Below, in pieces: positions 1 to 64,000 of a stretch of DNA of 64,000 bases (position 1 is the stretch's first letter; each line of letters begins with the position of its first letter). The notes beneath the pieces were generated by a model. The model saw only the letters and a list, made by a program, of their open reading frames with translations, was not told the DNA's origin and searched no databases. This DNA comes from [Synechococcus] sp. NIES-970. GTDB taxonomy: Bacteria > Cyanobacteriota > Cyanobacteriia > Cyanobacteriales > MRBY01. Location: positions 2,434,195 to 2,498,194 of the forward strand of contig AP017959.1 in the NCBI GenBank assembly GCA_002356215.1, in the 5' to 3' direction. A program made the position numbers and the translations under genes.

Positions 1-95
1 TTTTTGATCGATAAAATTGAGATTTCCTTCTCCCTAAGCTACGTAGACCAGGAAATGAATTATTAAAAAAAATAGAACCTATTGAATAAAAAAGT

Positions 96-1154
96 GTGAC
101 TCAATTGAAAAAAATATTTTTATACCAAAAAACTTTAGGCATTGCCTTTACCACAGCTTTGATACTAGGAGGAACTCAGAGCTCTTTACCCGAAAATCAA
201 AATAGCGTTATCGAAAAAACAATTGATCTAAGCCAGTATGGAACGGCAGCCTCCCTTGATATAAATAGCACAAGAGAAAAAATTGTTATCAGCTTTACTG
301 GGTGTGATTTAGTTGTTCTAGACCAAGAATTAAATCAGCAGAAAAATTCAAAAATAGAAAACTGCAAGCGTTTTTTCAAAGCTAGATATGGGATTCTTGA
401 CAACCAAGAATTTGTTATTTCCTCTATTTATACTGGTGAGAGTGTCTTATCCGACTCCCAGCAGAGTATAGCTATTCCTCTGCATACTGCTGCTGTCACT
501 GATTCTCTGGTATTTCAGAATTATTTGTTATCTTCCTCAGATGATGGTTCAGTACAAGTTGCTCATTTATCAACACTTAATCTCTCTGACATCAAAAGCC
601 AGTCATTATATCAATCCATTGGTGTTGCCCGAAATCTTGCTTATACAATGACTGAAGATGAAGAGCGATCAATGATTGCGGTTAGCTATGATAGTGGCGA
701 AATTGCTATTTTTCCTTTAAAGGATGGAAGTTTAAACCCAACAACCGCACCAAATATCATTCATCCTATTAGGAGTCGGGTGAATACTTTTGATTTCACA
801 CCAGATGGTTCTAAGTTATTAATTGGTTATTTTACTGGGGAGTTACTAGAATTTGATCTTACAACAAATAACAGTCGTGTCTTAGCTCAAACTCCGGCCA
901 ATGCTTGGCTTAATTCCCTGGATATAAACAATCAAGATATTGTGGCTTTCGGAGATGATCAAGGATATGTCAAAACTGTTTCTTTGCAGACAGGACAAAT
1001 ACTAGAAGAACGTCAAATATCGACAACTGGTATTACTACAGTTTTGTTTATAGATGACAGAACACTTTTGGCCGCAGATGCTCAGGGGATACTGTATCAA
1101 ATTCGTTTGGCGTTTAATGTGCAGGCTAACCATCATGAAACACCTGAGAATTAA
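96..1154 (+). CDS. Secreted beta-propeller-like (WD40-like) hypothetical protein
   Basis: A 352-residue protein begins at a GTG. Residues 1-28 look like a signal peptide (KK near the start, then a hydrophobic stretch ending in LILGG). The rest consists of repeats of about 40 residues with hydrophobic strands and motifs such as SSDDGSVQVAHL, SYDSGEIAIFPL, DGSKLLIGYFTGELLEFDL and GDDQGYVKTVSL. These resemble WD40 or quinoprotein-type blades. No catalytic residues are apparent. Base composition is more AT-rich than most of the window. The gene stands alone, with a short gap before a convergent gene. Function is unknown; a periplasmic binding or scaffold role is only an inference. Confidence 0.7.
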   Translation: MTQLKKIFLYQKTLGIAFTTALILGGTQSSLPENQNSVIEKTIDLSQYGTAASLDINSTREKIVISFTGCDLVVLDQELNQQKNSKIENCKRFFKARYGILDNQEFVISSIYTGESVLSDSQQSIAIPLHTAAVTDSLVFQNYLLSSSDDGSVQVAHLSTLNLSDIKSQSLYQSIGVARNLAYTMTEDEERSMIAVSYDSGEIAIFPLKDGSLNPTTAPNIIHPIRSRVNTFDFTPDGSKLLIGYFTGELLEFDLTTNNSRVLAQTPANAWLNSLDINNQDIVAFGDDQGYVKTVSLQTGQILEERQISTTGITTVLFIDDRTLLAADAQGILYQIRLAFNVQANHHETPEN

Positions 1155-1234
1155 AGGACATCTTTAGAGCTATTAAAATCATTTATTTATCCTTTAAGTT
1201 CAGCGAATTGAGAAATCTTATCTTAGAGTGAACT

Positions 1235-1798
1235 TTATTCATTAGGGCTTAAATGAGGTTTGATCTTATCCAGTCCTTTTTGGGCACAAGCTTGATCTAG
1301 GCTTCCTCCTGGAGCACCAGATACGGCGATCGCTCCTACCAATTGATCACCCACTTTAATCGCTAATCCTCCAGTACTAAAACTGATACCCGATAATGGA
1401 TTGGGAGCTAGGGGCAGATTTCCAATCGGTAATGATGCGGGAGTCATCTTTTTGGCGATTTCTTCGGTGGAATCCCTATCAACAACAGGGCCAAGGGTAA
1501 TTACAGTAAAGGCTTTATAAAAACTATTTTCAATAGTGTGAGGAGTTGCATTATCTCCCCGGATAACGACTTGGACTAGACCTTCTCGATTCACAACTGT
1601 GGCAGTCACATGGTAGCCCTCTTCTTGGCATGTTTGGACAGCTGTATGAGCGGCTTCCAGAGCAAGGCTACTGGGTAGTTGATAAAAAGTTTGGAGGGCA
1701 AATGCTGGCTTAGTAAAAGTCAAAAAAAGACCGAGAAAAGCTAAGGCAAGGATATTTTTCTTAAATAGATTAGGTGGATTTTTTCTGTATTTTGCCAT
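1235..1798 (-). CDS. HbpS/GlcG-like (DUF336) exported protein
   Basis: The family binds small ligands such as heme, and some members sense redox stress. The protein has a basic start, a hydrophobic helix (ILALAFLGLFLTFTKPAFA) and a likely signal peptidase site after AFA. The HbpS/GlcG domain covers the remaining ~150 residues and contains TVVNREGLVQVVIRGD, a central conserved YKAFT, and the glycine-rich end GDQLVGAIAVSGAPGG. I chose the ATG at 1798 because the longer reading from 1849 places 17 extra residues before the signal peptide. The gene converges on the upstream beta-propeller gene. The family call is good; the specific ligand is unknown. Confidence 0.75.
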   Translation of the reverse strand: MAKYRKNPPNLFKKNILALAFLGLFLTFTKPAFALQTFYQLPSSLALEAAHTAVQTCQEEGYHVTATVVNREGLVQVVIRGDNATPHTIENSFYKAFTVITLGPVVDRDSTEEIAKKMTPASLPIGNLPLAPNPLSGISFSTGGLAIKVGDQLVGAIAVSGAPGGSLDQACAQKGLDKIKPHLSPNE

Positions 1799-1907
1799 GT
1801 TTAAAAATGTTAATTTGAAGCATGTATTAAAAGCAGTCGAAATCAACAATTAATACGGTGATGCTTCTAGTAAAGCAAAGGATTCTAGGAAAAAATCAGA
1901 CAATATT

Positions 1908-3377
1908 TTAATTTTTGTGATCTAGGGCTTCTGGCTGCCATTTGCCATGGAAGCTTGGGGGAATAATTTTGGGAAACTCTAGGGTGCAAAGGGGCTCTTC
2001 ATCTAGGCGATCGCCATCATAGATTCTCAGTTCACTGCGTTTAGCCGGGGCATTAAACACAACAACCAACAGCCAAATTTGGTCGGGATTTTGGGGATTT
2101 TGCACGGGGATAGGTTCTGAAGGGTAATGGTCTGGGCCCATATCCGCCATCGTGAAAGTTATGGTGTGGTGGTCAAAGGCGGCGATCGCATTTATCAGCT
2201 CATAGCCGATATCTGTTGTTTGGCGGTGGATCCCCATAAAGGTTTTTCGCCAAGGTTGCCCTGTCTGGGATTCGAGGGTAATGGGAAATTCACAGGAGCG
2301 ATCGCAAATTTCATTGGCTGTGATCACTTTTGCCGTTTTCGGTTCTAGGTGGTAACGCCAGAGGGTTCCTTTTGTATAAGTTTTGATCTGACCTTGGGGA
2401 ATTTCCACAAACTGCTGATTACTGGCAAAATCTGGAAAGCGCACCATTTCTAGAACAATTTCCCCCTGATCATTTACAAAACCATTGGTGAAGTGCCACT
2501 GGAACCAAGGATCTTGGCGGGAAATGCTGATCGGCTTTAGGGTGTGGCGATCAATTATCACCACGATGGTGCCTAGTTCTGGCCGCCACTGGAGGGCTTC
2601 ACTCACGGTTTTGAGGCCTAGCAAGGTCGGTAGCATCTGCAAGCGCACGGGCGGAATACAGAAAACGAGATAATCTCCCGCCAGGACAAAATCATGAACC
2701 AGTGGTAATCCTTTTAAGCCTGGGACGGAGAAATGGGTCTGGTGCCTAATTTTTCCTTGAGGCTCGCAACGATAGAGCTGAAATGTCGCCTGAGGGCCAA
2801 AAGTTACGCCAAAGTTATAGATCTCTCCAGTCGCTGGATGAATTTTGTGGTGGGCAGAAAAAGTATCACTGCGGTGGGCAAAGCCGAGATCTGCTTCCCC
2901 TAAGGTTTCTAAGGTTTGTAGATCCAAAGCATAGGGCTTCCCTGCTTCCCAAAGGGCTAAAAGGCGATCGCCAAGGGGCAGCACCGAAGTATTGGCCGAA
3001 TTTTTTGCAGGCTTCCCCCAACGCTGCCAAATCGGCCCTGGCGCAAGGGTTCCATAGTTAGGCAGCAGTAATGTATCGGCCGTCGCTTCCTGCTGTAAAT
3101 AAGGCGTTTCTACGTAACGATATTGGGCCTGCACCCCCGTCTCTGTGAAATAAACCCCCAGAATGCTACCATCCCCGTCGAACCAATGCCCCATGGTTTT
3201 CTGGCCGCGCACTAATCGTCCCGGGCCGTTGCGAAATAGGGTCCCCCGTAGCGCCCCTGGTACTTTCCCCTGGAGAATTGGCAAAGGGGTCAGAGCAAAC
3301 GCCCGACCGGGGGCCTGAAACAATTGGGACCAAGCCCGTCGGGAAGATGTTGGCGAGGAGTGGGGAACAGCGACCAT
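1908..3377 (-). CDS. Carotenoid oxygenase (apocarotenoid-15,15'-oxygenase family)
   Basis: Members are Fe(II)-dependent dioxygenases that cleave carotenoids or apocarotenals, often producing retinal. The full-length ~489-residue seven-bladed propeller is present: FRNGPGRL and HWFDGDG near the N-terminus, then the four iron-ligand histidine contexts (SAHHKIHP, LVHDFVLAGDYL, WHFTNGF and, close to the C-terminus, PSFHGKW). Length matches the cyanobacterial ACO/Diox1 group. I prefer the ATG at 3377 over a TTG four codons upstream. The gene is divergent from the ABC binding protein at 3504. No rhodopsin gene is seen in this window, so the destination of any retinal product is open. Confidence 0.9.
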   Translation of the reverse strand: MVAVPHSSPTSSRRAWSQLFQAPGRAFALTPLPILQGKVPGALRGTLFRNGPGRLVRGQKTMGHWFDGDGSILGVYFTETGVQAQYRYVETPYLQQEATADTLLLPNYGTLAPGPIWQRWGKPAKNSANTSVLPLGDRLLALWEAGKPYALDLQTLETLGEADLGFAHRSDTFSAHHKIHPATGEIYNFGVTFGPQATFQLYRCEPQGKIRHQTHFSVPGLKGLPLVHDFVLAGDYLVFCIPPVRLQMLPTLLGLKTVSEALQWRPELGTIVVIIDRHTLKPISISRQDPWFQWHFTNGFVNDQGEIVLEMVRFPDFASNQQFVEIPQGQIKTYTKGTLWRYHLEPKTAKVITANEICDRSCEFPITLESQTGQPWRKTFMGIHRQTTDIGYELINAIAAFDHHTITFTMADMGPDHYPSEPIPVQNPQNPDQIWLLVVVFNAPAKRSELRIYDGDRLDEEPLCTLEFPKIIPPSFHGKWQPEALDHKN

Positions 3378-3503
3378 TACTATTTTCAATTTTTAAATAA
3401 TGTTGACTATTGTAAAGCGCCTTTCTAGCTTGCCTAGGGTTGTAATCGGAAGTTTGTGCATAGAATGATGGAGATTTTAATCTGATATTAAGAAATCTCG
3501 ACC

Positions 3504-4769
3504 ATGAAAAAGTCTAAATTGGCGATCGCCTCATCTTTAATTACCCTTGCCGCCTTTACCAGTGCCTGCCAACAAACAACAACAACCTGTGACGACTGCC
3601 TAAAACTTGGCTCCCTCACCCCCTCCACCGGAGACCTCTCCTCCATTGGTCAGAATATGCCCGTCGCGATCCAACTAGCCGTAGATACAATTAATGCCTG
3701 CGGTGGGGTCAATGGCCAGCCAGTGGTCTTGATCCAAGAAGATGACCAGACAGACCCCACCGCCGGTGGCGCAGCTATGACAAAATTAGTCGAAGTAGAT
3801 CGCGTTGCGGGCGTTGTGGGTTCCTTTGCCAGTAGTGTTTCGAGTTCTGCCGTCCCTGTCGCCGTGCGCAATCAAGTGATGATGATTTCCCCCGGCAGTA
3901 CGAGCCCCGTCTTTACAGAACAGGCCGCGAACGGTGAATTTGATGGCTATTGGGCCAGAACTGCCCCCCCAGATAGCTACCAAGCCCCAGCCTTAGCGGT
4001 TCTTGCCCAAAAACAAGGGTTTGAAAGAATTTCCACGGTGGTGATTAACAACGACTACGGCGTGGGCTTTGAGCGAGAATTCGTCGCTGCCTTTGAAAAT
4101 CTCGGCGGCACCATCGTCAACAAAGATAATCCAGTCCGTTACGATCCCCGGGCCGCCACCCTCGATAGTGAAGCAGCAGCCGCCTTTGCTGGGGATCCCG
4201 ATGCTGTCCTGGGCGTGCTCTATGCAGAAACGGGCAGTGTTCTTCTCAAGGCAGCCTATGAACAGGGCTTGAGCGATGGTGTCACCGTTCTCTTGACCGA
4301 TGGTGTCTACAGTGAAGACTTTACCCAGCAAGTCGGGACAACGGCTGCGGGTCAATCGATTATTGCGGGGGCTTTGGGGACTGTACCTGGGGCCGATGGC
4401 CAAGCACTGGCTGACTTTACTACTCTCTGGAATGAGGCAACAGGTAAGGAAATGACCGCCTATGTTCCCCATTCTTGGGATGCGGCGATCGCCATGATGT
4501 TAGCCGCTGAAGCCGCCGGCGAAAATACAGGTACTGGGATCCGGGATAACCTCCGGGCTGTGACCAGTGGTGATGGCCAAGAGGTGAGCGATCCCTGTGA
4601 GGCGATCGCCCTAATCCGCGAAGGACAAACAATTAACTACCAAGGGGCTAGCGGCAATGTTGATTTCGATGACAATGGCGACGTGGTCGGCAGTTACGAC
4701 GTCTGGACAGTCAACGAAGATGCGAGCCTCTCAGTGATTGACACGGTCAACCCCCTCGAAGCACTCTAA
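3504..4769 (+). CDS. ABC transporter substrate-binding lipoprotein, branched-chain amino acid/urea type
   Basis: A periplasmic binding protein of the LivK/UrtA type I fold, 421 residues. The N-terminus is a lipoprotein signal (KKSKLAIASSLITLAAFTSAC) with Cys22 as probable lipidation site, followed by a TTTTCDDC linker. The Peripla_BP_6 domain starts at LKLGSLTPSTGDLSSIGQ and contains IQEDDQTDPTAGGAAMTKLV and VVGSFASSVSSSAVPVA. No permease or ATPase genes lie beside it, so it is an orphan binding protein here. The ligand cannot be deduced. A strong terminator follows at 4809. Confidence 0.88.
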   Translation: MKKSKLAIASSLITLAAFTSACQQTTTTCDDCLKLGSLTPSTGDLSSIGQNMPVAIQLAVDTINACGGVNGQPVVLIQEDDQTDPTAGGAAMTKLVEVDRVAGVVGSFASSVSSSAVPVAVRNQVMMISPGSTSPVFTEQAANGEFDGYWARTAPPDSYQAPALAVLAQKQGFERISTVVINNDYGVGFEREFVAAFENLGGTIVNKDNPVRYDPRAATLDSEAAAAFAGDPDAVLGVLYAETGSVLLKAAYEQGLSDGVTVLLTDGVYSEDFTQQVGTTAAGQSIIAGALGTVPGADGQALADFTTLWNEATGKEMTAYVPHSWDAAIAMMLAAEAAGENTGTGIRDNLRAVTSGDGQEVSDPCEAIALIREGQTINYQGASGNVDFDDNGDVVGSYDVWTVNEDASLSVIDTVNPLEAL

Positions 4770-4808
4770 ACATCACCCTAGAAAGTTAAACTCCTTTGAC
4801 CAATCAGG

Positions 4809-4836
4809 AGGGGACATTACCTGTCCCCTTTTTTTA
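4809..4836 (+). terminator. Rho-independent terminator after the binding-protein gene
   Basis: GGGGACA (4810-4816) and TGTCCCC (4822-4828) form a perfect 7-bp stem with a 5-nt loop. A run of seven or more T follows on the plus strand. It just touches the stop end of the convergent pentapeptide gene. Confidence 0.9.
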
Positions 4837-5331
4837 GCAACCGAGAGAATCGGCCGTGGCAATGCCCGTCACCGGATTCACCCCAGTGGCCACCTCGCAG
4901 AGTTTTTTCTGTTGGGGGCCATCAAGCACCGCAAAGCTAAAATCAGCCCCATCAATCTTGACTTTACTAAAAGTAGACCGCAGCAAAATCGCCTCGACAA
5001 AAACCGCATCCGTCAAATCGGCATTAGTAAATTTAGAAAGATAAGCAATGCCATTGGTAAAGTCTGCGCCATGGAGATTTGTATTTTCCAGCATAGTGCT
5101 GTTAAATACCGCCCCCCGCAGATTTGTGCCACTGAGATCAGCATTGGTCAAGTTCACCTGAGAAAATTCAATCCCTTCAAGGTCTTGCCCTGCAAAATTG
5201 CTCCCGGCGAGATCTTCACTGTCGATCGCCGAGCGAGATGTAACTGCCGGACTCGCTGCATAGGCTGGTGTTCCCCAACAGAGCCCAAAGATCACCAAAC
5301 CGAGAACAAAAATGCGCGCTAAAACCTTCAT
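4834..5331 (-). CDS. Exported pentapeptide-repeat protein, probably thylakoid-lumenal
   Basis: About 165 residues. The N-terminus MKVLARIFVLGLVIFGLCWGTPAYA is a signal peptide with an AYA cleavage site. Then come pentapeptide repeats with A(D/N)LxX character: NLTNADLSGTNLRGAVFNS, ENTNLHGADFTN and NADLTDAVFVEA. These should fold as a short right-handed quadrilateral beta-helix. Two cysteines occur in the last 40 residues (KKLCEVATG and DSLGC), a pattern suggesting a disulfide. The ATG at 5331 has AAGGG just upstream and is preferred to a TTG at 5349. Role unknown; the lumenal location is inferred from the signal peptide and family. Confidence 0.82.
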   Translation of the reverse strand: MKVLARIFVLGLVIFGLCWGTPAYAASPAVTSRSAIDSEDLAGSNFAGQDLEGIEFSQVNLTNADLSGTNLRGAVFNSTMLENTNLHGADFTNGIAYLSKFTNADLTDAVFVEAILLRSTFSKVKIDGADFSFAVLDGPQQKKLCEVATGVNPVTGIATADSLGC

Positions 5332-5547
5332 AACCCTTAACTTGCCCAATATTTAAGAAAAATTTTCCAAAGGATATTCTAAAAGATTCTCGGGAAGGGA
5401 GAGATTTCCATTGATGACAGATACAAAATTTTCTTCTACCTGGGGTGAGTTCCGCACTTTAGAACACTGCCCCAGAACAACGGGGTCTTACGGCGACTTT
5501 TTGATAAAGTTTTTGGGAAGCATTTCTGTAATCTTTGCCTGGAACCC

Positions 5548-6582
5548 ATGACAACTCCAAATTGGTCTGCCCTCCTCCAACAGCTCATCGATGGTGAATC
5601 CTTGAGCCAAACCCAAGCCGCCGAGTTAATGCAAGGCTGGCTCGATGAAACGATTCCCCCGGCTCTGTCGGGGGCGATCTTAACGGCGATTCAGATGAAA
5701 GGAGTCGCTGCCGCTGAACTGACGGGGATGGCCCAAGTCCTAAAAGCTCAATCCCGGCAACAGGAAAGCCTCAGCCATCATGAGCCGGTGGTAGATACCT
5801 GTGGTACCGGGGGTGACGGGGCTTCTACCTTTAACATTTCCACGGCGGTGGCTTTTGTGACGGCGGCGGCCGGGGTGAAAGTCGCCAAGCATGGTAACCG
5901 TTCTGCATCGAGTAAAGTGGGCTCTGCCGATGTCTTGGAAGCCCTGGGGGTTAACTTGGGTGCCCCCACCGAAAAGGTTTACGCGGCCCTTGATGCGGTG
6001 GGCATTACTTTTTTGTTTGCTCCCGGTTGGCATCCGGCAATGAAGAGTGTCGCTCCGATTCGGCGAGAACTAAAAATTCGCACGGTATTTAATTTGCTTG
6101 GCCCTCTGGTCAATCCCCTCCAGCCCACAGGCCAGATCATCGGGGTTTATCAGCCACAATTCATTGAACGGATGGCCGAGGCCTTAAATCAGTTGGGAAC
6201 TCCGAAGGCAATGGTGCTCTATGGTCGAGAAAAGCTGGACGAAGCGGGCCTCGGAAATAAGACAGACATGGCCCTCGTCAATGGGGGCACGGTGACAACG
6301 GCAGTGCTTGATCCCCTGGAGCTGGGTTTAACGGCGGCTTCTCTGGATGCCTTACAGGGGGGCGATGTGCCCGTTAACCAAGAAATTTTGACCAATGTGC
6401 TCCAAGGAAAAGGAACCCAGGCCCAGCGGGATGCCGTGGCATTAAACGCAGCCCTCGCGCTCCAGGTGGCGGAGGTGGTGCCTTGGGGAGATCATCTAGC
6501 GGGTGTCCAAAAAGCTCAGGAAATTATTGCTAGTGGTGCTGCCTGGGATAAGCTGCAAGCCCTTGTTGAATTTCTGAAATAA
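5548..6582 (+). CDS. trpD: Anthranilate phosphoribosyltransferase
   Basis: Transfers phosphoribose from PRPP to anthranilate, the second step of the tryptophan branch, in the cytosol. The 344-residue length is normal. The N-terminal helical domain carries [16 protein letters not shown] and [15 protein letters not shown]. The PRPP loop is [17 protein letters not shown], and the anthranilate-site region is [33 protein letters not shown] and the DEAGLG region complete the fold. It starts at the ATG at 5548 and is followed by a palindrome and then the fibrillin-like gene on the same strand. No other trp genes are adjacent, as is usual for the dispersed trp genes of cyanobacteria. Confidence 0.96.
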
Positions 6583-6583
6583 G

Positions 6584-6605
6584 CCCTGAGGCGATCGCCT
6601 CAGGG
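6584..6605. repeat. 22-bp perfect palindrome with HIP1 core
   Basis: The sequence reads CCCTGAGG, then CGATCG, then CCTCAGGG, so the HIP1 octamer is extended to a perfect 22-bp palindrome right after the trpD stop codon. There is no T-run, so it could be a weak stem-loop or simply an expanded HIP1 site. A related 16-bp palindrome (TGAGGCGATCGCCTCA) lies near 12815. Confidence 0.7.
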
Positions 6606-6633
6606 ACGCCTCACTGGATTTTTGGTGGAAAAT

Positions 6634-7260
6634 ATGGGAGATCTACCTTTCCCCTATCCCATGACTGACTTCACCACTGCCCTGACAGGCGATCGCCTTT
6701 TGGATCCTCACCAACGGCCAACGGCTCCTGAGCTAATCAATCAACTGCTCGCCTTAGAAAAAATAGCCAAACGGGAAAAATGCGTTTATCCCTTTGCGGC
6801 CCTAACGGGCAATTGGCGGCTGGTATTTATTACGGGCACAAAAAAAGCCCAAAAACAGGCGGGAAAAATATTGGGGAAAGGTCGTTATTTACCCAATTGG
6901 GTCAAGGTGGCGATCGCCTACGAAGTAATTCCTAATCGAGACCTAAATTCTGCCTGGGAGCGGGGCCGGGTGCAGAATTGTGTCCAACTTGGGCCAGGGC
7001 AACTGTCCTTCGCTGGCCCGCTTAAATTCCAAGGGATAAAGCGGTTACTGGCCTTTGATTTTACCCATCTCACCCTTAAGCTTGGCCCCCTCAAGCTTTA
7101 CCAAGGCTCAGTGCGGGGTGGCGCCCAGGATGAAGCGTTCTATAACGGGGCGATCGCCCAACAGGCTTTTTTTAGTTACTTCTATGTTGGTACCGATGTG
7201 ATCGCGGCCCGGGGTCGGGGTGGTGGGCTGGCCGTCTGGGTGAGGCAGCCAGAAAGCTAG
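6634..7260 (+). CDS. Plastid-lipid-associated protein / fibrillin-like protein
   Basis: The ~208-residue protein resembles the PAP/fibrillin family, lipocalin-like proteins of plastoglobules and thylakoids. Visible family features are PELINQLLALEKIAKRE, the conserved LTGNWRLVFITG near residue 60, and the C-terminal TDVIAARGRGGGLAVWVR, corresponding to the family's typical R-G-L-W-R ending. No signal peptide or membrane helix is seen. Possible starts are the ATG at 6634 or the ATG at 6661. The reading from the TTG at 6622 is less likely. It probably binds lipids or quinones; the exact role is unknown. Confidence 0.65.
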   Translation: MGDLPFPYPMTDFTTALTGDRLLDPHQRPTAPELINQLLALEKIAKREKCVYPFAALTGNWRLVFITGTKKAQKQAGKILGKGRYLPNWVKVAIAYEVIPNRDLNSAWERGRVQNCVQLGPGQLSFAGPLKFQGIKRLLAFDFTHLTLKLGPLKLYQGSVRGGAQDEAFYNGAIAQQAFFSYFYVGTDVIAARGRGGGLAVWVRQPES

Positions 7261-7283
7261 GCGCGGCGATTATCCCGCCTAGC
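7256..7283. terminator. Stem-loop between convergent genes
   Basis: GCTAGGCG (7256-7263) and CGCCTAGC (7276-7283) form a perfect 8-bp stem across the stop codons of two convergent genes. There is no T-run, so it may act as a stability stem or a weak bidirectional terminator. Confidence 0.5.
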
Positions 7284-8541
7284 GGCCGAGTTTGTTGGGA
7301 ATCCCCTCGCAACCACCAGGAATTGTGGCGCGACTCCGTTCCCCACACCAAGAGCAACAATAGTAGCGCTGTTCTTCGCTTAGACGTTTGACACCAGTGA
7401 AGTCAACATTTTCTATCACAGCTCCCGTGTAAGCCCCGGTTTGGTAATTAGGGGCTGTGTGTTTTTTGCGGGGGCTGGCCGTATCAAAGGGGCCGTAGAA
7501 CAAGATGGCTTTTTTGAGGTCAGCAAAGCGCAGGTTTGCCTCAACGAGGATGGTTCGAGAAAGATTAGACCGTGCCAAGTCGCAATTTTGCAGGTTTGCC
7601 CCCACCATATTCGCTTCACTGAGCTCAATCCAGCGCAAGTCCATATTCGCCAAATCTGCCCCTGCCAGCATCACCCCTAGATCGACCACACGGACGCCCT
7701 GTTCTCGGTCTTCGGCATAACCACCGGTGCCATCTAGAATCGGTCGTCCCAGGCGACTATCCCGTTGGAGGGGAGTCAAAAACCGTGATTGGGACAAAAA
7801 TCGGAGAATTTTTGTCTTCCCCCCGGCGTCGACACTACTTAAAATTGCAGCGGTTCTCCCCTGGGCGATCGTTCGTTCCTGGGGCCAATCTTCTAGGAGC
7901 CCTTCGTCACTGAGGGTCAATTCAGAGATGCCTTGAAAATACGTATCAATGGTCTGTTGCTGGGTGATGCGATTCTGCTGAATCGTCAAATCACGGGAAA
8001 TCACGTATTGTTCCCAGGCGACATAAACGGCGAGGACGGCGATCATGATTTGCCCTAAGGCACCTACCCACTCAGCCCAAGAACCGAATTCATCCCAGAC
8101 AATTTGATTAAGCCAATGGCCCACTAAGCGATAGAAACCGAGAAACCGCAATAAGCTGGCGATCGCAATCACAAAGGCAACAATGCCAATGAGGGTGCGT
8201 CGTTCTTCTTTGGTGAAGAATGCCCGGAGCCAATTTTTAAACGAAGGAATGATCACCCGTATAGAGAGTAAAAGGGTGACTAATGTGCCCGATAAACCCA
8301 ACCAAAGCCAGTGGGTACTAAATCCGATAAAGATGATGGCGATCGCCGTTGACAGCAGCCAGGGGCTCCCGGGGTCAATGGTGCGCATATAGAGAGAGCG
8401 GGGTCCCGAATCTAACCGGGGAGGGGGAATGGGCGTAAGCGATGGCCCTGTTGTCCCGGCAGTATCCTTGAGGCTTGGTCTGAGGTGTTTTTCCTCAGAT
8501 GCAGTCGTTTCAGACGGTGGATTTGGTTGCGCTTGGCTCAT
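7279..8541 (-). CDS. Membrane-anchored pentapeptide-repeat protein
   Basis: A 420-residue protein of unknown function. Residues 1-55 are polar and Pro/Ser/Thr-rich. Three hydrophobic helices follow: WLLSTAIAIIFIGFSTHWLWLGLSGTL, TLIGIVAFVIAIASLL and a third around GALGQIMIAVLAVYVAW. A soluble region then leads to pentapeptide repeats (VMLAGADLANMDLRWIELSEANMVGANLQNCDLARSNLSRTILVEANLRFADL). The C-terminus has a cysteine cluster (YYCCSWCGER...GGCEG) that could bind metal. The combination of helices, repeats and a short Cys cluster suggests a membrane scaffold. Confidence 0.8.
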   Translation of the reverse strand: MSQAQPNPPSETTASEEKHLRPSLKDTAGTTGPSLTPIPPPRLDSGPRSLYMRTIDPGSPWLLSTAIAIIFIGFSTHWLWLGLSGTLVTLLLSIRVIIPSFKNWLRAFFTKEERRTLIGIVAFVIAIASLLRFLGFYRLVGHWLNQIVWDEFGSWAEWVGALGQIMIAVLAVYVAWEQYVISRDLTIQQNRITQQQTIDTYFQGISELTLSDEGLLEDWPQERTIAQGRTAAILSSVDAGGKTKILRFLSQSRFLTPLQRDSRLGRPILDGTGGYAEDREQGVRVVDLGVMLAGADLANMDLRWIELSEANMVGANLQNCDLARSNLSRTILVEANLRFADLKKAILFYGPFDTASPRKKHTAPNYQTGAYTGAVIENVDFTGVKRLSEEQRYYCCSWCGERSRATIPGGCEGIPNKLGR

Positions 8542-8600
8542 AAACCCCTGAAAGCAAAGTTTTCAAGCAATTGTAGCGAATTTTTCTCCCAACAATCCCC

Positions 8601-8636
8601 ATAAAAATCCCCCTTCTCCACTGCGGAAAAGGGGGA
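8601..8636 (-). terminator. Rho-independent terminator of the hemL transcript
   Basis: Read on the minus strand, TCCCCCTT and AAGGGGGA form an 8-bp stem (8608-8615 with 8629-8636) followed by TTTTT. It lies 165 bp beyond the hemL stop, so the hemL transcript carries a long 3' segment. Confidence 0.85.
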
Positions 8637-8639
8637 GGC

Positions 8640-8780
8640 GATCGCCCGAAAAGATGTCTGAGCCGTCCTTGCCCACAATCGGAACTACAGGATTTTCACT
8701 GGATTAAGCTCCTCGAATCCTGATTCTTTCGTTGAGTTGACCCCAACAACAACTACCGTTGGACCCTTTTTAGACATCCC
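8640..8780 (-). ncRNA. Putative structured 3' region or small ORF downstream of hemL
   Basis: Between hemL and its terminator the minus strand contains GATGTCT-type closing complements (8653-8659 with 8772-8778, 7 bp) and an internal perfect 7-bp stem (8688-8694 with 8716-8722). It also encodes a 30-residue reading frame at 8685-8777, beginning MSKKGPTVVVVGVN and ending NPVKIL. A second open frame of protein-like character overlaps its end. It could be a small RNA, a small protein, or the remnant of a frameshifted gene. No known RNA family is recognised. Confidence 0.35.
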
Positions 8781-8799
8781 TTAAATAGACGATGTAGCC

Positions 8800-10104
8800 C
8801 TAGTCAGCGGCAATGCTATTGAGAACAATTTTTGCAGCTGCGAGGGTTTGATCAATATCCTCATCGGTGTGGGCGAGGGAGGTAAAACCTGCCTCAAACT
8901 GGGAAGGCGCTAAATAGATCCCCTGTTCTAACATGCCCCGGTGGTAGCGGCTGAACTTACTTAGATCCGCTTTTTTCGCATCTTCGTAGTTCCGTACCGG
9001 CCCTTCGGTAAAGAACATTCCAAACATGCCGCTGATGTTACCACCAGTCACTTGGTGACCAGCATTACGGGCAATTTCCAAAAGACCATCAGTAAGTCGT
9101 TTCGTCATAACTTCCAGTTTTTCATAGGTACCCGGCCGTTGGAGGAGCTCTAGGGTTTTAATCCCAGCGGTCATTGCGAGGGGATTTCCAGAGAGCGTTC
9201 CCGCTTGGTACATTGGGCCAGCGGGAGCCACCATAGACATGATTTCTTTACGACCACCATAGGCGCCAACGGGCAAACCACCACCAATGACTTTGCCTAG
9301 GGTGGTGAGGTCAGGGGTCACACCGAATTTTTCTTGGGCGCCACCATAAGAAATCCGGAAACCAGTCATCACTTCATCAAAGACCAAGAGAGCATCATGT
9401 TCTTGGGTCAACTCCCGCAGGCCTTCGAGGAAGCCAGCATCGGGGACAACAAACCCAGAATTGCCGACCACTGGTTCAAGGATTACCCCAGCAATTTCAC
9501 CAGGATTCTCTGCAAATAGCTTTTTAACTGCTTCGAGGTCATTGTAGGGAGCTGTGAGAGTTGCCGCTGTCGTGGTTTTGGGGACACCGGGAGAATCGGG
9601 TAGACCGAGGGTCGCCACCCCAGAGCCTGCCTGGACGAGGAACATATCGGCATGGCCATGGTAGCAGCCTTCAAACTTGATAATTTTTTCCCGACCAGTA
9701 AACGCTCGCATCAGTCGCAGCACAGACATACAGGCTTCTGTGCCGGAGTTCACGAAGCGCACCATTTCAATGCTAGGCACGGCATTGATCACCATTTCAG
9801 CGAGGATATTTTCCTTCAGACAGGGTGCCCCAAAGCTCGTTCCTTTTTCGAGGGTTTCCCGGAGAGCGGCGTTAACTTCATCGTTCGCATGGCCACAAAT
9901 CGCCGGGCCCCAGGTTCCCACATAGTCAATGTATTCATTGCCATCGACATCCCAAACGCGGGAGCCTTTGACGCGGTCGAAGACAATGGGCTGTCCTCCC
10001 ACGGATTTAAAAGCACGCACTGGAGAGCTAACGCCACCAGGCATCAGCTTTTGGGCAGCACTGAAGATCTCTTCGGATTTGGTCGTATTTAAGGCTGTAG
10101 TCAC
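8800..10104 (-). CDS. hemL: Glutamate-1-semialdehyde 2,1-aminomutase
   Basis: A PLP enzyme converting glutamate-1-semialdehyde to 5-aminolevulinate, the precursor of heme, chlorophyll and bilins. About 434 residues, normal length. Landmarks: [12 protein letters not shown] near the N-terminus, [13 protein letters not shown], the [16 protein letters not shown] phosphate region, [21 protein letters not shown], and the Schiff-base lysine in [19 protein letters not shown]. The GTG at 10104 and the TTG at 10107 are both possible, because an AAGGAG motif lies 7-10 nt upstream. Its product feeds the bilin for the phycocyanin encoded nearby. Confidence 0.97.
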
Positions 10105-10337
10105 CAAATATGTTCTCCTTATCGCAAATTTTTTGAAAACTGAAATTTTTTGTTTTTTAAAACGAACGGCTCTGATGGCTTAATGGAAAGCATCCCAATG
10201 CAGGGAGTAATTATAACGGATTATCATTTGATGCAGAAACAATCATCGAAATGTTCTAGGAGGGGTGATCCATTGGTCTCTCTGCCTGAGCTATTTTTGA
10301 TAGTTGCCCTGACCTAACCCTGGAGTAGTTGCTTGCC

Positions 10338-10580
10338 ATGCCTGCGATCGCCGTTCACTTTATGCCCAACGATGTCACCGTCACTGCTGAAGCAGGGGAA
10401 CCTATGGTCGCAGTGGCACACCGAGCCGGAGTTAGTATCCCCACCGGTTGTTTGATGGGGTCTTGTCATGCCTGTGAAGTGGAACTCGATGATGGCACGA
10501 CCCTCTGCGCTTGCATCAGTGGCATCCCTGGCGATCGCCCCAAAATTACCATTCACCTTTTCAACGATCCAGTTTGGTGA
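10338..10580 (+). CDS. Short plant-type 2Fe-2S ferredoxin-like protein
   Basis: 80 residues with a ferredoxin-like beta-grasp. Cys38, Cys43 and Cys46 lie in TGCLMGSCHACEVE, the C-x4-C-x2-C part of a 2Fe-2S site. The fourth ligand would be Cys57 or Cys59 in TTLCACIS. In PetF the last spacing is about 30 residues; here it is only 11-13, so roughly 18 residues are missing. Electron transfer is likely, partner unknown. The ATG at 10338 is preferred to the TTG at 10329. It stands alone between hemL and amt1. Confidence 0.8.
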   Translation: MPAIAVHFMPNDVTVTAEAGEPMVAVAHRAGVSIPTGCLMGSCHACEVELDDGTTLCACISGIPGDRPKITIHLFNDPVW

Positions 10581-10985
10581 AACAAACATCATCCCTCATG
10601 AAAGTCCCAAACGATTGAATAGTAAAGCTTTCAAGATGTCTTACTCCCCATTGAAAGCCTCTGAAGCGTATCATTTTATACAGAATGTTAGTGGTAAACA
10701 TTTTAAAAACCAGGGTGCTCTAGAATAACCGAAATCAATCCTAAAACCCATGTCAGGATTGAGCTTTCTAAAAACATCTTTGCTCTGAATAAATGTCAAC
10801 AAGTATTCCATGATCAAACCTGGAAAGGCTATCATTAGCGCGACTTTCTGGCATCCAAAATACCAGATAAAACTTGATGCATCTTTAGACCATAGATGTT
10901 TTTACGGTGACTTTCGTTAATGGAATTGAAAAAGGTTATTTCTGCTACCATTACCGAATTTTGCCTATGTTATTCCATTGAATGA
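10581..10985. promoter_or_regulatory. Upstream region of amt1 with a weak NtcA-like site
   Basis: About 400 bp without a supported gene. A GTT-N8-TAC motif lies at 10935-10948, close to the NtcA consensus GTA-N8-TAC. TATGTT at 10966 could be a -10 box, but the 17-nt spacing is shorter than the usual 20-24. Nitrogen control of amt1 is plausible but only weakly supported by sequence. Confidence 0.3.
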
Positions 10986-12527
10986 ATGCCTAAACAACAT
11001 CTCAAACTAATGCCTAAGTCAACTTTTCAACAACGTGGATGGGCGCGGGAAGACATGATGTCTGGCCACACCAAGGACAACAGTGTGGTGCTACGCTTTG
11101 CTCGTCAACTCTCGCGTCATTTCTCTCCCACCTGGCTTACCTGTATTCCCTTAGCGGCAATTATTACCGTCATTTGGAGTACAGCTGCCATGGCACAAAC
11201 CGACGGTGTTGAAGCTGCCGGTCAAGTGCAAATCATCCTCGATACGATTTTCTTGCTGGTTGCTTCTGTCCTCGTCATCTTTATGAACGCGGGCTTCGCA
11301 ATGCTTGAAGCAGGGTTCTGTCGTCAAAAAAATGCTGTTAACATTCTCTCCAAAAACTTGATTGTCTTTGCTGTTGCTGTCATTGCTTACTGGGCGATCG
11401 GCTATGCATTTATGTATGGCGAGGGTAGCAGCTTCATTGGTCTGCAGGGCTTCTTCTTCAATGGAAGTAGTATTCCCTACACAGGTGAAGAATGGTACAC
11501 CATGGATGGTGACACCCAAATTCTGAACTTTGCTCCTGAAAGTATCTCCTTCCTATTCCAAGTTGCCTTCGCTGGTACTGCAGCCACCATCGTTTCCGGG
11601 GCGGTTGCTGAGAGGATCAAATTCGATGCTTTCTTAATTTTTAGCTTTTTGCTTGTCGCTATCTCTTACCCCATTACGGGTCACTGGCAGTGGGATGGCG
11701 GCTGGCTAAACCAATTTGGCTTCCATGATTTCGCTGGTTCTACCATCGTCCACTCTGTCGGTGGTTGGGCTGCTCTTGTTGGCGCAGCAATTTTGGGGCC
11801 TCGTTTAGGTAAGTATCATGATGGTCAGGTTCATGCAATTCCTGGCCATAACATGAGTATCGCGACCTTGGGCTGTCTCATCCTCTGGATTGGCTGGATG
11901 GGCTTCAACCCTGGTTCTCAGTTGGCCGCGGATGCCGCTGTACCTTACATCGCAATTACCACCAACCTCGCTGGTGCTGCTGGCGGTCTAACGGCTACCG
12001 CAACTGCTTGGCTCAAAGATGGTAAGCCCGATCTTTCCATGATCATTAACGGGATTCTGGCTGGTCTTGTAGGGGTTACTGCTGGTTGTGACAGCGTCAG
12101 CTTCTTCTCCGCTGTCATCATTGGGGCGATCGCTGGGGTTCTCGTGGTCTTCGCTGTAGCTTTCTTTGATTCCATCAAAATTGATGATCCAGTCGGTGCT
12201 ACCTCTGTTCACCTTGTCTGTGGTATTTGGGGAACTCTAGCCGTTGGTCTGTTCAAAATCGATGGTGGCCTGTTCACCGGTGGTGGTATCCAACAACTGA
12301 TTGCTCAAATTGTCGGCATTCTTTCAGTTGGTGGTTTCACTGTTGCCTTCAGTTTCATCGCTTGGTATGCCCTTGTTGCTGTTCTCGGTGGTATCCGAGT
12401 TGGTGAAGAGGAAGAGTTCCGTGGTCTCGACATCGGTGAGCACGGCATGGAAGCATATAGCGGCTTTGTGAAAGAATCCGATGTGATTTTCCGGGGTACT
12501 GCGACCGGTTCTGAAACCGAAGGTTAG
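10986..12527 (+). CDS. amt1: Ammonium transporter (Amt family)
   Basis: An integral cytoplasmic-membrane ammonium channel/permease, 513 residues as read from the ATG at 10986. The polar N-terminus is followed by a signal-like helix ending AAMAQ, so starts at 11010 or 11055-11058 are also possible. Family landmarks: [61 protein letters not shown], the pore region [25 protein letters not shown], and [16 protein letters not shown] near the C-terminus is the conserved cytosolic tail. A second Amt is encoded at 60874. A clear terminator separates amt1 from the cpc operon. Confidence 0.95.
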
Positions 12528-12573
12528 GGTCTAACTCTTCCACAATCCTTAAGTAAATCTAAAACTAACTGCT

Positions 12574-12602
12574 GCCTCCCTCACCCGTAGGGAGGCTTTT
12601 TG
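12574..12602 (+). terminator. Rho-independent terminator after amt1
   Basis: GCCTCCC (12574-12580) pairs with GGGAGGC (12590-12596) around a 9-nt loop, followed by TTTTTG. It is placed 47 bp past the amt1 stop. Confidence 0.92.
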
Positions 12603-13220
12603 TTGCTTGTTACAACTTTGTTACTTACTCCCATCTTCAATTTGAAATCACCTTTGGAGCCGGTACTTTTTTACAAAACTTCAACTTAGGAAATTCCAGC
12701 ACTACTTTTTAAACTCTCTTACAGGTGGCGCTTTTTAAGGTTCCAGGGACGCTGGCAATGCCCTCAAGTCCCTAAAACTACCGATATTGCCTGTTCGTTC
12801 CCTGAGAAAAACCTGAGGCGATCGCCTCAATCGTGAATTTTTGTAACAGAAAAATTCATAAGATGTAATGTTTAAGCGCCAAAAGACGTTGTATAACATT
12901 TACCTAAGATTAGGTGCTGTTAGTCGCTTTTCTTCGGAACCCTTGATTTACAAGGCGCTGCCCTATTGAGCGTTTTGTTATTTAAGAATCTGACAAATTC
13001 AGTGAATGTAAAGTTTCTTAAAACTCAAGGTGAAAATAAGCAAAAATAGCTGACACTCTTAATTGGCTTCGGGGATACGTTTTCAACCTGAAATATAGAG
13101 CCTTAAATCTAACGAGGTTCACTTTCACGAGAAGAACCCCTTGGCAACTGCTTCACTCTTTTTAAGAAGCACAACGCACAAAAAAATCCCACTCATCAAA
13201 TATAAGTAGGAGATAAAAAC
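12603..13220 (+). promoter_or_regulatory. Upstream regulatory region of the cpc operon
   Basis: About 620 bp without a gene precede cpcB. The region is AT-rich, contains a 16-bp HIP1-centred palindrome (TGAGGCGATCGCCTCA) near 12815, and ends in AGTAGGAGATAAAAAC directly before ATG, a good ribosome-binding site for cpcB. The position and length fit the strong promoter and long leader known for phycocyanin operons. No specific -10/-35 is called. Confidence 0.65.
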
Positions 13221-13739
13221 ATGTTTGATATTTTTACCCGGGTTGTTTCTCAGGCTGATGCCCGAGGTGAGTTTATTTCCGGCGACAAACTCGAAGCACT
13301 CAAGAAAGTTGTTGCAGAAGGCACCAAGCGTTCCGATGCAGTAAGCCGCATGACCAACAATGCTTCTTCCATCGTCACCAACGCCGCTCGTCAACTGTTT
13401 GCTGACCAGCCCCAACTCATCGCTCCCGGTGGAAATGCTTACACCAACCGTCGCATGGCTGCTTGCCTCCGCGACATGGAAATCATCCTCCGCTACGTAA
13501 CCTACGCTACCTTCACTGGTGACGCTTCCGTTCTCAACGACCGCTGTCTCAATGGCCTCCGCGAAACCTATGTTGCTCTTGGTGTTCCCGGTGCTTCCGT
13601 TGCTGCTGGTGTTCGTGCCATGGGTAAAGCTGCTGTAGCGATCGTAATGGATCCCGCTGGTGTAACCGCTGGTGACTGTAGCTCTCTCCAACAAGAAATC
13701 GAGCTTTACTTCGAAACTGCTGCAAAAGCTGTTGAATAA
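13221..13739 (+). CDS. cpcB: C-phycocyanin beta subunit
   Basis: A 172-residue globin-like phycobiliprotein that binds two phycocyanobilins and forms the phycobilisome rods with CpcA. It begins [18 protein letters not shown]. The chromophore cysteines lie in [16 protein letters not shown] (Cys82 by position, Cys84 in family numbering) and [11 protein letters not shown] (Cys153/155). The methylated asparagine context [14 protein letters not shown] is present. It has a strong Shine-Dalgarno (AGGAG) and highly biased codons. First gene of cpcBACDEF. Confidence 0.99.
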
Positions 13740-13842
13740 TTTTTTAAATTCAACTCCAACTTTTTCGTCTTCAGTCTCATTGACACTGTAAGGCAAATTT
13801 TTAAAGAAAACTATTGATAACCCATAGGGAGATAATCTGACA

Positions 13843-14331
13843 ATGAAAACCCCTCTTACCGAAGCAGTATCACTCGCTGATTCCCAAGGCCGTTTCCTCA
13901 GCAACACTGAGCTCCAGTACCTCTATGGTCGTCTTCGTCAAGGTGCTTTCGCCCTTGAAGCGGCTCAAACTTTGACTGCAAAAGCTGACAGCCTCGTTAA
14001 CGGTGCTGCTCAAGCGGTTTACAGCAAGTTCCCCTACACCACTAGCACTCCTGGCAACAACTTTGCTGCTGACCAACGTGGTAAAGACAAGTGTGCTCGT
14101 GACATCGGCTACTACCTCCGGATGGTGACTTACTGTCTCGTTGCTGGTGGTACTGGCCCCATGGATGAGTACCTCATCGCTGGTGTTGACGAAATCAACC
14201 GTACTTTCGATCTTTCTCCCAGCTGGTACGTTGAAGCCCTCAAGCACATCAAAGCAAACCACGGTTTGACTGGTGATGCTGCTACTGAAACTAACAACTA
14301 CATCGACTACGCAATTAACGCTCTCAGCTAA
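13843..14331 (+). CDS. cpcA: C-phycocyanin alpha subunit
   Basis: 162 residues, standard length, beginning [20 protein letters not shown]. The single bilin cysteine is in [19 protein letters not shown] (Cys84 in family numbering). The C-terminus is [12 protein letters not shown]. It lies 103 bp after cpcB and is followed by a strong stem-loop before cpcC, a pattern that keeps cpcBA message more abundant than the linker message. CpcE/CpcF, encoded downstream, attach its chromophore. Confidence 0.99.
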
Positions 14332-14345
14332 TTTTGCTTAGTCTG

Positions 14346-14405
14346 GACCCGGATGGGTAAGTGGTTTTCAGCTTAATTGTTGGGTTCTACTTGCTTCTCC
14401 GGGTC
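14346..14405 (+). terminator. Stem-loop between cpcA and cpcC (attenuator/stabiliser)
   Basis: GACCCGGA (14346-14353) and TCCGGGTC (14398-14405) are perfect complements flanking a 44-nt loop, with inner GTAAGT/ACTTGC pairing as well. A short T-rich stretch follows. It likely causes partial termination or protects the cpcBA message from 3' decay, lowering linker and lyase expression. Confidence 0.75.
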
Positions 14406-14449
14406 TTGTTCTATCTAAAATCATTGGTTTAACAAGGAGTATTAGGCAA

Positions 14450-15322
14450 ATGCCAGTTACCGTTGCCGCCTCTCGCTTGGGAACCGCCGCTTTTGACCAG
14501 TCACCGGTTGAATTGCGTGCTAATTATTCTCGAGATGATGCACAGACCGTCATCCGTGCTGTTTATCGCCAAGTTTTGGGCAATGATTACATCATGTCCT
14601 CTGAGCGTCTTACAGCAGCGGAATCTTTGTTCACGAATGGGTTTATTTCTGTACGGGATTTTGTCCGTGCGGTAGCTCAGTCTGAACTTTATAAGCAAAA
14701 GTTTTTATATAACAATTTTCAAACCCGTGTCATCGAGCTGAACTTTAAGCATTTATTGGGTCGGGCTCCCTATGATGAAGCGGAAGTGATTGAACACCTC
14801 GATCGCTACCAGAACAATGGGTTTGAGGCAGACATCAACTCCTACATTGACAGTGCGGAGTATACGGAAAACTTTGGGGATAACATTGTACCCTACATCC
14901 GTAGCTATGTCGTTCAAACCGGTCACCGGACCGTTGGTTTTACCCGGATGTTTAGTCTGCAACGGGGTTATGCCAATAGCGATCGCGCACAGATTGCTGG
15001 CAGTGCTTCCCGTCTGGCGCAGGAGTTAGCTCGCAACACAGCTTCGGCAGTTGTTGGCCCCTCTGGTGTCAATGAGGGTTGGGCTTTCCGGACAGCAGCC
15101 GATGATTATCGCCCGGGTCAGTCCCTTGGTGGTTCTACGGGTCTGAGCGCTGATGATCAGATTGTCCGGGTTGAAGTGGCCGCTCTATCGACTCCCCGTT
15201 ACCCACGGATCCGTCGTAGCAGTCGTGTTTTCTTTGTGCCGGTGTCTCGCCTCTCTCAGAAGTTGCAAGAGATTCAACGAATGGGTGGTAGAGTCGCCAG
15301 TATCTCACCTGCTGGTCAGTAA
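14450..15322 (+). CDS. cpcC: Phycobilisome rod linker polypeptide
   Basis: 290 residues. Residues ~15-150 form the PBS-linker domain ([65 protein letters not shown]). The C-terminal ~55 residues form a CpcD-like domain ([30 protein letters not shown]). It joins phycocyanin hexamers into rods. The start has a GGAG motif (ACAAGGAGTATTAGGCAAATG). Third gene of the operon. Confidence 0.98.
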
Positions 15323-15384
15323 TTAGATGTCTTTTTGAACCGGATATCTAAGGGTTACTGATTTTGAGTAATCGGTGAAAATCA

Positions 15385-15428
15385 GGGACAAAATTTGAGA
15401 GGGGGTCTAAACTTCTCGATTTTGTGCC
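15385..15428 (+). promoter_or_regulatory. Stem-loop between cpcC and cpcD
   Basis: ACAAAAT (15388-15394) with ATTTTGT (15419-15425), plus GAGA with TCTC inside, gives a good imperfect hairpin. Another 7-bp pair, TGATTTT/AAAATCA, lies just upstream (about 15359-15384). These are probably mRNA processing or attenuation elements in the 174-bp gap. Confidence 0.5.
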
Positions 15429-15496
15429 TGGTTTTGGCGACTTTACCTTAAGCGTTTATTGTACATAAATCTTTTACGGAGTTCCAAGCAAGAACA

Positions 15497-15745
15497 ATGT
15501 TAAGTCAATTTGCGAATGGCACGGAAGCGGCTTCCCGCGTATTCACCTATGAAGTCCAGGGATTACGCCAGACGGAAGATACAGCAAACCAAGAATATCA
15601 AGTTCGTCGCAGTGGTAGTGTTTTTATCAATGTCCCCTACACACGGATGAATGAAGAAATGCAGCGCATTTTGCGTCTGGGTGGAAAAATCGTTTCGATC
15701 AAACCCTATGACGGGGCCACGGCAACTGAATCTGAATCTGAATAA
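15497..15745 (+). CDS. cpcD: Phycobilisome rod-capping linker
   Basis: 82 residues, beginning MLSQFANGTEAASRVFTYEVQGLRQ. It is a single CpcD domain (SGSVFINVPYTRMNEEMQRILRLGGKIVSIKP), which ends the phycocyanin rod and limits rod length. The acidic tail is TESESE. Fourth gene of the operon, preceded by ACGGAG as a ribosome-binding site. Confidence 0.97.
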   Translation: MLSQFANGTEAASRVFTYEVQGLRQTEDTANQEYQVRRSGSVFINVPYTRMNEEMQRILRLGGKIVSIKPYDGATATESESE

Positions 15746-15855
15746 GGTTTGGGATTTGCAAGTTTTTGCGATTCAATTTATGTTTTTCAGCGGGGTAATG
15801 GGGAGTCTACTTCACTCTCAGTTACTCCGATTTGTTTTGTGGCAGGAGGTAGAGC

Positions 15856-16662
15856 ATGGCAGATTGGGAAATGGCTGCGGCCTGGACCCTGGAGGAGGCG
15901 ATCGCCAACATTGAGCAAACGGCCGATCCAGGGAAACGCTATTATGCAGCCTGGTGGTTTGGGAAGTTTCGAGTGCAGGATGAGCGGGCAGTTAATGCCC
16001 TTTTGGCGGCCTTAAAAGACGAAACAGATCGATCGCCTGATGGGGGTTATCCTTTACGACGCAATGCCGCCAAAGCCTTAGGGAAGTTGGGCAATCCGGC
16101 GGCGGTGGAACCCTTGATCGAGAGTTTAGGCAGCCCAGATTATTATGTGCGGGAGTCAGCGGCCCAAGCCTTAGAAACATTGGGGGATGCGCGGGCGATT
16201 CCGGCCTTACAAAAATTACTTGCAGGGGGGGTAGTCGCCGCAGTCAAGGCGGAGGGGAAACCCCATTTGGTGCAGCCCTATGAGGCGGTGATTGAAGCCC
16301 TGGGAACCTTGGGGGCAACGACGGCGATCGCCCACATTGAAGCTTTCCTAGAGCATGAATTTCCGAAAATTCGCTATGCCAGCCTACGGGCCCTGTACCA
16401 GCTCACCCAAAAAGCCCACTATGCTGAACAATTGATGGAAGCACTCCAGGGGAATCAGCTGCAGCTCCGCCGCTCCGCCTTGCTAGATTTGGGGGCGATC
16501 GGCTATGTACCTGCAGGTCAGGCGATCGCCAAAGCCTATGCAGAAAATAGCATCAAGTTAATTGCCCTCAAAGGCATTCTCGAATCCCAGCTCCAACGGA
16601 CAGCCGAAACCCTTGATGACGACAGCTTGCACCTAATGGCACTGATGGATAGTCTGCTCTAA
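15856..16662 (+). CDS. cpcE: Phycocyanobilin lyase alpha subunit CpcE
   Basis: 268 residues of HEAT/PBS-lyase repeats, such as YPLRRNAAKALGKLGNPAAVEPLIESLG and YYVRESAAQALETLGDARAIPALQKLL. CpcE works with CpcF as a heterodimeric lyase that attaches phycocyanobilin to Cys84 of CpcA. GCAGGAGGTAGAGC is a strong ribosome-binding site upstream of the ATG at 15856. The gene is 110 bp downstream of cpcD and 51 bp upstream of cpcF. Confidence 0.96.
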   Translation: MADWEMAAAWTLEEAIANIEQTADPGKRYYAAWWFGKFRVQDERAVNALLAALKDETDRSPDGGYPLRRNAAKALGKLGNPAAVEPLIESLGSPDYYVRESAAQALETLGDARAIPALQKLLAGGVVAAVKAEGKPHLVQPYEAVIEALGTLGATTAIAHIEAFLEHEFPKIRYASLRALYQLTQKAHYAEQLMEALQGNQLQLRRSALLDLGAIGYVPAGQAIAKAYAENSIKLIALKGILESQLQRTAETLDDDSLHLMALMDSLL

Positions 16663-16713
16663 AAATGCCCCATTTGACCCACAACTATTTTTTCTGCTTG
16701 TCCATTGAAACCC

Positions 16714-17331
16714 ATGACCGTTGAAGTTCTCATCCGCGCCGTTAACAACCCTACCTCTGCCCAAGATTTAGTTAAAAATGTCGCCCAACTTGCCGCTACC
16801 CAAGACCTCCAGGCCATCCCCACCTTAGTGGAAGTGCTAAAGTTTAATAATCCGGGGGCTGCCGTTGCTGCCGTCAATGGCTTAATTCAAATCGGCGAAC
16901 CCGTCATCCCCTACCTCCTAGACAATATCGATGGCTATAACTACGGAGCGCGGGCTTGGATGCTACGGGTGTTTGCAGGGATTGGTGATCCACGGGCTCT
17001 GGATTTACTGATCGAAGCGGCGAATAAAGATTTTGCCTTTAGTGTGCGTCGTTCCGCAGCAAAGGGCTTAGGGGGAATTCAATGGCAGCAAGTTCCTGAT
17101 GCAGAAAAAGAAACCCAGCAACAAAAAGTTTTAGATTGCCTATTGCTCGCCCTCGAAGATGGGGAATGGGTGGTACGCTACGGGGCGATCGCCGGATTAG
17201 AAGGCTTAGCTCCTTCTGTTTCCCCCGGGTTACAAAGCACTATCAAGGCAAAATTAGTCGAATTTATGGCCACTGAATCTGAAGCGGCGATCCGAGTGAG
17301 GACAAAAAAGGCGCTGCTGAACCTGCCATAG
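16714..17331 (+). CDS. cpcF: Phycocyanobilin lyase beta subunit CpcF
   Basis: 205 residues of HEAT-like repeats: [56 protein letters not shown] and [15 protein letters not shown]. It partners CpcE in attaching bilin to CpcA. The ATG at 16714 is preferred to a TTG three codons upstream. It is the last gene of the operon and converges on an oxidoreductase. Confidence 0.95.
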
Positions 17332-17341
17332 TTAAAAAGAG

Positions 17342-17368
17342 CCCCCCTGATTTGAAATGTTAGGGGGG
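17342..17368 (-). terminator. Terminator for the minus-strand oxidoreductase gene
   Basis: CCCCCCT (17342-17348) and AGGGGGG (17362-17368) form a 7-bp stem around a 13-nt loop. The T-run (CTCTTTTTAAC) is on the minus-strand side, so it mainly serves the gene at 17381. It may also stop the end of the cpc transcript. Confidence 0.85.
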
Positions 17369-17380
17369 TCATTAAAAGGC

Positions 17381-18367
17381 TTACTTCACGAATTGGGGCA
17401 TTACATCCGCCGCTGTGAAAATACCTGTTAAACCTTGTTTCCGCAGCCAAACACCTGTTTTCAGGTAACCAAAGGCAGGACCGCACACATTCGCAGCCAT
17501 ACTGGTTTCATCCCCGAGGGTGAAAGTGTGGGTTGAAATCTTGCCCTCAAAGGTGCGCCCTGTCAATTGCACATTGGTGCTGAGGGGTTTCTTCGGATTG
17601 CGCGTATCGACGACGCCACCAACCGTGACGCGATCGCGGCTGCAAATTCCAGCCAATTCCAGCATCAGATCATCGGCATGCTCCATATTTTCCAGGGAGA
17701 TAATGCCGTTGGTTTCATTTAACAGAGCTTCTACTTGCGCATCTGTCATCGCCCGCGCCTTTTCAACGGTATAACCAGGCATATGGGCAATATCTTCGCG
17801 GATTGTGGCCCGGTAGGCTTCCCAGTTGGCAATTCCCACCCCGAAGGTGATTTTCACGCTGTGGACTTCAGCGAAACTCTGGGCAGCGACGGCGGCGGCG
17901 GCGGTCAGTAAACCGGGGGTCGCCCCACAACCCGTCATATAGGTGATTCCTGCCTGCTCGACAGCATCGCGTAGGGACAAAATTTGTTCCATGGCACTGG
18001 TGCGCTTCAGCGCATCAACCAAAACCCCCTGCCAGCCGGAAGAAACAAATTGCCGGGTGACATCGGCCATGAAGGTGTTGGGCAGGTTGGGCAGCGCGAG
18101 GAAAAAGCCGTCAATTTCACCCTCTTCAATCAAATCTGCAATGCTGTTGTTGCTCAGGACACCATATTCCGGCACATGGCCCACGGAACCCTGTTGATTA
18201 TAAGTACTGATACAGGTTTGGGTATCGAGGCCAGCAGGGTTGTAAATATATCCTTTGTGATCAGCTGCTGCCACCAGGCGCATTTCTGATTTTTGGGCGA
18301 GCAATCGGGCTGCCGCTTGACCCAGGCCACCAAAGCCCAGCACACCGACACGAATAACATTATTCAT
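17381..18367 (-). CDS. Saccharopine dehydrogenase-like NAD(P)-dependent oxidoreductase
   Basis: 328 residues. The Rossmann start is [22 protein letters not shown] (GxGxxG-like). The central segment [22 protein letters not shown] resembles the saccharopine dehydrogenase-like group common in cyanobacteria. No signal peptide. Its substrate is not known; the position beside the cpc operon may be chance. Start at the ATG at 18367. It is followed by its own terminator. Confidence 0.7.
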
Positions 18368-18437
18368 AGTGATTCTCTATAAACGTCAAAACTTTTGTTA
18401 GTCCACCATAGACTGTCTATTATCGGTAGAAATGGCT

Positions 18438-18926
18438 CTAAATCCCACGAATTTTCTTGAAGACCTCTTCCACCGCTGGGGGGAGCTGGCGCATAATTTT
18501 ACCTTTTTCCCGGTCAACGCTCACGAGGGTAACCCGCCCGCTGAGGTAGAGGGTTTTGCGATCAGGGGACTCAATCCGATACTCCCATTCCATGCGTACC
18601 CCTTGGATGTCGTTCATCCGGGTTTTGACGATCGCCGCCATTCCCATTTTTAGGGCGTTGTGGTAGCGGGTAGACAGTTCCACCACGGGCAAGTCACAGC
18701 CCATTTGCACAAAGTCAGCGAAATTAATACCGATGGAGTCGAGGCAAGCAACCCGGGCTTCTTCCATCCAGGTGAGGTATGTACCATGCCAAACAATCCC
18801 TGCATAGTCAGTGTGGTGGGGATAGACGGTCACGGGATACTCAAACCAGGGTTCACTGGTGGCATGGAGGGCTGGGGAACGGGCGATCGCCGTTGTTGGT
18901 AATTCTTGCTGTTCGGGGGGAACCAT
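18438..18926 (-). CDS. Hotdog-fold acyl-CoA thioesterase (YbgC-like)
   Basis: 162 residues of a 4HBT hotdog domain. The active-site stretch is YPHHTDYAGIVWHGTYLTWMEEAR, with the Asp and the D-x-x-G-x-x-x-H-x-x-Y pattern of YbgC-type enzymes. It hydrolyses an acyl- or aroyl-CoA, substrate unknown. A DHNA-CoA hydrolase for phylloquinone synthesis is one possibility. The ATG at 18926 follows an AGGA/GAGG ribosome-binding site. A reading from 18971 would add 15 residues and is less likely. It is four bases from the gene upstream of it on the same strand, so probably co-transcribed. Confidence 0.8.
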   Translation of the reverse strand: MVPPEQQELPTTAIARSPALHATSEPWFEYPVTVYPHHTDYAGIVWHGTYLTWMEEARVACLDSIGINFADFVQMGCDLPVVELSTRYHNALKMGMAAIVKTRMNDIQGVRMEWEYRIESPDRKTLYLSGRVTLVSVDREKGKIMRQLPPAVEEVFKKIRGI

Positions 18927-18974
18927 AGATCCTCTTCCTGAAGGACACAACATCACAGACTTGCAAGACAAATT

Positions 18975-19535
18975 TTAAAGGGTCTGGCGCCGTTGTAGCT
19001 GTTTCATGTGATTAAACAGACGCCAGGAATAGTCTCGTGACAGTCCGGCAGTTATGGCTCCCCGCATCACCACATAAAAATACCAGTCATCTGGAGGGAC
19101 TTCCTGGGGCGCTTTGTCGACAACTACATAAATTCGTACCGACAAAAACTCTTGCCCCTGGCACTCAATAGTGACCTGTTCATGGCGATAACCATTAATT
19201 GGGATTTCTTCCCGCTCATCTAGTTTGTCACTCACATGCCAAGGCAAATGATAGAGTACTCCTTCTACATGGCTGCCTGATTGGGGAACCACATCTAAAA
19301 CACCGCAAGTATCACGCTTGGGAGATTTACGATTAAATGCCAGCCGATGGTCTCTCAAAATTCCCAGCCCGACGACATAGTTATGGGCATCCTCACCAAT
19401 AGTCCGCCCCAGATCTACCGGACACATACAAGAACCATAGGCGAAATAATAGAAGCCATCTTCGCGATGGGTCACGACCTTCGGTTCAGGGATAAGGCGG
19501 GTAAAAAACGAGGCGTCAGCCGGATCGAAGGACAT
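18975..19535 (-). CDS. Gamma-glutamylcyclotransferase-like protein
   Basis: 186 residues. The glycine-loop motif FYYFAYGSCMCP near residue 30 is characteristic of the GGCT/AIG2 fold, and the region KLDEREEIPINGYRHE holds the probable catalytic glutamate. Such enzymes release 5-oxoproline from gamma-glutamyl peptides or glutathione breakdown products. Here the motif has two cysteines (SCMC). A role in thiol turnover is inferred from the family. Likely operon with the thioesterase gene 49 bp downstream. Confidence 0.75.
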   Translation of the reverse strand: MSFDPADASFFTRLIPEPKVVTHREDGFYYFAYGSCMCPVDLGRTIGEDAHNYVVGLGILRDHRLAFNRKSPKRDTCGVLDVVPQSGSHVEGVLYHLPWHVSDKLDEREEIPINGYRHEQVTIECQGQEFLSVRIYVVVDKAPQEVPPDDWYFYVVMRGAITAGLSRDYSWRLFNHMKQLQRRQTL

Positions 19536-19653
19536 TGATGAAGTACCTCAGGGTGACGAAAAGCGACGAGACGGGTCAAAAGCTTACTTGAATCTCAAAT
19601 AAATTTTAAACAAAATCAAAACTTACCAGATAAATTGGGGCTGGATTTTATTC

Positions 19654-20538
<885 letters not shown>

Positions 20539-20736
20539 ATGACGCCGATCACCTACTCAAAATTTATTCATTTCCTCAAGGAAGAGCTCGCTATCCCTGG
20601 AGAATCAATCTCCGTGATGGAACGTCACCGGGCTAAAGGCTCGGCACACCATCCCTTACCGATGGTTCTCTGGCAATATGGTCTTGTCACCCTTGAACAG
20701 CTAGACCGAATCTACGAATGGCTCGAAACTGCTTAG
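20539..20736 (+). CDS. DUF2949 small protein
   Basis: 65 residues, a cyanobacterial family of unknown function. Landmarks are FIHFLKEELAIPGESI and SAHHPLPMVLWQYGLVTLEQLDRIYEWL, including the conserved LPMVLWQYGL core. It is a soluble, mostly helical protein. No signal peptide. It ends before a clear terminator and lies just before a tRNA gene. Confidence 0.8.
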   Translation: MTPITYSKFIHFLKEELAIPGESISVMERHRAKGSAHHPLPMVLWQYGLVTLEQLDRIYEWLETA

Positions 20737-20812
20737 GGCTTGTAACTTCTCTTGTTAGGCGATCGCCCCGATCTATCACCTATTAGATGTCTGCTGAAGA
20801 AAGTGCCACGGG

Positions 20813-20838
20813 GAGTATTCTCAAATACTCTCTTTTTA
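20813..20838 (+). terminator. Rho-independent terminator after the DUF2949 gene
   Basis: GAGTATT (20813-20819), a CTCA loop and AATACTC (20824-20830) form a perfect 7-bp stem followed by TCTTTTT. Confidence 0.93.
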
Positions 20839-20934
20839 GATAGCAACTTTTTCCCTAGGGATACAGCCCAGTTGAAAAACTTGGGAAACAACTTCTGCAT
20901 CATGGAAAAATATGCTATTGTTGTATTCCTGTAT

Positions 20935-21007
20935 GGGCACGTGGCTCAGTGGATAGAGCATCAGATTCCGGTTCTGAGGGTCGGGGGTTCGAATCCCTCC
21001 GTGCTCG
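20935..21007 (+). tRNA. tRNA-Arg (anticodon CCG)
   Basis: A complete cloverleaf of 73 nt without CCA. The acceptor stem is GGGCACG with CGTGCTC (one G-U pair). The D arm is GCTC/GAGC and the anticodon stem TCAGA/TCTGA. The loop TTCCGGT gives anticodon CCG, reading the arginine codon CGG. The T arm is GGGGG TTCGAAT CCCTC. The discriminator is G at 21007. A T-rich terminator follows. Confidence 0.96.
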
Positions 21008-21026
21008 TCAAAAAAAGAAAAAAATC

Positions 21027-21066
21027 AACGACTTGCTTCCCGGAAGGGGCAGGTCGTTTTTCTTGG
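21027..21066 (+). terminator. Terminator after tRNA-Arg
   Basis: AACGACTTGCTTCC pairs with GGGGCAGGTCGTT (G-U allowed), with CGGAA in the loop, then TTTTTCTT. Confidence 0.85.
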
Positions 21067-21142
21067 GGACGATTCAGCTTCTAGCTTAAGGGAACTTGAT
21101 ATACTGAAGGACAGTCCGCTACTATGCACGTTTTGCGATTTT

Positions 21143-21472
21143 ATGGCCGAACCGATTCCGCCGATTACGTTACCGCCGATCACAGATCCGGCGATCGAGG
21201 GGCAATGGCTCCAACAATCTCTACAACATTGGCTGGATACAGAATTTCTTCCGGAGCCCGCCAACGAAAAAATTGCTAATCGCGCCCGAGAAATTTATGT
21301 GCGCCAGCGGCTCGAAGGGGAAAATGATTTGGGCTCCCTGGTGATTGCGATCGTCACAGAGATGCGATCGTTCAATTTTAAAGAATCTTTCTATGGTGAA
21401 TTTGCCGTCGCCAATGCCGTAAGTGATCTTATTCTCGATAGCCTAGGCATTGATCGCTGCTGTGGCAATTAA
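21143..21472 (+). CDS. Conserved cyanobacterial hypothetical protein
   Basis: 109 residues, soluble and acidic. It begins MAEPIPPITLPPITDP and carries a helical middle (SLQHWLDTEFLPEPANEKIANRAREIYVRQRLEGENDLGSL) and FYGEFAVANAVSDLILDSL. Two cysteines are near the C-terminus (RCCGN). I do not recognise a function, but the composition and the clean start argue that it is a real gene. Confidence 0.65.
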   Translation: MAEPIPPITLPPITDPAIEGQWLQQSLQHWLDTEFLPEPANEKIANRAREIYVRQRLEGENDLGSLVIAIVTEMRSFNFKESFYGEFAVANAVSDLILDSLGIDRCCGN

Positions 21473-21499
21473 AGGTTACTCACTGACTATAGAGCTCAT

Positions 21500-21781
21500 A
21501 TGATCTCTAAAAAAATATTGGATCTCTATCAAAGTTTCAAAAATTATCTGTTAAGCAAAATGAGCGAAATACGTAAGCCGAAAGAGATTTTGAAAATAAT
21601 GGATAAAAATGGAGTCCGAAATGATCAAAATCTCCTTATTCAATTAAATGCTGAATTATTAGTGTCATTATCTTTAGAATCCGAAAAAGTATCTAGAAGG
21701 AATCTGGCAATTGCAAAGATATCTTGCATTGTCGCTGTTATCGCACTGATTATTTCAGGTATTCAAGTAATTGGAACTTAG
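21500..21781 (+). CDS. Small hypothetical protein with C-terminal membrane helix
   Basis: 93 residues. The N-terminal two thirds are charged and helical, and the last ~20 residues (ISCIVAVIALIISGIQVIG) form a membrane segment. The codons are much more AT-rich than in the neighbours, suggesting recent acquisition or a rarely expressed gene. It is followed by a terminator-like inverted repeat. Function unknown. Confidence 0.55.
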   Translation: MISKKILDLYQSFKNYLLSKMSEIRKPKEILKIMDKNGVRNDQNLLIQLNAELLVSLSLESEKVSRRNLAIAKISCIVAVIALIISGIQVIGT

Positions 21782-21790
21782 CAAAACTGA

Positions 21791-21833
21791 AAAATAAGAC
21801 AATTCATTACTTGATTATCTTATTTTATTTTTA
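21791..21833 (+). terminator. Terminator-like inverted repeat
   Basis: AAAATAAG (21791-21798) pairs with CTTATTTT (21819-21826) around a 20-nt loop, followed by ATTTTT. It lies between two convergent genes. Confidence 0.65.
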
Positions 21834-21836
21834 ATA

Positions 21837-22574
21837 TTACTTAGAAGCAGGAATATCAAAGAGCACCTGACTCATATAACGCTCCGCCCAGTCCGGATCA
21901 AAGGCTTTTTCCAGGACGCGGCGGGTTTTGTCGTTGCGTTGCTGCTCTTGGCAGTAATGTTGTTGTCCAGCTAAATAAATCGCCTGTTCTGCCGGGGGGA
22001 GGGGACTGAGGGTTTTGGCTTGCTGACAATGAATCGTTAAAAATTCCCGTACCCGTTCTAAAAACTGCTGTTCTTCACTAGCATTGCTGGGGCGAATAAA
22101 GAGGCAAAATTCCGAAAAAATCGCGCCCCATTCCGGTAGATCGCGGGGCTGGGAAAAATTCAAAGAATCTTGATTTTGCCGCAGTTTTTCCTGATATGCC
22201 ACGGAAAGCGTTTTATCTGCACTGGTGGGCGACAGATCGGCGATCGCCGCACTAACCCCCCGGGGATTCCCGACTAAATCGCAGCCAAACATCGGTAGGG
22301 CATATTCGGTGCGGGGAAACATCACGCAGTGGAGAATATCAAGATTTGCCCCCACTTTTGCCATTTCTAGGTGCATTTTGCGGAAATGCTGACTCTGGTA
22401 GCAGGTATTCTCGATGGTCAACCGCTCCCCTTCTAGTTTGCCTTCGATATAACCAAGGTCGTCAGGCAGGGTAAAGGGTTCGAGGTCAAGGTTTTCCTGC
22501 CAGGTGTCGAGGATCACCCCGGCGAGCTGTTCAATGAGGGGATAAAAGGTGGGCTTGGTGGTGGGAGCACTCAT
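21837..22574 (-). CDS. pcyA: Phycocyanobilin:ferredoxin oxidoreductase
   Basis: A ferredoxin-dependent bilin reductase that converts biliverdin IXalpha to phycocyanobilin in two two-electron steps. 245 residues, normal length. Landmarks are [39 protein letters not shown], in which His88-type and Asp105-type catalytic positions occur, and [15 protein letters not shown]. Start at the ATG at 22574. It supplies the chromophore for the phycocyanin encoded 8 kb away. Confidence 0.97.
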
Positions 22575-22743
22575 GGATATTAGTAGAGAAGTTTTAAAAA
22601 AGGGGTTTCAAAAAGCTTAGGGTTGGGGATAGGGATCAACGGCGATCGCTTTCGATCCAGAATTTCAGAACCAAAGATATACTGGAACCGCTGCTAATGC
22701 GGCAGAATTGTCCCATAAATTAACGTTTGCGAAGGATACGCCC

Positions 22744-22920
22744 ATGTTTGGCTTAGGTTGGCCGGAAGTTTTGCTAATTTTAGGGGTTGTGGTCTTGATT
22801 TTTGGCCCGAAGAAAATCCCGGAAGTGGGGGCGGCCCTCGGTAAAACTCTCCGGGGCTTTAAGGAAGAAATCGAGGCTCCAGAAGGCCAGGACGACTATA
22901 GTGACTCGGAGCGTCGTTAA
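22744..22920 (+). CDS. tatA: TatA/Hcf106-like twin-arginine translocase subunit
   Basis: 58 residues. The membrane helix and hinge MFGLGWPEVLLILGVVVLIFGPKKIPEVGAALGKTLRGFK is the TatA/E signature, including the F-G-P-K-K-I-P-E motif. A short acidic tail follows. It forms the protein-conducting part of the Tat pathway in thylakoid and plasma membranes. The ATG at 22744 is the correct start; a longer reading adds 12 non-family residues. Confidence 0.92.
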   Translation: MFGLGWPEVLLILGVVVLIFGPKKIPEVGAALGKTLRGFKEEIEAPEGQDDYSDSERR

Positions 22921-22961
22921 TTGACGTCATTGGATTGCGATCGCCTAATTTTTCCTGAACG

Positions 22962-23942
22962 ATGATCGAAGTTAAACAGCTCAGTAAAACCTATGGCCAG
23001 ACAGTGGCGATCGCCGACCTGAGTTTTCGGGTCGAGGCGGGGGAAATTGTCGGTTTTTTGGGGCCAAACGGCGCGGGGAAAACCACGACCCTCCGCATTT
23101 TAAGTGCCTATCTGCCGGCGACGGCGGGCACAGCGAAAGTTGTGGGTTATGATGTCCACGACGAATCGATGGCAGTGCGGCGTAACTTGGGTTATCTGCC
23201 AGAAAATCCGCCCCTCTATCCAAATATGACCGTGGTGGGCTTTCTGGATTTTGTCGCCCAAATTAAAGGAATTCCCCCAGGCGATCGCCCCGAAAAAATT
23301 ACTGCTGCTTTGGAAAAATGTCAGTTGCAGCCCAAGGCCAATGTCCATATCCGCAAGCTATCTAAGGGCTACCGACAGCGGGTGGGCATCGCCCAGGCGA
23401 TCGTCCATGACCCGCCGGTGATTATCCTCGATGAACCCACCGTTGGTTTAGATCCGGCCCAGATGATCGAGGTGCGCCACCTGATCAAATCCCTTGGGGG
23501 TGATCGCACGGTTTTGCTTTCCACCCATTTACTGTCAGAGGTGAGCCTCACCTGCGACCGGGTAGTCATGATTAACCAAGGGCATCTCGTCGCTACCGAT
23601 ACGCCCGCCAATCTGCAACATCACTTTCTCGGTGGCCACGGCTATGACATCGAAATTGATGGCGACCGCCCCCAGCTGGAAAATGTCCTGGCACCCTTGG
23701 GAATCGTCAGTCGCATTGAACCACTCGAGTCAGGCGATCGCCCCCGTTTCCGCTTAACCACTGCTGATAATCCTGATTTGGGTCGAGACATTGCCAGAAC
23801 CCTCGTCAATAGTGGCATTCATCTCTATGAACTGCAACGCTTGCGGCCTAGCCTTGAGGACGTGTTCCTGGAGCTGTTAAAGGCAGAAACGGCTGCGCCC
23901 ACTGAGCCCACTACAGAATTACCCGATGCTGATTCTCAATAA
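22962..23942 (+). CDS. ABC transporter ATP-binding protein (GldA-like)
   Basis: 326 residues. Walker A is GPNGAGKTTTL, Q-loop and YLPENPPLYPNMTV follow, the signature is LSKGYRQRVGIAQA, Walker B is VIILDEPTVGLD, and the H-loop is LLSTHLLSEV. It is the ATPase of an ABC-2 type exporter like GldA. The C-terminal ~90 residues are the family's accessory domain. It overlaps the permease gene by 17 bases, so the two are translationally coupled. Confidence 0.95.
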   Translation: MIEVKQLSKTYGQTVAIADLSFRVEAGEIVGFLGPNGAGKTTTLRILSAYLPATAGTAKVVGYDVHDESMAVRRNLGYLPENPPLYPNMTVVGFLDFVAQIKGIPPGDRPEKITAALEKCQLQPKANVHIRKLSKGYRQRVGIAQAIVHDPPVIILDEPTVGLDPAQMIEVRHLIKSLGGDRTVLLSTHLLSEVSLTCDRVVMINQGHLVATDTPANLQHHFLGGHGYDIEIDGDRPQLENVLAPLGIVSRIEPLESGDRPRFRLTTADNPDLGRDIARTLVNSGIHLYELQRLRPSLEDVFLELLKAETAAPTEPTTELPDADSQ

Positions 23943-24723
23943 TATTGTGGCGATCTTTCGCCGGGAACTCCAAAGCTATTTTTTCTCCCCCCTCGCCTAC
24001 ATTTTTGCGGCACTCCTCTGGTTATTGGGGGGGATTTTCTTTCTCACTCTCCTCATTGGCCCCCAGGGGATCATCACCTTTGTGGCGACCCAGGAACAAA
24101 TGGGGGGAGAGCTACCGCCAGTGGATGTGGCCAGTGAATTTTTACGGGCCTTTTTCGGTGTTTTGGGGGTTTTGGTGCTATTTCTTTTGCCGCTGCTGTC
24201 CATGGGGCTCTATGCCGAAGAACGCAAGCAGGGCACTTTAGAGTTACTCGCTACTTCGCCGATCACCAACTGGGCGGTAGCTGTCGGTAAATTACTTGGG
24301 GTTCTGACTTTTTTTTCGGTTCTACTGCTACCGATGATTATTTGGGAACTGATTATTTTCACAGGGGCAGAGCCAGCCTTTCCCCTGGGTCTTTTACTAC
24401 TGCCCCACCTAGGATTATTACTACTTGTCGCCGCAATTCTCTCCCTGGGGATGTTTATTTCGTCCCTGACAGAAAGTTCCCTGGTGGCGGCGGTGCTCAC
24501 TTTTGGCCTGGTGCTGCTGTTGTGGTTGTTGGATCTGTTGGGCGATCGCCTGCCTGGTGTTTTGGGGGCTGGCCTCAAACATCTATCCCTCCTGAGGCAT
24601 TACAACTATTTCCTCGCCGGCATTTTAGACAGTAGTAGTGTGGTGTTGCTGTTGAGTTATAGCGTCCTTGGGGTGGTGCTGACAGCCCAGTCGATTGAGG
24701 CGCTGCGGTGGACACGGCGTTAG
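23926..24723 (+). CDS. ABC-2 type permease (GldF-like)
   Basis: 265 residues with six membrane helices: FSPLAYIFAALLWLLGGIFFLTLLI, FFGVLGVLVLFLLPLLSMGL, LGVLTFFSVLLLPMIIWELIIF, LLLLVAAILSLGMF, VAAVLTFGLVLLLWLLDLL and SYSVLGVVLTAQS. The polar loop YAEERKQGTLELLATSPIT is the ABC-2 coupling region. It is the membrane partner of the adjacent ATPase. The exported substrate is unknown. Confidence 0.93.
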   Translation: MLILNNIVAIFRRELQSYFFSPLAYIFAALLWLLGGIFFLTLLIGPQGIITFVATQEQMGGELPPVDVASEFLRAFFGVLGVLVLFLLPLLSMGLYAEERKQGTLELLATSPITNWAVAVGKLLGVLTFFSVLLLPMIIWELIIFTGAEPAFPLGLLLLPHLGLLLLVAAILSLGMFISSLTESSLVAAVLTFGLVLLLWLLDLLGDRLPGVLGAGLKHLSLLRHYNYFLAGILDSSSVVLLLSYSVLGVVLTAQSIEALRWTRR

Positions 24724-24766
24724 TGGTTGACCCCAGGGATTCGCAAGTATAAAAGAATTACAGATA

Positions 24767-26314
24767 ATGACGATGAAGATTTGGCAACGGTTGGCACAAT
24801 ATCTCCTCTGGTTTGGTTTGGCCCTAGTGGTGGCGGGGCTGGTGGTATTGGTCGCCACGGGGGAAGGGTTAGCCTATGGTTTCCTGCTGCCGGGCCTGGT
24901 GGTCATGGGTCTAAGCTTGGGTCATCTTTTTCAGCGCCAGGGCTGGTTCACGAATTTTTTGGGGAAACGATCTACTCGCATGGGGACGAATGGTTTAGTC
25001 GGGGCGATCGCCATTGTGGTGATTTTTTGCCTGACAAACTTTCTCGCGGCCCAAATGGTCGTGCGATTAGATCTCACTGAAACCCAGCTCTATACCCTCT
25101 CTTCCCAAACCCAGGGTGTGCTGCAAAATCTTTCCCAGCCTTTAACGGTGCGAATTTTTCAGGGCACAGACGACGCTAATCTGGAACCTTTCCTTGACAA
25201 TTACCAGCGCCTGAACCCCCGCCAGTTCCGCTATGCCCTCGTGGATCCCAACCAGGATATTGCCGCTGCCCGCCGCTTCAATGTCCAAAGTCAGGGGGAA
25301 GTCCATCTCGAATATGGCGATCGCACCCAGTTAGTCACTGTCCTCGCCCAGGGGGAACCCCTCAATGAGAGTCTACTGACCAATAGCATTTTGCGGATCC
25401 AAGGCGATCGCCAACCCCATTTTTATCTACTCCAGGGCCATGGGGAACCGCCCCTCGATCAAAGTCCAGGAGGTCTTGGGCAAATGGTGCAACTCCTCGA
25501 AAGCCAGAACTACCAAGTGAGCCCCCTGAACCTGATTCAAAACCCTGTGTTGCCTCCTGATGCCGAGGCGATCGCCCTCATTGCTCCTCAAACTTCCCTC
25601 CTGCCCGAGGAAGTGAACCTGCTGCAACAGCACCTCGAAAATCAGGGGAGCTTACTACTATTCCTTGATCCCCAAACGGATCCTGCATTAGATAACCTGC
25701 TTGATGACTGGGGTCTGAGTCTTGACCAACACCTGATTCTCGATGGGATCAACCGGGCCGAATTTTTGGGGCTGGGTCAATCCAGTTTGCTCGTCACTGA
25801 ATATGGGGCACACCCGATCACCGCAGCGCTCACAAACCGCATGTCCATCTATCAAGACGTCAGGCCGCTGTTGTTTGACGCATCAGAAACCATTCAAGGC
25901 ACACCCATTCTGAGCAGTGATGCTGAAACTTGGGCCGAAAGCAATCCTGAAATCCCGGATCCCACCTTTGATCCGCCAGGCGATCGCCAGGGGCCAATCC
26001 CCTTCGGTTGGGCCTTAGAAAAACAAAATCCTGAAGCTACAATGGAGACAATAAGGCTTGTGGCAATCGGTAACAGCACCTTTGTCACCAATGGCTGGCT
26101 CGGACAATATCACAACAGCGATGTGTTTTTAAATACCGTTAACTGGTTGGCTAAAGTCGAGAATGCCCCCCTCGCCATTCAACCCAAAGCCGCCCAAAAT
26201 CGTCGTTTAAATTTAGGCCGTTGGCAAATTATGGCGATCGCTTGGCTCGCACCGATTATTTTTCCCCTAGGGGGCGTGGGCGCCGCAATCTTCTGTCTCT
26301 GGCAACGTCGCTAG
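24767..26314 (+). CDS. GldG-family membrane protein of an ABC exporter
   Basis: 515 residues. Two N-terminal helices (LLWFGLALVVAGLVVLVATGEGLAYGFLLPGLVVMG) and one after NGLVGAIAIVVIFCLTNFL precede a large soluble domain with the GldG-type DUF4350 fold (DLTETQLYTLSSQTQGVLQNL, FYLLQGHGEPPLD, LLLFLDPQTDPALDNLLDDWGL). A C-terminal helix (WQIMAIAWLAPIIFPLGGVGAAIFCLW) closes it. Likely periplasmic companion of the two preceding genes, 43 bp downstream. In Bacteroidetes GldAFG is needed for gliding; here the role is unproven. Confidence 0.85.
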   Translation: MTMKIWQRLAQYLLWFGLALVVAGLVVLVATGEGLAYGFLLPGLVVMGLSLGHLFQRQGWFTNFLGKRSTRMGTNGLVGAIAIVVIFCLTNFLAAQMVVRLDLTETQLYTLSSQTQGVLQNLSQPLTVRIFQGTDDANLEPFLDNYQRLNPRQFRYALVDPNQDIAAARRFNVQSQGEVHLEYGDRTQLVTVLAQGEPLNESLLTNSILRIQGDRQPHFYLLQGHGEPPLDQSPGGLGQMVQLLESQNYQVSPLNLIQNPVLPPDAEAIALIAPQTSLLPEEVNLLQQHLENQGSLLLFLDPQTDPALDNLLDDWGLSLDQHLILDGINRAEFLGLGQSSLLVTEYGAHPITAALTNRMSIYQDVRPLLFDASETIQGTPILSSDAETWAESNPEIPDPTFDPPGDRQGPIPFGWALEKQNPEATMETIRLVAIGNSTFVTNGWLGQYHNSDVFLNTVNWLAKVENAPLAIQPKAAQNRRLNLGRWQIMAIAWLAPIIFPLGGVGAAIFCLWQRR

Positions 26315-26458
26315 AATTTGTGCCCAATTTCAGTAAATTTTAAAAAAATAAGATTAAAACATTATTAACTTTTGGGAATGATAGTCTAAATTACAGAAAG
26401 TGCTATTATCAATTTGCATTCCCCACACACAGACCCACAGTAGAGGAAAGAATTCATC

Positions 26459-28036
26459 ATGGCGAACGCACCTGTATCCCCAGTGGTGCTCGTAATCTTA
26501 GATGGCTGGGGCTACCGTCAAGAAACTAATGCAAATGCCATCGCGACTGCCGCAACCCCCAATGTCGATGCCTTTTTCGCTACATACCCTTCGACATTAA
26601 TCCACACATCTGGAAAGAGGGTGGGATTGCCAGACGGTCAAATGGGAAATTCTGAGGTGGGTCACCTCAACCTAGGGGCAGGTCGCGTTGTCCCCCAAGA
26701 ACTCGTCCGAATCTCCGATGCCATTGAAGATGGTTCCTTCCTCCGCAACGATGTGCTCGTTAAAGTCTGTCGCGAAACTCGCCAAGCTGGGAAGAAGCTC
26801 CATTTAATCGGTCTTTGCTCTGATGGGGGTGTCCATTCCCACATTAACCATCTGCTTGGTCTATTAGATCTCGCCAAAGTTAATGGCATTGCTGATGTTC
26901 ATATCCATGCCATTACCGATGGCCGGGATACCAACACCACCGAAGGGATTCGCTATCTGCAACAGATCCAATCCCATATTGATAAATTCGGGGTTGGCTC
27001 CATCTCTACCATTAGTGGCCGCTACTTTGCCATGGACCGCGATCGCCGTTGGGACCGGGTCAAGCAAGCCTATGACGTGATGACCCAAAATGACGCCATT
27101 GATGAACGCTCCTTTGCAGAGATTCTCCAGGAACAATACGACCAAGGAGTCACCGACGAATTTATTCCCCCGGTACGTCTCAAAGCTGGGGCGATCGAAG
27201 CGGGTGATGGGGTGATTTTTTATAACTTCCGCCCTGACCGCTCCCGTCAATTGTCCTATGCATTTGTCGATCCAAACTTCCAGGGCTTTGAACGGGGACA
27301 AATTCCGGATCTAAATTTTGTCACCTTTACCCAGTACGATGTGAACTTACCGGTACCGGTAGCCTTTGCCCCCCAAAATTTGACAAAAATTCTTGGGGAA
27401 GTGATTGCGGATAATGGTCTAAAACAGTTCCGTACCGCTGAAACAGAAAAATATCCCCACGTCACTTATTTCTTCAATGGCGGCCTGGAAGTGGCCTTTG
27501 CAGGGGAAGACCGCGAATTGATTGCGAGCCCCCAGGTGGCCACCTATGACCAAAAGCCGGAAATGTCAGCCCAGGCAGTGACGGATGCGGCTTGCAAGGC
27601 GATCGAAAAAGGGATTTACAGCCTAGTCGTCATCAACTATGCCAACCCAGATATGGTTGGTCATACCGGCAAACTCGAAGCGGCGGTTCAGGCGATCGAA
27701 GCGGTGGATGCCTGCCTAGGCCGCTTGGTTGCCACCGTCGGTAAGATGGGAGGAACGACTCTCATCACCGCTGACCATGGTAATGCCGAATATATGGCCG
27801 ATGAAAATGGCAAATCTTGGACGGCCCACACCACAAATCCGGTGCCATTTATGCTCATTGAAGGAGAACAGCGAAAAGTAGTTGGCCATGGTGCCGACGT
27901 CATGCTGCGGGAAAATGGCTGCCTGGCGGATGTGGCCCCAACTATTCTCGATATTCTCGGCATTGAGCAACCGGAAGAAATGACCGGAAAATCTTTAATC
28001 GCCCCTGCCCCTTATGCAGTCACCCATCGCCGCTAA
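26459..28036 (+). CDS. gpmI: 2,3-bisphosphoglycerate-independent phosphoglycerate mutase
   Basis: 525 residues, a binuclear-Mn enzyme of glycolysis converting 3- to 2-phosphoglycerate. It begins with VVLVILDGWGYRQE (metal Asp), and the nucleophilic serine is in GQMGNSEVGHLNLGAGR. Other metal-binding stretches are HAITDGRDT, ISGRYFAMDRDRRWDR, YANPDMVGHTGK and TADHGNAE. Start at the ATG at 26459 after AGAGGAAAG. It is followed 55 bp later by secG. Confidence 0.98.
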   Translation: MANAPVSPVVLVILDGWGYRQETNANAIATAATPNVDAFFATYPSTLIHTSGKRVGLPDGQMGNSEVGHLNLGAGRVVPQELVRISDAIEDGSFLRNDVLVKVCRETRQAGKKLHLIGLCSDGGVHSHINHLLGLLDLAKVNGIADVHIHAITDGRDTNTTEGIRYLQQIQSHIDKFGVGSISTISGRYFAMDRDRRWDRVKQAYDVMTQNDAIDERSFAEILQEQYDQGVTDEFIPPVRLKAGAIEAGDGVIFYNFRPDRSRQLSYAFVDPNFQGFERGQIPDLNFVTFTQYDVNLPVPVAFAPQNLTKILGEVIADNGLKQFRTAETEKYPHVTYFFNGGLEVAFAGEDRELIASPQVATYDQKPEMSAQAVTDAACKAIEKGIYSLVVINYANPDMVGHTGKLEAAVQAIEAVDACLGRLVATVGKMGGTTLITADHGNAEYMADENGKSWTAHTTNPVPFMLIEGEQRKVVGHGADVMLRENGCLADVAPTILDILGIEQPEEMTGKSLIAPAPYAVTHRR

Positions 28037-28091
28037 TCGGTTATCCTAAGGGATCTAGCCCTCAGCTTCTGTCTATTTAATCTTAAGTTCT

Positions 28092-28334
28092 ATGTTGGAA
28101 TCTATTTTACAAATCGTGTGGATGGTCTCAGCGGTGGGGTTAATCCTGCTGGTTCTGCTCCATAGTCCCAAAGGGGATGGTCTCGGTGGTATTGGCGGTC
28201 AAGCCCAAATGTTTACAAGCACCAAGAGTGCTGAAACAGCTCTTAACCGTGCTACCTGGATTCTTTGCATTACTTTCATGAGTTTAACGGTGATCCTGAG
28301 CGCTGGTTGGCTCACTCCTGTTGTCGGTCAGTAG
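28092..28334 (+). CDS. secG: Preprotein translocase subunit SecG
   Basis: 80 residues with two membrane helices (LQIVWMVSAVGLILLVLLHS and ATWILCITFMSLTVILSA). The conserved middle loop is PKGDGLGGIGGQAQMFTSTKSAETAL. It is a small subunit of the SecYEG channel. Its reading frame overlaps that of the next gene only if that gene starts at a TTG. Confidence 0.95.
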   Translation: MLESILQIVWMVSAVGLILLVLLHSPKGDGLGGIGGQAQMFTSTKSAETALNRATWILCITFMSLTVILSAGWLTPVVGQ

Positions 28335-28353
28335 AACACCTTTGCTATTGCTA

Positions 28354-29133
28354 ATGCCACTGGTTGTTTTTTTGCGACGTCATCTCTTGGGGTGGCGTTT
28401 TTGGTTTGCTTGGATATGGGGCCTAGTGATCGCCTTCGGGATCCATTGGGGGAGCTATGGCCTCAGTCCTGAGGTGATTTCCCAACTGCCCCAACTCCAT
28501 TACCATCCGTTACCAGAAACCTTGGCAACTTTACCGGTCAGCACTGATCAGGATTATTTTTCAGAGGTGACTACTACTCCTATGGGCCACCTAATTTGGA
28601 CAAATTTTCCTATCAAAGTTTATCTGCCTGACCTTGATACCTCCGTGAGTCCAGCGGCTCAGACCCGACAACAGCAATGGCAACAAGCGGTTACCGAGGC
28701 GATCGCCCAATGGCAACCTTATCTTCCCTTGGTAATCACCTCGGAACTGGAAACAGCCGATATTGTGATTCGACGCCAAGCGCCGCCCGTTCAGAAACAG
28801 GTAGATCCGAAGACGGGAGCAAGTCGCTATTTTCTGGGTCGCAATGCCGAAACCCGCTACGAATTTTATGTGGATGCTGACCAGATTCTGCGCCACCGCA
28901 TGACGATTTTTCTCAATGACCACCAAGGGGCGATCGCCACCGAAAACACTGCCCGCCACGAACTGGGCCATGCCCTTGGTATCTGGGGTCATAGCCCAAA
29001 TTCTGAAGATGCCCTGTTTGCAAGTCAATTGGGTGCAGCCTCGCGGATCACCACCACCGACATCAATACACTCCGAAAAATTTACCAACAACCCACCCGC
29101 TTGGGGTGGCCAATGCCAGGCTTTAAACAATAG
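28354..29133 (+). CDS. Matrixin-like (M10) zinc metalloprotease
   Basis: About 259 residues. It begins with a basic segment and an N-terminal membrane helix (FWFAWIWGLVIAFGIHW), so it is probably anchored or exported. The zinc-binding motif is ARHELGHALGIWGHS (HExxHxxGxxH), near residue 213 of the product. A cysteine switch is not seen. The first Met is at 28354; a TTG at 28321 would overlap secG. Substrate unknown. Confidence 0.8.
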   Translation: MPLVVFLRRHLLGWRFWFAWIWGLVIAFGIHWGSYGLSPEVISQLPQLHYHPLPETLATLPVSTDQDYFSEVTTTPMGHLIWTNFPIKVYLPDLDTSVSPAAQTRQQQWQQAVTEAIAQWQPYLPLVITSELETADIVIRRQAPPVQKQVDPKTGASRYFLGRNAETRYEFYVDADQILRHRMTIFLNDHQGAIATENTARHELGHALGIWGHSPNSEDALFASQLGAASRITTTDINTLRKIYQQPTRLGWPMPGFKQ

Positions 29134-29272
29134 TAAATGCTCCGATCCCTACTTCCCAAAAGCAAGTCAATCTGCCTTTTTTATAAAGTATTGTGAACTA
29201 AATTACCGACTTTACAGGGGGGAGATTTCTATCCTATAGTTAAAAATCAGATCAAACTTTGAGGCAATCTAC

Positions 29273-30274
29273 ATGGTAAAGAAAAAACGTAAGACCACTG
29301 GCAAAAGTGCTGTCACTCTGTCCCTTACGTCCCAAGCCATTGATCGCCTCGCAGAAATGGCCCAGAAATCTGGCTTTTCTCGGTCAGCTTTTGTGGAGAA
29401 TCTCATGGCAGGCGCTGTGGCGATCGCCGCTCCAGAAGCAGAAAAAAACCTTTGTGTTACCGTCACCCAAAAAGCAGATGATGAGCCCCAAGTGCAAGTC
29501 AGTCTTGCTGAAAATACTGCATTAAGCTCTGCCCCGGCAGTATTTTCGGATTCTGTGGATAGCGCTACATTAACAGAAAAAATCACTGCCCAAGAGAAAA
29601 TAATTGCAGATTTAGAAGCTAAATTAGTCGCCGCCAATGCCCCTCGTCAGGAAACTGTTGTCCCGGCAAAATCTACAGGTTTGACAACAGCTCAAACGAC
29701 AAAAATCACTGCCCTTGAAACACAATTAAAAGAACAAGAAGCTCAACTTAAAAAATCCACTCGAGCAATGCAAGAGATGCAGCAAAAATTGGACCGAGTT
29801 GCCCTAGAAAAAGCTGCATTACAACAGGAAATTGACAAAAAAGATCAGATTCTTGCCCAGACAAAAATCGATCAAGCTGCTTTAACAAAAGGCATCGAAG
29901 CTGAAAAAGCAATGGTAGCGCAATTGCAACAACAGTCCAATGCCAACGCTGCGGCAAAAGTAACTGAGGCAGAACTTCAAGAAACCATTACCGCCCTGCG
30001 CCAAGAAAAAGAACAGCTCCAAGGACAGTTTCAGGAGGCAACTCAGGCCCAAGCTTCCCTAGGACGAAAAGTTACCCAATTGGAAGAAGCTCTCAAAGCC
30101 GCCCAAGCGGATCGAACCCAGGCTTTGGCCAGTCTCCAACAAGCTTATAGCGATTTAAAACAGCAATATAAAACCCAAGGCGATCGCCTCCGTATTTTAG
30201 AATCTAAAGCTCATCAAACAACAGCCGTTACCAGCGTGGGGGAATTTTACCTTAACCGTTGGCGTAAATATTAA
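29273..30274 (+). CDS. Coiled-coil protein with N-terminal ribbon-helix-helix-like domain
   Basis: 333 residues. The basic N-terminus (MVKKKRKTTGKSAVTLSLT) and SQAIDRLAEMAQKSGFSRSAFVENLMAGAV match a ribbon-helix-helix/CopG-type fold, likely DNA-binding. Residues ~95-320 are a long heptad-rich coiled coil (e.g. ALETQLKEQEAQLKKSTRAMQ, LEEALKAAQADRTQALASLQQ). The C-terminus VGEFYLNRWRKY is short and basic. It might organise DNA or a filament; function unknown. Confidence 0.75.
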   Translation: MVKKKRKTTGKSAVTLSLTSQAIDRLAEMAQKSGFSRSAFVENLMAGAVAIAAPEAEKNLCVTVTQKADDEPQVQVSLAENTALSSAPAVFSDSVDSATLTEKITAQEKIIADLEAKLVAANAPRQETVVPAKSTGLTTAQTTKITALETQLKEQEAQLKKSTRAMQEMQQKLDRVALEKAALQQEIDKKDQILAQTKIDQAALTKGIEAEKAMVAQLQQQSNANAAAKVTEAELQETITALRQEKEQLQGQFQEATQAQASLGRKVTQLEEALKAAQADRTQALASLQQAYSDLKQQYKTQGDRLRILESKAHQTTAVTSVGEFYLNRWRKY

Positions 30275-30291
30275 ATCAAAATTATCCTTGA

Positions 30292-30344
30292 ATGACTTGA
30301 AAATGACGATGGTCGATTCGTAACTATCGTCATTTTCAAGTCAT
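30292..30344. repeat. 19-bp perfect inverted repeat between convergent genes
   Basis: The arm at 30292-30310 is an exact reverse complement of the arm at 30326-30344, with a 15-nt loop. No clear T-run follows on either side, and the stem is unusually long for a terminator. It separates the coiled-coil gene from ugd and may work as a bidirectional terminator or RNA-processing site. Confidence 0.85.
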
Positions 30345-30352
30345 CATTAAAC

Positions 30353-31705
30353 CTAGTGGCCAATACCGACATAGCGGAAGCCGAGACTTTCTAAAACCGC
30401 GCGATTAAGGAAATTACGCCCATCAATGATGAGGCGCTGTTGGAGGCGATCGCCCAATTGACCATAGTCAAGACTGAGAAATTCTTGCCAATCAGTTACT
30501 AAAACGAGCGCATCGCAGGTATCTGCCAGCATTTCTGGGCTGTCTTCAATGATTACCCCTGAAAGACCATGACTAATGGCATTTTGAGAAACAATTGGGT
30601 CATAGGCTTTTACCCTGGCTCCTAAACGATTCAGCTCAGCGACCAGTTTTAAAGAAGGGGCATCGCGCATATCATCGGTATTTGGCTTAAAGGTCAAACC
30701 CAACAGACCAATGGTTTTACCCTTGAGGATTTTCAGTTCCTGCTGCAGCTTTTCGACAACAATTAGTTTTTGGCGATTATTCACAGCCACTGCGGCCTCT
30801 AGGAGTTGGGCTTGGTAGCCATAATCTTCTGCAGTGTGAATGAGTGCTGCCACATCCTTCGGAAAACAGGAGCCCCCCCAACCGAGACCTGCTTGGAGGA
30901 ATTTATTACCAATGCGACTGTCGAGGCCGATGCCCTGGGCCACCTGAATCACATCTGCCCCTACGCGATCGCACACATTGGCCACTTCATTGATAAAACT
31001 GATTTTTGTTGCAAGGAAGGCATTTGCCGCATATTTAATCATTTCAGCAGAATTTAAGTCTGTTTCTACCACCGGAATCGGCTTTGGATGACTTGGTTCA
31101 CTAAATTCTCCCTGAATGAGGGGAGCATAGAGCTCTTTCATCAGGGCGATCGCCTTGGGGTTACTGCTGCCGAGGACGATGCGATCCGGGTTGAAGGTAT
31201 CGAAGATTGCCGACCCTTCCCGGAGGAATTCCGGGTTACTGACCACATCAAATTGGACAGTGTGCCCATTTTCTTTCTGTTTAACCCCATCGAGAACCAG
31301 CATCCGCACCCAATCCCCCGACCCAATGGGCACCGTGGACTTGTTCACAATTACCTTGTAGCTATCGACGGGTAGATGCTCACCAATGCCCTTGGCCACA
31401 GCTTCCACATAGCGGGTATCACTTTCCCCTGTGGGTAAAGCTGGCGTCCCGACGGCAATAAACAAAATTTCTCCGTGGCTGACTCCAAAACCGAGATCTG
31501 TACTAAATTGCAAACGACCCGATGCCATACCCTGTTGCATCAGTTCAGCTAAGCCGGGCTCATAAATGGGCGATCGCCCTGCCTGCATTAACTTGACTTT
31601 CTGTTCATTGTTATCAATGCAAATCACCTCATGGCCTGCGTGGGCTAGACAAACCCCCGTCACGAGGCCCACATAACCCGTTCCAATGACACAAACCTTC
31701 ATCAT
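30353..31705 (-). CDS. ugd: UDP-glucose 6-dehydrogenase
   Basis: 450 residues. The N-terminal NAD-binding motif is VCVIGTGYVGLVTGVCLAHAGHEV, the catalytic cysteine is in AGLGWGGSCFPKDVAAL, and the conserved FKPNTDDMRDAPSL follows. It oxidises UDP-glucose to UDP-glucuronate. The downstream partner in the pathway, UDP-glucuronate decarboxylase, lies 31 bp upstream on the same strand, so the two probably form an operon. Confidence 0.96.
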   Translation of the reverse strand: MMKVCVIGTGYVGLVTGVCLAHAGHEVICIDNNEQKVKLMQAGRSPIYEPGLAELMQQGMASGRLQFSTDLGFGVSHGEILFIAVGTPALPTGESDTRYVEAVAKGIGEHLPVDSYKVIVNKSTVPIGSGDWVRMLVLDGVKQKENGHTVQFDVVSNPEFLREGSAIFDTFNPDRIVLGSSNPKAIALMKELYAPLIQGEFSEPSHPKPIPVVETDLNSAEMIKYAANAFLATKISFINEVANVCDRVGADVIQVAQGIGLDSRIGNKFLQAGLGWGGSCFPKDVAALIHTAEDYGYQAQLLEAAVAVNNRQKLIVVEKLQQELKILKGKTIGLLGLTFKPNTDDMRDAPSLKLVAELNRLGARVKAYDPIVSQNAISHGLSGVIIEDSPEMLADTCDALVLVTDWQEFLSLDYGQLGDRLQQRLIIDGRNFLNRAVLESLGFRYVGIGH

Positions 31706-31736
31706 AATTTTTTGATCCTAATATTCTTAAAACGAT

Positions 31737-32666
31737 TTACGCTGTGAAATAATTGCGAAAATAGGTGATTGTTTTCGCTAATCCCTCTTGAAGAGGCACT
31801 GTTGGCTGCCAATTTAGATAAGTTTTGGCCCGAGTAATATCCGGTTGTCGTTGATGCGGATCATCCAGGGGCAGCGGCTCAAAACCCAGTTCAGCATCAG
31901 GATTAACCATGTTTTGAATCGTTTGGGCTAACTCCAAAATGGTGTACTCATCAGGATTGCCTAAATTGACGGGCCCAATAAAGTCTTGGTTCATCAGACG
32001 AATTAATCCTTCAACTAAATCGCTCACATAGCAGAAACTGCGAGTTTGAGAACCATCTCCATAGACCGTCAGTGGTTTTCCTTGCAACGCCTGAACAATA
32101 AAGTTACTGACCACGCGCCCATCATTAGGCAGCATATTGGGACCATAGGTGTTGAAAATACGAGCAACACGAATATCGACCCCATTGGAACGATGATAAT
32201 CAAAGGCAAGTGTCTCTGCGATCCGCTTCCCCTCGTCGTAACAGGATCTGACTCCAATGGGATTGACGTTACCATGATAAGTCTCTGGTTGAGGATGTAT
32301 ATCCGGATCGCCATACACTTCAGAAGTGGAAGCCAGTAAAATTCTTGCTTTGACTCGTTTTGCCAACCCCAACATGTTCAAAGTGCCGATCACGTTGGTT
32401 TTGACGGTTTTAATGGCATTGAATTGGTAATGGACGGGCGAAGCGGGACAAGCGAGATGATAAACCTGGTCTATTTCGAGGCGAATTGGTTCAGTAATGT
32501 CATGGCGCACCATCTCAAAATAGGGATTGCCAATCCACTTAAGGAGATTCTGCTTGCGGCCTGTATAAAAGTTATCGAGGCAGATCACTTCATGGCCCTC
32601 GGCCATCAGGCGATCAACGAGGTGGGAGCCAATAAATCCTGCACCACCAGTTACTAGAATTCTCAT
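31737..32666 (-). CDS. uxs: UDP-glucuronate decarboxylase (UDP-xylose synthase)
   Basis: 309 residues, extended SDR. Landmarks: [37 protein letters not shown], the [10 protein letters not shown] motif, and YDEGKR with the catalytic Tyr and Lys. The Arg-rich patch [15 protein letters not shown] is typical. It converts UDP-glucuronate to UDP-xylose with internal NAD redox. It leads ugd in the transcript and so makes the next step of its product. Confidence 0.94.
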
Positions 32667-32733
32667 GGGGCGTTTTTAGCACCGTAAATGCTCAGATGGT
32701 CTTTCTAACGGTAGCGACAGATCGAGTCTCTGT

Positions 32734-34224
32734 CTAGCCATCGAGTTCCCCTTCGAGGATTGTGGCGATCGCCTGCTGGGTATTTTCTTTGAATTCGCGG
32801 ATATTCACCTGATTGAGAATAAATATGGCGCTAAACATGCCGATCGCCTGGAGTACAAATACGCTGCTGTAGGCCAGGAGCGGCGTTTGAAAGATGGCCC
32901 GACCAATATCGAGAACCACACCGCCCATCAGGGTGGCGATCGCTCGGGACATCGCCTGAGCCAAGGCCCAAGTGCCGATAAAAGTCCCCGCAGTTTCCGC
33001 AGCAGTCAGATCGAGCATCAAACTAATGGCGCCGATGGTGCCGATCCCCGTGGCCATGCCGAAAAGGATGAGAGCGTATTGGAGGATTTTTGGCTGCTGG
33101 GTAAAGCCTGCCAGGATAATTAAAAAGAAACAGGCCGCCGTTAACAGACAACCAAAGCGGGCCGTATTCTTTTTACCGATGCGGGGCACCACAAGAAAGC
33201 CCGTGACACTATAACCCACCAAGACCCCCATTCCCCAGTAGGAATTCAGCAGGGTACTTTCGCCGATAGACATACCGAACACCTCACCGCCATAGGGTTC
33301 TAGTACCGCTTCCTGCATAAATAAGCTGATCGTAAAGGTGACAAGAAAGCCGAAAAAAATAGCCGTTTGTCGGCTGCTGGCCACCACCTTGAGAGAATCG
33401 CGGAAGGTGATTTGGTCTTCGCGATTGCTGGGGGCGTTACGCTGATTAAAACGAGAATATTTACGTTCAACGCCGAGGGTCCCCAATAACCCAAGCCCAA
33501 AGGCGATCGCCGGCACAATGAGAAATAAGGAATTGATTGGCCCGATCAGCGTTTCAACGGGGGTATTGAGGAGTTTTTCTCCCTGGGAAATGATCGCCCC
33601 CGCATTCGCCCCTAAGATCACCCCGGCCTGTTGCACACGATCGAGAAAAATACTACCGCTGATACCCCCAATAACCACACCAAACAGGAGCATCGACCAA
33701 ACCACCGCGACAATTTTGGAACGGCTATCTTCCTCGGAAATGTCGACCAGCAGCGCTGTAAATGGGGTCGAGGTAGAGCTTAAGGCTAGACCATAAAAGC
33801 CGAGCACGGCCCCCAGGGCGATCGCCCACAGTAGCGTCTCCCCCGACCAGGCCCAGCCGCCATTGGCTCGCACGGCGATCGCCAACTGCCAGACGATTTG
33901 CACCGCTAGAAAAATCGCTGCTCCAAATAATACGGTGCCAATCCAGACATAACCGCTGCGGTGGAGATTAAAAATCTTTTTGCTGTCCGAGAGCTGTCCA
34001 AACCAGACCCGCGCTGGGGCCATAAACTGCGGTATGGCCAGGGCCCCCGCCGTTACGGTGGCCGGAATACTCAATTCGCTGATCATCACCCGGTTCAGTA
34101 CGGCCAGGGTCAACACAGACATTAAGCCAAGACCCAAGTTGAACAACCCCAGGCGGAACATTGTAAAGGGGCCGACTGTGGGGAAATTAGCTTGGGCAGT
34201 GGAGGTGACTTCAGAGGTGGTCAT
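32734..34224 (-). CDS. PucC/LhaA-like MFS transporter
   Basis: 496 residues with about 12 predicted membrane helices. Landmarks are FRLGLFNLGLGLMSVLTLAVLNRVMISEL, IPQFMAPARVWFGQLSDSKK and LVDISEEDSRSKIVAVVW, the last typical of the BCH1/PucC group. Relatives are needed for light-harvesting complex assembly or possibly chlorophyll movement. The exact cargo is not known. Start at the ATG at 34224. Confidence 0.88.
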   Translation of the reverse strand: MTTSEVTSTAQANFPTVGPFTMFRLGLFNLGLGLMSVLTLAVLNRVMISELSIPATVTAGALAIPQFMAPARVWFGQLSDSKKIFNLHRSGYVWIGTVLFGAAIFLAVQIVWQLAIAVRANGGWAWSGETLLWAIALGAVLGFYGLALSSTSTPFTALLVDISEEDSRSKIVAVVWSMLLFGVVIGGISGSIFLDRVQQAGVILGANAGAIISQGEKLLNTPVETLIGPINSLFLIVPAIAFGLGLLGTLGVERKYSRFNQRNAPSNREDQITFRDSLKVVASSRQTAIFFGFLVTFTISLFMQEAVLEPYGGEVFGMSIGESTLLNSYWGMGVLVGYSVTGFLVVPRIGKKNTARFGCLLTAACFFLIILAGFTQQPKILQYALILFGMATGIGTIGAISLMLDLTAAETAGTFIGTWALAQAMSRAIATLMGGVVLDIGRAIFQTPLLAYSSVFVLQAIGMFSAIFILNQVNIREFKENTQQAIATILEGELDG

Positions 34225-34271
34225 GGGGCGATCGCCTTTAGGCTTTTAGCGGACAAAAAATCACCTCCATT

Positions 34272-34691
34272 CTAGAATGCATCGGCCTCGAATGCCCCGG
34301 CGAGATAATCGATCAGACTCAATTCAGGAGCACCATTGACGCCTTTGCCGCAGGTGATCAGAGCCACATCAAAGCGACAGCCGTAATTTTCATACTGGGG
34401 AAATTGAGCTAAAAAATGCAGGGCAGCCTGGATGATTTTACGCTGCTTGCTGGGGGTGATCGCCAAAAGCCCTTGGTGATCTAGGCTGTCCGATTTTCTC
34501 GTTTTTACTTCCACAAAGGCCAACAGTTGAGAAATGGGATCCAAGGCCACTAAATCCAACTCTCCCCAGCGACAATGCCAACGGCGGGCGATAATCTGCC
34601 AACCCTGGGTCTCTAGGTGTTGCTGCACAAACAGTTCTCCCTGTTCTCCCAGGGCCAGGGCCGCTAATTTTTTTGCTGCTGGATCAGCCAT
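34272..34691 (-). CDS. YraN family (UPF0102) nuclease-like protein
   Basis: 139 residues. Typical motifs are LGEQGELFVQQHLETQGWQIIARRWHCRWGELDLVALD and FVEVKTRKSDSLD, which match the (D/E)-x(n)-(E)VK fold of restriction-endonuclease-like enzymes. Function in the cell is not established; DNA processing is possible. It is 9 bases from the gene upstream. Confidence 0.92.
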   Translation of the reverse strand: MADPAAKKLAALALGEQGELFVQQHLETQGWQIIARRWHCRWGELDLVALDPISQLLAFVEVKTRKSDSLDHQGLLAITPSKQRKIIQAALHFLAQFPQYENYGCRFDVALITCGKGVNGAPELSLIDYLAGAFEADAF

Positions 34692-34700
34692 TGATTTTCT

Positions 34701-35219
34701 CTACATGCCGCCGGATTCCGAATAGCCCTGGAGGTTTTCGGGGTTTTGTTCTTGAAGTAGACGAGTCACAAGGTCGCGGTATTTATTCAGCTCGTATTTG
34801 TAGATCACTAAATATTTACCGGCATTAAGACGATTGCGGTAGGGCAAAGCATCGCCACCACCGACGGCTAAACCAATGGTTGTGCCCACAAAATAACTCC
34901 CCATCGCCCCGCCGATCGCCCCAGCGAAGCCGCCGACGATGTGATTCCCTGGTGTCCCCGCCCAGGCAAAGGTATCGAGCCCCGTGATGTAGTCAAAGAC
35001 AAAACCCCCAAAAAAACCGAAGGGAATCAGCCAGGTAGCCATCAGTTTTGCCTGTTTACGGGCCTGTTTGGAGGGGTCGATAAAGCCAAATTCATCGGCG
35101 GTTTGGTAGCCTTTGCCGACAATGGCGAGACTTTTGGTGGGGACTTGGGCTTTTTCTAATTGGGTGAAGGCTTCTTCGGCGGTGATTCGGTCAGGAAATA
35201 CGGCGATCAGGTAGTTCAT
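34701..35219 (-). CDS. General-stress-protein 17M-like membrane protein
   Basis: 172 residues. The N-terminal domain (IAVFPDRITAEEAFTQLEKAQVP) resembles the 17M/YflT domain. A glycine-rich transmembrane region (IVGGFAGAIGGAMGSYFVGTTIGLAVGGG) has a glycine-zipper pattern. It probably sits in a membrane. Related proteins are stress-inducible; function is unknown. Confidence 0.65.
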   Translation of the reverse strand: MNYLIAVFPDRITAEEAFTQLEKAQVPTKSLAIVGKGYQTADEFGFIDPSKQARKQAKLMATWLIPFGFFGGFVFDYITGLDTFAWAGTPGNHIVGGFAGAIGGAMGSYFVGTTIGLAVGGGDALPYRNRLNAGKYLVIYKYELNKYRDLVTRLLQEQNPENLQGYSESGGM

Positions 35220-35287
35220 AGACAGTCAAAAACAATGGGGTTACTTGAGTTTGATTGTAGGCGATCGCCTCCGGCCAGATAAAAGAA

Positions 35288-36454
35288 TCAGGCAGTTTCG
35301 AGGCAGGTTTTCAAGGCGATCGCCAACTGGTCAATTTCTGCTGAGGTGGTGAAATAGTGGGTACAGGCACGGATACAGTCAGGGAAACGGATCGTCCGCA
35401 AACAAAAACCTTGGCCTTCTAGTTGTTTAACAATTTCGGCGTGACCCTGGGGGGCATCCACTCGAAATGAGACTAAACCGGACGCGGGGGGCGCAGTTTT
35501 GAGACATTGCACCTGGGCGATCGCGTTCAGTTTTTCCCAAGCATAGGCGCTGATTTCGCAAATTTGTTGGTAGCGCTCGGCCGTTGTGCCCCATTGTTGA
35601 TGAAAACCCATGGATGCGGTTAAACCAACGTAGAGGGGATAGGCAGAGGTGGCCACTTCATAGCGGCGGCCATCTGGCGTTAGAGTTACCTCTGTCGTGG
35701 AGGGCCATTGGGTCACGCCGCGCCAACCGATAAAAGTCGGTCGATGCTCGGCGATCGCCCCTGGGGAAATATAGAGTCCTCCCACTCCGGCGGGGCCGCA
35801 CCACCACTTATGGCCGGTGAAAGCATAGAAATCAACACCGAGATCTGGCAAATCGAGGGGCAACACCCCAAAAGACTGGGCCGCATCTACCAGCACTTGA
35901 ACATTCCCTTGGTGGCAGCGGGCGCAAATCTCCTTGAGGGGCAGCACTTGACCTGTATTCCAAAACAGATGGCTAATCACCAGCAGACGGGTCTGGGGGG
36001 TCAACTGTTGGGCGATCGCCTCCACCGGATCCCCTGCATTCAAGGTATCCAACAGGGGACAGATGCGAACTTTTACAGCAAAACGAGCCGCAATTTCCTG
36101 GACAATGCCCACAATCCCTGGGTGTTCACAGTCTCCCAATAAAATTTCGTCCCCGGCCTGCCAATCGATGCCCCAGAGGGCGATATTACAGCCAGCGGTA
36201 ACGTTTTCGGTGAGGACAATATTTTCTGGTTGAGCATTGAGCTCGGCGGCGATCGCCTGACGCAGATCCCGAATCACCTCATTTTCCCATTGGCCCATGG
36301 CGAGGGAAAACGGCCCCTGCATTTCGCCCTGCTGATAACTGTCGAGAATGGCGTTGAGGCTGGCTTGGGGCAGTGGCCCTTGGCCGCCATAGTTAAAGTA
36401 GTTTTTGTGGGCGAGGGCGGGGAACTGTTGACGGTGGGCGTGCAGGTCAGCCAT
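35288..36454 (-). CDS. L-cysteine/cystine lyase (C-DES family)
   Basis: 388 residues, PLP fold-type I. The PLP lysine lies in FTGHKWWCGPAGVGGLYI, as in the cyanobacterial C-DES enzyme. LVISHLFWNTGQVLPL and LVDAAQSFGVLPLDL are conserved neighbours. C-DES cleaves cystine or cysteine to give (per)sulfide, pyruvate and ammonia and can supply sulfur for Fe-S clusters. Related class-V desulfurases are the alternative. Start at the ATG at 36454. Confidence 0.85.
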   Translation of the reverse strand: MADLHAHRQQFPALAHKNYFNYGGQGPLPQASLNAILDSYQQGEMQGPFSLAMGQWENEVIRDLRQAIAAELNAQPENIVLTENVTAGCNIALWGIDWQAGDEILLGDCEHPGIVGIVQEIAARFAVKVRICPLLDTLNAGDPVEAIAQQLTPQTRLLVISHLFWNTGQVLPLKEICARCHQGNVQVLVDAAQSFGVLPLDLPDLGVDFYAFTGHKWWCGPAGVGGLYISPGAIAEHRPTFIGWRGVTQWPSTTEVTLTPDGRRYEVATSAYPLYVGLTASMGFHQQWGTTAERYQQICEISAYAWEKLNAIAQVQCLKTAPPASGLVSFRVDAPQGHAEIVKQLEGQGFCLRTIRFPDCIRACTHYFTTSAEIDQLAIALKTCLETA

Positions 36455-36512
36455 AAATTTTTTCTAAAAAATGAAATTTTTCAATGATGGGGGCAACGGG
36501 CGAAAAATCGAG

Positions 36513-37121
36513 TCACATCTGGGGAGAAAACTGCTTGGTTTTGGGATCATAGCGCCAGGGAATATTGTCAGGGTCTTTCACCTTACTCCATTCGGCAAAA
36601 TTCGCTTTTTTCCGCCGTTTATTGAGGGTACTGGGGTGAACCGAAAAACGTTTAGCCAGTTCCGTCTGAATCATCGGTGGCGGTGGTTCTACCGATGGCA
36701 TTTGCGCTGTTGTTTGGGTCTGGGCGGTGACGGGTTTTTGCTCTGGGTCACTACCGTTAAACATACTGCCAAGGGCGCCACTGGTGAGGAAATAATAAAC
36801 GACACCTTGCTCATAATTCAGGGTTTGAGCACCATATTTCTTCACCTGGTGATTGAGAAACCAGCGCACATCCTGACCAGCTAGCCCCGTTGCTGTGGTT
36901 AGATCGGCAACGGTGATCTTCCCCTGGTTCGCTTCGATGAGGCGACGAAAACTGGGGGTGAGGGTGTGATTGAGCTGCTGCCAACGGTACTGTTGCCACA
37001 GAAACCAAGCGACACAAAAGGCGATCACCACAACGCAGACTGTCCAAACGCTAATGAACACGGTCATCAACAGTGCACAGGGTAAAATCAGGATCAAGGG
37101 GCTTTTTGCGTCTTTCTCCAT
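36513..37121 (-). CDS. Membrane-anchored protein with two putative helix-turn-helix domains
   Basis: 202 residues. Hydrophobic helices at residues ~8-45 (LILILPCALLMTVFI, VWTVCVVVIAFCVAWFLW) anchor it. Then comes a winged-helix-like domain (GKITVADLTTATGLAGQDVRWFLNHQVKKYG), a proline-rich linker, and a second HTH-like motif (IQTELAKRFSVHPSTLNKRRKKANFAEW) followed by YDPKTKQFSP. This looks like a membrane-tethered regulator, but no function is known. Confidence 0.6.
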   Translation of the reverse strand: MEKDAKSPLILILPCALLMTVFISVWTVCVVVIAFCVAWFLWQQYRWQQLNHTLTPSFRRLIEANQGKITVADLTTATGLAGQDVRWFLNHQVKKYGAQTLNYEQGVVYYFLTSGALGSMFNGSDPEQKPVTAQTQTTAQMPSVEPPPPMIQTELAKRFSVHPSTLNKRRKKANFAEWSKVKDPDNIPWRYDPKTKQFSPQM

Positions 37122-37358
37122 CGGTTTTGTGGGGGGAAGGATCTACTGAGTATTGTATTCATGGTGAGCGTCCTTGATGAATATCAAAGTGCTTTTTGAC
37201 CGGGGGAGCAATTTTTTGCGCCCTGTTTGGGTGATTGATTCATGAAAAAAACCTTCGGCTTTGCCCGTTCCGAAAAAGAAGCAGTTATGCTGAAATGGCG
37301 ACCTTGCCCCTGGGATTAGACCAAATATTCGCCCGCCGTTATCGCAAAATTAACAACC

Positions 37359-38600
37359 ATGAAAGTCGGACTCCAAGCACTCCTGAGCGATGCTCACCTC
37401 GATGCCAATCAGCCCCAAAGTCAACGGCAACTTTCCATTTCGATTGGGGCGATCGCCGCTGATTTCCAAAATGCCCTCCCCCTAAACCTGTGCCTGGTGC
37501 TTGACCATAGTGGCTCCATGGCCGGGCAACCCTTGCGCACCGTCAAGGAAGCCGCTTTACAACTGGTCGATCAACTCCAGCCGGGCGATCGCCTCTCTGT
37601 CATTGCCTTTGACCACAAGGCCAAAGTGATTGTCGCCAACCAAGAAGTCACAGACAAGGCCCAGATCAAAGCCAAAATCAACCGCCTCGAAGCCGCTGGG
37701 GGAACATGTATCGATGATGGGCTCAAGCTTGGCCTCCAGGAACTTACCAGTAGCCCAGGAAAACGAGTTGCCCAAGTTTTTATGCTCACCGATGGCGAAA
37801 ATGAACATGGCGACAATGGCCGCTGCTTAGAAATTGCCAAAGTTGCCGCCGAATATGGAGTCACCTTCAACACCCTCGGTTTTGGAGAAAATTGGAACCA
37901 AGACGTCCTCGAAACCATCGCCGACGCTGCCAATGGTAGTCTGGCCTACATTGAAGCACCAGACCAAGCCCTGAGGGAATTTGAACGGCTCCTCCAACGC
38001 GCTCAGTCGGTGGGACTCACCAATGCCCAATTGCTGCTACAACTGACCCCGGGGGCACGGCTGGCCGACCTCAAACCCCTCGCCCAAGTTGCTCCAGAAA
38101 CCATCGAACTCCCCGTGCAACGGGAGGGGGATTTCTACGGGGTGCGCCTGGGGGATCTCTTAACCGATGTTCCTCGGATTATTTTGGCTAATCTCTACAT
38201 CGATCAACTCCCCCCAGGCCAGCAGACCATTGCCCTGGCCCAGGTACGCTATGACGACCCTGCCACTGGTCAAACGCGTCTTATGTCTGAAAGTATGCCT
38301 GTGACAGTGGCGGTACAGAGTCAATATCAGCCAGCCCCGAACCCCGCTGTGCAGCAGTCAATCCTTGCCCTCGCAAAATATCGTCAAACCCAATTAGCCG
38401 AAGATAAACTCAAGGCAGGCGATCGCCAAGGGGCCGCAACCCTCTTGCAAACGGCAGCCCAAACAGCAATTCAATTGGGAGATAAAAACGCCGCAACTAT
38501 CCTTCAGCAAAACGCCACCCAACTCCAGTCTGGGCAAGCACTCTCAGAAGGCGATCGCAAACGGACGCGCATTGCCGCCAAAACCATGATTCAACCCTAA
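37359..38600 (+). CDS. von Willebrand factor type A domain protein
   Basis: 413 residues. The VWA MIDAS motif is CLVLDHSGSMAGQPL (D-x-S-x-S), with GGTCIDDGLKLGLQEL and MLTDGENEHGDNGRC supplying the Thr and Asp residues. No signal peptide, so it is likely cytosolic. The C-terminal part is a TPR-like helical stretch (LALAKYRQTQLAEDKLKAGDRQ). Such proteins often serve as assembly factors. Partner unknown. Confidence 0.85.
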   Translation: MKVGLQALLSDAHLDANQPQSQRQLSISIGAIAADFQNALPLNLCLVLDHSGSMAGQPLRTVKEAALQLVDQLQPGDRLSVIAFDHKAKVIVANQEVTDKAQIKAKINRLEAAGGTCIDDGLKLGLQELTSSPGKRVAQVFMLTDGENEHGDNGRCLEIAKVAAEYGVTFNTLGFGENWNQDVLETIADAANGSLAYIEAPDQALREFERLLQRAQSVGLTNAQLLLQLTPGARLADLKPLAQVAPETIELPVQREGDFYGVRLGDLLTDVPRIILANLYIDQLPPGQQTIALAQVRYDDPATGQTRLMSESMPVTVAVQSQYQPAPNPAVQQSILALAKYRQTQLAEDKLKAGDRQGAATLLQTAAQTAIQLGDKNAATILQQNATQLQSGQALSEGDRKRTRIAAKTMIQP

Positions 38601-38612
38601 TATCCCAAGGGA

Positions 38613-38834
38613 TTAGGATTCTTCGTCAAATTCCACCTGGACTGTTGCCTCCTCAAAGCTCACTATATCTCCGTGGCGAAGCTTGCGTTTGCGCCGGGTT
38701 TCTGTTTCTCCGTTGACTTCCACAAAACCCCCTTGAATCACCAGTTTGGCTTGGCCCCCTGTGGTGACGAGGTCTGTGATTTTCAAAAATTGATCCAATT
38801 GGATCGTCGGTTCGTCGCTAGGCACTTGGGTCAT
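38613..38834 (-). CDS. S4-domain RNA-binding protein (YbcJ-like)
   Basis: 73 residues comprising a single S4 domain: QLDQFLKITDLVTTGGQAKLVIQGGFVEVNGETETRRKRKLRHGDIVSF. The glycine-asparagine turn and basic RRKRKLR are typical. It may bind structured RNA, perhaps on ribosomes. It lies between a vWA gene (convergent) and a hydrolase on the same strand. Confidence 0.85.
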   Translation of the reverse strand: MTQVPSDEPTIQLDQFLKITDLVTTGGQAKLVIQGGFVEVNGETETRRKRKLRHGDIVSFEEATVQVEFDEES

Positions 38835-38864
38835 TGGGGTCGAAAAAATCGCGAAAAAAGAAAG

Positions 38865-39602
38865 TTAGAGGGTTGTCGCAAAAAGCTGTTGCACTTCTTG
38901 CCAAGCTGCTTGGGCCGCCTGTTTATTGTAGCTGGCACGGCGATCGCAAAAAAAGCCGTGGTCTGCCCCGTCATAGCGAAAAATTCTGTGCTCAATCTGG
39001 TGGGTCTTGAGGGCCGCTTCAATTTGATCGATCTGTTCTGAAGGAATCGATTGATCCGCTAGGCCAAAAAAGCCATACAGTTTCCCCTGGATCTGGGCGG
39101 TGTAATCAAGGGTCACTCTATTGGACTCTCCAGGACACCAAGTGGTAATCCCAGCCCCATAAAAAGAAGCCGTTGCCTTAATTGCGGGTAAGGTCGCCCC
39201 CAGATAAGTGACATGGCCCCCAAAGCAAAAACCGATGGCCCCAACCCCTGTTTGTTTTACCTGGGGCAAACCGTAGAGATAGTCGATTGTCGCCTGGAGA
39301 TCGCTCAATAGCTCTGTTGCCTTTGTCTGTTCTTTGTACTGACGGCCCAGTTGAATATCTGCTGGGGTATACCCTGCCTCAAAGCCTGGGGCCAGACGCT
39401 GATAAAGAGCTGGGGCGATCGCCACATAGCCCAATTGTGCAACGCGATCTGTGACATCGCGAATGTGGCTATTCACCCCAAAAATTTCTTGGACTACGAC
39501 CACCGCTGGTAACGGCTCTAAGGTGACTGGATAGCTCACATAGGCGGCAATCTCCAGGTCACCATTGGGAATTTGTACTGTTTCTCTCTGGAGTTGGGGC
39601 AT
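38865..39602 (-). CDS. Dienelactone hydrolase family protein
   Basis: About 245 residues, alpha/beta-hydrolase. The nucleophile is the Cys in GVGAIGFCFGGHV (G-x-C-x-G), followed by a triad Asp region (FFGLADQSIPSEQ) and the His in RYDGADHGFFCDRR. Real substrates are not known; the family covers dienelactones and other carbonyl compounds. The ATG at 39602 is preferred over the adjacent GTG at 39605. Confidence 0.88.
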   Translation of the reverse strand: MPQLQRETVQIPNGDLEIAAYVSYPVTLEPLPAVVVVQEIFGVNSHIRDVTDRVAQLGYVAIAPALYQRLAPGFEAGYTPADIQLGRQYKEQTKATELLSDLQATIDYLYGLPQVKQTGVGAIGFCFGGHVTYLGATLPAIKATASFYGAGITTWCPGESNRVTLDYTAQIQGKLYGFFGLADQSIPSEQIDQIEAALKTHQIEHRIFRYDGADHGFFCDRRASYNKQAAQAAWQEVQQLFATTL

Positions 39603-39762
39603 CACGAAAAATCACTGAACAATCACGTCTGGATCTCCCATTGTAAAGGGGATGCTCCCAGGCGATCGCTTCCCTGGGATACGTACAAAAAGAGGGGGTA
39701 TTTTTCCCCTCTTATCACGTACTCTCTACGTCAAATTTGCCAAATGACTCGAGCTAAAATCC

Positions 39763-41742
39763 CTAACGTTTTGGCAGAAATGCCATTGGGTTGGTTGCAC
39801 CATTGCCGCTGGGGTGGATTTCAAAGTGGAGGTGAGGGCCAGTACTAAAACCTGTACTTCCCATGGCTGCAATATGTTGACCCTGTTTCACCTGTTGGCC
39901 CTGACGCACCAAAAGGCGGCTATTGTGGGCATAGAGGGTCACACTGCCATCAGCATGGCGAATTCTCACCAGGTTGCCATAACCCCCAGAATTCCACCCT
40001 GCTGTAATCACTTCACCGCTAGCAGCAGCAAAAATTGGCGTTCCTGTGGGTGCCGCAATATCGATCCCCCGGTGCATCCGTCCCCAACGGGGGCCATAAC
40101 CGGAAGTCAATGTGCCTTGGGCTGGCCAGATATAGCCCGCAAAAACATCTGCGCCGGGTAAATAGTTATCGGGGGAAGCGAGGGGAGGTAGTTCTGGGGT
40201 AACCGTCTCACCGACAGATAGACGAAGCATCGCATTGTAGTTAGCCACGTTGCCACTAGGGGCTGCTGCAATCTGTTGGGGTTCTTCTTGAACAGTTGTT
40301 TCCCGGGTTGCAGTGCTAGTGCTCTCTGCGGTTTGCTCTTGCCACTCGGGGTTAACGACCGAGACCGGGGAGCTGGGGCGGTTATTGGCAGTGGTGCCAC
40401 TGTTGTTGGGCGCAGGTACGCGAAGACTGACAGAATTTGGCTGCTGTTGATAGTCTTGGCGGAGTCGAGTGATGTCGGCCTGGAGTCTTGCTACGGCAGC
40501 TTCTGTATTGCGCTCGACATTACTGTCTACACTCTTTGCCTCTGCGGGGGCAAGCACAGCTGAGACTCCGGGTTGCACCCTAGACTGGGACAGGGACGCA
40601 GCGTTGGCCAAGGTTGCACTGTTACGGTTCACGCCTTGATTAACCTCCGTGGGAGGAATAAGAGCCACGAATTCTTGTTGTTGGGCTTGGGGCTGCTGTT
40701 GAGCACGGGCCGGAATGTTCAGCCGTTGACCGACCAAAATGATGTCAGGATTTGCAAGCCGGTTAGCGGCAATCAATTCGCGCCCTTGGAGACCATAGCG
40801 ACGGGCGATCGCATACAGGCTTTCTCCGGCTCGTACCACATGCACTTGGGGCACAGAACCAGAAGAGGTGGCAACCAATACTTCTGGCTGGCGCGTGGAT
40901 ACTTCTACTTTTTCAGCGGGACGAACGAGGGGAGTTGAAGCGCTGTTGAGGGTCACCGAACGGGACGGTTCAACTTTATCTCCTGATTTTGTTTCCACCA
41001 CCACTTCGGTAGGGGTCAAGGTTTGAGGCCGTGGTGGTTCTGGCAAACGGGCCGTAGTTGAGACGGCACTGTTCGCGATGAGGGTTTCTGGATCAGGGCT
41101 TGCATCAGCACTGGGCGCGATATATTCCCGCGGTTGCGGCACGGAAATCACCACAGTATCTTGGGAGGCCTCAGTGGATTCTTCGGGGGTCAGGACTGTG
41201 GAGCTAATCAGCGTTTCTGGCTTTGGGGCATCCACGGCAGTATCAAAAACCACGGCTTCAGTGGGCTGGCTTCTGAGGGATTGAATACTTTCGACGAGCT
41301 TGTCTTGCTCAGCACGTAGCGCAGAGGGGACAGCCTCTGGTGCAGCGGGAATAGGTTCTGCATCAACCAGGGCTTGGGAAGGGAGGTTAAGGGCCGCGAC
41401 TTCCACGCTAGGTCTGGGAGAGGACGGCTGGCTTGTGGGCGCGATCGCCGTCGGTCTAATTTCAGGCTGCCTAGACGACCCATTCAAAGGGGCAGGCACT
41501 TTCAGGGATTGGCCGACCACCAAAGTACTTTCGACGGTGGTGTTGTTTAACGCGGCGATCGCCTCAGGGGAGACACCATAGCGTTGTGCGATGGACCAAA
41601 ACGTATCAGCTTCAGCAACGATGTGCTTGATGGCGGGTAGTTCAGGCTCAACCCTACTGACAGAATTTGAACTTACAGCAGCGACTAGCTGGGGAGTTTC
41701 AATCTCCGGGGCCGTTGCTAAAGTAACTGGAGCAGGAATCAT
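39763..41742 (-). CDS. LysM and M23 peptidoglycan endopeptidase (NlpD/EnvC-like)
   Basis: About 659 residues. Two LysM domains are seen (IKHIVAEADTFWSIAQRYGVSPEAIAALNN near residue 45; VHVVRAGESLYAIARRYGLQGRELIAANRLANPDIILVGQRLNIP in the middle). A Pro/Ser/Thr-rich linker and a C-terminal M23 LytM domain follow (WPAQGTLTSGYGPRWGRMHRGIDIAAPTGTPIFAAASGEV, HADGSVTLYAHNS, GPHLHFEIHPSG). It would cleave or activate cleavage of peptidoglycan cross-links in the periplasm. The ATG at 41742 has AAGGAG 8 nt upstream. No signal peptide is visible there; the frame is open up to 41941, so a longer start is possible. Confidence 0.85.
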   Translation of the reverse strand: MIPAPVTLATAPEIETPQLVAAVSSNSVSRVEPELPAIKHIVAEADTFWSIAQRYGVSPEAIAALNNTTVESTLVVGQSLKVPAPLNGSSRQPEIRPTAIAPTSQPSSPRPSVEVAALNLPSQALVDAEPIPAAPEAVPSALRAEQDKLVESIQSLRSQPTEAVVFDTAVDAPKPETLISSTVLTPEESTEASQDTVVISVPQPREYIAPSADASPDPETLIANSAVSTTARLPEPPRPQTLTPTEVVVETKSGDKVEPSRSVTLNSASTPLVRPAEKVEVSTRQPEVLVATSSGSVPQVHVVRAGESLYAIARRYGLQGRELIAANRLANPDIILVGQRLNIPARAQQQPQAQQQEFVALIPPTEVNQGVNRNSATLANAASLSQSRVQPGVSAVLAPAEAKSVDSNVERNTEAAVARLQADITRLRQDYQQQPNSVSLRVPAPNNSGTTANNRPSSPVSVVNPEWQEQTAESTSTATRETTVQEEPQQIAAAPSGNVANYNAMLRLSVGETVTPELPPLASPDNYLPGADVFAGYIWPAQGTLTSGYGPRWGRMHRGIDIAAPTGTPIFAAASGEVITAGWNSGGYGNLVRIRHADGSVTLYAHNSRLLVRQGQQVKQGQHIAAMGSTGFSTGPHLHFEIHPSGNGATNPMAFLPKR

Positions 41743-41995
41743 AAATGTTTCTCCTTGGGAAAAAAGACGGTTGGTTTGTGAATGGAGTAAAGCCGTGGCT
41801 TCTTTGGCGGATGTTTGGTGCGCCAGTTCCCGAAAACTGTACAAATTCCAAATGGAAGGGTAAAAAACGGGAGAAGCAGTAAAAGTTTTCCAAACCGTTG
41901 GCCTACTCTCAGTGGAGAAATAGGCGGGAAATCGATTACTTTAGGCCGGCTTTACTGACGTCACCGAAAGAATGCTGAATCTCAATGAGAGTAGG
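41743..41995 (-). promoter_or_regulatory. Candidate RNA switch or leader upstream of the M23 gene
   Basis: On the minus strand one segment, TGAGAGTAGGCC (41911-41900), can pair either with CCTACTCTCA (41995-41986; 10 bp) or with GGCCTA (41947-41942; 6 bp). The two pairings exclude each other. No riboswitch class is recognised, and c-di-AMP (ydaO) signature sequences were not found. Confidence 0.35.
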
Positions 41996-42410
41996 GATCA
42001 ACTCCGAGGCGACGCCTTTCAAAAACAACCTTCTGTTTATGTCGAGCAGCGAATTAACTTTGCTTTGTGTCGCAAATAAATCCGTAATTCCACCGACTGA
42101 TCATGACCGAGATCCCTTAAATTGGGCCTCTGATGAATGTCTAGGAAAGGTTACCCTGGTTTTTTCCTTTTAACAAGTCTGGGTTGATATATTTTGATTT
42201 TTCTTGAAAAAAATAGCCCGGCTACAAAGTAATCCAGGATACAGAATGGCGCAATTTTTAGTTGATATTTAGCAGCCATTTTTTTGGCTAAAAATTGACT
42301 AGCATATTTTTTTTGAATTGACAGTGTTCAGCCCCCAATCCATTGCCAGTCAAGTTTTTCTCAGGTTACAACATCATGACATAAGCTAGTATTTTTGTTT
42401 TAAAGAGATT
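41996..42410. other. AT-rich region without a supported gene
   Basis: About 415 bp between the leader of the M23 gene and trmL. It contains poly-T and poly-A stretches and no open frame of coding character. It probably holds the promoter for the M23 gene. Nothing else can be called. Confidence 0.5.
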
Positions 42411-42434
42411 GGGGGAGTAAAAATTTTTACCCCC
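42411..42434. terminator. GC/AT hairpin
   Basis: GGGGG, a bulged A, the 14-bp palindrome GTAAAAATTTTTAC and CCCC fold into a tight hairpin. It is about 60 bp beyond the stop codon of trmL on the minus strand. Read on that strand it is followed by CAATCTCTTTAAAAC, with only a weak T-tract, so a terminator role for trmL is likely but not certain. Confidence 0.5.
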
Positions 42435-42495
42435 TTGCTTGTTGCTTTTAGAGCACCGTGCAAAGGGGCTGATAGAAATTTCTTATCAACTAAAA

Positions 42496-42951
42496 CTAGA
42501 GTCCTAATTGACGGCGTACTTCAAAGAGTCCGACTGCTGCGCTGACAGAAAGATTGAGACTTCGAACATGGGTGCCATTAATGGGAATTGTGAGTGTTGC
42601 ATCGCACTGCTGGAGGAGTTCTGGGGGGAGACCTTTGGTTTCACTGCCAAATAGTAGCCAGTCATTGGGTTGATAGGTGAATTCGGTATAGCGGCTCGCC
42701 CCCCGGACGCTGTAGCCCAGAAGACGACCGCCTCTGCTGCTTTGGGCTTGGAGAAAATGTTCGAGGTCGGGATGAAACGTCAATTTGACATGGGGCCAAT
42801 AGTCAAGGCCAGCGCGCTTGAGATAACGATCGCCAATTTCAAAACCCAAGGGGCCGACCAAGTGTAATTCTGTATCGGTGGCGGCGCAGGTGCGGGCAAT
42901 ATTGCCAGTATTGGGGGGAATTTGGGGATGAACGAGAACCAGTTGGGGCAT
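42496..42951 (-). CDS. trmL: tRNA (cytidine(34)-2'-O)-methyltransferase
   Basis: 151 residues, SPOUT family. Landmarks are LVLVHPQIPPNTGNIARTCAATDTELHLVGPLGF, LLFGSETKGLPPELLQ and the knot end IPINGTHVRSLNLSVSAAVGLFEVRRQL. It methylates the wobble nucleotide of certain tRNAs. Length is normal for TrmL. Start at the ATG at 42951. Confidence 0.95.
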   Translation of the reverse strand: MPQLVLVHPQIPPNTGNIARTCAATDTELHLVGPLGFEIGDRYLKRAGLDYWPHVKLTFHPDLEHFLQAQSSRGGRLLGYSVRGASRYTEFTYQPNDWLLFGSETKGLPPELLQQCDATLTIPINGTHVRSLNLSVSAAVGLFEVRRQLGL

Positions 42952-43014
42952 GAATAGATTAGAAAAAATTATAAGTGAAGGAAAAATCGACAGAATTTGC
43001 CAGGGGCAGTCTAC

Positions 43015-44160
43015 CTAGGCTACAAGGACAGATGGTTCACAAAGGTATTGGGCTAATTCTTGGTCGAGGGTTTCTGCTTCGGCGATCGCCTGTTGGATGA
43101 TGGCCTCTAGGGATTGGCCCAGGCCCTGGGCCCGGAGCCACTGTTGGGCTTGATTACCTTCCCGAAGAAGTTTCTGTAAAGGGCTCAAGAAGCAAGCAAA
43201 ACCCGCATTTTTGGCGAAGGGATAGACTTCCCCATAAATTTCTTGGATCCAATCTAGGGCGTTGATCGCTTGCCCTGTCCGCCAGTGAGTCAGGGTAGCC
43301 TCCAGGCTTAATTGAGCCGCCTGTTGTTCGTTGGCATCGGTAATTTCGAGGAGGCGATCAGGAGTCAGTTGACTAGATTTGAGAGGGTCTAGGTGGGGTT
43401 CGACCAGCAACTGTTGAATCCGTGCTTCCACAAAAGCGACGATCGCCAACAATTGCAGGGGGTGAATCACCAGATCACAAATTCTCAGCTCCAGGCGATT
43501 GAGAGAATAGGGGCGACGATCGCCATTAGGTCGCACCGCAGACCAAAGATGGCGAACATTTTGCATCGTTCCCAACCGGAGTTGTTCATTAGTCCAGTCA
43601 ATGAAATGTTGATGACTTGTAAACAGTGGCACTTGGGCTGGAGTTTTGGGGAAAACTTGCCAGCGGCGGGAATGGGAACCCGTCACCTGGCCATCTAAAA
43701 ACGGCGATGCAGCACTCAAGGCCAGAATTAACGGTGCTTCTAGACGCATCAAGCGACAGGCTCGCATCAACATCTCTGGATCCTCAATGCCGATATTGAT
43801 ATGGACACTTGCCGTTACCACATCAGTGCCATAGGTTTCTTCGATGTAGGCATGGTAGGGATTCTGAGGATCAGAGCGAAAAAAGTGCCGTGAATCACCA
43901 AGGGATAGGGTGCTACCCGGAATCAGCGTATATTCACCGAGGGTTTTGAGGTATTGACGCAACTGGAGACGAGGCTGCAAAATCGCACAGAGCAAACTTT
44001 CATAGCTGCAACAGGGAGGCGTTGTGTATTCCACATTGCGGTTATCGGGTTCCCGGACAAAACCATCGAGGGCTTTGACGATTTGATCGGATAGACCAAT
44101 AATTTCTCCGGTGGGTGTACCTGTATAAATCTCGATTTCTAAGCCTTTCGATAGCAGCAA
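43015..44160 (-). CDS. gshA: Glutamate-cysteine ligase, cyanobacterial type
   Basis: 381 residues. The start MLLSKGLEIEIYTGTPTGEIIGLSDQIV fits this family. Then come TTPPCCSYESLLCAILQPRLQLRQYL, ALSAASPFLDGQVTGSHSRRW and SLNRLELRICDLVIHPLQLLAIVAFVEARIQQL. It makes gamma-glutamylcysteine, the first step of glutathione synthesis. The start codon is TTG at 44160, supported by GAGG upstream and family homology. Confidence 0.88.
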   Translation of the reverse strand: MLLSKGLEIEIYTGTPTGEIIGLSDQIVKALDGFVREPDNRNVEYTTPPCCSYESLLCAILQPRLQLRQYLKTLGEYTLIPGSTLSLGDSRHFFRSDPQNPYHAYIEETYGTDVVTASVHINIGIEDPEMLMRACRLMRLEAPLILALSAASPFLDGQVTGSHSRRWQVFPKTPAQVPLFTSHQHFIDWTNEQLRLGTMQNVRHLWSAVRPNGDRRPYSLNRLELRICDLVIHPLQLLAIVAFVEARIQQLLVEPHLDPLKSSQLTPDRLLEITDANEQQAAQLSLEATLTHWRTGQAINALDWIQEIYGEVYPFAKNAGFACFLSPLQKLLREGNQAQQWLRAQGLGQSLEAIIQQAIAEAETLDQELAQYLCEPSVLVA

Positions 44161-44338
44161 AATATATCCTCAAATCCTGGCAGTAGTAAGGATGAATCCG
44201 AATAGATTCTCCAGCGATACACTATTTTAAGCTGCGGCTTTGATCCTTTTTAGAAAATTTTTTCCTGGCCTAGGGGAATTTTTGCGTTAATATACCAGTC
44301 TCTGTTTAATAAATCTTGTTTTCAAAACCACGCTAACC

Positions 44339-44479
44339 ATGAGTCAATGCACTGTTCAGGATAAAACTGCCAGCACTTTGCCCCTGGATACCCGGGTCAA
44401 ATATCTTTCGATCCAAGCGGAATTAGAGTTGCTCCTCCAGCAAGTCCGCTCTAATCCCCAGAAGCGGGGGAATGTCTAA
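44339..44479 (+). CDS. Small conserved-looking protein of 46 residues
   Basis: A short frame starting MSQCTVQDKTASTLPLDTR and ending SNPQKRGNV. The middle VKYLSIQAELELLLQQVR is amphipathic and leucine-rich. Codon use resembles neighbouring genes, and it is followed by a 167-bp gap before the next start. No ribosome-binding site is seen. I cannot assign a function, and expression is uncertain. Confidence 0.5.
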   Translation: MSQCTVQDKTASTLPLDTRVKYLSIQAELELLLQQVRSNPQKRGNV

Positions 44480-44646
44480 GTTTGAGCGTTGTGTTGCCAC
44501 TTATCTAAAATTCTTGTAAAAAAGTCGCTCGCCTTCTTTTGTAACTAGAGGGATTACTGTGGTGAATCCTCTGGGGGGAACCATGGCAAAGGTCTTTGAG
44601 CTTCGCTATATTGGGCGGTAATTTGACCAAAGTCTGTGCCGCACCT

Positions 44647-45003
44647 ATGACAACCTTCCAGCCAGAAACTCAAGTCACGAAGCCCTCTCCCCTCTCTAAG
44701 ACCAAATTTCTCTCCATTGGCATCTCGGCCCATGGCACGATCGCAATCGGGATTTCGGCCCATGGCATTGTGGCGATTGGCGTTGCGACCCACGGCATTA
44801 TCTCCATTGGGGCGGTGGCGATGGGGGTTATTTCTTGTGGACTGGTGTCAATGGGGGCTTTGAGTGTGGGGGCCGTTTCGATGGGGCTCTACTCTTTTGG
44901 GCGCCAAAATATGTCCCTCCATCAACCCCACCAGCACAGCTTACCCATTGATAGAGACCATTCCACGAGGCCCAGTGCTGACTATGAGGGCCACCACCAC
45001 TAG
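44647..45003 (+). CDS. Glycine-rich tandem-repeat protein
   Basis: About 118 residues. Residues ~22-88 contain about seven tandem 9-10-residue units of the form (S/A)IGxxAxGxx: SIGISAHGTI, AIGISAHGIV, AIGVATHGII, SIGAVAMGVI, SCGLVSMGAL and SVGAVSMGLY. The regular spacing of Ile-Gly/Val-Gly suggests a beta-solenoid, or repeated membrane strands. The C-terminus is His/Pro-rich and ends in HHH. Start at the ATG at 44647. Its last 4 bases overlap the convergent lipoprotein gene. Function unknown. Confidence 0.6.
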   Translation: MTTFQPETQVTKPSPLSKTKFLSIGISAHGTIAIGISAHGIVAIGVATHGIISIGAVAMGVISCGLVSMGALSVGAVSMGLYSFGRQNMSLHQPHQHSLPIDRDHSTRPSADYEGHHH

Positions 45004-45563
45004 GGTGCTTTGTCGCGGTTGGCCTTGAGGGCGATGATTTCTTCGCAGCTGACTCGCTTTAGATTGACATTACGACCATCACTCAATTCATTGCGATTTA
45101 AAGTCCAGTTTTCTTGGGACTGCTGCACATCATTTTCGATCTCGGTGGTGATTGAAGCGTTTAGGGTTTCTTCAGTGAGAATACCGGCAATATTTTGAAC
45201 GTAAGAGGTGTAATAGCCTTCCTCTGCGTTGGTAATGGTTGCTTCGAGAGTCCCGCTGACATCTTGGCTGGGTTCTACGAGAAATTCGGCGATCGCCTGG
45301 AAGGTCTCTTCTTCGGTGCGATAACAGTAAGCCCCTGCATCAAGGGTTAGTTTACTCGTGCTGTCCTGGCCCGTATTTTGATCCGGTTGTGTGGCGATCG
45401 GTTCTCCTTGGACCAGCAAATTGTCTGCTGGCGTTTCATTCTGGGGAACGGTTGGTTGATTAGGGCGAGCCGCCGATTCGGGGGGAGTTGTCTCCCCGCA
45501 GGCGCCCAAAAGCAGCAGCGCCAACAGCGAGATGGGCCACAAAAATTTTGCCTTTTGTCTCAT
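45000..45563 (-). CDS. Hypothetical lipoprotein
   Basis: About 187 residues. The signal MRQKAKFLWPISLLALLLLGACGE carries a lipobox (LGAC) with Cys lipidated after cleavage. A Pro/Thr/Gln-rich linker follows, then a soluble domain (TLDAGAYCYRTEEETFQAIAEFLVEPSQDVSGTLEATITNAEEGYYTSYVQNIAGI) not assigned to a family. Start from the ATG at 45563 or 45581. Probably sits in the periplasm or outer membrane. Confidence 0.7.
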   Translation of the reverse strand: MRQKAKFLWPISLLALLLLGACGETTPPESAARPNQPTVPQNETPADNLLVQGEPIATQPDQNTGQDSTSKLTLDAGAYCYRTEEETFQAIAEFLVEPSQDVSGTLEATITNAEEGYYTSYVQNIAGILTEETLNASITTEIENDVQQSQENWTLNRNELSDGRNVNLKRVSCEEIIALKANRDKAP

Positions 45564-45700
45564 CGGCGATAGGACAACCATAGAAGACTACCTAAAAGAA
45601 TTGATAACTCTATTCTATTCGGGCTAGGGGGAAGACAAAAAAAGAAGGCGATCGCCATTGAATCACCTCCAAAACATGATTGTTTGATATTTTTCTCGCC

Positions 45701-47311
45701 TTAACCATCGAGTAAGGCTTCCACAAACTCATAGCTCGAAAAAGGCCGCAAGTCTTCAATGCCTTCCCCCGCGCCGATAAAGCGAATCGGTAACCCAAGC
45801 TGTTGACTCACTGCCAGGGCCACACCGCCCCGGGCTGTACCGTCTAATTTCGTTAGGACAACGCCGCTGAGTTTCGCCGCCTCTGAGAACACCTGGGCCT
45901 GGCGCAAACCATTTTGACCGAGGGTCGCATCCAAAACCAAAAGGGATTCCACCTTGGCATCAGGGGCTTTTTTGTCGACAATGCGCCGGATTTTTGCCAG
46001 CTCATCCATCAGGTTTTTCTTATTCTGTAGACGGCCAGCGGTATCCACCAGGAGAATTTGGGACTGGCGGGACTGGGCGGCGGTAATGCCGTCAAACACC
46101 ACCGCAGCAGGATCGGTATTTTTGCCAGGGTTGGCGATCACGGGGGTATCGGTTCTTTGACCCCACACTTTCACCTGCTCCACGGCGGCGGCCCGGAAGG
46201 TATCCGCAGCGGCAATCACACAGCTGTATCCCGATTGATTCGCCAGGTGGGCTAGTTTGCCGATGGTGGTGGTTTTTCCCGCACCATTGACGCCAGTAAG
46301 CATCCAGATATTGAGTCGATCTGCCTCGGGAGCAAATTCTGTCGTCGCAAGTTTCGCCAGGGGTTTATCAAGGATGTCCCGGAGAATTTCTTTGAGATAG
46401 GCGATCGCCGCTTCGGGGGGCAACGCTTCCTGGCGCAGTTTTTCCTGGAGGGTTTCGATGATGTAGTCGGTGGCTTCGACGCCCACATCCGCCTGGAGTA
46501 GAAGGGATTCGATTTCTAAGACAGCTTCATCGTTGAGAGGCCCTTGGCCAACCACAGCCTTCAATTGATTGACCAAACTGCGGCGGGTTTTCCCGAGGCC
46601 TTCCCGCAGCTTCTTTAACCATTCGATTTCTTCGAGGGAAATGTCATTAACGTCGCGCCCCTGATCAGCGAGCACCTTGGCCGACCAGAGGAAATTTTCG
46701 TCAAACTCTAACCCTTCTGTGTCGATGGCCGTTTCCTTCAGCTTTTCAAGGCCGTCGGATTTTTGCATCCAAGCAGGAACGGCCGCCTGGGTTTCCGGTT
46801 CGGGTTCTGCGGCAGTCTCCGTAACAGTTGGCGTTTCCGTTGGTTCAGGCGTGGCGACAAATGCGGCTGGTGCGGCTTCGGGTTCTGGGGGAATGACTTC
46901 AGCAATGGGTTCTGAATCTAATGCTGCTTCAGGTGCCGGGGCGACGGGTTCAGCAAGCTCAGATGTTACTTCTGGGATGGATTCTGGTTCGGGAGTTTCA
47001 GAGACAGTCTCTGCGATCGCCTCCGGTTCCACCACTGCGGCTTCCGGGGGTGCCGCAGCTTCTAATTCTGTCTCGACAGGCGCTGTTTCAGGTTCCGGGG
47101 CGGCAGGTACTGCTTCTAGTCCCTTTTTTTCTTGGATATTTTTGTAGGCAGATTTGGCCCAGGTGAGGTAGTCAATTTCTGGGGTGGCCGTTGATTCTGG
47201 GGCAGTTTCTTCTGGCGTAGTCTCCTCAACCGGTGTTTTTACAGCGGGCGGTTCAGGAGTGTCTTGGGATTTGTCAGTTGTTTTGCGCCGAAACCAATCG
47301 AATATAGCCAC
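45701..47311 (-). CDS. ftsY: Signal recognition particle receptor FtsY
   Basis: About 536 residues. The N-terminal ~190 residues are acidic and Ala/Pro/Glu-rich (e.g. PEPETAPVETELEAAAPPEAAV), followed by the NG GTPase domain: N helices (FLWSAKVLADQGRDVNDIS), G1 GVNGAGKTTTIGKLA, DTAGRLQNKKNLMDEL and TKLDGTARGGVAL. It docks SRP at the membrane and releases nascent chains to the Sec translocon. The GTG at 47311 follows AGGAAT; a TTG at 47326 is less likely. Confidence 0.95.
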   Translation of the reverse strand: MAIFDWFRRKTTDKSQDTPEPPAVKTPVEETTPEETAPESTATPEIDYLTWAKSAYKNIQEKKGLEAVPAAPEPETAPVETELEAAAPPEAAVVEPEAIAETVSETPEPESIPEVTSELAEPVAPAPEAALDSEPIAEVIPPEPEAAPAAFVATPEPTETPTVTETAAEPEPETQAAVPAWMQKSDGLEKLKETAIDTEGLEFDENFLWSAKVLADQGRDVNDISLEEIEWLKKLREGLGKTRRSLVNQLKAVVGQGPLNDEAVLEIESLLLQADVGVEATDYIIETLQEKLRQEALPPEAAIAYLKEILRDILDKPLAKLATTEFAPEADRLNIWMLTGVNGAGKTTTIGKLAHLANQSGYSCVIAAADTFRAAAVEQVKVWGQRTDTPVIANPGKNTDPAAVVFDGITAAQSRQSQILLVDTAGRLQNKKNLMDELAKIRRIVDKKAPDAKVESLLVLDATLGQNGLRQAQVFSEAAKLSGVVLTKLDGTARGGVALAVSQQLGLPIRFIGAGEGIEDLRPFSSYEFVEALLDG

Positions 47312-47492
47312 AGAAATTCCTAGCAACGTAAATGAACTGTTTTCATTATTATGGCTCGATCAGGGTTTGTAAACGGAGGATTTCCCGACCATCTAGGCAT
47401 TTGCGGCAGGGCGGTTTGGTATGATCGATCAATGGTGTTTTTCCACTGAAATTCGATTTTGTGATTGGGCGATCGCCTGCTTTTTTCTGTCT

Positions 47493-48275
47493 ATGAATTT
47501 ACCGAAGGATAGTTTGCTCAAAGGGGTGGATAACCGGGAGGCCCTCAGTCGGATCCTCGACCAGGCTGATCAGGCGATTCGCACTTGGGAAATTGTCCAG
47601 ACAGATTTCCTCTCGCCCCCCGTCCTCTACGAAGCGCTGGAAATTTTTGGCAAGCTGACGGAAGTTCATGTGGTCCATGGGGGCGGCTATCCCCAGGCAG
47701 AACGGCAACGGCTGGCAATCGCCCGGGAAGAAATTCCCCTCGATGACAATCATGTAGAAATTGCGGCCCTCGACATCGCGGGCAACTTTCTCTTCGACAC
47801 CGCCACCCACCGGGATTTTCTCGGTTCTCTGTTGGGCACTGGCCTCGTGCGAGATAAGGTAGGGGACATTCTTGTTTTAGGCGATCGCGGTGGTCAGGCG
47901 ATCGTTGTGCCAGAACTGGTTTCTTTCCTGGAAACATCTCTGGTGCAGGTGCGCTCTGTGCCGGTGAAAACCCGCGCCATTCCCCTCGAAGAATTAAAGG
48001 TACGCCCACCGAAGAAAAAAGAACTCACCACCGTGGAAGCTTCCCTCCGCCTCGATGCGATCGCCTCCGCTGGTTTGGGCATGTCTCGCTCGAAAATGGC
48101 CGAGGCGATCGCCGGGGGGAATGTGCGGGTCAACTGGAAAACGATCACCCAGAGCAGCTACAACATCAAAGCCGGCGATCTGATCTCCCTGCGGGGTAAA
48201 GGGCGCGTCGAAGTGGGAGAAATCACCGTCACCAAAAAAGAACGCTACCGCATTGCCCTCACCCGTTTTGTTTAA
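47493..48275 (+). CDS. Photosystem II S4 domain protein (YlmH-like)
   Basis: 260 residues. N-terminal YlmH-like part ([56 protein letters not shown]), middle [22 protein letters not shown], and C-terminal S4 domain ([34 protein letters not shown]). Relatives aid PSII repair/assembly, probably through RNA binding. The ATG at 47493 is chosen over an N-terminal extension from 47421. It is divergent from ftsY. Confidence 0.88.
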
Positions 48276-49705
48276 CCATTGGTTTTCATCAACTGGTAGA
48301 GGCGCTTAAATTCCCGTTGTTGTACCCCATGGTCAACGATCGCCTCCGGGTAGTTATATTGACGGCGAATCAAGCTCGGAATTTTGCCCGTCAGCAAAAC
48401 TTGAGTATCCAGCTTAGATAATTCCGGCAGCCACTGGCGGATATAATCCCCTTCGCTGTCGAATTTTTGCGCTTGGGTATAGGGGTTAAAAATCCGCAAG
48501 GGTTTAGGATCCATGCCACTGGAGGCGCTCCACTGCCAGCCACCATTGTTCGCCGAGAGATCCCCATCGACGAGGGTCTGCATAAAATATTTTTCGCCCC
48601 AACGCCAATCGATAATTAGATCTTTCGTGAGAAAGCTGGCGACGATCATCCGACAACGGTTGTGCATCCAGCCTGTTTCGTTCAGTTGGCGCATGGCTGC
48701 ATCGATAATTGGGTAGCCCGTCTGACCCTGGCACCAAGCTTGAAATTTTTGCTCGTCGTTTTCCCAGGGGAATGCCTGAAAATCTGCGCGGTAGGGTCCC
48801 TGGGCCAGTTCCGGGAAAAAGAAAAGGCAATGTTGATAGAATTCCCGCCAGGCCAATTCCTGCTGCCAAGTTTTTACGCCGGCCTCTGCTTCCTCGCTGC
48901 GACAATGTTCTAGGGCCGTTTCCGTGGCCTGCCAGACTGTGCGAATGCCGATCGCCCCAAATTTTAAAGCGGCACTGAGGCGGGATGTCCCCTCAACGGC
49001 GGGAAAGTTGCGATCGCCGTCGTATTGTTCAATAAAGTTTTCGGTAAAACGTGTGAGTTGTTCCAGGCTGGCCGCTTCCCCCACCGGCACCGTAAAGGGT
49101 TTGTCCCAACTAAAGCCTAGATCCGCCAAGGTCGGTAAGGCGATCGCCCCCAGACTTTCGGCTATTTTATTTTCCGCGTCCGTTAACCCCTGGCAAGCTT
49201 TGGGGGTCGCCACGGGGGCCGCCTTCGTTTTTTGGGACCAATTTTTCCAGAAGGGCGAATAAACGGTGTAGGGCTTTTTTGACTGGGTGAACACCTTCCC
49301 CGGCCCATGGAGCAGTTGATCCCAAAAAGTTTCCACCTTGACAGCGATTTTACGGAGGGCGATCGCCATTTGGTGGTCCCGCTGTTGGGCGTAGGGTTCC
49401 ACATCCAGATTCCAGTAGACGGTATGGGCTTTTAAGGATTCCGCTACCTTCGGCAACACTTCCAGGGGATTCCCGCGAAAAAGTAAAAGCTGACTACCGA
49501 CTTTTTGGTAATGTTCTGCCAATTCTGCCAGGCAAGCCAACAGGTATTTCACCCGGGCTGGGGCCACGTCGTCTTTTTCTAAAATGGCCGGATCCAGACA
49601 AAAAATACCGACCACCTTTGCCGATTGTTGCCGTGCTTCAGCCAGGGCGACATTATCATGCAGCCGCAGATCCCGCCGATGCCAATGTAAAACCAGTTCA
49701 CCCAT
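48272..49705 (-). CDS. phr: Deoxyribodipyrimidine photolyase
   Basis: About 477 residues. The N-terminal domain binds the antenna chromophore ([33 protein letters not shown]), and the C-terminal FAD domain has the usual [61 protein letters not shown] and [15 protein letters not shown]. It repairs cyclobutane pyrimidine dimers using blue light. The last four bases overlap the end of the convergent S4 gene. The ATG at 49705 is used. Confidence 0.96.
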
Positions 49706-49812
49706 CCTTAAAAATTGCCCCATTGAACGCGGCTTATATGGTAATTGAGCTGCAAAAAAGGAGCAAGGTCATACCCTGCTCCTCTAATTGATGATTGTTC
49801 CCCTAAAACAGA

Positions 49813-51588
49813 TTATTCAGTTCTACCAGAGGATTCCTGTAACCCCATCATGTGGGCATTGCTCTTGCCAGGGATAACCATCGGGTAGCAGTTTTCATCC
49901 TTTTTCACCCGGACATCCAACAGCACCGGGCCGTCATGGGCCAACATTTCGGCGATCGCCCCGGCCAAATTATCTGGGTGATCCACCACCATGCCCTTAA
50001 TGCCAAAGGCCTGGGCGAGCAGTTCAAAGTTGGGCATCCCCGCTTCCATATTGGAGGACGAATAGCGCTGACCATAGAAGTTTTGCTGCCATTGGCGCAC
50101 CATTCCCTGCCAGCCATTGTTAAGGATCACAGTTTTGACATTAATGCCGTAATGGGCGAGGGTGGCCAGCTCCTGCAAACACATTTGGAAACTCGCATCG
50201 CCACTGATACAAATGACCTCTTCGTCGGCGATCGCCACCTTGGCACCTAGGGCCGCCGGCAAACCAAAACCCATGGTCCCCAGACCCGCACTAGAAATCC
50301 AGCGGCGGGGGCCATTTTTCAGGAACTGGGCAGCCCACATCTGGTGCTGACCCACATCGGTGGTGTAGTAGGCATGGGGTGCTTGGCGGTCTAATTCGAC
50401 GATCACCGACTGGGGCGAAATCGCGTCCGCAAAGCGGGGCGCCACCAAAGGATACTTTTGTTTCCAGCCTTGGATTTTATGTAGCCATTCCTCAGTGGGT
50501 TTGTTGCCGAGGGGAAGGCCCTTACTGCCCAACTGCTGCAACATCTCGATCAGTACCCGGCGTACATCCCCAACGATCGCCACCTCAGGCGCTCGGTTTT
50601 TGCCTACTTCGGCGGGGTCAATATCAATGTGAATTACCTTTGCTTCCGAGGCAAATTCGTCCAGTTTGCCAGTCACCCGGTCATCAAAACGGGCTCCCAC
50701 CGCGATCAAGAGGTCACACTCACTCACGGCGAAGTTGGCATAGGCAGAACCATGCATCCCCAACATCCCCACAGAGAGGGGGTTATGCTCATCAAAGGCC
50801 CCCAGACCCATGAGAGTGGTGGTTACGGGAATCTGGAACTGTTCTGCTAATTCTTTGATTTCGGCGTGGGCACCGGAGGTAATCGCGCCACCACCGACAT
50901 AGAGTAAGGGTTTGCGAGATTCAGAAATGAGCCGTACCGCCTCGCTAATTTTCGAGGTGTCTCCCTCTACGCGGGGTCTGTAGCCGGGGATATGTACGTC
51001 ACCGGGCTCCACAGGGATATATTCACAAAGCTCTAGGCCCACATCCTTCGGAATGTCCACCAGGACAGGACCAGGGCGGCCGGTGCTGGCAATGTAAAAG
51101 GCTTCAGCCACGATCCGTGCCATGTCCTTCGGGTCCCGCACCACATAGGAATGCTTGACTACGGGGAGAGTGATCCCAAAAATATCAGTTTCCTGGAACG
51201 CATCGGTGCCGATCGCCGCCCGAGAAACCTGACCAGTGATCACCACCATGGGGATCGAGTCCATGTGGGCAGTGGCAATACCCGTTACGAGATTGGTGGC
51301 CCCAGGGCCAGAAGTACCAAAGCAAACGCCCACTTTCCCTGTAGCCCGGGCGTAACCGTCGGCGGCATGGGAAGCCCCCTGCTCGTGACGCACCAGGATA
51401 TGCTTGATTTCCCCCCGCTCTTCCACTGGGTGTAAGGCATCGTAGATCGGCAAAATTGCCCCACCAGGATAGCCAAAAATATATTCGACACCATGGCGCT
51501 TGAGGCTATCGATCAAAATATATGCACCAGAACGAACCTCTGAACGGACAGCAGTCTCAGTTACTGCGGGGGAAGTTGTTGAAACCAC
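49813..51588 (-). CDS. ilvB: Acetolactate synthase large subunit
   Basis: 591 residues, ThDP-dependent. Landmarks: [20 protein letters not shown], the active-site glutamate in HVRHEQGA-like [25 protein letters not shown]-like [12 protein letters not shown], and the ThDP motif [29 protein letters not shown]. Catalyses the first common step of branched-chain amino acid synthesis. Start GTG at 51588. The regulatory subunit gene is not adjacent. Confidence 0.97.
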
Positions 51589-51840
51589 GGGATCTACCTA
51601 AGGGATAACTTAAAGGACGAGGATTACACCAGAAAATAATCCGTTTGCTTCCCCATAATTCTTTCCAATGGGGGGATAGATTATTTTGGCGTTTTGTTGT
51701 AAGGAAGCCTACATTTTAAAAGAATTCATGCAAGCTGTCGAGATACTGTATCATGGGCTGCTTTTAAGTTAGATCAGCTCATTTTTTTCAGGCCATTTCT
51801 TGTAAAGGTTCTGTTACAAAAACGTCAGTAAATAATCACT
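51589..51840. promoter_or_regulatory. Upstream region of ilvB
   Basis: An AT-rich 250 bp without genes, presumably the ilvB promoter and leader. A poly-T stretch near 51784 and GTTACAAAAACG near 51810 are noted, but no operator is assigned. Confidence 0.45.
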
Positions 51841-52072
51841 CGGAGGACTCTCCCCTAACCCCTCCAAGGGAAGGATACCTCTCTTTCATGTCCCCCTCCG
51901 TGGGAGGGGCTAGGGGAGGGTTGTTTTCCCCTGGAGGCTTAACCCCCTCTGCCTTCGGCATCTCCCCCCGAGGGGAGACTCCCCTCTCCGGGAGGGTCAC
52001 CCAGCAATTACGCTACACCCCCCTTTCATGTCCCTCTCTTGGGAGGATTTAGAGGAGGGTTATTTTTTCTTC
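51841..52072. repeat. Interspersed repeat cluster A
   Basis: It contains the recurring pieces CCCCTAACCCCTCC, a reverse-complement copy GGGAGGGGCTAGGGG (51902-51916), the CCCCTCTGCCTTCGGCATCTCC hairpin region around 51944-51965, and CTCCCGGAG-like palindromes. The element appears in inverted orientation relative to clusters D-F. It lies between ilvB and the downstream UvrD-like gene and extends a few bases into the end of that gene. Confidence 0.75.
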
Positions 52073-54130
52073 GGTGGCTTGAAGCAGAGGATAGAGGGGG
52101 CCGAGTTGTTCGCTCCCATTGGTGCCGAAGTCGCTATGACAGAGATAAATCTGGATGTCGGTGCGGGCCAGGAGGTCTTGGACAATGTCCTGGAGCCGCT
52201 GCCGATCGCCTTTTTGTTCCGCCGTGATCGACCAGGGTTGGCCATCCCAGTTTTTTAAGAAGACACCGTAGCCAAACAGGGTTGCGGCGCCGCCTTTTTC
52301 CCAGAGGCGCGACCCCACATCCAGCCAAAATTGGTAGGGATGCCGGCGGCGATCGCCCCGGTATTGAAAAATCGTCGCTAGGGTAACAGCATTGCGGGGC
52401 TGGTGGTTGAATTGCTGTTGGGGCCGGGGATTTGTGGTGATGGTATCTTCCTGGAGCAGTTGAATAAATTCCCGAATTTGGGCGCTGATTGACAGATTTT
52501 GATGCAGACGATCGCCACATTGCCAGAAATGCTGGGCCGTTTCCATCAGTTCCCGAAAAGTGGCCAGTTGACCGTAGTCGGGGGACAGTTTTTGCAAGTA
52601 AAAATCCTGGATTGCCCGGTTGAGGGTTTCCAAAACCCCCTGGGGCGTGAGGGCGTCCGTCGTTTGGGCCTGGTGGAACCATTGGCAGATCTGTGTGTAG
52701 GCGGTGCTGGCTTGGTAACCGAGGCGATCGCCCCGGGCCATGGTTGCCACCGGGAGCAGTTGGGGCCGTTCTGGATCGGGCTGGAAACAGTAGTCCACCA
52801 ACAAACCTGCGCGGACAGGGTCAATGGCAGGTTTCCCCTGGGGGGTCTGGGACAGGAGAATCAGCATTTCCGCTACATCGGCCCCATAGATGAGGCGACC
52901 GCAGCCGGGATAAATCAACGCTAAAAGGGTGACGAGCGATCGCCCCCAGGGAGAGCTGTAGAGGGGGCGCTGCTCCTGGAGTGGTTCGAGGGGGATATTG
53001 GCGGCGGCGAGGCCATCCATCAGAGTATAGCGGGCTACTTCGTCTAAGCCAGGGGCAATGATGGCAATGTCCCCAGGGGCGACCCCTTGGTCTTTGACGA
53101 GGTGTTGAATCTGTTCGGTAACCCGGGTCAGCAGTTGGGCGCGGGCGATCGCCTGGATTGATTGCATTTGGGTGGGCAGTCGCTTGCCTAGGGCACGGTG
53201 GTCAAGATAACCCTGGACCTGTGCCCCGAGGCTGCCCGCCAAGCCTGCTTCCCGCTCGAGGGCAATGACCTGACAACATTTAGACAGATTTTGCCAATGG
53301 TCAGGATCGGCCCCCAAGCCGAGGCGCACCCGGCCCACCGGATTTTCTGTAAACACAGCATGACAGCCTTGGTCTAACAGCACCATAGCGATCGCCTGGG
53401 CGATCGCCGGATAATCCTGCACATCATCGGCAAAAATTGCCCGAAACCGTTGTCCCAGGGAAGCTCGATAGGTTTTGTTCGGGAGTAGATGTTGCCCATA
53501 AAGTTCATAGAGAATGCCATAGGTGAGGAAGCCCCGCTCTAAGCACCAATCCCGCCATTGCAAAATCAGCTCCCCAGCAGTCGCGGTGAATGCAGTCAGG
53601 CGATCGCCAAACCCAGCCATGGCCGTCAGCCCCGTTAAGAGGGACAAATTTCCCTGGTGCAGCCGTTGGGGAATCTCTTCGGCCCCGATCCCTGCCGCCC
53701 CCGCGAGGAATAATAAATCCAACAGACGCCGTACCAGGCGATTTTGATAGCGCTCATTGGGGGGCAACTCCCAGGTGCCAAGGGTGTCTACCCACAGTTC
53801 CCGAGCTAACTTTTGCTCCATCTCTGGCCGCAGGCGCAGGGGCAAATCTCCCTTGAGTTCTAGGGGGGTGGCGATTAGGGGCCAAAACAGCTTTACTTCG
53901 TCTTGAATAAAGGCGATCGCCGTTTTGCTCGTAAAGGGATAGGTGCCGTTCAGTTCTGTTTGTAGCCGTGTCGCTAAATCCCATTGGTTGCGGTTATTGG
54001 CCGCCAGCACCAGCAACCCCGGCACGGCGATCGCCCGACAGTCCTGGGCCTCGACCCAAGTTTTGATCTGATTGACCAATGCGGTGGTTTTTCCCGACTG
54101 CGATCGCCCTTGCAACCAAATTCTGCCCAT
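52049..54130 (-). CDS. UvrD/AddB-like recombination protein (degenerate helicase)
   Basis: About 693 residues. Walker A is GRSQSGKTTAL near residue 10. AIFADDVQDYPAIA, equivalent to the UvrD DExQ region, and GDIAIIAPGLDEVARYTLMDGLA are recognisable. The typical late helicase motifs are weak (LATIFQYRGDRRRHPYQFW). It resembles cyanobacterial RecB/AddB-like proteins of the 'recombinase family' and probably acts in DNA repair. The ATG at 54130 is preferred to a TTG eight codons upstream. Its 3' end overlaps repeat cluster A. Confidence 0.7.
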   Translation of the reverse strand: MGRIWLQGRSQSGKTTALVNQIKTWVEAQDCRAIAVPGLLVLAANNRNQWDLATRLQTELNGTYPFTSKTAIAFIQDEVKLFWPLIATPLELKGDLPLRLRPEMEQKLARELWVDTLGTWELPPNERYQNRLVRRLLDLLFLAGAAGIGAEEIPQRLHQGNLSLLTGLTAMAGFGDRLTAFTATAGELILQWRDWCLERGFLTYGILYELYGQHLLPNKTYRASLGQRFRAIFADDVQDYPAIAQAIAMVLLDQGCHAVFTENPVGRVRLGLGADPDHWQNLSKCCQVIALEREAGLAGSLGAQVQGYLDHRALGKRLPTQMQSIQAIARAQLLTRVTEQIQHLVKDQGVAPGDIAIIAPGLDEVARYTLMDGLAAANIPLEPLQEQRPLYSSPWGRSLVTLLALIYPGCGRLIYGADVAEMLILLSQTPQGKPAIDPVRAGLLVDYCFQPDPERPQLLPVATMARGDRLGYQASTAYTQICQWFHQAQTTDALTPQGVLETLNRAIQDFYLQKLSPDYGQLATFRELMETAQHFWQCGDRLHQNLSISAQIREFIQLLQEDTITTNPRPQQQFNHQPRNAVTLATIFQYRGDRRRHPYQFWLDVGSRLWEKGGAATLFGYGVFLKNWDGQPWSITAEQKGDRQRLQDIVQDLLARTDIQIYLCHSDFGTNGSEQLGPLYPLLQATEEKITLL

Positions 54131-54198
54131 TAAACGCCTATCAATTTTCGACAATTCTTCTACAATGATGACCTAGCACAGATCCCATCGCCAAAAAT

Positions 54199-54366
54199 TC
54201 CCCCCGTAGGGGAGCTAGAGAGGTGGCCGATGGGCCGGAGGGGAGTTTAAGCCCCCAGGGGAAAAAGAAAGGTCTACTTACCAGTAGCGCAGTTGGTGGG
54301 TGATCCTTCCCACAGAGAGGAACAAGAAAAGTCCTTCCCCGGGGAAGAAATGCCGGAAGTACAAGG
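54199..54366. repeat. Interspersed repeat cluster B
   Basis: CCCCCCGTAGGGG-like stem, GGCCGATGGGCC, TTTAAGCCCCCAGGGGAAAA, and a 17-nt segment TAGCGCAGTTGGTGGGT at 54285-54301 shared exactly with cluster D. CCTTCCCCGGGGAAG (around 54332-54346) is a further palindrome. Confidence 0.8.
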
Positions 54367-54411
54367 GGGTAATCTCTCAAAAAACAAAAATTAGGAGGGC
54401 GGAGACCACAA

Positions 54412-55698
54412 ATGCCAAACAACTTCATCAAAAAAGCCCGCCGCTGGTTCTACGACACCCCAGACCGGGCCTTAGAACAAGCTTACCGAGCTGCCCTCCA
54501 GATCCAGGCGATCGAACTCGAGCACTTTGGCGGTAAACCCGTCTCCGGTCGCCATGCCGACTATAGCGACAGCGTGATCCGTTACTTCCAGGGAGAAGTT
54601 CGCAAACAACTCAAAATTATTCAGGTGCGCCTCCGGGAATTTCGCTCCTTTAATAGCATCGTCCCCGTCTCCGAGGCCACCCTCCAAAAAAAAGCCAGCA
54701 ATGCCTACTACCCCGACGCCACCGACAAACCCACCGTCATCGTCGAGAAATTGCGCTTCATTGATGAAATTACCGGGCGCTATGGCCGTGGTCTCTCTAA
54801 GCAATCCGTCGCCCTGATCCCCCTCGATCGCCCCCAAACAACCGAGACCGGGGGGGACATTTCTGCCCCTAAACCACAGGTTGAAACGGTTTCTGATAAA
54901 ACGGGCCTCCTGCCCCGCTCGATCCTCCGCACCTTTTCCCGCATCCAGCAGGAGATCGACCCAAAATCCCAGGAAGCAGAGGAGGAGGTGGTTAGCAAAT
55001 TCCGGCGATCGCGTGACAAAACCGCCATCTCGATCAAGTTCCTGCTAACCCTGGTAATTGTGCCCTTGTTGGTGCATCAATTGGCAAAAATTGCGGTGAT
55101 GCCCTTTGTAGAAACCCACTTTTTGACAGAATCGAGCCCTACCCTTTTTGCAAACCAAGACCTAGAAGATGAAGCTTTTCGCGAATTGGAACGTTACCGC
55201 TCCACCCTAGAGATGCGCCAGTTGGTTGGTCTTGCCCCCCCTCTTGATGATGCGGAAATCACGACTAAGGTAAAGGAAAAAGCCACCGAGATTGCCCAGC
55301 GCTACCGGGCCGAGAGTCTCAATGCCTATGGCAATATTTTTGCGGATATTTTTAGCTTTTTCGCTTTTGTGGGGGTGTTACTGGTTAGTCAGCGAGAAAT
55401 CGCAATGCTCAAGGGCTTTTTGGATGAGGTTGTCTATGGCCTGAGTGATTCAGCTAAGGCATTTTTGATTATTTTGTTTACGGATATTTTTGTGGGGTAT
55501 CACTCACCCCATGGCTGGGAAGTGATCCTCGAAAATGTAGCGAAACATTTCGGCATCGCCGAGAGCCGGGACTTTAATTTCCTGTTTATTGCAACGTTCC
55601 CAGTCATTCTCGATACGGTCTTAAAATACTGGATTTTCCGTTACCTCAATCGCATTTCCCCTTCAGCTGTCGCCACCTACCGCAACATGAATGAATAG
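54412..55698 (+). CDS. pxcA: Proton extrusion protein PxcA (CemA homologue)
   Basis: 428 residues. A polar N-terminal half (PDRALEQAYRAALQIQAIELEH) is followed by four membrane helices: ISIKFLLTLVIVPLLVHQLAKIAVMPF, NIFADIFSFFAFVGVLLVSQREIAML, AFLIILFTDIFVGYHSPHGWE and FLFIATFPVILDTVLKYWIF. The C-terminal part is the conserved CemA/Ycf10 region. The family aids light-dependent proton extrusion and inorganic carbon uptake at the plasma membrane. Start at the ATG at 54412 after GGAGACCACAA. Confidence 0.95.
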   Translation: MPNNFIKKARRWFYDTPDRALEQAYRAALQIQAIELEHFGGKPVSGRHADYSDSVIRYFQGEVRKQLKIIQVRLREFRSFNSIVPVSEATLQKKASNAYYPDATDKPTVIVEKLRFIDEITGRYGRGLSKQSVALIPLDRPQTTETGGDISAPKPQVETVSDKTGLLPRSILRTFSRIQQEIDPKSQEAEEEVVSKFRRSRDKTAISIKFLLTLVIVPLLVHQLAKIAVMPFVETHFLTESSPTLFANQDLEDEAFRELERYRSTLEMRQLVGLAPPLDDAEITTKVKEKATEIAQRYRAESLNAYGNIFADIFSFFAFVGVLLVSQREIAMLKGFLDEVVYGLSDSAKAFLIILFTDIFVGYHSPHGWEVILENVAKHFGIAESRDFNFLFIATFPVILDTVLKYWIFRYLNRISPSAVATYRNMNE

Positions 55699-55707
55699 AA
55701 CAAAATC

Positions 55708-55762
55708 CTCCCTTGAGGGAGGTGCCGAAGGCGGAGGGTGTTTTCTTCTTGAGGGAAGCCCT
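55708..55762. repeat. Interspersed repeat cluster C (single module)
   Basis: AAAATCCTCCCTTGAGGGAGGTG followed by CCGAAGGCGGAGGGTGTT: hairpin CTCCC-TTGA-GGGAG and a second small stem, the shortest clear copy of the module. It lies just after pxcA. Confidence 0.8.
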
Positions 55763-55801
55763 TGGAAAGCCCAATGGCCTTGATTCAGTCATTAACGAGC
55801 A

Positions 55802-56224
55802 TCACAAGCTAAACCAATTCACTAACTCTAGGTCTTCGAAACATTGAAAATCTTTCGTGTTGCGCGTCACCAAAGTTAAACTATTGACAACGGCGATCGC
55901 CCCAATTTGACTATCAACCCAGGACGGTGTTTTGCCTTGCGCCCCCAGATAGGCTCGTACTTGGCCATGCCAAATCGCTGCCCTTTGATCATAATCAAAA
56001 ACCTTGAGCCCACCGTGCAGCAAATTCTGTACATATTGCGCAATTCGTTCGCGCTTCTTTGATGAAGGCAATCTTTGGTAGCCAAACACCAGTTCATGGA
56101 TGACGAGAGAAGCCGTTGCCACCTCATGTTGATGTTTTTCCAAGGATAATAAAACCTTAAGATTGGGGACTAATTGCAGTGGCTCCAAGAGGATATTTGT
56201 ATCCAGAAGAAACTTTAGTGTCAT
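55802..56224 (-). CDS. PIN-domain toxin (VapC-like)
   Basis: 140 residues. KFLLDTNILLEPL holds the first acidic residue, IHELVFGY the second, and PSWVDSQIGAIAVVNSLTLVTRNTKDF the third and the conserved TRNxxDF. PIN toxins are Mg-dependent ribonucleases. It overlaps the upstream antitoxin gene by 4 bases and is probably co-translated. Confidence 0.88.
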   Translation of the reverse strand: MTLKFLLDTNILLEPLQLVPNLKVLLSLEKHQHEVATASLVIHELVFGYQRLPSSKKRERIAQYVQNLLHGGLKVFDYDQRAAIWHGQVRAYLGAQGKTPSWVDSQIGAIAVVNSLTLVTRNTKDFQCFEDLELVNWFSL

Positions 56225-56454
56225 AACTCTACATCGCGCCCAGGCTGATGATCGCGCAAATCGATGAAAAATAAATCATCGACTAATCCTTCTCCTGTCG
56301 CCTCAATTTCTGTTCGCATTTTGCTGAGAGCTTGCCACCATAGTGTGGGCGATCGCTCGGGTACCACTTCCAGAGAAACCAGCGCTCCATCTGGAATATC
56401 TAATACTTCCAATAGCTCAATGTGTTGACCGCGTTTAATTCCCTGAATCTGCAT
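56221..56454 (-). CDS. Antitoxin partner of the PIN-domain toxin
   Basis: 77 residues. N-terminal MQIQGIKRGQHIELLEVLDIPDGALVSLEV resembles an AbrB/VapB-like swapped-hairpin fold, and the C-terminal part (VDDLFFIDLRDHQPGRDVEL) likely wraps the toxin. Together with the following gene this is a type II toxin-antitoxin module, likely autoregulated. Confidence 0.8.
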   Translation of the reverse strand: MQIQGIKRGQHIELLEVLDIPDGALVSLEVVPERSPTLWWQALSKMRTEIEATGEGLVDDLFFIDLRDHQPGRDVEL

Positions 56455-56516
56455 CTTTAGCTCCTCCTTTATTTAGCTCGATCTTATCTCACCTCAGAAA
56501 GGCAATGGTTGACTCA

Positions 56517-56697
56517 TGCTGTGGGGTTTGTGCCGCAGGCAGAGGAGGGTTAGCTTCCAGGAGAAAAAAGAAATACTGATTTATAGGTAGCGCAGTTGGT
56601 GGGTAACCCCCCCCTAGCCCCTCCCATGGAGGGGAACATGAAAGATCTCCCCTTGAGGGGAGTTAGAGGGGTGTTCTCCCCGAAGAGAGGATCATTG
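56517..56697. repeat. Interspersed repeat cluster D
   Basis: Contains GCCGCAGGCAGAGGAGGGTTAGC, TAGCGCAGTTGGTGGGT (56588-56604), CCCCTAGCCCCTCCC (56611-56625), and CTCCCCTTGAGGGGAG (around 56647-56662). These pieces follow the same order as in clusters E and F. It separates the toxin-antitoxin genes from the pilin genes. Confidence 0.85.
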
Positions 56698-56708
56698 AGC
56701 AGGGGCTA

Positions 56709-57350
56709 TTAACGATCAGTTAAAACTGTTTTGTAATGTACGCCATCGCAGCGGGTGGCGTCAGCATCGAAGTTCGCGGCGGGGTTGAGCTGCATGCCGC
56801 CCTGGCTAAAGGAACCTGACCCATCAATCACTTCGAGGGGAATATTTGCAGCAGGCAGTTGTTCTTCACAGACAATTGACTTTAGGGTCACAACACCATT
56901 AGCGGAATATAAAACAACACCAGCGCCGTAATCTTTTACGGCTAAAGTATCTTGGGGGTTGGCAAAAAGAAAGGTAGCAGCGGGGATAGAAGTATTATCT
57001 GTTAAGCCTGGCGTGCCACCTGTATAAGCATCTTTATAGGTATAATTTTCGGTGACGACGGGAATGCCAAAAACAAGCTCAGAAATGGAATCAGCGAAGC
57101 GGCTATATTCTTGATAAAAACCGAGTTGACTGCGATTAATCACGCCCATCGTATTGCGGGCTTCTGTCTGTCTCGCTTTGGCGGACATGCTCAAATAAGC
57201 AGGCCAAGCGATTCCAGATAGGATCGCGAGCATCACCATCGTAATTAACAATTCAAGTACAGTCAGTCCTTGAATGTGATACAGTTGGCGATTTTTACTA
57301 CTGATATTTCTATGGTATTTTCGATTTAGAAAACCCAGTATAATTACCAT
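56709..57350 (-). CDS. Type IV pilin-like protein
   Basis: About 213 residues. The prepilin motif is HIQGLTVLELLITMVMLAILSGIAWPAYL, cleaved after Gly, followed by the N-methylated residue (here Leu) and Glu at +5. The body includes ARQTEARNTMGVINRSQLGFYQEYSRFADSI and a possible C-terminal disulfide (two cysteines, IVCEEQ and ATRCDG). It is likely a minor pilin. Start at the ATG at 57350. It follows the major-pilin-like gene on the same strand. Confidence 0.85.
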   Translation of the reverse strand: MVIILGFLNRKYHRNISSKNRQLYHIQGLTVLELLITMVMLAILSGIAWPAYLSMSAKARQTEARNTMGVINRSQLGFYQEYSRFADSISELVFGIPVVTENYTYKDAYTGGTPGLTDNTSIPAATFLFANPQDTLAVKDYGAGVVLYSANGVVTLKSIVCEEQLPAANIPLEVIDGSGSFSQGGMQLNPAANFDADATRCDGVHYKTVLTDR

Positions 57351-57528
57351 CTGCCATAATTCTTGCAAAATTTAACTTGAATAGTTGATTTTTTATAGAA
57401 AAAGCCAGCTTTATAATCAATAAATTAAAGCTGGCATGAATTTTCAGAAGTTAAGTTATATAAACTGATGAAAATCTTTCTAACAGGAGCTAAGGCAACA
57501 TTTCTAGACCTAAGACCTAAACGATTGA

Positions 57529-58101
57529 CTAGAGTGGATCGCCAACAGCACAACCGATAGCAGCACCTGCAGAGGTTGCAGTAGTAGTAAAGGACATATC
57601 TGCACCACCACCAGTTGCCGCAGTCGTTTCTTCACAAATTGCTGTGGTCGTAGTCGTATTGGTGTTTGGTGCAGTACCCTCTGTGAATACGACTGCTCCG
57701 GCAGCATAGTCTCTCACCGCTTGTTGATCGACAGCCGTTGCGAAAATTTCAGCAGTACCAGCACCAACTGTAAACTCACCCTGACTGCCAGCGCCATTAA
57801 CTGTATCGGTGTAGACGTAGTTATCAGTACTGTTAGCAAGACCCAAACCAAGATTGGCGATCGTGTCTGTAAACTCCTGTTGTTCTAGATAGTAAGCTTG
57901 TTGCGCCTTATTCAGAGAAGCCAGTGCCTGTTTTGCTTCAGATTGACGCGCTTTAGCAGCTTGGTTCAAGAATGCAGGAAGGGCGATGGCAGATAGAATA
58001 CCGATGATGATGATGACAACCAACAGCTCGATAAGGGTGAAACCCTTGTCAGCTTTCTTCTTGTTGAGTTGTTGCAGAAGCTTAAAAGTAAAATTTTTCA
58101 T
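57529..58101 (-). CDS. pilA: Type IV major pilin PilA-like protein
   Basis: 190 residues. The leader MKNFTFKLLQQLNKKKADKG is followed by FTLIELLVVIIIIGILSAIALPAFL, cleaved G|F with Glu5. The body carries AKARQSEAKQALASLNKAQQAYYLEQQEF and two cysteines near the C-terminus. It has AAGGAG before the ATG at 58101. It supports surface adhesion, motility or DNA uptake. It and the second pilin form a cluster flanked on both sides by repeats. Confidence 0.94.
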   Translation of the reverse strand: MKNFTFKLLQQLNKKKADKGFTLIELLVVIIIIGILSAIALPAFLNQAAKARQSEAKQALASLNKAQQAYYLEQQEFTDTIANLGLGLANSTDNYVYTDTVNGAGSQGEFTVGAGTAEIFATAVDQQAVRDYAAGAVVFTEGTAPNTNTTTTTAICEETTAATGGGADMSFTTTATSAGAAIGCAVGDPL

Positions 58102-58190
58102 GGGGAATATCTCCTTATTCCGGCCTAAACCGAAATCATTTATCCGTTAGTCCTAAGTTACCCAGCCCATTTTTTTTCCTATCACCCCCC

Positions 58191-58441
58191 CAAAAAAATC
58201 CTCCCTTGAGGGAGGTGGTCGCCAGACCGGAGGGTGTTCTCCCTTGAGGGAGGTGGCACTGAGCCCCAGCGAAGTGACGGAGGGTGTCAATCCTCCAGGG
58301 AAACAAAAGAAAATGTCGGTCAGTTCCGAGATTGGTGAGTGACCCTCTCCTAGCCCCTCCCAAGAGGGGAATGTCGGTGGGGAGCGCAGTTGGTGAATAA
58401 CTCTCCCCTAACCCCTCCAGCGGAGGGGGAGAAGAAAAGGC
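58191..58441. repeat. Interspersed repeat cluster E
   Basis: Two CCTCCCTTGAGGGAGGTG-type hairpins with differing second stems (one with GTCGCCAGAC, one with GAGCCCCAGCGAAGTGAC), then AATCCTCCAGGG, CCTAGCCCCTCCC (near 58349-58361), AGCGCAGTTGGTG (58383-58395) and CCCCTAACCCCTCCAGCGGAGGGGGAG. It is the largest copy and immediately precedes the DUF559 gene. Confidence 0.85.
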
Positions 58442-58483
58442 GGAAGTGTTGGGTAAGATTGTGAAAAAAAATGGTGCTCTGCC

Positions 58484-58885
58484 ATGCCCCGCGAAATACG
58501 TCCCTACAATCCCATCCTGAAAGAGCGCGCCCGCGAACTCCGCAAAACCATGACCAGAGGCGAAACGATCCTTTGGCAACACCTCCGCAGGAGACAAGTT
58601 CTCGGCGTCAGCTTCCTGCGTCAACGCCCCATTGATCAATTTATCGTTGACTTTTATTGCAAAGACTGGGATCTAGCCATCGAGATTGATGGCAGTAGTC
58701 ACGACAGCCTCGCCGCCCAAGAACACGACGCTTACCGCCAAGCCCGTCTCGAAGCCCTAGGGATTACTTTCCTACGATTCAGCGAGTACGATGCCCAAAA
58801 TCACCCTGACACCATTATCGAAACCATCGCGCGGTGGCTCCTCACTCATCCCCAAAAATCCTCCCTTGGGGGAAGTGACCGATAG
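58484..58885 (+). CDS. DUF559 / Vsr-like endonuclease domain protein
   Basis: 133 residues. N-terminal MPREIRPYNPILKERARELRK, then LWQHLRRRQVLGVSFLRQRPIDQFIVDFYCKDWDLAIEIDGSSHDS, in which Asp and Glu of D-x(n)-E-x-D resemble the PD-(D/E)XK nuclease core, and LGITFLRFSEYDAQNHPDTIIETI. The last residues SSLGGSDR are encoded by the repeat module of cluster F. Its position between two repeat clusters suggests that it belongs to the repeat system. Biochemical activity is unproven. Confidence 0.85.
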   Translation: MPREIRPYNPILKERARELRKTMTRGETILWQHLRRRQVLGVSFLRQRPIDQFIVDFYCKDWDLAIEIDGSSHDSLAAQEHDAYRQARLEALGITFLRFSEYDAQNHPDTIIETIARWLLTHPQKSSLGGSDR

Positions 58886-59008
58886 GCCATAGGGGATTCT
58901 CCCCTCGAGGGGAGATGCCGTCAGGCAGAGGGGGGTTAAGCTCCAGGAGAAAAATTACCCTCCCCTAGCCCCTCCCGTGGAGGGGAACAAGGGTTGTCGG
59001 AGGGTTAC
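58852..59008. repeat. Interspersed repeat cluster F
   Basis: It begins inside the end of the DUF559 gene with AAAAATCCTCCCTTGGGGGAAGTG and continues with CTCCCCTCGAGGGGAG (58901-58916), GATGCCGTCAGGCAGAGG, AAGCTCCAGGAG, and CCCCTAGCCCCTCCC (58962-58976) with GTGGAGGGGAAC. Confidence 0.85.
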
Positions 59009-59102
59009 TGGTCTTTCACACCCAGAAGAATGCAGATAAAGCACACCTGTTTGGTATGATGCTGGGACTCTAAACATTTCTACATATAGAAACGAACAAC
59101 TC

Positions 59103-60728
59103 ATGGCACCAGACTTCCCATGGTTGACGGCAATGATTGCCCTGCCAGCTCTTTCGACCCTATTGATCCCGCTGCTTCCTGACAAAGAAGGAAAAACTGT
59201 GCGCTGGTATGCCCTAATCGTCGGTTTAGTCGATTTTGCGCTGATGTGCTTTGCCTTTTGGCAACATTTTGACCCCCAGGCCACTGAGTTTCAATTGGCA
59301 GAAAGCTACAACTGGCTGCCGTCCCTAGGAATCCAATGGAGTTTGGCGGTGGATGGTATTTCTGCCCCCCTCGTCCTCTTGGCTGGTTTTGTGACGACTC
59401 TTTCGATGTTTTCTGCCTGGCAAGTAGACCGACGGCCCCGGCTATTTTATGCCTTGATGCTGCTGCTCTATTCAGCGCAGATCGGTGTTTTCGTCGCCAA
59501 AGATCTATTCCTGTTCTTCTTGATGTGGGAAATAGAATTGATTCCGGTGTACCTTCTCGTCTGCATCTGGGGCGGTAAACGACGACGCTATGCAGCGATG
59601 AAATTTTTGCTCTACACTGCCGCTGCTTCGATCTTTATTCTCGTGGCAGCCCTTGCCCTTAGCCTTAATGTCGCTGGTGGGCCGAACTTTGATCTGGCGG
59701 CGATCGCCCAACAAGATTACCCACTCAGTTTACAAATGTGGCTCTACGGCGGGCTACTGGTGGCCTTTGGCGTAAAGTTAGCCATTTTTCCCCTCCACAC
59801 TTGGCTCCCCGATGCCCACGGGGAGGCCTCTTCCCCCGTTTCGATGCTCCTGGCAGGGGTATTGCTCAAAATGGGAGGCTACGGCCTGATGCGTTTCAAT
59901 ATGGAACTGCTCCCCGATGCCCATGTGCGGTTTGCGCCCCTCCTGGTGATTTTGGGGGTCGTCAATATTGTCTATGGTGCGTTTAGTTCCTTTGGCCAAA
60001 CCAACATGAAGCGCCGCCTTGCCTATTCTTCTATTTCTCATATGGGCTTTGTGTTAATTGGTCTCGCCTCCTTTACAGACCTCGGGATCAACGGCGCCAT
60101 GTTGCAGATGCTCTCCCATGGGTTGATTGCTTCGGTGCTCTTTTTCCTCGCTGGGGTGACCTACGATCGCACCAAAACCATGGTCCTCGCCGAAATTGGT
60201 GGCCTAGGCCAAGTAATGCCCAAAGTATTTGCCCTATTTACCGTGGGGGCTCTGGCTTCCCTGGCGCTGCCGGGGATGAGCGGCTTTGTGGGGGAACTGT
60301 CGGTGTTTGTGGGCCTTGCCACCAGTGATACCTATAGTGCGACTTTCCGCACGATTACGGTTTTTCTTGCTGCGGTTGGGGTTATTCTCACGCCGATTTA
60401 TTTGCTGTCGATGCTCCGGGAAATGTTCTATACCCGCGATTTTGATCTGAGTTGCGACCTCGGTCAAGCTACCAGTGTGGCGGTTGTCGGGAATGCGCCC
60501 GTTTGCTTTGGTAATGACTGCGTTCTGCCCAGTAATGCTGTCTACGAAGATGCCCGTCCTCGGGAAATCTTTATCGCTGCCTGCTTTACGATTTTGATCA
60601 TTGGGGTGGGTTTGTATCCGAAATTGCTGATGCAAATGTACGATGCCAAAACCCAATCCTTGAACGCGACGGTGAGTCAAATTCAGGCGATCGCCCAGCA
60701 ACCGGAGCCGCCTCAACTGGCCCTCTAG
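59103..60728 (+). CDS. ndhD: NAD(P)H-quinone oxidoreductase chain 4 (NdhD)
   Basis: 541 residues with about 14 membrane helices, homologous to NuoM. Landmarks: [102 protein letters not shown], and [14 protein letters not shown]. It forms the proton-pumping arm of the thylakoid NDH-1 complex. The N-terminal [27 protein letters not shown] starts at the ATG at 59103. Which NdhD paralogue (respiratory or CO2-uptake) cannot be decided here. Confidence 0.95.
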
Positions 60729-60745
60729 GTTTCGTTGTCACCAAT

Positions 60746-60775
60746 AAAAAAAGCCTCCCCTAGGGGAGGCTTTTT
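60746..60775. terminator. Perfect bidirectional terminator after ndhD
   Basis: AAAAAAGCCTCCCC, TAGGGGAGGCTTTTT: an 11-bp self-complementary stem flanked by A- and T-runs. Confidence 0.92.
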
Positions 60776-60781
60776 CCTGGC

Positions 60782-60866
60782 TTAATATCTCCTCTAAGGG
60801 AAGATCATGGCTTGCTGGAAACTAGAAAAATCATCTCCAGGGGGCAGTGCCACCAGACAGAAGGGG
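60782..60866. repeat. Degenerate repeat cluster G
   Basis: It carries TCTCCTCTAAGGGAAGATC, then CATCTCCAGGGGGCAGTGCCACCAGACAGAAGGGGAGAG, recognisable but mutated relatives of the module in cluster E. It lies between ndhD and the second Amt gene. Confidence 0.45.
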
Positions 60867-60873
60867 AGAGAGA

Positions 60874-62334
60874 TTATTCCCGGAAAAAGCGGTGATAGGC
60901 TTCCATACCATGCTCACCAATATCTAACCCTTCTAATTCTTCTTCTTTGCTGACCCGTAAGCCGATGGCCAACTCCAGCATGATCCAAACAATAAAGCTA
61001 AAAGCAGCCGTAAAAATACCCACAACCACAATGCCAACTATTTGACTCAGTAGCTGGGTGAAACCGCCACCAAATAAAAGGCCAGCGGCTGGGCCTTCGC
61101 CGGAAGCATACCAAGAATACACATCGCCACCAACGCTGAATAAACCCACAGCCAGAGTGCCCCAAATGCCGCAAATAAGGTGAACAGATAGGGCCCCCAC
61201 AGGATCATCTAGGCGCCAGCTTTCAAAGGTTAACACCGCAAAAACAACAAGTACGCCGGCGATCGCCCCAATCACGATCGCCGCAGGCACATTCACGAAG
61301 GCGCAGGAGGCGGTGATCCCCACTAACCCCGCAAGGACACCATTGATGATCATCGAGAGGTCAGGCTTGCCAAATTGAATCCAAGAGGTAATCGTGGCGG
61401 CGATCGCCCCGGCTGCCGCGGCCATATTCGTCGTGACAATAATATGGCTAATGGCCTCAGGATCAGCGGCCATCGTTGAACCCGGATTAAAGCCAAACCA
61501 GCCCAACCAGAGGATGAGCCCCCCCAAGGTCGCCGTACTCATGTTGTGGCCAGGAATCGCGTTGATGCGATCGCCTGCAAATTTTTCCATGCGGGGGCCC
61601 AGTAGAAGAGCTCCCATAAGGGCGGCCCAACCACCGACGGAGTGCACCACCGTCGAACCCGCAAAATCATAAAAACCCAACGTAGCTAACCAACCGCCAC
61701 CCCAAATCCAGTGGCCCGTGATGCTATAGGAAAACGCTACCAAAAACAAACTAAAAATCACAAAAGAAACATACTTAATCCGCTCTGCCACCGCTCCCGA
61801 CACAATGGTCGCCGCAGTCCCCGCAAAGGCCAATTGAAAAAAGAATTTTGCAAATAGCGGTATCCCAGCCCAACTAAGGGAAGAAAAAATACCGCTATAG
61901 TCCGCTCCTGTGAGGGGGCTATTGTCCGCCCCGGCCAAGAAAAAGCCACTCCAGCCCACCACCGCATTGCCATCGCCGAACATCAGAGCAAAGCCGATCG
62001 CCCAAAAAGCAAGACTAGACAGCGCAAAGACAATGAGGTTTTTTGCCAGAATATTGACGGTATTTTTAGCACGGCAAAAGCCGCTTTCGAGCATCGCAAA
62101 CCCGGCGTTCATAAAGAAAACCAGAAAGGCCGCCACGGTCACCCAGAGCGTATCTAAAACGACCTGGATCGCCGGAGGAATTTCGTCGGGGAGAGTGCCC
62201 TGGGCGATCGCCGCCCCCCGCCAGAGGAGCGGTAGGACGCCAGCCAGGAGTAATAGGCGCCCAGTGCGCTGGCTTTGTCTATTGCCCAGGATAGCCTTGG
62301 GGCTAAGTAAAAATCGAGTGAATGGGAAGGTCAT
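60874..62334 (-). CDS. Ammonium transporter (Amt family), second copy
   Basis: 486 residues from the ATG at 62334. The signal-like N-terminus ([19 protein letters not shown]) precedes the Amt core: [89 protein letters not shown], and the tail [16 protein letters not shown]. It is more divergent in the periplasmic part than amt1. A GTG at 62391 is also in frame, but the position of the NtcA-type promoter favours 62334. Confidence 0.93.
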
Positions 62335-62394
62335 AGCAAGTGTTAGACATAAACAGGCCAAAGAACTGGCCCATGGATAGGTTGCGGTCACAAT

Positions 62395-62442
62395 AATGTT
62401 GTATTACGTCATTAAAGAGGGGAAAAATGTAGCTTTTATCAC
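62395..62442 (-). promoter_or_regulatory. NtcA-activated promoter of the second Amt gene
   Basis: On the minus strand GTGATAAAAGCTAC (62442-62429) fits GTA-N8-TAC with one mismatch. After exactly 22 bases comes TAATAC (62406-62401), a good -10 box. This is the spacing of classical class II NtcA promoters and predicts induction under nitrogen limitation. Confidence 0.7.
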
Positions 62443-62561
62443 GAAGAAAACAAATTACACTCTCTAATATGAGGTTCAGGTAAATTCAGGGCATCATTTG
62501 TCCTGACCGTTGCATTTCTGGCGATCGCCTACCCCGCATTCTTCACAGATACCCATAACCC

Positions 62562-63194
62562 ATGCCGATGAACATCTCTGACAAAATCGTAATTCTCCAC
62601 CAAGGGGAGCTGCAGGGGCATATTTGGGAGAAAATCCTGCAATCCCAAGGACTCCAATCCGTGATTTTGCCCTTCAGTGTGGATCTCAAAGGAGAATTAA
62701 CCGAACTTGCCAGAATGGAACAGCCTTTACCCAGTTTGATTTTGCTGGAGCAACAATTACCCAGTTTTGATGCCAGTCAGTTTTGTCAGTGGGTATGCGC
62801 CCAAGCCCAACCAGTACCAGTGATTTTGATTGCCCCCCAGACCCGTAAAGTCAACTTGGCAGACCGGGAAGCAGCGATCGCCATGGGGGCAACTGATCTT
62901 TTACCCCAATTCGATCTCAATAGCATTGCCATCGAAGCCGTTGGTGGCCTAAAAGCCGTCGCGAAGGTTTTAGGCAATATCAATATTGTGAACAGCACCC
63001 TCGTTACTTGCATCATGGATCTCAAGCGGGAATTGGAACATCAACAACTCAAAAATCAACAACAAATACCAGTCCCACCGCCCATCCCACCAATGCCCCT
63101 GGCCGCACCGCCACCTTTACCTCAGCCCACCGCTGCCCCAACCGATGAATCTCCCAGTTCAAAGCCCCGTAAATATCGGGGGCGCGACTACTAG
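62562..63194 (+). CDS. Receiver-like protein with proline-rich tail
   Basis: 210 residues. Residues 7-130 resemble a response-regulator receiver fold (KIVILHQGELQGHIWEKILQSQG, LPSLILLEQQLPSFDASQF, QPVPVILIAPQTRKVNLADREAAIAMGATDLLPQFD). The acidic pocket is missing: the phospho-acceptor position reads E or Q rather than D. A C-terminal Pro-rich segment (PVPPPIPPMPLAAPPPLPQP) and SSKPRKYRGRDY follow. It is perhaps a protein-protein adaptor. Two ATG codons (62562, 62568) are possible. Confidence 0.65.
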   Translation: MPMNISDKIVILHQGELQGHIWEKILQSQGLQSVILPFSVDLKGELTELARMEQPLPSLILLEQQLPSFDASQFCQWVCAQAQPVPVILIAPQTRKVNLADREAAIAMGATDLLPQFDLNSIAIEAVGGLKAVAKVLGNINIVNSTLVTCIMDLKRELEHQQLKNQQQIPVPPPIPPMPLAAPPPLPQPTAAPTDESPSSKPRKYRGRDY

Positions 63195-63257
63195 ACTGGG
63201 TCACCTAACAAAAAAACCATGGCATAATAGCTCCGCTATACTGAATCGCCCAGGAAC

Positions 63258-63782
63258 ATGGATCAACATTGGCAAGGGGAATTTTGGGTGCGGGATTGGC
63301 GGGCCGGCGATCGCCTGGGGGCCGCAGCAGTCATTGAGCAGGTTTTGCAGGAGTACGGCTTACCTTGGGAACCGGAGGGGGCTGACGAAGAGTTATTTGA
63401 AATCGAGACATATTACTGGCAGACCCAAGGGGAATTTTGGGTCGTTGAACAGGCAGGCCAAATCGTTGGCACTGCCGCCTACTATCCCATCTCGCGGGGG
63501 GAAAAGGCCGTCGAAATTCGCAAAATGTATCTCCTGCCAGCAGTACGGGGTCTGGGCCTAGGCCGGTATTTATTACAAGCACTCGAACAGGCGATCGCCC
63601 AGCGGGGTTTCCAGGAAATCTGGCTCGAAACAGTCACCGTTCTCAAAGAAGCCGTACAGCTCTACGAAAACCAAGGCTATCAACGGAGCACTGGTGTGGA
63701 AACGGCCCGCTGCGACCTTGTCTATGTTAAATATTTGCCCGAAGCAGAGCGATCACTCCCTAGCGAATTTCCCCCGGTGTAA
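63258..63782 (+). CDS. GNAT-family N-acetyltransferase
   Basis: 174 residues. WRAGDRLGAAAVIEQVLQEYGLPWE starts the fold; FWVVEQAGQIVGTAAYYPI is motif D/A, EIRKMYLLPAVRGLGLGRYLLQALEQAI holds the acetyl-CoA loop (R-G-x-G-x-G), and EIWLETVTVLKEAVQLYENQGYQ completes it. Substrate unknown. Its 3' end overlaps a convergent gene by 23 bases. Confidence 0.88.
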   Translation: MDQHWQGEFWVRDWRAGDRLGAAAVIEQVLQEYGLPWEPEGADEELFEIETYYWQTQGEFWVVEQAGQIVGTAAYYPISRGEKAVEIRKMYLLPAVRGLGLGRYLLQALEQAIAQRGFQEIWLETVTVLKEAVQLYENQGYQRSTGVETARCDLVYVKYLPEAERSLPSEFPPV

Positions 63783-64000
63783 GGTACTCAGCCTCCTCCA
63801 AAAACGCTTGTAATGCTGCGGGGAAAGAGCCATAGTTCACCCACTTGCCTTCACAATCGCCCTGGTCATTAAAGTCACCTTGGCATTCTTCCAGGCCCCA
63901 GTCACTGGTCCTGTCATAGCGATATCGCATCAAGTCCCAGCCGGCTTGGGCTTCCCCGAGAATGGCTTTGGTCGCCACATAGCCGGCCAAAACACCATTT
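63760..64000 (-). CDS. C-terminal fragment of a gene continuing beyond the window
   Basis: An open frame of 79 codons that runs off the right edge. It reads NGVLAGYVATKAILGEAQAGW, DLMRYRYDRTSDWGLEECQGDFNDQGDCEGKW and ends YLTPGEIR. It has two cysteines and no recognised family signature. The overlap of 23 bases with the convergent GNAT gene is real as read. The complete gene is needed to classify it. Confidence 0.4.
   Translation of the reverse strand, partial: NGVLAGYVATKAILGEAQAGWDLMRYRYDRTSDWGLEECQGDFNDQGDCEGKWVNYGSFPAALQAFLEEAEYLTPGEIR

Follow-up and report, generated by a model that had tools for sequence, protein, structure and literature searches.

Palindromic repeats bracketing DUF559 nuclease genes suggest a minimal mobile element with gene-less derivatives

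Within a stretch of [Synechococcus] sp. NIES-970 DNA (64,000 nucleotides; here termed the window), a small nuclease gene lies among palindromic repeats and terminates inside one of them, which raises the question of whether gene and repeats constitute a single genetic unit and, if so, how such a unit spreads. The open reading frame (ORF) at positions 58484 to 58885 matches DUF559 (Pfam PF04480; E value, 4.2e-29), representing the sole DUF559 match at an E value of 0.001 in its own 3.12-Mb genome, and C-rich palindromic module arrays are present on both sides, the left and right arrays aligning with each other over 62 nt (74%). The preliminary description of this locus held that the final residues and stop codon of the gene derive from a repeat module, and this is borne out by the codons, as the gene ends TCC TCC CTT GGG GGA AGT GAC CGA TAG, specifying SSLGGSDR and the stop. 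On the left, the module closest to the gene has the stem CCCCTCC AGC GGAGGGG and stops approximately 50 bp ahead of the ATG; the 43-bp gap between repeat cluster and gene given in that description varies with the module boundary chosen. Judged by eye, the innermost modules direct their hairpins toward the gene and their tails outward; the inverted match between them is short (12 nt), and the ends of the window element are proposed by analogy with those of the priA insertions described below (Table 1).

Table 1. Features of the window related to the DUF559 gene and its repeats
Feature	Position	Strand	Remarks
DUF559 (Vsr/EDxHD-like) nuclease gene	58484..58885	+	133 aa; last 8 codons and stop within repeat module
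Left repeat array	58192..~58442	.	Four modules, two each of CTCCCTTGAGGGAGGTGG..GGAGGGTG and ACYCTCYCCTARCCCCTCC-hairpin
Innermost left module, proposed left end of gene-bearing element	58400..58434	+	Tail ACTCTCCCCTAA outward, hairpin CCCCTCCAGCGGAGGGG; sequence reading
Right repeat array	58852..59008	.	Sequence reading, array alignment
Innermost right module, proposed right end	58856..58898	+	Hairpin CTCCCTTGGGGGAAG, tail to ATAGGGG; gives SSLGGSDR and stop
Gene-less repeat cluster, family of window modules	51847..52090	.	
Gene-less module	55699..55756	.	81% match to left array
Gene-less repeat cluster	56536..56690	.	

The explanation that we regard as probable is that the DUF559 gene and its flanking palindromes form a mobile element, that the lone repeats are its gene-less derivatives, and that the nuclease acts on its own palindrome with the participation of host repair. 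Folding of four window stretches as lone strands gave z scores of -1.0, +0.2, -1.3, and -1.9, little or no better than dinucleotide shuffles. Among the other contents of the window, positions 55802 to 56454, between the repeat clusters, harbor two overlapping ORFs whose translations resemble a PIN-domain toxin and an antitoxin, and a toxin/antitoxin-like pair of comparable appearance adjoins the DUF559 gene of locus L003. The remaining short repeats of the window are dominated by GGCGATCGCC, which occurs at many places and which we take to be the HIP1-type octamer of cyanobacteria. At positions 60746 to 60771, immediately following an antiporter/NADH dehydrogenase gene, AAAAAAAGCCTCCCCTAGGGGAGGCT has the look of a terminator hairpin more than of a repeat module.

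The AlphaFold2 model of the window protein (mean pLDDT of 88) yielded three fold matches in the PDB at an E value of 0.001, namely, 3hrl (NGO0050) and the catalytic domain of I-Bth0305I (two chains), with TM scores by target length of 0.82, 0.77, and 0.76, respectively; I-Bth0305I is an EDxHD homing endonuclease, a type described previously (PMC3943268, PMC12350094). Sixteen columns, including those of window residues D56, E67, D69, H73, and D82, are invariant in 34 homologues. The dN/dS values of the window gene relative to two sister genes are 0.094 and 0.16, and 9 of 13 pairs fall between 0.065 and 0.185, the remaining four pairs (0.36, 0.49, 0.59, and 0.90) all being of low divergence; these comparisons indicate that selection acts on the DUF559 gene. 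A weaker fold match to Vsr (E value, 0.014; TM score, 0.53) brings to mind a host VSP-type enzyme, repairing the T:G mismatch which follows deamination of 5-methylcytosine and residing among repeats by chance or selection. The E. coli DUF559 protein YcjD has been tied to Vsr by profile comparison (PMC1189080). In favor of a repair function, VsrA of Caulobacter, a DUF559 protein, is treated as a putative VSP repair enzyme, with a VsrA-dependent SOS response reported in a methyltransferase mutant (PMC12907096). A repair enzyme would, however, leave unexplained the bracketing by clade-matched repeats, the insertions in priA, metH, and hsdR, and the co-variation of gene and repeat copy number, and this alternative is considered very improbable.

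Comparison with related strains was extended to the genus of the window, where DUF559 was detected in 6/6 sampled genomes. Outside the window genome, modules were seen by eye on both sides of all eight full-length DUF559 genes; clear modules were not seen at the broken copy of genome G005 (L010, L011) or at two partial matches (L012, L013). The modules of the sister genes comprise five sequence types, which go with the nuclease subtype, and one DUF559 gene of G002 (L083) is plasmid borne. The preliminary description would have been refuted by relatives lacking neighboring repeats, and these eight genes did not refute it; the exact C-terminal tail is, however, not conserved, as L009 ends QKKVLPSQGS and L008 ends KKSSLEGGGRRPEGAILPYEGN, each followed by the stop. 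A gene running into a repeat nevertheless recurs among the sister genes, its tail sequence varying. Local crowding of the repeats emerged from the same genomes, with 10/26, 9/23, and 3/7 repeat clusters of G002, G003, and G000 located within 20 kb of the gene (expected values of 0.34, 0.30, and 0.10), this test using a repeat pattern different from that of the f31 copy counts presented below. In G002 (contig C1, positions 1949124 to 1949253) and G003 (contig C1, positions 1964631 to 1964834), the module is repeated in tandem, the period being 37 bp. Comparison of G002 with G003 revealed one inserted tail-hairpin-spacer stretch of approximately 60 bp; a clean, full empty site was not found in this comparison.

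To place these observations in a bacterial context, flanks were scored in two sets of loci. The bacteria-wide set consisted of the best 80 of 586 loci from a scan, ranked by similarity to one protein and therefore uneven as a sample, and the cyanobacterial set of 40 stretches, i.e., 32 solo genes and 8 picked for long ORFs; 3 to 4 loci were left out as their flanks were too short. Perfect stems which measure 6 bp or more and include a run of CCC or GGG, located on both sides and within 300 bp of the domain, were found at 71/116 DUF559 loci versus 17/728 control ORFs located more than 3 kb away within the same stretches (Fisher P = 2e-55). By class, such hairpins occur at 39/59 short and 14/18 long ORFs of the bacteria-wide set and at 11/31 solo genes and 7/8 long ORFs of the cyanobacterial set. 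Similarity between upstream and downstream flanks exceeded 25, the 95th percentile of mismatched pairs, at 74/117 DUF559 loci versus 76/929 control ORFs, and either sign was present at 95/116 versus 68/712. Neither sign was found at 21/116 DUF559 loci, among them a metH insertion (L187), and some DUF559 genes may therefore act otherwise or have lost their repeats. Cross-locus comparison shows an association of DUF559 genes with bracketing repeats beyond chance. Flank-like repeats also thin out with distance, numbering 20, 26, 12, 11, and 2 in successive 2-kb bins (62 loci with at least 19 kb; chi-square P = 9e-5, with related loci not independent of one another). Long "fusion" ORFs containing DUF559 had been considered as negative controls; their flank similarity proved as high as that of solo genes (median of 53.5 for the eight cyanobacterial long ORFs versus 16 for control ORFs), and this control was dropped because the element is inserted in frame there.

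The relationship between repeat and nuclease was assessed by pairing loci from different genomes which do not occupy syntenic positions; coding ends were removed from their flanks, and a score above 25 was taken as a shared repeat. Sharing was observed in 10/18 pairs whose nucleases are 75% or more identical, falling to 36/128 at 60 to 75%, 111/1839 at 50 to 60%, 124/4001 at 40 to 50%, and 13/616 at 30 to 40% (Mantel-type r of 0.09, reached in 4/999 permutations). When coding ends were included, the uppermost class reached 17/18 pairs, and it is the weaker figure of 10/18 which is relied on here. Ten same-genome paralogue pairs at 40 to 50% identity scored 15 to 24, with one of them at 30, and the single paralogue pair at 75% identity scored 26 without coding ends and 65 with them. 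On this comparison, repeat type follows nuclease clade.

The most informative alleles were found in a bacterial family designated f31, which probably corresponds to the Gastranaerophilales, as the DUF559 protein of one member (G145) is 100% identical to a protein so labelled. In 10/34 f31 genomes, a full DUF559 insertion is present in frame in the linker of priA, a few residues ahead of the Walker A motif, giving ORFs of 877 to 943 aa. Among the 30 readable loci, 12 have no extra residues at the linker and 8 have shorter extra stretches, of which half (L206, L212, L214, and L223) appear from reading to retain element ends, the right end of L214 matching that of L215. At the DNA level, most full insertions start with ACCCCTCACCCC-AACCCTCTCCC..GGGAGAGGG, continue with DUF559, and close with approximately the reverse complement (..GGGTGAGGGGT), the right ends being altered in L204, L207, and L215. 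The full element, therefore, reads as tail-hairpin-DUF559-hairpin-tail, spans approximately 440 bp, and has inverted ends, the terminal inverted repeats measuring approximately 36 bp; flanks which are mutual reverse complements were likewise found in a gene group of family f6 (e.g., L109 and L111). No target-site duplication was seen by eye at priA, where few alleles are close enough to judge. By allele comparison, both occupied and empty states of one bracketed unit are represented, and the proposal of the preliminary description that repeat-gene-repeat is the full element and lone clusters its gene-less copies is well supported by these empty, remnant, and full alleles. Taken as a whole, the comparative evidence argues strongly that the repeat-DUF559-repeat unit acts like a mobile element from which gene-less copies derive.

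The same alleles bear on a homing-like alternative, according to which the repeats spread by other means and the nuclease gene is a rider, cutting gene-less clusters into which it is then copied by recombination. The resemblance of the fold to I-Bth0305I, the patchiness with which one priA site is occupied, empty, or left with a remnant, and the matching of repeats to nuclease clade are all compatible with such a rider. A mere rider does not, however, account for the rise of repeat copy number with the gene within genera, nor does it sit easily with six genomes which carry the full priA element and lack Y1_Tnp, the sole type of mover searched for; we consider it unlikely.

Insertion in frame is not limited to this priA site. 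Judged by domain positions, DUF559 occupies a second site inside the PriA protein of L177, and priA genes with in-frame DUF559 were noted at L142, L172, and L177. The MetH protein of Flavobacterium cucumis (L187) is split by DUF559, PDB entry 9ssp aligning to residue 753 and resuming at residue 773, with approximately 144 residues in the query at this gap versus 19 in the 9ssp chain; since neither flank sign is present at L187, its repeats are decayed or absent. DUF559 is also found in frame within HsdR (L166), HsdS (L135), and an Eco57I-type methylase (L090). In-frame insertions mostly carry translated repeats, L187 not being clear in this regard. Across the 78 scored bacteria-wide loci, 18 ORFs are at least 260 aa long, although in some of these DUF559 is N-terminal, and not all are clear insertions. 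A Pfam scan of nine host ORFs listed no splicing domain. Many database "domain fusions" with DUF559 may represent such in-frame insertions.

Repeat copies were counted in 292 genomes using the pattern CCCTCACCCYRRCCCTCTCCC with up to 2 mismatches, DUF559 presence in f31 being scored at an E value of 1e-10; the counts include the copies which adjoin the gene, of which each element can contribute up to two. Among the 129 sampled f31 genomes, those with DUF559 have a median of 6 copies (n = 53) versus 0 for those without (n = 76). Within genus g70, the 10 DUF559-positive genomes hold 4, 6, 6, 9, 9, 18, 19, 45, 51, and 84 copies, while eight of the 11 DUF559-negative genomes hold none and three hold one. 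When labels were shuffled within the 11 genera having both states, the observed value was reached in 4/5000 shuffles; several f31 genera displayed no difference in copy number by DUF559 state. Genomes G252 (21 copies) and G292 (64 copies) carry repeats without a DUF559 gene detected at 1e-10, perhaps because the gene was lost recently, because it falls in an assembly gap, or because a different mover is at work. By comparison across genomes, gene and repeat co-vary in number. The likeness to REP elements and their transposase gene noted in the preliminary description gains from this co-variation and from the clade-matched repeats, in addition to the layout and the gene-less copies.

This likeness also calls for consideration of RAYT (Y1/HUH) transposases encoded elsewhere as the actual movers, with DUF559 as cargo or as a tamer of hairpins. 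RAYTs are the proposed movers of GTAG-tagged REPs (PMC3116915, PMC3733652), and Y1_Tnp genes were found in 27/27 other cyanobacterial genomes tested, so that a contribution of RAYTs is conceivable there. In the window genome itself, however, the one Y1_Tnp copy is broken and lies on a different contig, and sister genome G004 lacks Y1_Tnp at an E value of 0.001 yet carries DUF559 with modules. Y1_Tnp was likewise not detected in 6/10 genomes with the full priA element (drafts of 96 to 99% completeness), and GTAG, on either strand and within 8 nt of the stem, accompanies 15/241 flank hairpins at 11/116 loci. Movement by RAYTs is, therefore, regarded as quite improbable.

The DUF559 gene of E. 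coli, ycjD, is present in 3365/5426 genomes. The K-12 YcjD protein ends RRSPSP, a tail derived from a repeat, and modules were seen on the 3′ side only of this locus. With a loose cut-off (E value of 10), a related repeat of 44 nt was located at a median of 19 places in each genome. One search using ycjD plus the repeats downstream of it listed 59 chromosomes, on which the median number of other repeat places is 16 (9 to 24) where ycjD is present (n = 37) and 4 (2 to 14) where it is absent (n = 22), a contrast which follows phylogroups and is, therefore, not independent evidence; O157:H7 and O55:H7 strains without ycjD still have 12 to 13 places. A search for empty sites in the yihR-yihS and ytfQ-ytfR intervals encountered polymorphic, rearranged spacers, in which an exact boundary was not found. 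Strains without the eef operon are reported to carry ycjD at that locus, and the gene is reported to be 12 nt longer in ST69 and ST182 (PMC12817139). In KE47, the YcjD tail reads LSPSPQPSP, i.e., four codons of repeat sequence beyond that of K-12, and the 12-nt excess of ST69 and ST182 may be the same repeat-derived difference. The ycjD locus with the tail difference lies between sapF and fabI (L229, L234). Elements of the DUF559 type look as though they span bacteria from cyanobacteria to E. coli.

The minimal element would consist of an outward tail, a hairpin, one nuclease gene, a second hairpin, and a second outward tail, lone modules and inverted pairs representing MITE- or REPIN-like gene-less derivatives. 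Most likely, the Vsr/EDxHD-like nuclease recognizes the imperfect palindrome of its own clade, extruded or single stranded, at which it would nick or cut; the action on hairpins put forward in the preliminary description is plausible on the structural model. To our knowledge, PD-(D/E)XK-type nucleases do not join ends, and a host step is thus required, whereby host repair and recombination would copy the unit, mostly nearby and sometimes into genes. We infer hairpin cleavage, movement via host repair, and the role of the nuclease, and of no other enzyme, as the driver. Of the six reading frames through the consensus element end, five are open and would be translated as linkers rich in Pro, Gly, Arg, and Glu; as the ends contain few stop codons and encode linkers rich in Pro, Gly, and Arg, insertions can remain in frame. 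In its widest form, namely, that nuclease-only elements of Vsr/EDxHD type in many phyla generate and locally spread a common palindromic repeat (CCCTCACCCYAACCCTCTCCC and relatives) via host repair and, through in-frame-tolerant ends, enter even essential genes, the proposal is one toward which we lean slightly.

If correct, the proposal would extend minimal mobile elements by a new kind and explain how PriA, MetH, and restriction proteins acquired in-frame nuclease domains. One of the two super-families of palindromic repeats in a 2013 survey apparently lacks a dedicated transposase (PMC3733652), and a small nuclease travelling with its own repeat would provide an enzyme for another such repeat family. 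Neither a tie of DUF559 or YcjD to repeats nor an account of an enzyme for repeats of the present type was found in the open-access literature, a scope outside which most subscription papers fall. The presence of ycjD in E. coli K-12, and of related repeats in ycjD-positive genomes, makes a laboratory strain available for testing the idea.

Among known systems, insertion sequences with MITE derivatives share with the DUF559 element the inverted ends, the single gene, and the gene-less derivatives; they differ in that the sole gene here is DUF559 (approximately 110 codons) rather than a DDE, tyrosine, or serine transposase, and in that no target-site duplication was seen. The EDxHD homing endonuclease I-Bth0305I represents the closest characterized fold (EDxHD/Vsr) and likewise has occupied and empty alleles, whereas DUF559 occupies numerous sites unrelated to one another, has its own hairpin repeats on either side, and has no splicing domain listed around it. 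Homing endonucleases lie in introns or inteins, and free-standing ones exist. Vsr and Caulobacter VsrA belong to the same fold family, VsrA containing the DUF559 domain (PMC12907096), but the available portions of their descriptions mention neither repeats nor gene mobility (PMC12907096, PMC1189080).

CGTC-tagged REPs and the Rickettsia elements RPE-4 and RPE-6 are also palindromes, some of them in ORFs (PMC3733652); the CGTC tag and the 8- to 9-bp stem starting with A-T pairs, as described for them, do not appear to match the modules read here, and a scan limited to G+C-rich stems placed CGTC no more than 8 nt from the stem at 7/241 flank hairpins. A close parallel is provided by REPs and REPINs with their RAYTs (REPtrons), REPINs and RAYTs having been defined in 2011 (PMC3116915), and REPs within genes, REP ends which supply stop codons, and CGTC REPs without a dedicated transposase having been described by Di Nocera et al. 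in 2013 (PMC3733652). Both systems combine short imperfect palindromes, often in inverted pairs, around a single nuclease gene with gene-less copies elsewhere, some within genes, and in both the repeat ends can provide stop codons. In contrast to REPtrons, the DUF559 element encodes a Vsr/EDxHD-like nuclease rather than a Y1/HUH transposase and bears no general GTAG tag, its repeats crowd strongly near the gene (in three genomes), and the gene itself is found in frame within host genes.
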